Assembly: GCA_031286265.1 (NCBI GenBank)
Contig: JAITUP010000186.1
Span: 1-32,827, forward strand
DNA length: 32,827 bases
Source: Chitinispirillales bacterium
GTDB lineage: Bacteria; Fibrobacterota; Chitinivibrionia; Chitinivibrionales; Chitinispirillaceae
Reading direction: 5' to 3'
Part shown: positions 1-32,827 of the stretch, in pieces
How positions within the stretch are numbered: the stretch's first letter is position 1
Layout of the letters: each line of letters opens with the position of its first letter
Program-made: the position numbers and the translations under genes
The notes under the pieces: generated by a model
Told to the model about the DNA's origin: nothing
The model's input: only the letters and a program-made list of their open reading frames with translations
Databases searched by the model: none

Positions 1-289
1 GATTGTAGACACTCAGTCCCTTTTCACCGAACAATATCTTGAGCATAAGAGCTCGTATAGCAGGTTGTTGGAAAACTCTTTTTTTATGAAAAAAATGGAC
101 ATATAAAATGGAGGGTAAACTACAAAACAACAGTAATAAAAAAACAAGCCAACAGCGTTGGCAAACGTCATAACAGGCAGGTCACTGACCTGTATGGGGG
201 TAATTATACCCAAAAAACAAAGAAAAAAGAAAGAAAAAAGCTTTTTTTGAACTTTTTGAAAAAAAAACTTGCGCGGGCATCATAGCAGG
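1..289. repeat. Diverged direct repeat, copy 1 (copy 2 at 988-1275)
   Basis: The first ~92 bases are nearly identical to 988-1080. The following ~180 bases are diverged but alignable, and the last ~75 bases (purine-rich, ending in the word GCGCGGGCATCATAGCAGG) are again identical. The unit contains the 3' end of a coding sequence (stop at 104-106) followed by a non-coding tail. That tail has small potential hairpins at 155-168, 178-192 and 198-211 and an A-rich tract. The unit stops abruptly at the junction with the IS110 fragment at about 290. The window edge cuts the left end, so the true repeat may be longer. Confidence 0.85.
2..106 (+). pseudogene. C-terminal end of an unrecognised protein, cut by the window edge
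   Basis: An open frame enters from the left edge and runs to a TAA at 104-106. It encodes a tail that begins IVDTQSLFTEQYLEHKSS and ends MKKMDI. The same tail is encoded by 986-1093 with only the last three residues changed. Amino-acid conservation in this frame across two copies argues that it is real coding sequence. I do not recognise the family. Whether the gene is intact outside the window cannot be seen, so it is listed as partial. Confidence 0.5.
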
Positions 290-835
290 CAATATTTGTA
301 CGTTAAGAGCCTTCTGCCTAACTTAGAGGCGGGACTCAGGCTCTCGTTGGAGGTGTATTTTGAGGAGCTTGAACTTTATTGGAAGCAGGAGAAGAGGCTG
401 TTGGCTACACTGAAAAACTTGATGCGCAAAGAGCGTTACGCTACAGCTTATAAGCTCGCTCAATCGCTTCCAGGCATTGCAGAACTGACGGCTTTGAGGT
501 TAGTTTTGGAACTCGGCGAGGACTTCAGCCGTTTTAGTTCCGGCGCCAAGATCGCCGCGTTTCTTGGGTTAGGCGGTACAGAGTACTCATCGGGAGATAC
601 TCAAAAGCGTGGCGGAATCACTAAACAGGGAAGCCGCATGATACGATCGTGGCTAATAGAAAGCGCTTGGATTGCAGTCGCTAAAGACCCAGCAATGCGG
701 GAATTTTATACAAGGATACGCTATAACACCGGATGCCGTAAAAAGGCGGTCGTAGCAGTAGCTAGAAAATTGGTAACACGATTGCGAAGTTGCATCGTAA
801 ATAACGTCGAATATACGTTTGGAGTGATAGAATAG
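290..835 (+). mobile_element. IS110-family transposase, C-terminal fragment
   Basis: The frame (open from 260, nominal TTG at 269) encodes the C-terminal half of an IS110/IS116/IS902-type transposase. It has a helix-hairpin-helix-like segment (LPGIAELTALRLVLELGEDF), then FLGLGGTEYSSGDTQKRGG with the serine-containing motif of the Tnp domain, then a basic helical C-terminus. About 180 residues remain, against roughly 330-400 in intact members, and the N-terminal RuvC-like DEDD domain is missing. No proper start exists: the upstream sequence is the direct-repeat tail, joined at about position 290. The family uses a bridge RNA encoded in its non-coding ends, but the native left end is lost here, so the element should be inactive. 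The right boundary lies somewhere in the AT-rich 836-898. Confidence 0.85.
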
Positions 836-898
836 TCTAAAAATTAAGAATAAAAAGCTGATTTTATACTATAAAACTTAACAAAAGTAAGGAAATAA

Positions 899-1093
899 CA
901 TAAAAATAGACTTTTTCAACCTGAGTTCGGGAATCGAGTGTACTACGTTGCCCCCCTTGTGGCTTATAAAAACGCCACGCCCCTGCAGATTGTAGACACT
1001 CAGTCCCTTTTCACCGAACAATATCTTGAGCATAAGAGCTCGTATAGCAGGTTGTTGGAAAACTCTTTTTTTATGAAAAAACTTAACCTATAA
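899..1093 (+). pseudogene. C-terminal remnant of the same unrecognised protein as 2-106
   Basis: The frame opens after a TAA at 896-898, has no plausible start, and encodes about 64 residues to a TAA at 1091-1093. It contains FGNRVYYVAPLVAYKNATPL followed by the IVDTQSLFTEQYLEHKSS tail shared with the copy at the left edge. The 5' part of the gene is absent, and the remnant begins where the IS110-associated AT-rich sequence ends. This looks like a coding sequence disrupted by insertion or recombination. I cannot assign a family from this tail. Confidence 0.55.
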
Positions 1094-1275
1094 AACGGAG
1101 GATATAAACTACAAAACAACAAAAAAAAAATCAATCCAACGGCGTGGGCAAACGCCATAGTAAGCGGGTCACCGACCTGTATGGGGGTATTATACCCAAA
1201 AAACAAAGAAAAAAGAAAGAAAAAAGCTTTTTTTGAACTTTTTGAAAAAAAAACTTGCGCGGGCATCATAGCAGG
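988..1275. repeat. Diverged direct repeat, copy 2
   Basis: It matches 1-289 with strong identity at both ends and a diverged middle. Three short hairpins occupy equivalent positions in both copies: 1141-1156 (GGCGT/ACGCC), 1166-1178 (GGGTC/GACCT) and 1185-1197 (GGGTA/TACCC). Their bases differ partly but keep pairing or G-T wobbles. The unit ends in the same GCGCGGGCATCATAGCAGG word, which here runs directly into the GC-rich 52-bp repeat instead of the IS110 fragment. Confidence 0.85.
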
Positions 1276-1322
1276 GGGGCTATCGTATCGGGGCGTTACG
1301 GGGCAGAGCCCCGTCACCAAAA
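1271..1322 (+). repeat. 52-bp GC-rich dispersed repeat, copy 1
   Basis: All 52 bases occur perfectly in reverse complement at 32741-32792. The element contains a hairpin, ACGGGGC-AGA-GCCCCGT (1298-1314), and a run of G next to CTATCGTATCGGGGCG. Two perfect copies in opposite orientation 31 kb apart indicate a dispersed repeat family of REP or miniature-element type. No coding function is visible. The 1323-1478 stretch that follows is AT-rich and holds only a possible -10 (TATAAT, 1438-1443) for the next gene. Confidence 0.85.
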
Positions 1323-1478
1323 GATTTTTAAGATTTTGACTTTGATTTTGTGCTTAATGGAAAATTTGGGTTTAATTTTATGTTACCCGGCTACGGTGAA
1401 TTTATTATATTACCGCTATTGATGTGTTTTTGTACACTATAATCATTTTTTACCGATTTTTGAAGGGAGGGCGGAAAA

Positions 1479-2234
1479 ATGCGCCTCAAGTCTTTTATTG
1501 CGGTTTGCGGTGTTTTGGCGGTGTTTGCCGGTTGCGGCGGCAGTGGCGAGCCTGTGGAGGTTATCGAACAGACACACGATAACGGCGCGAAGCGGGAGGT
1601 TATCACTTACGTCGGCAAGCGGGACAACGTGATACGCAGGGTGTTCTACTCGCCGGAAGGCAACATGATGTCTGAGCAGACCTTCAAGGACGGCAGGCCC
1701 GACGGCAAGCGGATTACCTACTTTCCCGACGGCACGGTCAGGCAGGAAGTCAACTTCAGAGACAGCCTCCTGCACGGGCCCAGCAAATCGTGGTATTCAA
1801 ACCGCCAGCTCGAAAGCGAAGCCGAATACGTTGACGGTCAGTTGGTGGGACGGGTTGTCGCGTACTTTGAAGACGGCCAAATCGCAAGCGAGGTCACGTA
1901 TCAGGACGGAAGGAAGCATGGTGAAGAAATTGAATACCATCCTAACGGAAACAGAAAATTGGTCAAAACTTTCAATGCCGGTATTCAGGAAGGGGTAGAA
2001 ATCGAATATTTTGAAAACGGCAACGTCAGGGCGGAATTTCTCTACTCCAACAACGCGCGGAATGGACGATTCAGGATGTTGCACCAAAACGGGAGGGTGG
2101 CCAAGGCGGGAACGTATGTAAACGGACGGTTTCAGGATACGTTAGTGCAATTTAACTCGGCCGGCAGGAGAGAAGCGCTGGCGATTTATGATCGTGGGCA
2201 GAAAACTTTCGGGCAGTCTTTTGTGAACAGATAA
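1479..2234 (+). CDS. MORN-type repeat lipoprotein (YwqK family)
   Basis: The 251-residue protein starts with a lipoprotein signal peptide: two basic residues, a hydrophobic core, then FAGC with the lipidated cysteine near residue 19. The rest is a chain of about six or seven imperfect repeats of ~23 residues of the type (Y/F)xxDGxxxxEVxYxDGxxxG, for example YFPDGTVRQEVNF and YFEDGQIASEVTYQDG. This is the MORN_2 variant found in proteins often auto-named YwqK-family antitoxins. No toxin partner is adjacent, so an antitoxin role is unsupported. Membrane anchoring facing the periplasm or surface is inferred. The ATG is preceded by GGGAGG at 1465-1470 and a TATAAT box at 1438-1443. It converges on the flippase gene. 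Confidence 0.85.
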   Translation: MRLKSFIAVCGVLAVFAGCGGSGEPVEVIEQTHDNGAKREVITYVGKRDNVIRRVFYSPEGNMMSEQTFKDGRPDGKRITYFPDGTVRQEVNFRDSLLHGPSKSWYSNRQLESEAEYVDGQLVGRVVAYFEDGQIASEVTYQDGRKHGEEIEYHPNGNRKLVKTFNAGIQEGVEIEYFENGNVRAEFLYSNNARNGRFRMLHQNGRVAKAGTYVNGRFQDTLVQFNSAGRREALAIYDRGQKTFGQSFVNR

Positions 2235-2246
2235 AAAAATTATATC

Positions 2247-2286
2247 CAAAAGATTAAAGTCAAATTTCTTTGGCTTTAATCTTTTG
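2247..2286. terminator. Bidirectional terminator-like hairpin between convergent genes
   Basis: A perfect 13-bp inverted repeat (left arm 2247-2259, right arm 2274-2286, 14-base loop) lies between the lipoprotein gene and the convergent flippase gene. The right arm overlaps the last codons of the flippase gene (stop at 2276-2278). The stem is AT-rich with short T/A tracts rather than a GC stem followed by a long U run, so efficient termination is plausible but not certain. Confidence 0.6.
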
Positions 2287-3676
2287 ACTTCAATCCCTTT
2301 AGTATTTCAATGATGATTGACCTATGCAGTATCATTGTTGCCAAAATCGGAATGGCGTTGTACCACCATTGGATATCGTGGAATGTATTTAAGCCTAAAA
2401 ATGCTACCAGCACCAAAAACGCGGGCATGAATCTCATTATCGGGTATTTTACCGGGAACAGTCTACCTGAGATGACGGTTCTTAAATAGAAATAGACTAA
2501 AAATGCCGCACCGGTGGAAATAGCCGCGCCGCGCGCACCGAGGAGCGGGACAAGATAAAAATTCCCGACCAAGTTAACTAACGCGCCGGCTAACGCCACA
2601 ATCAAATAAAGATGCGTCCGTTTCTTCAATCCCATGCCGATGCCGGTGATATCGCCTACAATGTGTATGATTGGCGCGATGATTAAAAACGGCATTATGT
2701 AGACCGCGTCTCTGTAGGACGGCGCGAGAATCAGTATGATAATATCTTTGAAAAGCAGTAATGCCCCACCGGCGGCCAATGTCGCTACCGCCGCGTATTT
2801 AAACATGTTTTCAAAAAAGCGATAGTCCCGGCGATCCGCCTCATACCTTTCAAACGCCGCGGGAGCCCAATATATGTTGAAACCTGTTTGTAGCAGCGTC
2901 AACAAAAACACATATTTGCTTGCGACGGCATAAAGGCCGATTTCTTCAAACGGTGAATAAACGCGCAGCGCGATTTTGTCCATGCCCTGAAATATAAACA
3001 TCACCGCAAGAACGGGAACCATGGGCAGCCCATAGCTGAGGATCCGCTTCAGTTCGGCGCGGTTAAAAATCGCCGTTTCTATTTTTCGCGTCCAGAATCG
3101 CCGTTCCGCAAAAATGTATATAAGTATGGAAACGGAAGAATGAGCAATAATCCCCCAAATAATAGCATGAAATGTAGACGCGATGAATTTTGCATAAAAC
3201 ACCACGGTAACAAGATAGGCGATCGCGCCGGCAATCTGCCCTGCCGACAGCACGTGTCCGCGCTTGCTCAGGCGAATGAGGCCAAGCGCATAATTATTAA
3301 TCGCAAATAATACGATGCTACACGCAAGCAAAAGCATCGCCGTGAAATCCGGCTCATTGAAAAGCGCCGCCGATACGGGCTGCCAAAAAAACAAGGTGCA
3401 AGACGATATGGCAATCGTCGCGGTAATCGAAATAAAAAAGCATAACCACACGAATGAAGCCTTCTCGCTCTCACCCTTTTCATGATACATCCGCAAAAAA
3501 CTTTGATCCGCACCCAAAAGCCCGAGCTGAAACACAGACATCAACACCAAACGAAACATCGCGGACTTCCCAAATTCCTCCGGAATAATCAGGAGCGTTA
3601 TTATCGGAGCGGAAAGAAACGAGATGGCAGCCGTTACCCAGCTACCGTAGGAAAATGTTATAAATCGTTTTATCAT
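2276..3676 (-). CDS. Polysaccharide flippase, Wzx/PST type (MOP superfamily)
   Basis: The 466-residue protein is hydrophobic throughout, with about 12-14 predicted membrane segments. It begins with the family-typical N-terminus (FITFSYGSWVTAAISFLSAPI). Length and composition fit oligosaccharide flippases that move lipid-linked sugar repeat units across the inner membrane for O-antigen or capsule assembly. The glycosyltransferase divergently transcribed at 3930 supports a surface-polysaccharide role. The ATG has no strong ribosome-binding site. The 3' end is overlapped by the hairpin at 2247-2286. Substrate cannot be predicted; a related MOP-family exporter is the main alternative. Confidence 0.88.
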   Translation of the reverse strand: MIKRFITFSYGSWVTAAISFLSAPIITLLIIPEEFGKSAMFRLVLMSVFQLGLLGADQSFLRMYHEKGESEKASFVWLCFFISITATIAISSCTLFFWQPVSAALFNEPDFTAMLLLACSIVLFAINNYALGLIRLSKRGHVLSAGQIAGAIAYLVTVVFYAKFIASTFHAIIWGIIAHSSVSILIYIFAERRFWTRKIETAIFNRAELKRILSYGLPMVPVLAVMFIFQGMDKIALRVYSPFEEIGLYAVASKYVFLLTLLQTGFNIYWAPAAFERYEADRRDYRFFENMFKYAAVATLAAGGALLLFKDIIILILAPSYRDAVYIMPFLIIAPIIHIVGDITGIGMGLKKRTHLYLIVALAGALVNLVGNFYLVPLLGARGAAISTGAAFLVYFYLRTVISGRLFPVKYPIMRFMPAFLVLVAFLGLNTFHDIQWWYNAIPILATMILHRSIIIEILKGLKSKD

Positions 3677-3810
3677 TTTATTTTGGGCAATCTTTCACAA
3701 TTTCCTGCCCTAATCCATCCCTAAGTAATTTTCTTCTAATCATAGAAGCAATATAACTTATGGACGGAGAGACAAAATTGAAATTTTGAGAAAATTTTTT
3801 CACAAATTTC

Positions 3811-3840
3811 TTGCGTTTCGTGGATGTCATCACGTATATT
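3811..3840 (+). promoter_or_regulatory. Possible sigma70 promoter for the glycosyltransferase
   Basis: TTGCGT (3811-3816) is followed after 18 bases by TATATT (3835-3840), about 90 bases before the ATG at 3930. The divergent intergenic region 3677-3929 is otherwise AT-rich, and I see no other structure in it. The -35 is a partial match only. Confidence 0.35.
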
Positions 3841-3929
3841 ATGTGCGGAAAGGGCGATGTTGAAAATACTATCTCTTGTCGCGTGATGACAGTAAAACAA
3901 GTCAACTGTTTCGAAAAAACTTACAAAAA

Positions 3930-5249
3930 ATGCAAAACGTCAGTACCAACAACAACATCCTGATATCAATAGTAATAGTGAACTACAAGGTCCCGTATTG
4001 TCTCATCGAGGCTCTTGACTCGCTCCGTCTCGCTAAACTCTACGACCGCGCCGAGGTAATAATTGTCGATAACGCCTCGGGAGATGGATCGCGGGAAATT
4101 ATCGCCTCGAAATTTCAAGAGGCGCGGTGGATACAACTCAAAAAAAATATCGGTTTCGGCAGCGCCTGCAACATCGGCGCGGAGGCCGCGAGCGGCAAAT
4201 ATCTTCTTTTACTCAATCCAGACGCCGTAGTTTCCGCGGATACGCTTGCAAACGCGGTAGAGTTTATGGAAAAGCACCCGTCGGCGGGGCTTATGGGGCC
4301 AAAGATTTTGAACCCCGACGGTACGCTGCAGCTCAGTTGCCGCCGTTCTATCCCCACGCCCTCGGTGGCGTTTTACTATTTTGCCGGGTTGAGCAGTCTG
4401 TTCCCGAATAGCCGCCGTTTCGGGCGTTATCACCTTACCTATATGGACGAGAACGAAACCGCGCAGGTGGAAGTCATTTCCGGATCGTTCATGTTTATGC
4501 GTCTCGAGCTTTTCAACGAGATCGGCGGGTTCGACAGGCGTTTTTTCATGTATGGGGAAGATATCGATCTTTGCTACAGGATCGCCTTGGCGGGGTATGA
4601 GGTGTGGTATTATCCGGAAACTCAGATCGTCCACCAAAAAGGCAGGAGTTCGGCGAAGCGCCGCATCAGGTCGCGTATCAATTTTTATGGGGCAATGATT
4701 ATTTTCCTGCAAAAATATCACGATTCGCAGGGCACACGTACTCCGCGGTGGCTCACGTGGGCGGGAATCGTGTTTTTAGCTATGCTGAACATCGGCGCAA
4801 TAACGCTCCGCGCTATTGCCGCGCCGCTCGTCGACATAGCTATATTAAACTACATCCTATGGAACATACTAAAATCGTGCGCATGCAGCAATATAATTAG
4901 CCGCACATTCGGCCCATATATCCTCGAATGCGGGCCCGAACCCCTCTACACGGCGGCGCCGTTGATGCCGCTTATCGGCAACGCGTCAATCAGCTTTGCT
5001 TTTGTGTTTTTATTCGCATATAATAACGTATATTCCGTTAAACGGCACAGGTTGAAAAATTTGTTTTTTTCAGGTATTATGAGTTCGGCGCTGGTCATGT
5101 CCGGTGTGCATTTTTTGACGGATTATCCCAAGTTTGAGTTTGGTCTTACGCTCGTGTTTTCCATATTCTTCTTTATTTTCTGGCGGGTCGCCCTGTCGGG
5201 TCTTGGAGCGTTTTGGAGACTTGTGAAAAAAAATGAAAAAAGGTATTGA
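3930..5249 (+). CDS. Family-2 glycosyltransferase with C-terminal membrane region
   Basis: The first ~260 residues form a GT-A glycosyltransferase 2 domain: SIVIVNYKVPYCLIEAL at the N-terminus, a VIIVDNASGDGS nucleotide-binding loop, LLLLNPDAVV (the DxD-like position), SGSFMFMRLELFNEIGGFD, and the acceptor-side FFMYGEDIDLCYRI motif typical of rhamnosyltransferase-like enzymes. The remaining ~170 residues contain several hydrophobic segments, suggesting membrane attachment. It should transfer a sugar to a lipid-linked surface glycan, with the divergent flippase as likely partner. I chose the ATG at 3930 (439 residues) because the conserved domain begins just after it. A TTG at 3876 would add 18 residues. 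No clear ribosome-binding site is visible for either start. Confidence 0.88.
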   Translation: MQNVSTNNNILISIVIVNYKVPYCLIEALDSLRLAKLYDRAEVIIVDNASGDGSREIIASKFQEARWIQLKKNIGFGSACNIGAEAASGKYLLLLNPDAVVSADTLANAVEFMEKHPSAGLMGPKILNPDGTLQLSCRRSIPTPSVAFYYFAGLSSLFPNSRRFGRYHLTYMDENETAQVEVISGSFMFMRLELFNEIGGFDRRFFMYGEDIDLCYRIALAGYEVWYYPETQIVHQKGRSSAKRRIRSRINFYGAMIIFLQKYHDSQGTRTPRWLTWAGIVFLAMLNIGAITLRAIAAPLVDIAILNYILWNILKSCACSNIISRTFGPYILECGPEPLYTAAPLMPLIGNASISFAFVFLFAYNNVYSVKRHRLKNLFFSGIMSSALVMSGVHFLTDYPKFEFGLTLVFSIFFFIFWRVALSGLGAFWRLVKKNEKRY

Positions 5250-5274
5250 CACGCGCGGTTCCATATATTATCTT
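5246..5274 (+). promoter_or_regulatory. Strong sigma70 promoter of the tRNA pair
   Basis: A perfect TTGACA (5246-5251) is followed by a 17-base spacer and TATCTT (5269-5274). Transcription would start near 5281, a few bases before tRNA-Gly. The -35 overlaps the TGA stop codon of the glycosyltransferase gene (5247-5249). The same hexamers and spacing recur upstream of the S1-like gene at 21902-21930. Confidence 0.8.
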
Positions 5275-5287
5275 ACCATATTGTAGC

Positions 5288-5362
5288 GCGAGAGTAGCTC
5301 AGTGGTAGAGCTCTACCTTGCCAAGGTAGCTGTCGCGGGTTCAAGTCCCGTCTCTCGCTCCA
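5288..5362 (+). tRNA. tRNA-Gly (GCC)
   Basis: A full cloverleaf can be drawn. The acceptor stem is GCGAGAG/CTCTCGC, the D arm contains AGTGGTAGA, the anticodon stem is CTACC/GGTAG around loop TTGCCAA (anticodon GCC), and the T arm contains GGTTCAAGTCC. The discriminator T and an encoded CCA end at 5362. It is followed 25 bases later by tRNA-Cys, probably on the same transcript. Confidence 0.97.
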
Positions 5363-5387
5363 ATTTTTAGAAGAACCCCTTTTTTCC

Positions 5388-5458
<71 letters not shown>

Positions 5459-5459
<1 letters not shown>

Positions 5460-5998
5460 TAGTACAGTATCGACGTACCGATCTTTTCCGCGATCTCCTT
5501 GCCTACCATTTCCTCGATAATCTTGAGTGTAAACGGGATTGCTGTGCCTACCGCGCGGCTTGTGATTATGGTGCCGTCCGTTGCTACATCCTCCTCAACT
5601 ATCTTTGCACCCTGCATTTGACCCTCGCAACTGGGATAGCAGGTCGCTATTTTGCCTTCGAGTATTCCCGCTTTCGCGAGGACCGTCGGCGCGGCACAGA
5701 TTGCGGCGCAGATTTTGCCGGCGGAATGGGCGGAGCGGATGAGCGCGAGCAGTTTTTCGGAAGTGGCAAGATTACCGCCGACCCCAGGACCACCGGGGAG
5801 AATGAGGGCATCAAACGGGCCGGCAAAATCATCAAAGAGCATATCGGCTTTGACGCGAATATCACGGCCGCCGCGCACTTCTAAAGAGTTGAGACCCAAT
5901 ACGGTCACCTTGATCTCGGCACGGCGTAGAAGATCGATGATTGTGACAGCTTCGATTTCCTCAAAACCGTCGAAAAGTATGGTAATTGCGTGTAGCAT
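5459..5998 (-). CDS. DJ-1/PfpI family protein
   Basis: The 179-residue protein matches the full length of the DJ-1/ThiJ/YajL subfamily. Conserved elements are GFEEIEA with the acidic residue E16 that pairs with the nucleophile, ILPGGPG at about 66-72, and the nucleophile elbow AAICAAPTVLA with Cys101. Members act as chaperone, deglycase or redox-protective proteins; the exact activity is not deducible. The ATG at 5998 is preceded by AAGGAGCG. An upstream in-frame start at 6067 would run through the 73-bp inverted repeat and is unlikely. The stop codon overlaps the end of tRNA-Cys by one base. Confidence 0.92.
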
Positions 5999-6025
5999 AT
6001 TTGCGCTCCTTGCTAAGGTATAGTT

Positions 6026-6098
6026 ATTCCACTTTAAGATGGCATTTGCGTTATCTGGCGACATCACGGGCGATGCAGGCGCTATTTTAAAGTGGAAT
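6026..6098. repeat. 73-bp inverted-repeat element upstream of the DJ-1 gene
   Basis: Perfect 12-bp arms, ATTCCACTTTAA (6026-6037) and its complement (6087-6098), bound 49 inner bases. The inner flanks continue the pairing weakly, with several G-T wobbles. The element fills the space between the stop of the secreted-protein gene (6101) and the ribosome-binding site of the DJ-1 gene. It could be a miniature inverted-repeat element, an RNA hairpin in the leader, or a bipartite operator. Terminator function is unlikely because no U run follows. Confidence 0.7.
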
Positions 6099-6100
6099 CA

Positions 6101-7384
6101 TTATAATAATATCAGCCTGCCCACATTGTCGCGTTCAAATTGCACAAGATTACTTTCAATAACCCTCCCCCGTTCACCGTGCAATACGAGCCTGACGTTT
6201 ACAACATTATCGTTCACCGCCTCTCCGACCGAATTCAAACCGTCCCATAGGACCGACGACGGGATGATGTTGCCGCCGGAAAAGGTTTTTATGCTGGAAC
6301 CTCTTTCGTTGTCTATCCTCAAAACCCATGATCTCAAATTTATATTGCCGTCGACTTGCAGGCTGAACAAAAATTGACCGCTGCCAACGTCCTGCGCTTC
6401 GAGGCCGACGCGGAGACCGTCGTCGCCTATGGTGGTTCGTCTGAAGGCGCTATGGAAAATAGTTCCGTATTTTTCATTTCCCTCGCCGTAGCCGCCTATC
6501 ACGGCGGTTGATGATGACCGGTTTATGAATACCACCCCAAGGCTTGCGAAAAATTTGTGTTTTATGGATTCGTTTCTTGGTCTGATGAAACTTACACCCG
6601 CCGATCCCGTTATCGTTTGACCCAAATTTTCGTTTGATGTGTGAATGTGGGACAGGTCGAAGTTGAGACGTGCCGTTCCCTCCGTGTTACTGATGGCGCC
6701 GTCATCGCGAATGTTAAAGCGGAGCATAAAATCATACGGTAAATAGTGCATGCGCGGACTGGAGGATAGTGTCCCGCCGGCGCCTACGGAAATACCAAAA
6801 AAATCGGCAGTGCCTTTGTCGTCAACAACGGTTTTATGAAACGCAAGCCTGAGTGCGCTATTTTTCATCATGCGGGGAATATCGGCGCTAAACGCGACGT
6901 TAGCGGAGATAGTCTGATCGCCATCGGAATCCAATACGTCGACCGATACGCCTGTGTGTATGGAATTGACCGGCGTAACAAGCCCTAAACTTAGAAAAAT
7001 ATCTTCATTGCTCGTATACATCCCACCAACAGAAAACGCGGATTTGCTTGATCTGTATGAAGCGTTCGGATATTTGAAATTTGTGCTGTGTTGTTGATTA
7101 AGATGTTCTTCGTATGTCATTATTTTACTGACAGGGACGACAAACACGCCTCTTACGTCAAAATTTTCATCATCAAGGTATTTGAAATCAACACCAAGGG
7201 TATATCCGGGATTGTTACCGATAAGCGCCGGATTGTAGAAAACCGCAAACGGTGTGCCAAAACGGCTATACTGCCAATCGAAAGGGCGGGAAAATAATGG
7301 GGTTGATAATGACAACACACATGTTAACACAACCGACATAATAAAAGAAACGGGGCGGGATGACGATGATCTTAGCATTTTCAC
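6101..7384 (-). CDS. Secreted beta-rich protein of unknown function
   Basis: The ~425-residue protein has an N-terminal signal peptide: basic start, a hydrophobic stretch around residues 14-28, and likely cleavage near PLFSRP. After it comes FAVFYNPALIGNN, an NPA motif like those at the start of PorV/PorQ-type outer-membrane barrels, followed by alternating beta-type sequence. The C-terminus (VLWDGLNSVGEAV, then VNVRLVL) resembles the FlgD-type Ig-like fold. Outer-membrane or periplasmic location is inferred. I do not recognise a specific family. A GTG at 7384 (GGAGG 5 bases upstream) and an ATG at 7378 (11 bases) are both possible starts. It lies 37 bases downstream of dnaN and may share its transcript. 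Confidence 0.75.
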   Translation of the reverse strand: MKMLRSSSSRPVSFIMSVVLTCVLSLSTPLFSRPFDWQYSRFGTPFAVFYNPALIGNNPGYTLGVDFKYLDDENFDVRGVFVVPVSKIMTYEEHLNQQHSTNFKYPNASYRSSKSAFSVGGMYTSNEDIFLSLGLVTPVNSIHTGVSVDVLDSDGDQTISANVAFSADIPRMMKNSALRLAFHKTVVDDKGTADFFGISVGAGGTLSSSPRMHYLPYDFMLRFNIRDDGAISNTEGTARLNFDLSHIHTSNENLGQTITGSAGVSFIRPRNESIKHKFFASLGVVFINRSSSTAVIGGYGEGNEKYGTIFHSAFRRTTIGDDGLRVGLEAQDVGSGQFLFSLQVDGNINLRSWVLRIDNERGSSIKTFSGGNIIPSSVLWDGLNSVGEAVNDNVVNVRLVLHGERGRVIESNLVQFERDNVGRLILL

Positions 7385-7421
7385 AGTCCCCTCCCCATTG
7401 CCTCGTTACGGTTAGCGTCGA

Positions 7422-8555
7422 TTATCCTATCCTGAGCGGCATAAGAAGGAACAAATCTTCACTATTTTTGTCTTTCTCGTCCGCGTATTCCGGAAATATC
7501 AGGCATGCGCTTATCTGCGTATTGACCTCAAATCGCACTTTTTCTGTTTTTATCGTGTCGAGAATTTCCATAAAAAATTGACCGTTAAAACCCATAATGT
7601 GCTCTTCACCGGAATATTCTACCGGCATGTTCCATTTTGTTTCGCCTCCGGTTTCTATATTTTTAACCGTGGCCTCCATATCGCCGGTTCTGAATATTAG
7701 CTTAACGAGACGGTCTTTTTGACTTGATAAAATCGCGGCGCGGCCAATCGTTTCAAGCATGGCAACTCTATCGGCAACGATTTTTTTAGGATTATTTTTG
7801 GGAATCACCCTGTCATATTCCGGATATTGTCCCTCAATAAGTTTTGACACCATTGCAAACGACGGTGTCGAAAAAGAAATATATCTTTCACCAATCACAA
7901 CTTTTAGCGATTCGTCCTTATCTTTGGAATCGGTTATGCGCATCAGCGTTTCTACACTTTTTCGCGAAACAATTTTGCTAAGACTTTCTTCAACGGGCAA
8001 ATTAATATCAACAAATGAGTGCCCGAGGCGACTTCCATCGGTAGCGACCATTCCGGTTTTATCCGATGATAATTCCCACAAAATGCCACACAAAACGGGG
8101 CGCGTTTCATCTTTTGAAGCCGCAAAAGATGTTTTTTGTATGATTTCACGAAGAACAAAACCGTTTATGCTCAACTCCACTCCGTCTTTTATTTCAGGAA
8201 CACCTGGAAAATCGCTTGAATCGGCCCCCGCTTCCTTATGGAAACCTTTTTGAGACGCAGATTCCATAAGCATTACCATTCCATCAAGCGACAGTGTAAT
8301 AGCGCCCTCGGGGAATACCCTGACAGCATCAAAAAATCTTCGAGCGTTAACAGTAATATCAAACGGACCCTCGCCCGACGCGCCTACGGTGACGCGCAAC
8401 GAGTGATCGGCATCCGTAGCCACAATTTCAAGAATTGAATCCGAATACGAGAGCTTGAAATTGGACAATATCAAAAGGGAACCTTTCGACGGAACAACCG
8501 GAAAAGCTTTTTGCACCGCGTCAAGCAAATCTTTTTTTTGAATTACAACCGACAT
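7422..8555 (-). CDS. dnaN: DNA polymerase III beta subunit (sliding clamp)
   Basis: The 377-residue protein spans all three clamp domains. It starts MSVVIQKKDLLDAV, has an ATDADHSLRV segment equivalent to the usual ATD-sLEl motif in domain 1, ATDGSRLGHSF in domain 2, and ends with the diagnostic LLMPLRI. It forms the ring that tethers the replicative polymerase to DNA. The gene follows dnaA on the same strand across the AT-rich putative origin. Length is normal and no key segment is missing. Confidence 0.97.
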   Translation of the reverse strand: MSVVIQKKDLLDAVQKAFPVVPSKGSLLILSNFKLSYSDSILEIVATDADHSLRVTVGASGEGPFDITVNARRFFDAVRVFPEGAITLSLDGMVMLMESASQKGFHKEAGADSSDFPGVPEIKDGVELSINGFVLREIIQKTSFAASKDETRPVLCGILWELSSDKTGMVATDGSRLGHSFVDINLPVEESLSKIVSRKSVETLMRITDSKDKDESLKVVIGERYISFSTPSFAMVSKLIEGQYPEYDRVIPKNNPKKIVADRVAMLETIGRAAILSSQKDRLVKLIFRTGDMEATVKNIETGGETKWNMPVEYSGEEHIMGFNGQFFMEILDTIKTEKVRFEVNTQISACLIFPEYADEKDKNSEDLFLLMPLRIG

Positions 8556-8599
8556 GTTTCACCATCCTATTACGTTAATTTATCTAAAAATTCAGTTAT

Positions 8600-8917
8600 T
8601 TTCCCAAAACTCACACATATCAACATTGCGCATATATAACCACTATAACTACTATTCTATTAAACAATAAAGAAACAGTAATTAGATATGTTGATACACG
8701 TTAATAAAGCTGTAACCCATTGATATTTATACAGATAGGTATGTTGATACCATACGGGTTAACTGTCTGTTGATATGTGCATAACGTGTTTATTAATGAA
8801 AAATCGTCAATTACCAACACGTATCTACACGTTATCAACACAAAACATGTTAAAAGATCAACGTCCGACATAAAATAATATTTTTCAGACGAAATATCCA
8901 CATTATTATAAAAAAAA
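8600..8917. other. Putative chromosomal replication origin (oriC)
   Basis: The 362-base dnaA-dnaN gap has no gene, is very AT-rich and contains a cluster of DnaA-box-like 9-mers. TTATGCACA at 8776-8784 (minus strand) is an exact match to TTATNCACA. Near matches are ATATCAACA at 8617-8625, TGTTGATAC at 8689-8697 and 8742-8750, TGTTGATAT at 8768-8776, TTATCAACA at 8832-8840 and ATATCCACA at 8894-8902. The A/T tract from about 8866 to 8930 next to the dnaA 3' end could be the unwinding element. Boxes occur in both orientations. Location beside dnaA and near parS sites supports the call; a cumulative-skew plot was not possible. Confidence 0.7.
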
Positions 8918-9958
8918 TTATTTATTTAAAATTGATATTATATATTCTACGTCCTGTGCCACCGATTTATCGGCATTCATCAATTTTTCAACTAACTGTA
9001 TGGCATGGATGACTGTGCTGTGATCTCTGCCGCCGAAGTTCAAGCCTATGGATTTCAGGCTGTGATTCGTAACGTTCTTCGAAATATACATTGCGACCTG
9101 CCTGCAAAACGCGACTTCTTTTCTTTTATTTTTTTCACGAATATTGTTTACCGGAACTTTATAAAAATCGGCTGTTTTTTCAATTATTGCGTCTATGGAT
9201 ATTTTTGATTTTACGGTTTTAATATTGTCCTTAAGCGCGTCTTTGGCTAGATCAAGCGTTATGTCGCTTTTATGTATGGACGCAAAGGCAAGGAGCCGTC
9301 TTACAGCGCCTTCCAATTCTCTTATATTGGATGAAATATTTTCGGCTATGTAGTACAAAATTTCGTTAGGAAGGCTTAAATTTCCTTCTTCTGCCTTTTT
9401 TTCAAGAATTGCGACACGGGTTTCAAGATCAGGCGGTTGAATATCTACGGAAAGCCCCGATTGAAATCTGGAAATTAACCGGTCTTGCAAACCTTTTAAC
9501 GACGACGGAGGAAGATCGGACGTTAGTACAATCTGTTTTCCATTTTGATAAAGCGTATTAAAAATATGAAAAAATTCTTCTTGCGTACTTTCTTTTCCGG
9601 CAAAAAATTGAATGTCGTCCATAAGTAATACATCACTCTCTCTGAACCGTGTTGTAAATTTTTTAGTATTGCCGTCTTTTATTGATTCTATAAAACTTAT
9701 ATAGAATTCTTCGGATGAAATATACGTTACCACACGCTGTGAATCGATATTAGCAACATAATTTCCGATTGATTGCAATAGATGTGTTTTTCCAAGTCCT
9801 ACGCCGCCATATATAAGTAGTGGATTAAATTTAGTTTTTCCCGGCGCTTCAGCCACGGCCATAGCCGCGCTCTGGGCAAATTTGTTGCTAGGCCCGACCA
9901 CAAATTTTTCGAGCGTATAATGTTTATTCAAGTGTGGATACAGTATATCGATTTGCAT
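8918..9958 (-). CDS. dnaA: Chromosomal replication initiator DnaA, lacking domain I
   Basis: The 346-residue protein has the AAA+ core (Walker A GGVGLGKTHL about residues 51-60, Walker B LLMDDIQF about 110-117, RELEGAVRR) and the domain IV DNA-binding signature GGRDHSTVIHAI at 309-320. The conserved core starts at residue 12 (HYTLEKFVVGPSNKFA), where a typical ~450-residue DnaA would already have ~100 residues of domains I and II. An in-frame TAA lies nine bases upstream of the ATG, and no domain I sequence is visible in 9959-10153. Domain I normally contacts the helicase and mediates self-assembly, so initiation may differ here. No ribosome-binding site is seen. The ATPase and box-binding functions look intact. 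Confidence 0.95.
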   Translation of the reverse strand: MQIDILYPHLNKHYTLEKFVVGPSNKFAQSAAMAVAEAPGKTKFNPLLIYGGVGLGKTHLLQSIGNYVANIDSQRVVTYISSEEFYISFIESIKDGNTKKFTTRFRESDVLLMDDIQFFAGKESTQEEFFHIFNTLYQNGKQIVLTSDLPPSSLKGLQDRLISRFQSGLSVDIQPPDLETRVAILEKKAEEGNLSLPNEILYYIAENISSNIRELEGAVRRLLAFASIHKSDITLDLAKDALKDNIKTVKSKISIDAIIEKTADFYKVPVNNIREKNKRKEVAFCRQVAMYISKNVTNHSLKSIGLNFGGRDHSTVIHAIQLVEKLMNADKSVAQDVEYIISILNK

Positions 9959-10153
9959 ATTATTTTAATTTGTATAACAACATAAAAATACTGGAACATA
10001 GAAATATAAATAATGGCATGAATCAAAATCATTTTTTTGTAGTTTTTATAGAATCTAAGTTTTTTAATTTTTATCCATTCACTGGCTTTAGCCATGGCCT
10101 GACCGTAAAATCAGGGGTAGGTTTTAGATATTGAGGTTATTATCAATCCACCG

Positions 10154-10588
10154 TTATTTTTCCAATGCTGTCAATATTCCCACAAGTTCGTTACGAATTT
10201 CCGAAATAAAATTTTCGGGCGGTTGCAAAAACGGTGCAGACGGTGTATCAAATAAATCAACTTTTTCACATGATTTTTTCTCGTTGTGGCGTTTTGTACC
10301 GAGACGTTCTTCACGGCGTTCTTCCGTTATTTTCTTTTGAGCTCCTGAGACTGTATATTTTTCTTCCTGCAACAAGTGTTTTATTCGGAGAATAAGTTCG
10401 ATATCTCTGTCTTTGTATGCACGGTTGCCGGAACGGTTTTTCTTGGGGCGTAATTGGGTAAAATCTTTTTCCCAACCGCGCAAGGCATGAGGTTCAAGGT
10501 TTGTCATTTGGCATACTTCGCTGATTGTATAATAGAGCTTTTTGCCGACGACGGGTTTGGACGAGTGGTTGTTTTTTGTTTGCAACAT
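10154..10588 (-). CDS. Small MerR-family transcriptional regulator
   Basis: The 144-residue protein has an N-terminal MerR-type winged-helix domain at about residues 17-85: YYTISEVCQMTNLEPHALRGWEK (helix-turn-helix and wing), GNRAYKDRDIELILRIKHLL, and YTVSGAQKKI. After this the sequence is charged and lacks recognisable effector-binding residues or metal-ligand cysteines. It resembles the compact MerR-like regulators of unknown signal found in many Gram-negatives. The ATG is preceded by GGGAGAT. It sits between gpsA and dnaA on the same strand, with AT-rich non-coding DNA of about 195 bases separating it from dnaA. Confidence 0.85.
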   Translation of the reverse strand: MLQTKNNHSSKPVVGKKLYYTISEVCQMTNLEPHALRGWEKDFTQLRPKKNRSGNRAYKDRDIELILRIKHLLQEEKYTVSGAQKKITEERREERLGTKRHNEKKSCEKVDLFDTPSAPFLQPPENFISEIRNELVGILTALEK

Positions 10589-10652
10589 ATTTTACTTGTA
10601 TCTCCCATAAGAAACAAAAATCAGAATATCAAAATAAAAACATAAAACATTA

Positions 10653-11669
10653 TCACCAGAACTCCGGTTTTGAATCTCTCATCATCAAATCGCGAACAGC
10701 TTCCTTTGCCGATTTATTCTCAAATAACGTTTTGTAAATCTGTGTTGTGATGGGCATTTCTATTCCTATTTTTTGAGAAAGGGCATAAGCGGAACGAGCG
10801 GTTTCTACACCCTCTGCTACCATTGTCATTTGACCAAGCGCCTGTTCGAGTGTTAGCCCGCTTGCGATTAGCTCCCCCATTCGACGGTTGCGGCTGTGTT
10901 TGCTTATACAGGTGGTAATTAGATCTCCTATTCCCGCGAGCCCGGAGAACGTTGACTCCTTCGCGCCCATCTTACGGCCGAGGCGCATCATTTCCGCAAT
11001 GCCGCGCGTCATTAACGCGCCTTTTGTGTTGTCGCCGAATCCCATTCCGTCAATTATTCCCGCCGCGACCGCAATCACGTTTTTAATGCTTGCCGCAAGT
11101 TCTACCCCACGCATATCGTCGTTTGTGTAAACTCTAAATGTTTCGGTTGAAAAATTTTCCTGAATAAGCTGCGCGAGTTCCTGATTTTCGGACGCGGCCA
11201 CAACAGTGGTCGGTATCCCTCGCAATACCTCTTCGGCGTGCGAAGGACCGCTCAGCGCGACGATTCTATTTGCCTTGAGGTCGGGAATCTCGTTCATCAA
11301 TACATCCGTCATCAGTTCAAGCGTGCTGATCTCAATTCCCTTTGATGCCATTACCCAGCCTTTGATTTTGTCGAATACGGATTGATTTGTTTCTGCGACG
11401 GCGGCTTTGAGCGTTTGGCGCATCGTTTGCGACGGCACTACGCAAAGAATGATTTCTGCGTCATCAAATATTTCACCGATGTTGTTGGTGATTTTTATTT
11501 CCCGGGGTATAACGATTCCGGGGAGTTTCGTAGGCAGCTCCCGCGTGTCATTTAGCTGGCGTGTGGTTTCTGGGCAAAACTCCCACATTGTCAAACGATG
11601 CCCCTTCCTATGGAGCAGCATGGCAAGAGCGATACCCCAGGAACCGGCGCCTAAAATTCCTATGTTCAT
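10653..11669 (-). CDS. gpsA: Glycerol-3-phosphate dehydrogenase [NAD(P)+]
   Basis: The 338-residue protein has the N-terminal Rossmann motif GILGAGSWG, the substrate-domain segments SGPSHAEEV and ELAASIKNVIAVAAGI with its conserved lysine, and GLAGIGDLITTC plus SRNRRMGE near the C-terminus. It reduces dihydroxyacetone phosphate to sn-glycerol 3-phosphate for phospholipid synthesis in the cytoplasm. I chose the ATG at 11669 because GGAGGT lies nine bases upstream and the family begins at MNIGILGAG; an upstream start at 11702 would run through that site. It lies 53 bases after der on the same strand, probably one transcript. Confidence 0.97.
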   Translation of the reverse strand: MNIGILGAGSWGIALAMLLHRKGHRLTMWEFCPETTRQLNDTRELPTKLPGIVIPREIKITNNIGEIFDDAEIILCVVPSQTMRQTLKAAVAETNQSVFDKIKGWVMASKGIEISTLELMTDVLMNEIPDLKANRIVALSGPSHAEEVLRGIPTTVVAASENQELAQLIQENFSTETFRVYTNDDMRGVELAASIKNVIAVAAGIIDGMGFGDNTKGALMTRGIAEMMRLGRKMGAKESTFSGLAGIGDLITTCISKHSRNRRMGELIASGLTLEQALGQMTMVAEGVETARSAYALSQKIGIEMPITTQIYKTLFENKSAKEAVRDLMMRDSKPEFW

Positions 11670-11722
11670 AATAATAGTACCTCCAAAATTAAAATTTTCC
11701 ATGGAGCGGCTTGTGTTCGCCC

Positions 11723-13156
11723 CTACATATCGACATTGTCGTTATCCACATCATCAATCTTATTACCACCACGTTTTCGAGCAATTGGCCTGAATTCCAA
11801 AACCAATGGACACCCGCAGAAATTGTATTTTTCGTAAATTTTGTTTGCTAAAAACCGCTCATATCCCGGATTAATCATGTCGGGATGCGTTACGAAAAAA
11901 CGGAAACATGGAAACGTCGCGTTGACCTGTTTTGCGCCGAGGAAACGTACTTCGCTGCCCGGAGTTACGGGATGCGGATGCGCTCGCACCCAATCAAAGA
12001 CCAGATTTTCAAACTCCGCGCCGCCCACGTTCACACCCATCCGCTCTTCAACTTCAAAAACTTTGTCCATGAGCGACGATACGCGTTGCCCCGTTAGCGC
12101 GGACAATGAAATCATCGGCACATTTTTTAGCTCTTGATATTCTTCGCGCGCTTCGGCTACCAAATTATCAAACGTTTTGTGATCCTTTTCCAAAATGTCC
12201 CATTTGTTCCATACAACCACGACACCTTTACGCTCCTCGAAAATCTTGCGCAATATCCGCATGTCCTGCACGCCCATTCCCACATTCACATCAATCACTA
12301 AAACGCAAATATCGCATCGTCCGATACTGTCAATAGCACGCATGTTAGAATAGTATTCCAGATCATTTTTTTTGACACGCGCTTTCTTGCGCAGCCCGGC
12401 GGTATCTATCAATATAATTTTTTTGTCGCCAAAATCAAGCAAAGAATCTATGGCATCGCGTGTTGTGCCGGGTTTTGAATCAACAATCATTCGGTTTTGC
12501 TTGAGCAATTTGTTGACAAGCGACGATTTTCCGGCGTTGGGTCTGCCGACAATCGCGACTTTCAGCCCGTCAATCTCGGGCATCGGTTCCTGTTCGTCGT
12601 CGGTGCCTGATGAATTGATGTCGTCGTTTATACGCGCAACTATTTCATCTAACAAATCTCCGACGCCCTTACCGTGCAGCGCGGAGGTTGCATACGGCTT
12701 GCCGAGGCCGAGCTGCATGTAGGACGGCACCTCATAAACCGCCTTTGCCGATTCCGCCTTGTTAACAACCAAAATAGTCCGTGAAGCAAATGACCGTCTA
12801 AGCTGCCTTGCGATAATCTGGTCAAAATCTGTAATTCCCGTCCCGAGTTCCACCATAAACAAAATCACCGCGCTTTCCCGCATCGCGATATCTACCTGCT
12901 CGTGTATCGCCTCCGGAATCGCCTCGCGCAAATTCGGGATCAGCCCGCCGGTGTCGACCAGCGTGAATTCCACACCGTTCCACACCGTTTTCATGTAATT
13001 ACGGTCGCGCGTAACCCCGGCTACGTCATCCACTACGGCTATCCGTTTGCGCAAAATCCGATTAAACAGGCTGCTCTTACCCACATTGGGCCGACCGACA
13101 ATAGATATTACTGGGAGCGGCGGTAATGCATTCGTATCCATAGGGTTAAAATACAT
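11723..13156 (-). CDS. der: Ribosome-associated GTPase Der (EngA)
   Basis: The 477-residue protein has two consecutive GTPase domains. The first has GRPNVGKSS, DTGGLI and NKAE; the second has GRPNAGKSS, DTAGLRKK and NKWD. The C-terminal KH-like domain follows (RVSSLMDKVFEVEE through LVLEFRPIARKR). Der supports 50S ribosomal subunit maturation. The first G4 motif is NKxE instead of the commoner NKxD, a variant I recall from other lineages. Both ATG 13156 and ATG 13141 are possible starts; neither has a clear ribosome-binding site. The intergenic region upstream (13157-13292) shows nothing definite. Confidence 0.97.
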   Translation of the reverse strand: MYFNPMDTNALPPLPVISIVGRPNVGKSSLFNRILRKRIAVVDDVAGVTRDRNYMKTVWNGVEFTLVDTGGLIPNLREAIPEAIHEQVDIAMRESAVILFMVELGTGITDFDQIIARQLRRSFASRTILVVNKAESAKAVYEVPSYMQLGLGKPYATSALHGKGVGDLLDEIVARINDDINSSGTDDEQEPMPEIDGLKVAIVGRPNAGKSSLVNKLLKQNRMIVDSKPGTTRDAIDSLLDFGDKKIILIDTAGLRKKARVKKNDLEYYSNMRAIDSIGRCDICVLVIDVNVGMGVQDMRILRKIFEERKGVVVVWNKWDILEKDHKTFDNLVAEAREEYQELKNVPMISLSALTGQRVSSLMDKVFEVEERMGVNVGGAEFENLVFDWVRAHPHPVTPGSEVRFLGAKQVNATFPCFRFFVTHPDMINPGYERFLANKIYEKYNFCGCPLVLEFRPIARKRGGNKIDDVDNDNVDM

Positions 13157-13292
13157 TAGTTAAGATAAAAAATCAAGTATTAATATTAAGATCGCCGCAA
13201 AGCGCGCGTTGAACAGATTTAGTTCGCGGGCAATTCAGAGAGTTTTACGGTTTACCAACAATTTATCGTCAACTCATCAACAATTTTTTTGG

Positions 13293-13652
13293 CTACAAAC
13301 TGCTCAAATCGACGCTTGGAAAATGTTCTTGCGCCAACTCAAGACTATCGTGTAGCGCAAGATTCGGTATTCTGTGTATGTTCATTGTTTTCAGCATTTC
13401 ACACACGTAGCTTGATGCGACCAAACGCAACGTATTTTTTGTGCCGATAACGGTTTTTAGAAATTGCACCAGTACGCCTATTTCCGAGGAGTATATCACC
13501 GTGGAGTTGACAAGCTCAATCACGGTGTCCCGGTTATTTTTGGCCGCGGTTTCCGCCTGTAGCACTTTTTTCAGATCCTCCGGGTCGGAGGCGCTTTCAC
13601 CGTTATACTTGATGAATAGCACTTCCTCCCGTTCAATCTTTATCAACGACAT
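13293..13652 (-). CDS. STAS-domain protein (anti-sigma-factor antagonist type)
   Basis: The 119-residue protein has a single STAS fold: SLIKIEREEVLFIKYNG as the first strands, VIELVNSTVIYSSEIGVLVQ as the core motif, and a C-terminal helix region HDSLELAQEHF. In SpoIIAA-like antagonists the core reads D-S-S/T-G and the serine is phosphorylated. Here it reads Y-S-S-E, so the serines remain but the aspartate and glycine are replaced, making classical partner switching uncertain. The ATG at 13652 has AAGGAGGA upstream. The first 20 bases overlap the end of the bactofilin gene, implying translational coupling and a role linked to the envelope cluster. No anti-sigma kinase is visible nearby. Confidence 0.85.
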   Translation of the reverse strand: MSLIKIEREEVLFIKYNGESASDPEDLKKVLQAETAAKNNRDTVIELVNSTVIYSSEIGVLVQFLKTVIGTKNTLRLVASSYVCEMLKTMNIHRIPNLALHDSLELAQEHFPSVDLSSL

Positions 13653-14019
13653 ATATTCCTCCTTTTTTTCCGGTGTTTTTTTCGTCGCCATTCTGCATGG
13701 AGCAGTTGCCGTTATAGATGACACCCTCTTTTATGACCAATTCCTTGGCACGGATGTCGCCTTTGACAATCGCCGACGTGTGAAGTTCGATTCTGTCCTC
13801 AATATACATATTTCCAAGGACTTTTCCAAAAACTAACGCGTTTTGGGCTTTTATTTCCGCCTCCACCGAGCCGGTTTCGCCAATCGTAACCGTCCCAAAG
13901 GATTGGATTTTCCCTTTGAACGTTCCATCGATGCGTATGCTGTGCTTAGCGTTGATGACGCCATCAAACGCGCATCCCGTACCGATAATGTTGAGAAGAC
14001 TGTTGCCACTTTTCGACAT
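13633..14019 (-). CDS. Bactofilin (polymer-forming cytoskeletal protein)
   Basis: The 128-residue protein shows the bactofilin beta-helix pattern: a short polar N-terminus, LNIIGTGCAFDGVINAKHSI, then regularly spaced G-x-hydrophobic repeats (GTFKGKIQSFGTVTIGETG, ALVFGKVLGNMYIEDRIEL). The tail is charged. Bactofilins self-assemble into membrane-associated filaments and often localise peptidoglycan enzymes. The M23 peptidase gene immediately upstream matches the classic M23-bactofilin pairing (compare CcmA and Csd peptidases of Helicobacter). I chose ATG 14019 because the purine-rich stretch before it (AAAGGAGGGGAAGG) is a ribosome-binding site; the start at 14040 would translate through it. 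Confidence 0.93.
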   Translation of the reverse strand: MSKSGNSLLNIIGTGCAFDGVINAKHSIRIDGTFKGKIQSFGTVTIGETGSVEAEIKAQNALVFGKVLGNMYIEDRIELHTSAIVKGDIRAKELVIKEGVIYNGNCSMQNGDEKNTGKKGGIYVVDKD

Positions 14020-14113
14020 TTTTCCTTCCCCTCCTTTCATATATTTTATGCGTACCGATGAACTAATCTATCGGACCATTGTTTCCGTTTGCCGAGGTCG
14101 CGTCCGCGGCAGC

Positions 14114-14935
14114 CTATCTTTCATTTGCCGTCCCGATGAAATTCATAGGGTCGACGTGTCTTTCATCCTTGAATATTTCGTAATGCACATGCGGTGCCGT
14201 TGAACGGCCGGTATTGCCCACTAGCGCTATCGTTTGCCCTCTATTAACCCTGTCTCCCGGCGACACAAGCACCTGCGAGCAGTGGCTATAGCGCGTTTGG
14301 AAACCGTTGTCGTGCCGGACTTCCACCGTAAGGCCGAGATATTTGTCGAAGCGAACTTCCTCTACCATACCCATCGCTGTGACTCTGATTGGTGTGCCGT
14401 GTGCAGCCGCTATATCTATGCCTTTGTGCGTATCTTCGGAAAAATGTTTTGTAATCCATCCATCAACCGGCATGATGTTGGGGACCGAAGCCGCGAACCC
14501 CGCGGCATCGGCCGCCGCTCGCTCGGTATCGACATGGGTAATGGTTGAAATCTCCTGGTTGCTCCTGTCGGTAACGGCTCTCGCAATGGCGCCGCCGGAC
14601 GATGCCGACCCCCACATATCAGTGATATTCGCAAGTCGATGCAGATAGGCCGTCATGCTGTCTATGTTTGCCATCTTTTGGGAAGATATTTCCAAATTGT
14701 TGTTGTGCTCCCTGAGACGAATATTTTCTTGCACCAAATTGTCGAATAGTTGCAATTTCATAGCGATTTCGCTGTTTTTGTAGATTAGAATTATCAGGCT
14801 GGTAATGATAAACAGGGCGGAAATCACCGTCAAATAAATGGTATAGCGATGTATGCGCAGGGTAAAAGGGCTACCACGGCCCTCCGGGCAGAACATAAAC
14901 GTGTAGTGATTGTTTTGTTTATTGCGCTTTTTCAT
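14114..14935 (-). CDS. Membrane-anchored M23 (LytM) peptidase
   Basis: The 273-residue protein has a cytoplasmic basic N-terminus, one membrane segment at about residues 32-52, a short coiled-coil-like stretch (55-100) and a C-terminal LytM domain. The zinc and catalytic residues are present: H170 and D174 in HKGID, H218 in RYSH, and H249/H251 in PHVHYE. It should therefore be an active endopeptidase cutting peptidoglycan cross-links in the periplasm. The ATG is preceded by AGGA six bases upstream. The gene lies between parB and the bactofilin gene on the same strand, which suggests a cell-shape role. Confidence 0.95.
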   Translation of the reverse strand: MKKRNKQNNHYTFMFCPEGRGSPFTLRIHRYTIYLTVISALFIITSLIILIYKNSEIAMKLQLFDNLVQENIRLREHNNNLEISSQKMANIDSMTAYLHRLANITDMWGSASSGGAIARAVTDRSNQEISTITHVDTERAAADAAGFAASVPNIMPVDGWITKHFSEDTHKGIDIAAAHGTPIRVTAMGMVEEVRFDKYLGLTVEVRHDNGFQTRYSHCSQVLVSPGDRVNRGQTIALVGNTGRSTAPHVHYEIFKDERHVDPMNFIGTANER

Positions 14936-14952
14936 TTAATATCCTGCTGTCC

Positions 14953-15852
14953 TCATGTTAATAATATATCAAAAACCCTGGCCAGATCGTCTTCACTAAA
15001 ATAATCTATTTCCACCCGGCCTTTCCCGCTCCCCGCCGTTTTTAATCTTATCGGTGTCCCGAACTTATATTGCAGTTGTTCCAGCGCGTTTGTGATATCC
15101 GGAGCTTCCGGTGTTTTGACGATAGATTTTGGTTTTGACGGCATCGGTTCCTTTTCCGAAAACGCGGATGGTTTGGCCAGCTGCTCCACATCCCTCACCG
15201 TTAGCTTGTCCTCTATAATTCTGCGCGCCGCTTCTAACTGTTTTTCTTCGGTATCCAACGCCAAAACAGCTCGCGCGTGCCCGGAGCTGATTTCGTTTTT
15301 CCGTACCATTTCTTGAATTTTTCCGGGAAGATTCAGCAGGCGCAGGGCATTTGTTATGACGGATCTGCTCCTGCCTACCTGACTTGCGAGTTCTTCGTGC
15401 GTATAGCTGAATTCCAGTATTAACTTTTGGTACGCCAACGCTTTTTCGATTTCGTTCAACTGTTCGCGTTGAATGTTTTCCACAAGAGCAAGCTCGAGCA
15501 TTTCCTTGTCGGTAACGTTTGTTCTAACGATACACTGGATACAGTCGCGCTTCAGATATCTGAACGCCCGGAATCTACGCTCACCGGAAATTATTTGGTA
15601 TCGATCCCCATTTTTGCGCAGGACTATCGGTTGCAACAACCCCTGAACTTTGATGCTCTCAGCCAACCCCGCGATTTCGCCATCATCAAAATCAATACGC
15701 GGCTGATATGGGTTCGTATCTATCGCGTTTATGTCGACATCTTGTATTTCGCCGCTCTTGTCCTCTGATTCCGAATGGGTCGGAATCAGATTGGCAATAC
15801 CTCTACCCAAAGCCTTGCGCTTATTGCTTTTGCTATTTTGTGTTTTGTTCAT
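14953..15852 (-). CDS. parB: Chromosome-partitioning protein ParB
   Basis: The 299-residue protein has the KALGRGIANLIP box at the N-terminus that contacts ParA, the CTP-binding ParB/Srx region with GERRFRA at 90-96 and ENIQREQLNEIEKA, a helix-turn-helix (THEELASQVGRSRSVITNALRL split across about 150-172), and a C-terminal dimerisation domain ending in RVEIDYFSEDDLARVFDIL. It binds parS and spreads as a CTP-dependent clamp. Two perfect parS sites are in this window, at 17577-17592 and 19677-19692. The start codon lies inside the end of parA, with 20 bases shared. Confidence 0.98.
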   Translation of the reverse strand: MNKTQNSKSNKRKALGRGIANLIPTHSESEDKSGEIQDVDINAIDTNPYQPRIDFDDGEIAGLAESIKVQGLLQPIVLRKNGDRYQIISGERRFRAFRYLKRDCIQCIVRTNVTDKEMLELALVENIQREQLNEIEKALAYQKLILEFSYTHEELASQVGRSRSVITNALRLLNLPGKIQEMVRKNEISSGHARAVLALDTEEKQLEAARRIIEDKLTVRDVEQLAKPSAFSEKEPMPSKPKSIVKTPEAPDITNALEQLQYKFGTPIRLKTAGSGKGRVEIDYFSEDDLARVFDILLT

Positions 15853-16627
15853 TGTCCATCACTTCCTTGGCCAGCGTTAAATAGTTTTCGGCGCCTGCCG
15901 ACATAATATTGTACAAAATAATCGGTTTACCAAACGACGGCGCTTCACTCAGCCTGACGTTCCGCGAAATCACGACATTGAATACCCTGCCGGAAAAACA
16001 AGAGCGCACATCTTCCGCTACCTCTCGCGACAAGCTAAGCCTACCGTCATACATTGTCAATAACGCGCCCTCTATGACTAGTTTGGGGTTGAGGTTTTTT
16101 TGAACTTGCCGTACAGTGTTCAACAGCTCTGCCAGTCCCTCCAGGGCGTAATACTCACATTGAATCGGTATTAATACCGATGTTGCTGCAGTTAACACGT
16201 TTACGGTAACAAGCCCGAGCGATGGCGGCGAGTCTATGATAATATAGTCATATTCATCCGAAATAGCCTGTAGTGCCGAACGGAGCCGATACTCTCGTGC
16301 CATGGTGTTGACCAGCTCAATCTCTGCCCCTGCCAGATCGGGCGTCGCGGGCGCGACATCGAGAAATTTCATGTAATCCACAGTCTGACGGATATCGCGA
16401 ATCTCGACCGGATGGCCATCAACCTCCCTTTCGGTGATAACGTCATACATCGATAGTTCCACACTGCCTTTGTCTATGCCAAGCCCCGTAGTGGCGTTTG
16501 ACTGCGCGTCCATATCGACGATTAGCGTTTTTCGTTCCGCAGCGGCGAGACACGCAGCAAGATTGATGGAGGTCGTAGTTTTTCCTACGCCGCCTTTTTG
16601 GTTACAAACCGCAATAATTTTTGCCAC
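15833..16627 (-). CDS. parA: Chromosome-partitioning ATPase ParA (Soj)
   Basis: The 264-residue protein has the deviant Walker A motif KGGVGKTT near residues 11-18, the A' motif VDMDAQSN, Walker B IIIDSPPSLGLVTVN, and IPIQCEYYALEGLAEL, all diagnostic of ParA/Soj. It provides the ATP-driven nucleoid gradient that moves ParB-parS complexes. I chose GTG at 16627 because the family starts at AKIIAVCNQKGG and AGAGGG lies just upstream; a TTG at 16648 would add seven residues. It overlaps parB downstream and follows rsmG upstream. Confidence 0.98.
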   Translation of the reverse strand: MAKIIAVCNQKGGVGKTTTSINLAACLAAAERKTLIVDMDAQSNATTGLGIDKGSVELSMYDVITEREVDGHPVEIRDIRQTVDYMKFLDVAPATPDLAGAEIELVNTMAREYRLRSALQAISDEYDYIIIDSPPSLGLVTVNVLTAATSVLIPIQCEYYALEGLAELLNTVRQVQKNLNPKLVIEGALLTMYDGRLSLSREVAEDVRSCFSGRVFNVVISRNVRLSEAPSFGKPIILYNIMSAGAENYLTLAKEVMDNEQNTK

Positions 16628-16854
16628 AAAACCCTCTTTGTTTTTCAAACATTTTTATTCTATCAAACATGACCGCCCACAGAATCAACATTCTATCAAC
16701 ATTTGCGTCAATCTACACGAACATCAGCATGTTTTCGTAAAACAGGTTGATTTTTAACGTTTTGTATTATCTCAACACGTTTTTATTTTTGACACGATAC
16801 ACTACAATATACAGTTTTCCACAATCAAAATCAATACCCTTATCACGTTTTTTT
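16628..16854. other. AT-rich parA-rsmG intergenic region with DnaA-box-like words
   Basis: About 225 bases without a gene separate rsmG from parA. They contain TTTTCCACA at 16815-16823 (one mismatch to the TTATCCACA box) and a TATCAACA word at about 16692-16699. A TTGACA at 16789-16794 on the plus strand has no -10 at 17 bases and no gene downstream on that strand. The region presumably holds the parA promoter and might be a secondary DnaA-binding locus, but box density is far lower than at 8600-8917. Confidence 0.3.
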
Positions 16855-17541
16855 CTACAGGATAATCATCGATACCAAACTCAGCCCGTGTATAACGTTT
16901 CCTAGATCGTATTGTGCGATTTCGTTGACTTTCACGCCATCTCTGCTAGGTGTCATAGCTTCTAACTCTGCCGCGAATTGTTTTGTTTTGTACATGTACA
17001 TGTGTCCGTCTTTTGCCAAAAGTGGTTTTGCCTGCTGCGCAAATTTGTGTAATGTTCCCGTCCCGCGGGTAATCACGTAGTCTGCCTTGTGCCCCAGATC
17101 AATGTTTTCCGCTTTGCCGTGGACGATATTCAGATTATCAAACCCTAGCTCCGCTTTTGCCCGTTCCAAAAACGCAAATTTTTTTTGGTTTGGCTCTACC
17201 AACACAAACGAAATATCCGGACGAAATATCCTGACAGGGAAAACCGGAAATCCGCCGCTTGATCCGATATCAAACGTCACTGCCCCTCTCTTGAACCCAA
17301 ACAACAACAGCGGTTGTAGCGAGTCGCAAAAGTGACGCAAAAACAATTGGTCTTCATCCGCCTCCGGCACAAGTCTCGCGCCTTTGTTTTCCTCAAGCAC
17401 GAGGCCGAGGAATGTCAAAATCATATCTCTCTGCTCCGGTTCCGGCGACAGCCCAAGGCGCTCTAGCTCTTTTGACTCGTAGCTCGTTTTTGCACGCTCC
17501 ACAAACAATTTTTTTGGCCTACCTTTTTTACCTTTACCCAT
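16855..17541 (-). CDS. rsmG: 16S rRNA (guanine-527-N7)-methyltransferase RsmG
   Basis: The 228-residue protein has the order expected of RsmG/GidB: RHFCDSLQP, then the SAM-binding loop DIGSSGGFPVFPV, FVLVEPNQKKFAFLE, a VHGKAENI segment, and DYVITRGTGTLHKFA. It methylates G527 of 16S rRNA. The glycine loop reads GSSGGFP instead of the common GSGAGFPG, a mild deviation. An extra basic N-terminus (KGKKGRPKK) precedes the domain. It lies directly after mnmG, separated only by the parS palindrome, in the conserved mnmG-rsmG-parA-parB order. Confidence 0.95.
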   Translation of the reverse strand: MGKGKKGRPKKLFVERAKTSYESKELERLGLSPEPEQRDMILTFLGLVLEENKGARLVPEADEDQLFLRHFCDSLQPLLLFGFKRGAVTFDIGSSGGFPVFPVRIFRPDISFVLVEPNQKKFAFLERAKAELGFDNLNIVHGKAENIDLGHKADYVITRGTGTLHKFAQQAKPLLAKDGHMYMYKTKQFAAELEAMTPSRDGVKVNEIAQYDLGNVIHGLSLVSMIIL

Positions 17542-17570
17542 TTTTTCTCCCGCCCTACGCTGTTTTGATT

Positions 17571-17598
17571 GATTGATGTTTCACGTGAAACATCAATC
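17571..17598. promoter_or_regulatory. parS site 1 inside a 28-bp perfect palindrome
   Basis: TGTTTCACGTGAAACA at 17577-17592 is the exact bacterial parS consensus. Six more bases on each side continue the symmetry (GATTGA and TCAATC), giving a perfect 28-bp palindrome. It lies in the short gap between mnmG and rsmG, about 1.7 kb from parB. It should be the ParB loading site. T-rich sequence follows on the plus strand, so a side effect as a hairpin is possible. Confidence 0.97.
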
Positions 17599-19551
17599 AT
17601 TTTTTACCTGTTTGTTTTTGGCCTTCAACAAAAACATCGCCAAAACTGAAATATCCGCCGGCGTAATGCCGCCAATCCGTGATGCCTGGCCCAGAGTATT
17701 AGGACAAATTCTCCGTAGCTTCTCCTGTGATTCCGTGAGAAGACCAGGCACATTGTAACAAAAATCATCCGGTATCTGCGTTTCCTCAAGCCGGTGTAGC
17801 TTCTCAATTTCTTTGAGTTGCTTTTTTACAAATCCTTTGTATTTGATTTCCGACTCAACACCTAGCGCCAAAAACCTGTCGAACTGTGTGACCAGACACG
17901 AACAGACCGCTGATGTTTGTTGTGCCGATTGTTCGGGAATCAATGTGTCGGTGTTATCGTTATTACCAACACATTGTTCACAACCAACGTTTAGCTCACA
18001 CGCTATCAACAATTCTTTAATCTCAACCTCTGGCCGTCTGAGCAGTTCTCCGGCGATCCCGGGCTGGGAAATCGTCCCAATTCCCATTTTACCATATTGT
18101 TCCGGTGTAACCCTAATCCCGCCGAGCCACTCCTCAGTCCTCTTTTTCTTATCCCAAAATCGTTGCCGTTTATCGTATTGTGTTTGTGTTATTGTCCCCA
18201 AACTACGCGCAATCGGCATCAGCCGTTCGTCGCAGTTGTCTTGCCGCAACAGCAACCGGTGCTCTGCTCGCGACGTAAACATCCTGTATGGCTCGTCCGT
18301 CCCCTTCGTCACCAAATCATCAATCAACACTCCAACGTAAGAGGTGTCCCGCCCCAACACCACCGGTTTCTCCCCGCGTAACGCCAAAACCGCGTTAATC
18401 CCGGCCATGAGTCCCTGGCAGGCGGCTTCTTCGTAACCAGATGTCCCGTTTACCTGTCCGGCGAAAAACAGGCCCGGCACAATCCTAGACTCGAGAGACG
18501 GTTTCAGCTGCAACGGCTGAAAGTAATCGTATTCGATTCCGTATCCGGGCCGTACAATCCGTGCACGCTCAAGCCCCTCCATGCTCGCAACCATTTTTTC
18601 CTGCACGTCGCAGGGAAGACCCGTTGAAAATCCATTCAGATACAACTCGCAGCCGCTACGGGTCTCTGGTTCTAAATATAATACATGTCCGCCACGTTCT
18701 CCAAATCTTACAACTTTATCTTCGATCGATGGACAGTAGCGCGGCCCGGCCGACTGTATTTTTCCGGTGTACTGTAACGATCGATCCATGTTCTGCAATA
18801 TGTGTTGATGTGTTGTAGTATTGGTTTTTACCACCCAACAGACTATTTTATTGTGTAGTTTTCTCCGGGTAAAAAATGAAAACGGCCAAGGGTCGGCATC
18901 CCCGCGCTGCACCGTGAGCCGGGAGTAGTCCACCGATCGTCCGTCGATCCGCGGCGGTGAACTGGTTCTGAGCCGCCCCGAGGTGATACCAAGCGCACAG
19001 ATGCTTTTCGTTAACCCCGATGCTGATGGTTCCCCCATTCGCCCACCCGCAAAAGTATTCAGCCCGATGTGAATAGTGCCGTTGAGAAACGTTCCAGCAG
19101 TCAAAATGACTGCTTTTGTAGCGATTATTTCTCCGCTATCCATAGTAACGGCCAAGATTTTCTCTGTAGAAACGTCTAATTTTGCTGCCATGGCCTGAAA
19201 GATAGTGATATTTTGATGTTTTTTCAGCGCACGACGTGCCAAATCTCGGTAGAGAAGCCGATCAGCCTGTGCTCTTGGTCCCCAAACCGCACTTCCTTTG
19301 CTGGAATTGAGCATCCGAAAATGTATCCCTGCTTGGTCAATCAAATCAGCCATCAACCCGCCCAGCGCCCCAATCTCCCGAACAATGTTGCCCTTTGCCA
19401 CTCCCCCAATGGCCGGATTGCAGGACATCTGGCCGATGAGATCAACATGGCTTGTAACCAGTAACACCTTGGCGCCCATTTTGGCGGCAATGTGAGCGGC
19501 TTCAATTCCGGCATGTCCGGCGCCGATGACTATTATGTCGAATTTTGGCAT
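17593..19551 (-). CDS. mnmG: tRNA uridine-34 carboxymethylaminomethyl-modifying enzyme MnmG (GidA)
   Basis: The 652-residue protein has the FAD-binding motif IIVIGAGHAGIEAA, SCNPAIGGVAKGNIVREI, SSKGSAVWGPRAQADR, YCPSIEDKVVRF, and FFAGQVNGTSGYEEAACQGL, all diagnostic. With MnmE it modifies U34 of several tRNAs. The usual LKTGTPPR motif reads LRTSSPPR here. A cysteine-rich segment at about residues 530-565 (CEQCVGNNDNTD and CSCL) looks like a lineage-specific insertion. No clear ribosome-binding site is seen beyond a TAGG next to the ATG. It is the first gene of the mnmG-rsmG-parA-parB run. Confidence 0.98.
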   Translation of the reverse strand: MPKFDIIVIGAGHAGIEAAHIAAKMGAKVLLVTSHVDLIGQMSCNPAIGGVAKGNIVREIGALGGLMADLIDQAGIHFRMLNSSKGSAVWGPRAQADRLLYRDLARRALKKHQNITIFQAMAAKLDVSTEKILAVTMDSGEIIATKAVILTAGTFLNGTIHIGLNTFAGGRMGEPSASGLTKSICALGITSGRLRTSSPPRIDGRSVDYSRLTVQRGDADPWPFSFFTRRKLHNKIVCWVVKTNTTTHQHILQNMDRSLQYTGKIQSAGPRYCPSIEDKVVRFGERGGHVLYLEPETRSGCELYLNGFSTGLPCDVQEKMVASMEGLERARIVRPGYGIEYDYFQPLQLKPSLESRIVPGLFFAGQVNGTSGYEEAACQGLMAGINAVLALRGEKPVVLGRDTSYVGVLIDDLVTKGTDEPYRMFTSRAEHRLLLRQDNCDERLMPIARSLGTITQTQYDKRQRFWDKKKRTEEWLGGIRVTPEQYGKMGIGTISQPGIAGELLRRPEVEIKELLIACELNVGCEQCVGNNDNTDTLIPEQSAQQTSAVCSCLVTQFDRFLALGVESEIKYKGFVKKQLKEIEKLHRLEETQIPDDFCYNVPGLLTESQEKLRRICPNTLGQASRIGGITPADISVLAMFLLKAKNKQVKND

Positions 19552-19658
19552 CCTACGAAATATAGTTGATGCGCCGGGCCGGGTTTGAGGGATTTATTTT
19601 GATATGGCAAAAACAATGAATGGCGTGATGCCAACGCTGGACAACAGCAACTCTGTTT

Positions 19659-20291
19659 TTAGCCACCTACCCCCAATGTTTCACGTGAAACACAAGCGCC
19701 GCGGTAGATACGTTTGTTGTACCATGCCACAGGATTTTTTTCGATATATTCGGCAATTTCCTGATAATCATTTTCGCTTCGAACAATGCGATTGTGGAAT
19801 GAGCTTCCCCAAACAGGAAACGCATATTGCATGGAAACGGTTTGTTTTAAGCTACTAACAACAGCGCTAACAGTAGGAACGGCAAGCGCTTGCCCATTGT
19901 CGGCAATCTGCCGACAATCATCGATAACTAATATCATATGCAAATGATCTGGCATGATGACGTGTACGTCAATGTATACGTTTGGGTAAATTTGCGAAAT
20001 ATTAATTATCGCGCCTTCAATCTTTCGCCCGACATCAAACAACACTACCTGCGGTAGCCCGGCGTTGCTCGGTGGACGATAGGTCAAACCGCCGTGCTGT
20101 TGTAGAAGCGGCGATCTGTTGTCTGTGGCCGTTGCCGCTTGAGTCGCGGTTGGCCGGTCGATTGCCGGTCCTACGACAGCGCTGAAAATTTCATTGCGAT
20201 TTTTTGCGCATATTGTCACAAAATTCACGCTGTATCGGCCATACCCATGACCCATCAAACGATTAGATCTACGGAACGATAAATTATTCAT
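19659..20291 (-). CDS. REP-associated tyrosine transposase-like protein (RAYT, Y1_Tnp)
   Basis: The 210-residue protein has the RAYT layout: RRSNRLMGHGYGRYSVNFVTI, the HUH motif PDHLHMIL (116-118), then SSFHNRIVRSENDYQEIAEYIEKNPVAWYNK with candidate catalytic tyrosines at 176 and 182. Such single-copy housekeeping-like transposases nick and move GC-rich REP hairpins. Two segments look expanded relative to compact members: residues 39-81, rich in A/T/P, and 124-143, encoded by DNA with a perfect 10-bp hairpin (19896-19918). The C-terminus reads through a perfect parS at 19677-19692. Whether it is active is unknown. Confidence 0.9.
   Translation of the reverse strand: MNNLSFRRSNRLMGHGYGRYSVNFVTICAKNRNEIFSAVVGPAIDRPTATQAATATDNRSPLLQQHGGLTYRPPSNAGLPQVVLFDVGRKIEGAIINISQIYPNVYIDVHVIMPDHLHMILVIDDCRQIADNGQALAVPTVSAVVSSLKQTVSMQYAFPVWGSSFHNRIVRSENDYQEIAEYIEKNPVAWYNKRIYRGACVSRETLGVGG
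19677..19692. promoter_or_regulatory. parS site 2, inside the 3' end of the RAYT gene
   Basis: TGTTTCACGTGAAACA matches the parS consensus exactly. On the minus strand it encodes VSRET near the RAYT C-terminus, seven codons or fewer before the stop. It lies about 2.1 kb from parS site 1 with mnmG between them, forming an origin-proximal ParB loading pair. Overlap of a perfect centromere site with a coding sequence is tolerated because the RAYT C-terminal tail is variable. Confidence 0.95.
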
Positions 20292-20335
20292 AACTTTTTA
20301 CTCCTTGTGACTTTGTAATTAATTAATATTACTAA

Positions 20336-20533
20336 TCAGCGGGTTGCCTTTAGAATGAAAAAACAGCCGCTGACACAGATTAACAAAAGCAAAATTAGCA
20401 CAACGCGAAATGGCACAACGAAATTAGGTACAACGCGAATGATAAAACGCAAGCAAAAAACTAAAATCAAGATCAAGGCAACAAATAACGCGACTAACAT
20501 GAATATAATCAATGCGCCAATATCATGGAACAT
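20336..20533 (-). CDS. Possible small hydrophobic membrane protein
   Basis: A 65-residue frame from ATG 20533 is almost entirely hydrophobic (ALIIFMLVALFVALILILVF, then VVLILLLLICVSGCFFIL), forming two potential membrane segments. Between them RVVPNF-VVPFRVV reflects a 15-base tandem DNA repeat. No ribosome-binding site precedes the ATG, and AT-rich DNA easily produces such frames. It lies upstream of the RAYT gene on the same strand, separated by about 45 bases. I do not recognise it, and it may not be expressed. Confidence 0.3.
   Translation of the reverse strand: MFHDIGALIIFMLVALFVALILILVFCLRFIIRVVPNFVVPFRVVLILLLLICVSGCFFILKATR
20399..20443. repeat. Three imperfect 15-bp tandem repeats
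   Basis: Units of 15 bases at 20399, 20414 and 20429 share the core (C/T)ACAACG(C)GAA. They lie within the doubtful small membrane-protein frame. Being a multiple of three, the repeat keeps that frame open. No function is evident. Confidence 0.6.
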
Positions 20534-20653
20534 TTTTTTATTTTTTTCATGAATCGATCCCAAAAATTGTCACACTGTTTCATTTCGTTTATAGGTTTGT
20601 GGATTTGCTCGCAAAATGTAACAGGTATGTTTACGGAATAAAAAAAAGTTTAT

Positions 20654-20682
20654 TTGACATCCAAAATACCCATTAATTATTT
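20654..20682 (+). promoter_or_regulatory. Possible promoter for the CapA-type gene
   Basis: TTGACA (20654-20659) is followed after 17 bases by TTATTT (20677-20682), a weak -10. TATAGT at 20693 is a better -10 but has no -35 at the right distance. The untranslated leader to the ATG at 20821 would be about 130 bases. I see no riboswitch-like or terminator structure in it. Confidence 0.35.
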
Positions 20683-20820
20683 TTTCTGTGGCTATAGTAT
20701 TAGGTTGGTTTTCCGCAGATTCGGTTTTCATAGATATGCGGAACAAGGTTGTCGCTTTGTATCGCCAATGTTCGTATTAGCAACCATAACAATAATTATA
20801 ACGACAAAAAAGGAAAATTC

Positions 20821-21876
20821 ATGAAAAAAAGCATTGTAAAAAAATTACTCTTGCTCTTGTTTGTAACCACTATTGCATGGGGCAAGGACACTCTTACATT
20901 CGTTGCGGTTGGCGATATTATGCTCGGGCTCAACTGGCCTGAGGACGCTCAGGCACTCCCGCCTCAGGACGGTGCGCTTACGTTTGAGAGCGTGAAGGAA
21001 GTTTTGCGGAGCGCAGACATTACCTTTGGAAATTTGGAAGGTGTGTTCCTCGATTCCGGCGGGGTGCCGAAACAGTGTTCGAACCCGCGCATGTGTTTCA
21101 ACTTCAGAATGCCGGAGAGATATGTCAAGCATCTAGTCGACGCGGGGTTTAATCTTATGTCTGTCGCCAACAACCATACCGGCGACTTCGGCGAACCGGG
21201 GCGTGTAGCCACGGTGAGAGTTTTGAGAGAAGCTGGGTTAGGGTTCGCGGGGCTCTTGAACACGGCCGAATACTATGTCTATGAAAAGGATGGCATCCGT
21301 TATGGATTTGTGGCGTTTGCGCCCAATCGGGGAACAGTGAATTTTCACGACGTACCGAAAGCAAGACAATTGATCTCCGATGTAAAAGCGAAATCGGATA
21401 TAGTGATTGTGAGCATGCATATAGGCACGGAAAGAGGCGACAACGTTTCCCGCATAACCCGCCAAACAGAGATGTTCCTGAGCGAGAACCGCGGTAACCC
21501 CTACGAATTCGCCCGCGTTGCCATTGATGCCGGTGCCGACATGGTGTTCGGTCACGGTCCGCACGTGGCTCGGGCGATTGACCTGTACAAAGGAAAATTC
21601 ATTGCCTACAGCCTCGGAAATTTTGCCACCAATGCCGGCATTAGCATCACCGGTAAACAAGGCTACGCTCCGATTGTGAGGATAAGGACAGACAGACAGG
21701 GCAACTTCATTGACGGCGAAATCATCTCGGCTATCCAGCGTGGTAACAGAGGTGAACGACGGCCGTTTTTGGACCCGACCGGAGTTTGTATAAGGGAAAT
21801 AAAAATGCTGACAGAGTTGGATATTCCCGAAGCGGGGTTCGTTATCGGTAACGATGGAAAAATAACATTGAAATAA
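20821..21876 (+). CDS. CapA-family phosphoesterase-like protein, secreted
   Basis: The 351-residue protein has a signal peptide (MKKSIVKKLLLLLFVTTIAWG) and a CapA/PgsA calcineurin-like fold: FVAVGDIMLG, ITFGNLEGVF, LMSVANNHTGDFGEPG, IVIVSMHIGTE, MVFGHGPHVARAIDLYKGKFIAYSLGNF. These carry the metal-binding D, N and H residues of the superfamily. CapA proteins act in poly-gamma-glutamate or other surface-polymer systems, but no capB/capC partner is visible, so the substrate is open. The ATG at 20821 has AAAGGA seven bases upstream. The protein is expected in the periplasm. It is followed by the S1-like gene, which has its own strong promoter. Confidence 0.88.
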   Translation: MKKSIVKKLLLLLFVTTIAWGKDTLTFVAVGDIMLGLNWPEDAQALPPQDGALTFESVKEVLRSADITFGNLEGVFLDSGGVPKQCSNPRMCFNFRMPERYVKHLVDAGFNLMSVANNHTGDFGEPGRVATVRVLREAGLGFAGLLNTAEYYVYEKDGIRYGFVAFAPNRGTVNFHDVPKARQLISDVKAKSDIVIVSMHIGTERGDNVSRITRQTEMFLSENRGNPYEFARVAIDAGADMVFGHGPHVARAIDLYKGKFIAYSLGNFATNAGISITGKQGYAPIVRIRTDRQGNFIDGEIISAIQRGNRGERRPFLDPTGVCIREIKMLTELDIPEAGFVIGNDGKITLK

Positions 21877-21886
21877 ATGCTTAATC

Positions 21887-21930
21887 GATAACATTTTTGT
21901 TTTGACATTCGGCGCGCCAAATGTTATCTT
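21887..21930 (+). promoter_or_regulatory. Strong promoter of the S1-like gene, framed by an inverted repeat
   Basis: TTGACA (21902-21907), a 17-base spacer and TATCTT (21925-21930) repeat the arrangement of the tRNA promoter at 5246-5274. A perfect 10-bp inverted repeat, GATAACATTT (21887-21896) and AAATGTTATC (21919-21928), flanks the -35 and overlaps the -10. The spacer also contains the palindrome GGCGCGCC (21911-21918). The arms could be an operator for a repressor or form a cruciform; a terminator for the upstream gene is less likely as no U run follows immediately. Confidence 0.7.
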
Positions 21931-21996
21931 TTCATATATTCCGATGTTTTTGTAGGTTACAGGGTTCACTTTTTTGAAGTTGGGAGTGTGCGGGTT

Positions 21997-23712
21997 ATGC
22001 TTGACAAGAAACATGACGGCTTCTTTGACGAAGATACTTCCGAAAACCGTAAGTCCGACGAGCTCATGAAAATGATCGAACTCGGCGGTCACGACAAACA
22101 AATGAAATCTTTCTCGGTAGGAGACAAGGTCTCAGGCACGGTCTCGCGGATTAGCGCAGACAGCTTGTTTGTGGATATCGGTGCGAAGAACGAGGCGGTA
22201 ATGAAAATGTCCGATACCGACGCCGATGTGAAAGCCGGCGACACGGTCAGCGGATTTATTGTGTCGAAATCCGGCGGCGAGACGGTGATCAGCAAGAGTA
22301 TGGCCGCTGCTGTAGGCGGTGTCGATATGCTCAGGGACGCGCTCAATGCGCGCCTGCCGGTGCAGGGTAAGGTCACGGGGGTCAGCAAATCGGGGCTCAC
22401 GGTGAAGATCATGGGACATAGGGCGTTTTGCCCCGTCAGCCAAATAGATGTCAAGTTCACATCGGATGTCAACGAGTATCTCGGAAAGACGCTTGATTTT
22501 GTGATAACCCGCATAACGGAAGGTGGGAAGAATATCGTTGTAAGCCGTGTGCCGCTGTTTGAGGCGAGCCTTGAGGAACAATTCAAAAAATTCGCGGACG
22601 CTGCCGGAAGCGACAAGGTCTTTACCGGAACGATCTCAAAAATTCTCGAATTCGGCCTTTTCGTGGAATTAGGCGGACTTGAGGGGCTTGTCCACATATC
22701 CGAGGTTTCATGGGAACGCGCACAGAATCTGAACGACTCATTTTCGATGGGGCAGACGGTAGAGTTTGTGGTATTAAAGGCGGAGCGCAAAGATTCGTTG
22801 CGCAACTCAAAAATATCCATGTCTATCAAACAAGCGCTTGAAGATCCGTGGAAACGAGTCACGGAACAGGTGAATGTTGGGCAATCAATAGAAGGCAGGG
22901 TCACGCGTCTCGCCGACTTCGGCGCGTTTGTCGAGGTAATGCCGGGCGTTGAGGGGCTCGTCCACATCTCGGAAATGGCTTGGGGACGGCGTGTCTACCA
23001 TCCGTCTGAAATTGTGAAACCCGGACAGACCATCAAGGTAACGGTGCTTGGCATAGATCTCAACAAGCGGTCGATTTCCCTCACCCTGAAAGATGTAGCC
23101 AACGATCCGTGGAGCGGAATTGAGGAAAAACTATCGGTAGGCGCCGATGTAGAGGGTACGGTGGCGAGGAAAGCCAAGTTCGGCTATTTCGTCGACCTCT
23201 TTGAGGGCGTTACGGGTCTGCTCGTATTCTCAAGAATGGCGCCGGATAAAAAAGACTCGCTCAAACCGGGCGACACGGTTACCGTTCAAGTGGAATCCAT
23301 AGATACCGATAGCCGCCGTGTCTCGTTGTCTATGGGGGGGGTGTCAGATTCCGGCAAAGAAACCAGTGACACCAGGGAATATCTGAAAAAGCAGAACGCC
23401 AAATCGGATAAAAAACAATCCTCCGCACCAACCGACACAGAATTCGGCACCGCGCTCATGGCCGCGCTAAAAATGACAAAACCGGAAGATGAAAAACCGT
23501 CCGCCCAGACATCTGCGGCAAAATCGTTGAAACCAGAGCCGGAGGATGAGGAACCGGCGGTAGAAACAAAATCGCCAAAACCGGCAAAAAAGAAATCGAC
23601 CGCCAAAACAGCGGCGTCGGAATCGCCGATGCAACCGGTGGTGTCGGAACTGTCCCCCGCGCCTGTGGCAGCCGACGATGCAAGCGCTGAAACAGCGGCG
23701 CAGGCAGACTAA
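21997..23712 (+). CDS. rpsA: 30S ribosomal protein S1-like protein, five S1 domains
   Basis: The 571-residue protein has five tandem S1 RNA-binding domains in residues ~30-450. The last three are canonical (GLFVELGGLEGLVHISEVSW, GAFVEVMPGVEGLVHISEMAW, GYFVDLFEGVTGLLVFSRM). A ~115-residue low-complexity tail rich in K, P, E and A follows. S1 helps 30S subunits unfold and bind mRNA, which fits the many genes here with weak ribosome-binding sites. The ATG at 21997 has GGGAG ten bases upstream; a GTG at 21988 would overlap that site. The strong promoter at 21902 suits a highly expressed gene. An S1-domain RNA-binding paralogue is the alternative. Confidence 0.93.
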   Translation: MLDKKHDGFFDEDTSENRKSDELMKMIELGGHDKQMKSFSVGDKVSGTVSRISADSLFVDIGAKNEAVMKMSDTDADVKAGDTVSGFIVSKSGGETVISKSMAAAVGGVDMLRDALNARLPVQGKVTGVSKSGLTVKIMGHRAFCPVSQIDVKFTSDVNEYLGKTLDFVITRITEGGKNIVVSRVPLFEASLEEQFKKFADAAGSDKVFTGTISKILEFGLFVELGGLEGLVHISEVSWERAQNLNDSFSMGQTVEFVVLKAERKDSLRNSKISMSIKQALEDPWKRVTEQVNVGQSIEGRVTRLADFGAFVEVMPGVEGLVHISEMAWGRRVYHPSEIVKPGQTIKVTVLGIDLNKRSISLTLKDVANDPWSGIEEKLSVGADVEGTVARKAKFGYFVDLFEGVTGLLVFSRMAPDKKDSLKPGDTVTVQVESIDTDSRRVSLSMGGVSDSGKETSDTREYLKKQNAKSDKKQSSAPTDTEFGTALMAALKMTKPEDEKPSAQTSAAKSLKPEPEDEEPAVETKSPKPAKKKSTAKTAASESPMQPVVSELSPAPVAADDASAETAAQAD

Positions 23713-23729
23713 TAAAAAAGAGGATATCA

Positions 23730-24713
23730 ATGAAAACGCTTGTTATAGGCGGCGCGGGATACATAGGAAGCCATGTAACCCGTGCTCTGCTCGACAGAGG
23801 GCATGAAGCCGCGGTGTTTGATAACCTCTCAAGCGGCTGCAAGGAGAATTTATTCGATGACGCCACATTCATTCATGGTGATATTCTTGATGCCGACGCG
23901 CTCAAAAAGACAATGGACGAGGGTAGCTTCGACGCGCTAATCCACCTCGCCGCTTTCAAGGCAGCCAATGAATCGATGACGCACCCGGAAAAGTATTCCG
24001 TCAACAATATTACCGGAACAATAAACATCCTGAATTGCGCCACGGCCGCTAATATCAATAACTTAGTGTTTTCATCAACCGCCGCGGTCTACGGCGATCC
24101 GCAGTATATACCGCTCGACGAAGATCATCAGCTCAATCCTGAAAATTATTACGGTTTCACAAAACTCGAAATCGAACGTATCCTCAACTGGTACAACAGG
24201 TTAAAGGGTATTCGCTACGCTGCCTTGCGTTACTTTAATGCTGCCGGATATGATGACGCGGGAAGAATCCGCGGTCTCGAACGTAATCCTGCTAACCTGT
24301 TGCCAATTATAATGGAAGTGGCGGACGGGACCAGAGAAAAACTTGAAATTTTCGGCGACGATTGGGATACGCCGGACGGAACCTGTATCAGAGATTACAT
24401 CCATGTAACCGATTTAGCCGAGGCCCATGTTCTTGCACTTGAATATTTGATTGATAATGATCAAAGCCTCACAATAAACCTGGGGAGCGAAACGGGAATT
24501 AGCGTAAAATCCATGCTTGAAACGGCAAGAAAAGTGACAGGCCGCCCCATCCCAAGCGTCATGGCCGGAAGGCGCGCCGGAGACCCCGCCCGTGTTGTCG
24601 CGTCGTCGTCCAAAGCCAAAGAAATCCTAAACTGGCAAATCACTCGGCACAGTAGCGTCGAAACGCTGATCGAAAGTACGTGGAGAGTATATTCCGAAAA
24701 AGGAAAACCATAG
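23730..24713 (+). CDS. galE: UDP-glucose 4-epimerase
   Basis: The 327-residue protein is a classical GalE-type extended SDR: GGAGYIGSHV at the N-terminus, FDNLSSG, IHLAAFKA, the catalytic SSTAAVYG serine/threonine pair and YYGFTKLEIE (YxxxK), RYFNAAG, and DYIHVTDLAEAH. It interconverts UDP-glucose and UDP-galactose, supplying precursors for surface glycans. AAGAGGA precedes the ATG. It lies 17 bases after the S1-like gene and three bases before the mannosyltransferase-like gene, so the three are probably co-transcribed. A relaxed substrate range (UDP-GlcNAc) cannot be excluded. Confidence 0.95.
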   Translation: MKTLVIGGAGYIGSHVTRALLDRGHEAAVFDNLSSGCKENLFDDATFIHGDILDADALKKTMDEGSFDALIHLAAFKAANESMTHPEKYSVNNITGTINILNCATAANINNLVFSSTAAVYGDPQYIPLDEDHQLNPENYYGFTKLEIERILNWYNRLKGIRYAALRYFNAAGYDDAGRIRGLERNPANLLPIIMEVADGTREKLEIFGDDWDTPDGTCIRDYIHVTDLAEAHVLALEYLIDNDQSLTINLGSETGISVKSMLETARKVTGRPIPSVMAGRRAGDPARVVASSSKAKEILNWQITRHSSVETLIESTWRVYSEKGKP

Positions 24714-24715
24714 TT

Positions 24716-25477
24716 ATGGACAACTCAAAAATATTAATAGTCATCCCGACCTATAACGAGCATGAAAACATAACGTTGCTCATTCCTGTAGTCAAGCAGA
24801 CTCTCCCGGGGGTTCACATTCTCGTAGTTGACGATTCATCTCCCGATGGCACAAGCGCTGCCGTTAAGGAGATGGTTTCAACTGGGATTGAGGGGCTGTT
24901 TGTGCTCGACCGCGCCAAAAAAGAAGGGCTCGGCCGCGCTTATATCGCCGGTTTCAAGTGGGCGCTTGAGCGGGATTACGAATTCATTTTCGAAATGGAC
25001 GCCGATTTTTCGCACAATCCGTCTTACCTGCCCAAATTCATAGAGGCGGCGCAGGAAAACGACCTCGTGATCGGCTCGCGCTACATTTGCGGCGTAAATG
25101 TCGTAGATTGGCCGATGTCACGGCTGCTTCTCAGCTATTTCGCCAACAAATTTGCGCGTTTCGTTACCGGATTGCGCGTTAAGGATTGTACAGGCGGCTA
25201 CAAATGCTTCCGCCGCGCCGTCCTCGAGTCGTTCAATTTTGACGGAATCGCGTCGTCGGGGTATTCATTTCAGATCGAGTTGAATTTTTATACCTGGAAA
25301 AACGGGTTCAAAATCAAAGAAATTCCCATAGTTTTTACGGACAGGCAGCGCGGAGTGTCAAAGATGTCTACGAAAATCATCAAGGAGGCCACGCTATTGG
25401 TTTGGAAATTGCGGGTGAAATCTCTTTTCAGCAATCCGCATAAAAGTAAAAAATGTGGGAGGTCGAAATCAAAATAA
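24716..25477 (+). CDS. Polyprenol-phosphate mannosyltransferase-like (Dpm1-type GT2)
   Basis: The 253-residue protein is a GT2 of the dolichyl-phosphate mannosyltransferase group: VIPTYNEHENITLLI, LVVDDSSPDGT, GLGRAYIAGFKWAL, the metal-binding EMDADFSHNP, GSRYICGVNVVDWPMSRLLLS, and TGGYKCFRRAVL. It should transfer mannose or another hexose from its nucleotide to a polyprenyl phosphate at the inner membrane. It lacks a C-terminal membrane domain and ends in a basic tail (KSKKCGRSKSK). The ATG at 24716 directly follows the galE stop, with AGGA inside the galE end. Donor specificity is inferred from family only. Confidence 0.92.
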   Translation: MDNSKILIVIPTYNEHENITLLIPVVKQTLPGVHILVVDDSSPDGTSAAVKEMVSTGIEGLFVLDRAKKEGLGRAYIAGFKWALERDYEFIFEMDADFSHNPSYLPKFIEAAQENDLVIGSRYICGVNVVDWPMSRLLLSYFANKFARFVTGLRVKDCTGGYKCFRRAVLESFNFDGIASSGYSFQIELNFYTWKNGFKIKEIPIVFTDRQRGVSKMSTKIIKEATLLVWKLRVKSLFSNPHKSKKCGRSKSK

Positions 25478-25514
25478 AAGGATCAAGCATCTGATTCTCC
25501 TGCGTTTTTGTGTT

Positions 25515-26675
25515 TCACATGCCGCCAATTCTTACGCCTTCTTTCCTCTGGAAGGTCATTGTTAACTCTGTTAACTCTTCTCCTCCTACAACTGCAGTAA
25601 GTGTAAGTGTATTATTGTTAGGACCGGATATAGTGTAGACGGTGTAGAAATCGTCGTCGCCATCCGTCATTGTTTCGTCACTGTACGTCATTATTTTGCC
25701 TCCGTTTGTAGACCATATTGCCTTAATCCAACGGACCCAGACACCCTTGCCCATTTTCAAGAGTGTATATATCTCACCATTTGCTCGGAAAATAATGCCG
25801 TCGCATTCCTCTGTGTTATTATCAATCTCACAAGATACCCATGCTTCCCCCTCGGCAGTCACGAGTCTGCTGTCTCTTTCGGCGCTCGCAGCCAATCCAG
25901 ATGTAAAAAAAACAGCCGCCGCCATCACGCTGAAAAATAAGCGCGTTCCACCACCAATCCATCCATTATTGCAGACGAGTTTGCCCCTCTTTTTCTTTTT
26001 TGCCTTGTAAAGCCCCTTCGTCGCTTTTGTCCAATTCGGTTTGATTTGAAGAACGCGTTCATAGTCCGCTATAGCGTTGTCGTAGTTGTGGTTATGATAA
26101 TACGCGAGGCCGCGGCAATACAAGGTTTTAGCGTCGTCGGGATTGATTTCCAGAACTGCGCTGAAATCCGCTATGGCGCTGTTATAATTTTTTTTGTTCA
26201 AATACGCCACGCCGCGGAAAAAATACAAAACATGATCGTAAGTAATTTCCAGAGCCGCGCTATAGTTCGCTATGGCATTATCGTAGTCATTCATTATAGC
26301 ATAAACAATACCACGGCAGCCTAAAATAGCTTCATTGTTTGGAGAATATTCCAAAGCGGCGTCGTAGCAGGCAAGCGCGCTTTTGTAGTCGCCTTTCATG
26401 GCATACGTGCGGCCGCGCAGGTTTTGGGTTTCGGTGTTGACAGGATCTATTTCCAAAACAGCGTTATAATCCGCTATGGCGTTATCATAGTCGCCTTTTT
26501 CCGCATACGCTACGCCGCGGCAAGACAAAATAGTTGTATTTATCGGATCGATATCGAGCGCGGCGTTGTAGCAATCAATAGCGCTGTCATAGTCGCCGCC
26601 GCTCATAAACACGTTGCCACGGTCAATCAGGGGCTCAAAAGCGGGGACGCCATAAATATCTGAGTCCATTTGCAT
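25515..26675 (-). CDS. TPR-repeat protein with a membrane segment and C-terminal secreted-type domain
   Basis: Residues ~14-218 are six tetratricopeptide repeats with the form RGxxYxxKGDYDNAIADYNAxLEIDP, very alike and probably recently amplified. A basic stretch (KAKKKKRGK, 224-232) leads to a hydrophobic segment (245-264) ending in ASAERD, which looks like a signal peptide with a cleavage site. The last ~120 residues are polar and beta-type (GEAWVSCEID, VYTISGPNNNTLTLTAVVGG). The protein may span the inner membrane with TPRs inside and the tail outside, or be a fusion of two genes. AAGGAG lies six bases before the ATG. The function is unknown. Confidence 0.85.
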   Translation of the reverse strand: MQMDSDIYGVPAFEPLIDRGNVFMSGGDYDSAIDCYNAALDIDPINTTILSCRGVAYAEKGDYDNAIADYNAVLEIDPVNTETQNLRGRTYAMKGDYKSALACYDAALEYSPNNEAILGCRGIVYAIMNDYDNAIANYSAALEITYDHVLYFFRGVAYLNKKNYNSAIADFSAVLEINPDDAKTLYCRGLAYYHNHNYDNAIADYERVLQIKPNWTKATKGLYKAKKKKRGKLVCNNGWIGGGTRLFFSVMAAAVFFTSGLAASAERDSRLVTAEGEAWVSCEIDNNTEECDGIIFRANGEIYTLLKMGKGVWVRWIKAIWSTNGGKIMTYSDETMTDGDDDFYTVYTISGPNNNTLTLTAVVGGEELTELTMTFQRKEGVRIGGM

Positions 26676-26895
26676 TTGTTTCTCCTTGCCCTATGTTTAT
26701 TGAAATATCAACATGTTTTTCTCGGCGTTTCCTGCGCATGCTTCCCACATCCTGTAAGCCCTAAAATAACCGCTAATATCAACACCGCTATAATATTTGT
26801 TTTTCTGTTATCATCATGTGTTTGAATCTGTTGTTATAAAATATTTGTTGTCGAGGTGTGAATGCAAAAGATTTTTTATTATATTCTTTATTAAT

Positions 26896-27993
26896 ATGAA
26901 ATTCTCCGACTTAGACAATCATCACATGCAGCGAGCTTTAGCGCTTGCGCGAAAGGCTAAGGGAACGACGTTTCCCAATCCCGCTGTTGGCGCAGTTGTT
27001 GTTGATGCGGGCGGCAAGGTTGTCGGTGAGGGGGCTACGAGTGTTTGCGGCGGCCCTCATGCTGAAAAGCTGGCGATTAAAAAAGCCGGGGCGGCGGCGC
27101 GTGGAGCTACAATGTTTGTTACGCTTGAACCGTGTGTGCATTTTGGGCGGACGCCGTCTTGTGTCGACGAAATTATCGAGGCCGGGGTGAAGAAAGTTAT
27201 TACGGCGGTCAAGGATCCGAATCCTCTTGTGAACGGTAAAGGTTTGCGTAAACTCAAAGCTCATGGTATTGATGTACAAACGGGGCTTCTTGCGCGGTCG
27301 GCAGTGCTTGTTAATGAAGATTATTGCTGGTCGATCGTCAACAAGCGTCCCTGGGTGTCCATAAAATTGGCGATGACGCTCGATGGGCGGATTGCCGATT
27401 GTGACGACAAGTCCAAATGGATTACATCGGAAGCGTCGCGCCGGGAGGTGCAGGAGATACGGCGTTATCATAGCGCGATTGCGGTGGGCAGACATACGCT
27501 ATTATCCGATGATCCGAAACTGACCGCGCGTTGCGGCAGAAAAACGTATTATCCGGCGCGGATAGTTTTTTCGTCGACGGGGAATATACCGGCGGATAAA
27601 TATTTTTTGACTCATGCCGATGAAGCGCGGACAATTGTTGTTATCGGAAACAGTAAAAAATGTGTGATTGAGCGTATCGATAATGTCGAATATTGGTATT
27701 TAGGAAAAAAGGACGTTGCGGAAAGTATAAACACATTTCTCGAAATGGCTTATGCGGAAGGATTGACGAGCGTTTTAATTGAAGGTGGGCAAAAACTCGC
27801 AAGCAATTTTCTCGAACACGATTTTGTTAACAAGGCGTATCTATTTTACGGCAATAAAATTTTTGGCAACGGTAAAAACGGGTTAATGTTTTCAAAAGGT
27901 TTACCCATCGAAAACAGTGTATATCTCGACAGGGTCGAGCATCGCTCGTTTGGTGATGATTTTTTTGTTTCCGGATATGTGAACAGAATATGA
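26896..27993 (+). CDS. ribD: Bifunctional riboflavin deaminase/reductase RibD
   Basis: The 365-residue protein has an N-terminal zinc deaminase domain (NPAVGAVVV, GPHAEKLA with H55 and E57, PCVHFGRTPSC with C80 and C89) and a C-terminal reductase domain (RPWVSIKLAMTLDGRIA, WITSEASRREVQEIR, SVLIEGGQKLASNF). It performs the second and third steps of riboflavin synthesis. No other rib gene or FMN riboswitch is next to it. The ATG at 26896 begins the conserved region; upstream DNA is AT-rich without a good ribosome-binding site. It converges on mrdA with a 48-base gap. Confidence 0.96.
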   Translation: MKFSDLDNHHMQRALALARKAKGTTFPNPAVGAVVVDAGGKVVGEGATSVCGGPHAEKLAIKKAGAAARGATMFVTLEPCVHFGRTPSCVDEIIEAGVKKVITAVKDPNPLVNGKGLRKLKAHGIDVQTGLLARSAVLVNEDYCWSIVNKRPWVSIKLAMTLDGRIADCDDKSKWITSEASRREVQEIRRYHSAIAVGRHTLLSDDPKLTARCGRKTYYPARIVFSSTGNIPADKYFLTHADEARTIVVIGNSKKCVIERIDNVEYWYLGKKDVAESINTFLEMAYAEGLTSVLIEGGQKLASNFLEHDFVNKAYLFYGNKIFGNGKNGLMFSKGLPIENSVYLDRVEHRSFGDDFFVSGYVNRI

Positions 27994-28041
27994 TATAGCA
28001 GTTTCATTTCAAAATAGCACTTGCATCGCCCGATGATTGCA

Positions 28042-29985
28042 CTACAAATTATCGGCCGTTTCCTCAACAACCTGAACAACCTGACGCGGCGCTCTTGTTA
28101 TTTGCCTTGTTGGGGTGGCGCCGGGGGGGTTGTATCTTCTGTGAACGGCTCTTCCTTCTTCTGTTTCCGCGAAGAAATATCTCAAAAGCTCTCCCGCGAT
28201 TGGCGCTGCTATCGCGCCGCCGCCGCCGGCGTTTTCTACTACTACGGCCACGGATATTACAGGATTGCTTACTGGTGCGCAGGCTATGAACAAGGCATGA
28301 GATTGGTCGCCGTGGGGATTTTGAGCGCTGCCGGTTTTGCCGCCTACCTGTATTCCCGGTACCGCCGAACGCCAGCCTGTACCGCCCGGTCTTATCACTG
28401 CCGCAAGAGCCTCGTGCGTTACGTCGAGCGTATATTGGGTGATGTCTATTTTGCTTCTTACTATCGGCGTATTTTGTCTTACGAGTATGCCGTCCTTGTT
28501 GCGTTCTTCGTTGAGTAGACGGGGTTGGAAAATTTCCTTGCCGTTACCCATCCCACCGACCATCAGCGCTAATTGCAACGGGGTTAACACCTGTTGCTGG
28601 CCGATTGCCATGTCCATAACGAGTCCCTGCGTCCAGCGCCAGCCGCGTGACGCGAAGCGCTGGTTATATGCCCGTTCGCCGGACAAATATCCGGCGCGTT
28701 CGCCCGGCAGGTCTACTCCGGTAATCTCTCCCAAGCTGAACATCCGCGCGTATTTATTGATGTTTTCATCGCCGAGCCTTAGACCGAGTTGATAGAAAAA
28801 CACGTTGCATGAAAATTTATTCGCGACGCTGTAAGATAGTGAACCGTGGCCTCTTGGGTTATGACATCTCGCTATGCGGCTACCGAATCTGAAACTGCCG
28901 CCGCAGCCGACGGACATTCTTGTTGTACTGTTGATATTTCCTATGTTGAGCCCCGCCAGCCCGGTCAGCGGTTTGAACGTCGAACCCGGCGGGTATAGCC
29001 CCGCGATGGCGCGGTTGTTGAGCGGCAAGCTTCGGTCTGATGTTACCGCCGACCACGCGGTGTTTCTAACGGTCGTGCCGGCCGAAAAAATGTTTGGGTC
29101 TACGGACGGATTACTGAACATCACAAGCACATCGCCGTTGCGCGGATCGAGCGCGATTACCGCGCCCCTTAGTGAATCGGGAAACGCTTCCGCCGCTACT
29201 GTTTGCATTTTTATATCGAGCGACAGGTAGAGATCGTTTCCATATATCGGCTCGATTCCTCGTATGTGCGATACCGCGCCGAGGCTTTTGCCATATGCGT
29301 TGACTTCGAGAAATTCTCTGCCGCACCTGCCTCTCATTACGCTTTCGTATTGACGTTCGAGCCCGGCTCTGCCCATCAAATCGCCCCAGTAGTAATCCTG
29401 ATGGCGCAGGGTGTCGAATTCTCTTTCCGGGATTTCGCCCATGTACCCGATCACGTGAAACGCCGTCGCGCCGAACGGATATTCGCGCCTCGATTCCGTT
29501 TCTACCACTATCCCCGGCAAGTCCATATAACGTTCTTCGATGATGCTGACGAGTTCGATAGATACGTCTTCCTTGATGCGTGTCAAATCGAATCGCCGTG
29601 AGTTTGCGCGGCGCATTTGTTGTGCCAATGTCAAGCTGTCGAATACCGGCTCGCCGTTTGCGTCACGGATTTTGCACAAAGCCTGAATGACGGGCTCTCG
29701 GTTGCGCGGCAGCCTGTATGGCAGCACGCAGATGGAATATGACGGCCGGTTGCGCGCGAGTTCAAGTCCGTTTCTGTCGAAGATTATTCCGCGCGGCGGC
29801 ACTATCACGCGTTCACGCATACTGTTCTCGCTCGCGAGACGTATGTTCGTCTCGGCATTGAGAATTTGAATTCGGTACAAACTTATCAATAGCACGATAA
29901 AAAACGGAGCGTAGGCGACGCCGATGGCGAGGCTCATGGCCCGTCTTTTGTGCGGTTCGTCTTGCAGTCTTTTCCCGGTAGCCAT
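28042..29985 (-). CDS. mrdA: Penicillin-binding protein 2 (peptidoglycan transpeptidase)
   Basis: The 647-residue protein has one N-terminal membrane segment (about 17-38), a dimerisation/pedestal region (RGIIFDRNGLELARNRPSY), and a transpeptidase domain with S335-TFK338 in PPGSTFKPLTGL, SCN at 392-394 and KTG at 550-552 in GGKTGSAQNP. It is the class B enzyme of the elongasome and partners a RodA-type glycosyltransferase, which is not in the window. It directly follows mreD (six-base gap) on the same strand. The C-terminal tail is rich in P, R and Q. Confidence 0.96.
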   Translation of the reverse strand: MATGKRLQDEPHKRRAMSLAIGVAYAPFFIVLLISLYRIQILNAETNIRLASENSMRERVIVPPRGIIFDRNGLELARNRPSYSICVLPYRLPRNREPVIQALCKIRDANGEPVFDSLTLAQQMRRANSRRFDLTRIKEDVSIELVSIIEERYMDLPGIVVETESRREYPFGATAFHVIGYMGEIPEREFDTLRHQDYYWGDLMGRAGLERQYESVMRGRCGREFLEVNAYGKSLGAVSHIRGIEPIYGNDLYLSLDIKMQTVAAEAFPDSLRGAVIALDPRNGDVLVMFSNPSVDPNIFSAGTTVRNTAWSAVTSDRSLPLNNRAIAGLYPPGSTFKPLTGLAGLNIGNINSTTRMSVGCGGSFRFGSRIARCHNPRGHGSLSYSVANKFSCNVFFYQLGLRLGDENINKYARMFSLGEITGVDLPGERAGYLSGERAYNQRFASRGWRWTQGLVMDMAIGQQQVLTPLQLALMVGGMGNGKEIFQPRLLNEERNKDGILVRQNTPIVRSKIDITQYTLDVTHEALAAVIRPGGTGWRSAVPGIQVGGKTGSAQNPHGDQSHALFIACAPVSNPVISVAVVVENAGGGGAIAAPIAGELLRYFFAETEEGRAVHRRYNPPGATPTRQITRAPRQVVQVVEETADNL

Positions 29986-29991
29986 TTTCGA

Positions 29992-30498
29992 TCAATCCAC
30001 AAGCCGCGGCGGTCTGACAACGTTTACCCAGATAAACGGTATCGCGGCAAAGATAAGTGTGTAGAGGGCCCTTGGCAGCGTAACGACGAGCAACTCTATA
30101 AAGAGCGTACTTATCGTACCTTCGGTTTTCGTTATGTGTACCAGCATTATAATGGTGTCGTTTATAACAAACGCCGCGATTAAAAGCAACGCCTTCAAGA
30201 TAGGGTCAAGACGCAGTATCCGTTCGTTGAAGTGGCCGCAGATGTATCCCATCACGCTCATTGATAGGGCGTTTTGACCGAGGAGGCTCGGCGAAAAGAG
30301 GTCATGCGCGACCCCGATGAAGAAACCCACGTATACGCCCGGCATGACGCCGTACTTGATTACCAAGTGAAAAAGGACAAGCATTATAAGATCGGGCTTT
30401 ATCGAAAATACGGCGGCATGAGGGATAAGCGTGCTCTGAAGTACAGCGCACAATACAAACCATCCGGCCCATTTTAAATAACTGTTTGTCTTTGTCAT
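29992..30498 (-). CDS. mreD: Rod-shape-determining protein MreD
   Basis: The 168-residue protein is hydrophobic with about five membrane segments. It starts with WAGWFVLCAVLQSTLIPHAA, followed by the family-typical KPDLIMLVLFHLVIKYG and GFFIGVAHDLFSPSLLGQNAL. It is an inner-membrane member of the elongasome. Its ATG overlaps the stop of mreC (four shared bases, ATGA type), so translation is coupled. Sequence conservation in this family is low, but position between mreC and mrdA makes the assignment secure. Confidence 0.95.
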   Translation of the reverse strand: MTKTNSYLKWAGWFVLCAVLQSTLIPHAAVFSIKPDLIMLVLFHLVIKYGVMPGVYVGFFIGVAHDLFSPSLLGQNALSMSVMGYICGHFNERILRLDPILKALLLIAAFVINDTIIMLVHITKTEGTISTLFIELLVVTLPRALYTLIFAAIPFIWVNVVRPPRLVD

Positions 30499-31328
30499 CG
30501 TTCAAACTTTATCGAATCAAGTTCACTGCGCTGCGCCGACCACTGTGGGGGCAGGTGCATCACAAAAAGTTCTTCCAGTCTATCAAAATTTACAGCAAAT
30601 TCAATGTAGGCGCGTTTGAAGAGCGGATTGGTCCTACCGTCTACATTTTCGACAACCCCCACGTTAAGCCCTTTGGGATATATCCCGCCGAGTCCAGATG
30701 TGAGGACGGTGTCGCCCGGCAGCGCGTCTTCATGGTTGCGCAGGCGCACAAAAAAGTCGCGTCCGTTTTCCGTTTGTAAAATACCGACTGCCCGCGATCT
30801 GCTGATCATCACGCTCGTACGATCGGACGGATCGCGCAGAAGCTGGGCTAAAGACGTATTTTGGGCAACTTGCACAATTTTTCCGACCGCGCCGTATTCG
30901 CCCACGAGCGGCATATACATTTCTATGCCCTGAGTTCTACCGCCGCTAACCACCACGCTACGGCCCTGATGAGACGGATCGCGGGCCACAACCTTGACCG
31001 GTATCAGCGTGTGGAGCATGTTTTCAGCAAATCCAAGCAGCCCTCTGAGACGTGTGTTTTCGGTGGACTGCTCGCGGATTATCTGCAACTGCGTACTCGC
31101 CTCCACAAGTTCCTGCCGGAGGCGCTTGTTTTCGGAATAGACGTTGGTAAAACCCGTTACCTGTGAAATTGTCGCGTATATCGGGTAGAAGACGGTCATG
31201 GTGAGATAGCGCGTGACCGTAAGCTGTGTGCCGGGTTGCGCCGTAATCATGAGGATGCTCAGCACCGTCGTTAAAAGCAGCGAAAAAAACCTGCGGCGTC
31301 GGATGATTAAATCGATAATCCAGCGCAT
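30495..31328 (-). CDS. mreC: Rod-shape-determining protein MreC
   Basis: The 277-residue protein has a basic N-terminus, a membrane segment at about 15-33, a coiled coil (YSENKRLRQELVEASTQLQI, about 64-90) and the MreC beta-domain: VKVVARDPSHQGRSVVVSGG, GAVGKIVQVAQNTSLAQLL, RDFFVRLRNHEDALPGDTVLTSGLGGIYPKGL. It links MreB to the periplasmic synthases. AAGAG lies nine bases upstream of the ATG. It lies 44 bases after mreB. Confidence 0.96.
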   Translation of the reverse strand: MRWIIDLIIRRRRFFSLLLTTVLSILMITAQPGTQLTVTRYLTMTVFYPIYATISQVTGFTNVYSENKRLRQELVEASTQLQIIREQSTENTRLRGLLGFAENMLHTLIPVKVVARDPSHQGRSVVVSGGRTQGIEMYMPLVGEYGAVGKIVQVAQNTSLAQLLRDPSDRTSVMISRSRAVGILQTENGRDFFVRLRNHEDALPGDTVLTSGLGGIYPKGLNVGVVENVDGRTNPLFKRAYIEFAVNFDRLEELFVMHLPPQWSAQRSELDSIKFER

Positions 31329-31372
31329 TTAGAAAACTCTTGTCGGATGATGGTTTCTATCCAAAACTTCCT

Positions 31373-32407
31373 TTATTTCCCATGCTTGCCAGACGACATC
31401 AACACCGGATGATACTTGTCGTATTCTTCGATAATCTTGAGCGCCCCTCGCGCTACGCAGGTCATCGCGTCATCAATCACGTTTATCGGCAGATTTGTTT
31501 CCTGCCTGATGCGTTCATCAAGCCCGCGTAGGAGCGAACTGCCGCCGGTCATGATAATCCCCTTGTCGAGAATGTCGGCCGAGAGTTCGGGCGGCGTCTG
31601 TTCAAGCGCCTGTTTAACCGCGTCAACGATCATTGAAATAGGCTCATTCAGCGCGTCGCGGATTTCGGTAGAGGTGATGCGCAGCGTTTTGGGTATGCCG
31701 GCCACGAGGTCGCGCCCCTTAACCTCCATCTCAAGTTCATCCTCAAGCGGGAACGCCGAACCGACCTGTATTTTGATTTGCTCCGCCATACTCTCGCCGA
31801 CGAGCAGGTTGTATGTCTTTTTCAGATAGGAGACGATAGTCTCGTCCATTTCGTCGCCGCCTATGCGCACGGATGTGTTGCGCACCGTGCCGTTGAGCGC
31901 CAAAACCGCAATCTCCGCGGTGCCGCCGCCGATGTCTATCACCATGTTGCCGGACGGTTCTTCAACGGGGATACCCATGCCTATCGCGGATGCCATTGTT
32001 TCCGTCACGAGGTAGACATCACGCACGCCCGCGCTCTCCGCCGAGTCGATCACCGCGCGCCTCTCGACCTCGGTTATGCCGGAGGGTACGCTGATCACCG
32101 CCCGCGGCCTGAACCAGAAGCGATATTTCTGCACCCTGCGGATGAAGTATTTGAGCATCTGCTCCACAAGGTCAAAATCGGCGATAACCCCGTCTTTCAT
32201 AGGCCGAATCGCCTCAATCTCCCCCGGTGTGCGTCCGAGCATCTTCTTGGCCTCAAGCCCGATGGCCACGACGGCCTTGGAACTCCTGTTAACCGCGACG
32301 ACTGACGGCTCGTCGATAAGAAGCCCTCGCCCGCGCGCGTACACGAGCGTGTTCGCTGTCCCGAGGTCTATCCCCAAATCATTCGAAAAAAATGGCATCA
32401 TACCCAT
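31373..32407 (-). CDS. mreB: Rod-shape-determining actin homologue MreB
   Basis: The 344-residue protein shows all actin-fold motifs: DLGTANTLVY (phosphate 1), GVIADFDLVEQMLKYFI, SVPSGITEVERRAV, VIDIGGGTAEIAVL (phosphate 2), and IIMTGGSSLLRGLD (adenosine). It forms membrane-attached filaments that direct lateral wall synthesis. Start choice is uncertain: GTG 32428 and ATGs at 32407, 32401 and 32398 are in frame, and none has a strong ribosome-binding site. A later ATG gives the usual short hydrophobic N-terminus (MPFFSNDLGIDLG). First gene of the mreBCD-mrdA operon. Confidence 0.97.
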   Translation of the reverse strand: MGMMPFFSNDLGIDLGTANTLVYARGRGLLIDEPSVVAVNRSSKAVVAIGLEAKKMLGRTPGEIEAIRPMKDGVIADFDLVEQMLKYFIRRVQKYRFWFRPRAVISVPSGITEVERRAVIDSAESAGVRDVYLVTETMASAIGMGIPVEEPSGNMVIDIGGGTAEIAVLALNGTVRNTSVRIGGDEMDETIVSYLKKTYNLLVGESMAEQIKIQVGSAFPLEDELEMEVKGRDLVAGIPKTLRITSTEIRDALNEPISMIVDAVKQALEQTPPELSADILDKGIIMTGGSSLLRGLDERIRQETNLPINVIDDAMTCVARGALKIIEEYDKYHPVLMSSGKHGK

Positions 32408-32428
32408 AAATCGGCCTGTAAATCTCAC

Positions 32429-32740
32429 TTTCTCGAAAAAAATGTGTTAGCGCAGACGTTTTTTTACGTTGGTACGGATAAAAAACGGCACCACCAAACG
32501 TATAATATACATCGGGCACGATAACAGCGTGCTATTTTATTTAAAATTATAGTTGTCGCAAAAAATGTTGATGCTCTTGATAGCTTGTTCCTGTTTTAGC
32601 ATTTCAAGTAAGAGTAATTTCACAATCCCCTTTTCTTTCAAACACAATCGCGATCGCGGCGGTACAATGTAGTATATTATGTGCTACGCTATTAACCCGG
32701 CGGCAATTAACCTCAACTATCTATTGAGTTTTGCTTTGTT
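32429..32740. other. Intergenic region upstream of mreB
   Basis: No gene is supported in these ~310 bases. A minus-strand -10-like TATATT (complement of 32504-32509) may belong to mreB, with no good -35. A short hairpin GCACG/CGTGC (32516-32520 and 32528-32532) lies just upstream of it and could be an operator. The rest is AT-rich, with a CGATCGCG-type palindrome near 32650 and no visible structure beyond that. Confidence 0.4.
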
Positions 32741-32792
32741 TTTTGGTGACGGGGCTCTGCCCCGTAACGCCCCGATACGATAGCCCCCCTGC
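32741..32792 (-). repeat. 52-bp GC-rich dispersed repeat, copy 2 (inverted)
   Basis: This is the perfect reverse complement of 1271-1322, including the hairpin ACGGGGC-TCT-GCCCCGT. It abuts a second, different hairpin at 32794-32826 that is absent next to copy 1, so the shared unit ends at the GCAGG/CCTGC word. Confidence 0.85.
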
Positions 32793-32793
32793 G

Positions 32794-32826
32794 GTCCCCC
32801 ATAAGCGGCGACCGCTTACGGGGGAC
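32794..32826. repeat. GC-rich hairpin next to the dispersed repeat
   Basis: Two 15-base arms (32794-32808 and 32812-32826) pair with one mismatch around a three-base CGA loop. Together with the hairpin in 32741-32792 it forms a double-hairpin unit of the kind seen in REP/BIME elements. The window ends one base later, so its full extent is unknown. Confidence 0.7.
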
Positions 32827-32827
32827 A

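Follow-up and report, generated by a model that had tools for sequence, protein, structure and literature searches.

In Bacillus subtilis the chromosome replication origin (oriC) is situated between dnaA and dnaN, and in Escherichia coli it is located beside mnmG. For DnaA-trios, the elements of a basal unwinding system, the published pattern is a DnaA box, a spacer and the trios (PMC8287927). The residues of E. coli DnaA that contact bases are 399, 423, 432-435, and 438-439 (PMC5043019). TT(T/A)TCAACA has been proposed as the DnaA box of mollicutes (PMC3322544), and TTATCAACA has been predicted as the box of the linear-chromosome origin of Cyanothece 51142 (PMC4674748). Our literature search did not find a description of any Fibrobacterota oriC.

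The stretch of DNA analyzed here (the window, 32,827 nucleotides) constitutes contig C85 in a draft genome of 2.64 Mb that consists of 278 contigs. The closest named relatives of its DnaA come from Chitinispirillales/Fibrobacterota genomes. The minus strand encodes dnaA1 (8918..9958) and, downstream of it, dnaN for the sliding clamp (7422..8555). The two genes are separated by 362 bp with 28% GC (8556..8917), and parAB, rsmG, and mnmG are close to this gap. The gap had been put forward as a candidate oriC from the sequence of the window. This is backed by the clustering of boxes, by the architecture conserved in the relatives, and by the relatives' skew minimum, and we conclude that the gap is very probably the chromosome replication origin.

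DnaA boxes and conserved layout of the gap

The gap contains five exact copies of TATCAACA, at 8618(+), 8689(-), 8742(-), 8768(-), and 8833(+). As 9-mers, in the same order, they are ATATCAACA, GTATCAACA, GTATCAACA, ATATCAACA, and TTATCAACA. The original prediction gave the box as (A/T)TATCAACA; the core holds, but two of the five sites start with G, and the box is really NTATCAACA. Two of these 9-mers are the boxes TTATCAACA (8832..8840, +) and ATATCAACA (8768..8776, -), and the gap also has the box-like TTATGCACA (8776..8784, -). Another box-like site, GTATCTACA (8821..8829, +), is 11 bp from the box at 8832..8840.

The cluster exceeds what is expected by chance. In 5000 dinucleotide shuffles of the gap the expected number of TATCAACA was 0.06, and none of the shuffles reached the observed 5; for NTATCNACA the observed number was 7 and the expected one 0.14, again without a single shuffle reaching the observation. 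The whole assembly (2,635,164 bp) includes 200 copies of TATCAACA, i.e., 0.027 are expected per 362 bp, and at this density the Poisson probability of at least five copies in 362 bp is approximately 1e-10. All 200 sites were listed by their first base, and the gap proved to be the sole 362-bp stretch of the draft assembly with at least three of them. The predicted cluster of DnaA-box-like 9-mers is thereby confirmed. A genome-wide count of the 9-mer had been proposed as a further check: clustering is diagnostic, and the count alone is not. We rejected genome-wide over-representation as evidence for DnaA sites: the excess of ATATCAACA and TTATCAACA is similar whether a genome has Arg or Lys at position 399 of DnaA1. 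Elsewhere in the window TATCAACA occurs at 8006, 16694, 18004, 26706, 26777, and 28929. Two copies of ATATCAACA lie 71 bp apart in an intergenic region (26705-26784) upstream of a ribD-like gene.

The comparison set includes 19 homologous dnaA-dnaN gaps from throughout the order Chitinispirillales (Fibrobacterota), that of the window among them. An unbiased search for 8-mers in these gaps returned TATCAACA (15 of 19) and TATCCACA (13 of 19) at the top, and TATTAACA (13 of 19) was also among the leading words. In the direction of dnaA, the common layout starts with an inverted TTATCCACA approximately 15-30 bp past dnaA and a direct box near 90. A second direct box follows 52-53 bp further on, and after it come a CTATTACTATT-like tract and an AT-rich stretch; an inverted box is often present 45-65 bp further along. 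The window contains all these boxes and several extra ones. The inverted ATATCCACA (8894..8902, +) has the place and orientation of the relatives' dnaA-proximal TTATCCACA. The direct pair is represented by two copies of GTATCAACA with a spacing of 53 bp, the first at 8742..8750(-) and the second, the conserved trio-proximal box, at 8689..8697(-). The far inverted box is ATATCAACA (8617..8625, +), which lies between the unwinding element and dnaN and faces inward.

The probable unwinding element (8626..8688) has 24% GC, adjoins the boxes, and is enclosed between two inward-facing ones. Of the window's 60-bp stretches, 8632-8691 is among the three with the lowest stability. The CTATTACTATT tract is the counterpart of the DnaA-trios. 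The first trio of the window (8683..8685, minus strand) is 5'-CTA-3', or 3'-GAT-5' on the other strand, and is 3 nt from the box at 8689..8697; 16 of 17 gaps show [CT]T[AT] in the corresponding position. For trio-like runs located 3' of the anchor box in the 16 relatives (the window excluded) the sum is 106, compared with 58.8 +/- 6.1 after shuffling, and none of 2000 shuffles is as high. For the inward-facing box past the AT-rich stretch the summed mismatches are 23, compared with a shuffle mean of 40, and no shuffle is as low. The P values of both tests are somewhat optimistic because the anchor boxes were picked by eye from the printed gaps. The window's own trio tract is degenerate: a run of four trios at spacer 7 fits the published criterion (at least three consecutive NAN trios no further than 16 nt from the box), yet it is at the level of chance in comparison with shuffles (P=0.45).

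Boxes, clustering, layout, and the relatives' skew minimum at the gap are all computed observations. The following model is consistent with them. The oriC would go back to the order's common ancestor, and DnaA1 would bind the array of boxes with the consensus TTATC(A/C)ACA. The direct boxes 53 bp apart, together with the extra copies around them, may guide a DnaA filament into the AT-rich element at 8626-8688. The strands would then open beside the box at 8689-8697, starting from the first trio CTA, with the inward-facing box 8617 on the far side. The species presumably still fires from this gap. We consider the model as a whole, from common ancestry to opening at 8626-8688, to be highly likely.

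Box preference and the two DnaA proteins

The original prediction regarded the box as lineage-specific and suggested that it had co-evolved with an unusual DnaA. The dnaA1 product is short (346 aa) and consists of DnaA domains III-IV only, with no DnaA_N; its DHST motif is intact, and Lys stands at the position of E. coli Arg399. The shift of the box to A at position 6 (A6) is wider than the species. Of the 50 boxes in the gaps of the order, 28 carry A at position 6, 18 carry C, and the remaining 4 carry T; of the 56 boxes in dnaA2 promoters, 37 have A and 19 have C. Upstream of the outgroup dnaA genes the ratio is the opposite, with 5 A and 32 C. G043 has this preference too, so that it extends to at least one further family of Fibrobacterota. 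Thus the box is specific at the level of the order and not of the species, and a similar TT(T/A)TCAACA had already been described for mollicutes. The kind of oriC is an ordinary one; the box preference belongs to the order.

A6 is therefore an order-wide preference that did not arise with the shortened DnaA of the species. We rejected the idea that position 6 co-evolved with the truncated protein, because A6 boxes co-occur with full-length DnaA1 in the order, and the base-contacting residues, including DHST, are ordinary, being identical in these full-length DnaA1 and in outgroups with C6 boxes. The A6 box does not coincide with a change of any known base-contacting residue, and none of these residues accounts for it.

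The sole box trait specific to the genus is a looser position 1. In the three gaps of the genus 5 of 14 boxes start with T, compared with 30 of 36 boxes elsewhere (Fisher P=0.002, uncorrected for phylogeny). Every one of the five DnaA1 known from the genus has Lys at position 399, and Arg399 is found in all the other compared DnaA1 of the order except for an aberrant copy from G009, which branches with outgroup DnaAs. Residue 399 is among the base-contacting places (PMC5043019), and position 1 might have loosened together with the Arg399-to-Lys replacement, as a small initiator-origin co-evolution compatible with oriC. We find this doubtful: the genus is a single clade and hence represents a single evolutionary event, and C or G stands at position 1 in three genomes with Arg (G025, G031, and G030). 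Genome-wide, the T:A ratio at position 1, measured as TTATCAACA:ATATCAACA, is approximately 1 in both Lys and Arg genomes, so any co-evolution is either limited to the origin or a matter of chance. Only in this genus-level form does the co-evolution idea survive, and weakly.

The five DnaA1 proteins available for the genus (that of the window and L091, L092, L095, and L099) are all 345-355 aa long and lack domains I-II. DnaA_N is present in the relatives' DnaA1 and in DnaA2, and it is absent from the three short DnaA1 that were scanned (the window, G004, and G002). No remnants of domain I were found upstream of the short dnaA; the hits in congeners were due to the frame extended upstream from the start in G017, which is probably antisense rpmH. 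In a tree of 72 DnaA sequences those of the order fall into two groups, the origin-side DnaA1 and DnaA2, and second copies also occur in other Fibrobacterota families. DnaA is present in Fibrobacterota as two paralogues, of which the origin-side one has lost domains I-II in this genus. The age of the duplication is unsure because the deep forks of the tree have weak support and some of its branches are extremely long. The copy adjacent to dnaN in G009, a member of the family (L106/L188), branches with DnaAs of Rhodothermota/Balneolota, and its dnaN is also distant (25% identity); it is either on a contaminant contig or a replacement.

The second gene, dnaA2 (G000:C238, L111, positions 2325-3734; L112-L130 in relatives), encodes a full-length protein of 469 aa. 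RDHST is replaced in DnaA2 by RDYST, RTHST, or RNHST, the first being the variant of the window's genome. Conserved TTATC(A/C)ACA boxes accompany nearly all dnaA2 genes of the order; they share a single orientation and are situated mostly 150-200 bp upstream as well as across the start codon. In the window's genome, one pair of TATCAACA outside the gap (C238:3916 and 3930) is in the dnaA2 promoter. We rejected the dnaA2 locus as a second origin, since no box array follows the gene and its neighbourhood is ordinary.

E. coli DnaA without domains I-II opens oriC in vitro and does not support replication (PMC5448010). By this analogy, a DnaA1 lacking domain I would depend on the full-length second DnaA or on another factor for helicase loading. 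It is conceivable, if rather unlikely, that the origin has two initiators, with DnaA1 (domains III-IV, Lys399) opening oriC on the relaxed NTATCAACA but being unable to load helicase, and the full-length DnaA2, with its diverged motif and its own promoter boxes, bringing domain I to the origin. If so, one gene would provide the binding function of DnaA and the other its helicase-loading function.

Two congeners count against the origin model: in G002 and G006 the short DnaA1 gene is followed by neither dnaN nor boxes. Searches by protein, Pfam, and profile did not find a chromosomal dnaN in the congeners G001, G002, G003, G006, and G007. In G002 dnaA1, with yidC and probably rpmH upstream, is followed by an unrelated 334-aa ORF in place of oriC-dnaN. 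The sole clamp-like protein of G006 has 678 aa and is perhaps from a mobile element.

GC skew and alternative locations of the origin

GC skew was judged locally, on contigs of the draft genomes (278 contigs in the case of the window). In G012 the top-strand skew is mostly negative over the 100 kb up to dnaA-dnaN and positive over the 53 kb beyond, and third codon positions switch at the same place. A local minimum at dnaA-dnaN is also found in G004, G010, G017, and G032. The skew of G025:C18 is largely uninformative, as the fetched stretch is mostly masked. The minimum expected at the gap is thus present in five relatives and not in the window, where the cumulative skew is lowest near 20-21 kb, approximately 12 kb from the gap at 8.7 kb.

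At the window's gap the skew does not switch, and the flanking block is inverted in comparison with relatives. The genes merR, gpsA, der, bactofilin, M23, parB, parA, rsmG, and mnmG (10154..19551) are all on the minus strand. The part from bactofilin to mnmG has the direction of dnaA here and is divergent from it in G004, G010, G012, G025, and G032. An inversion or another rearrangement of this parAB-mnmG block has probably displaced the window's skew minimum. A REP-type transposase-like ORF (19659-20291) lies at the far end of the block.

The minimum near 20.5 kb coincides with a gene-strand switch, and in E. coli oriC adjoins mnmG. One could therefore suppose that the origin is elsewhere, for instance at 20.3-20.7 kb upstream of mnmG, and that the boxes in the gap are a regulatory array of dnaN or a site of DnaA titration. 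We consider this improbable, because there is no box cluster near 20.5 kb (the other TATCAACA sites of the window are those listed above), the relatives have their skew minimum at dnaA-dnaN and an oppositely oriented mnmG block, and the conserved trio-like element sits within the gap. The notion that AT-rich composition produced the 9-mers by accident can practically be dismissed: the gap has only 28% GC and TATCAACA is over-represented genome-wide (200 copies versus 59 of the reversed control), but its count in the gap is never attained in dinucleotide shuffles, the cluster is unique within the genome, and the conservation of box positions across the order already refutes this reading.

Comparison with known origins

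With oriC placed in the dnaA-dnaN gap, an order whose members are mostly uncultured has a well-supported model of its origin, and the consensus TTATC(A/C)ACA with its layout can be used for locating oriC in related draft genomes. The order-wide trait, A6, is separated here from the genus-specific ones, i.e., the loss of domain I, Lys399, and the loose position 1. The latter provide a natural test of whether the origin-opening and helicase-loading parts of DnaA can occupy separate genes.

The conserved TTATC(A/C)ACA sites ahead of dnaA2 and across its start resemble autoregulatory DnaA boxes of dnaA promoters, but they belong to a second, origin-distant dnaA and not to dnaA1. The boxes of mollicutes (PMC3322544) and of Cyanothece 51142 (PMC4674748) share A at position 6 with Chitinispirillales. 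Those lineages are unrelated, however, and Chitinispirillales mixes A6 and C6 boxes within one origin. The B. subtilis-type oriC is also closely similar in its dnaA-dnaN location. With its basal unwinding system (PMC8287927) it shares an adjoining AT-rich stretch and, as far as the window's relatives are concerned, a direct box, a short spacer, and 3'-GAT-5' trios. The probable Chitinispirillales origin differs from it in a box that prefers A at position 6 in more than half of the sites, in the direct pair with a spacing of 52-53 bp, in the inward-facing box past the AT-rich stretch, and, for the window itself, in a degenerate trio tract.
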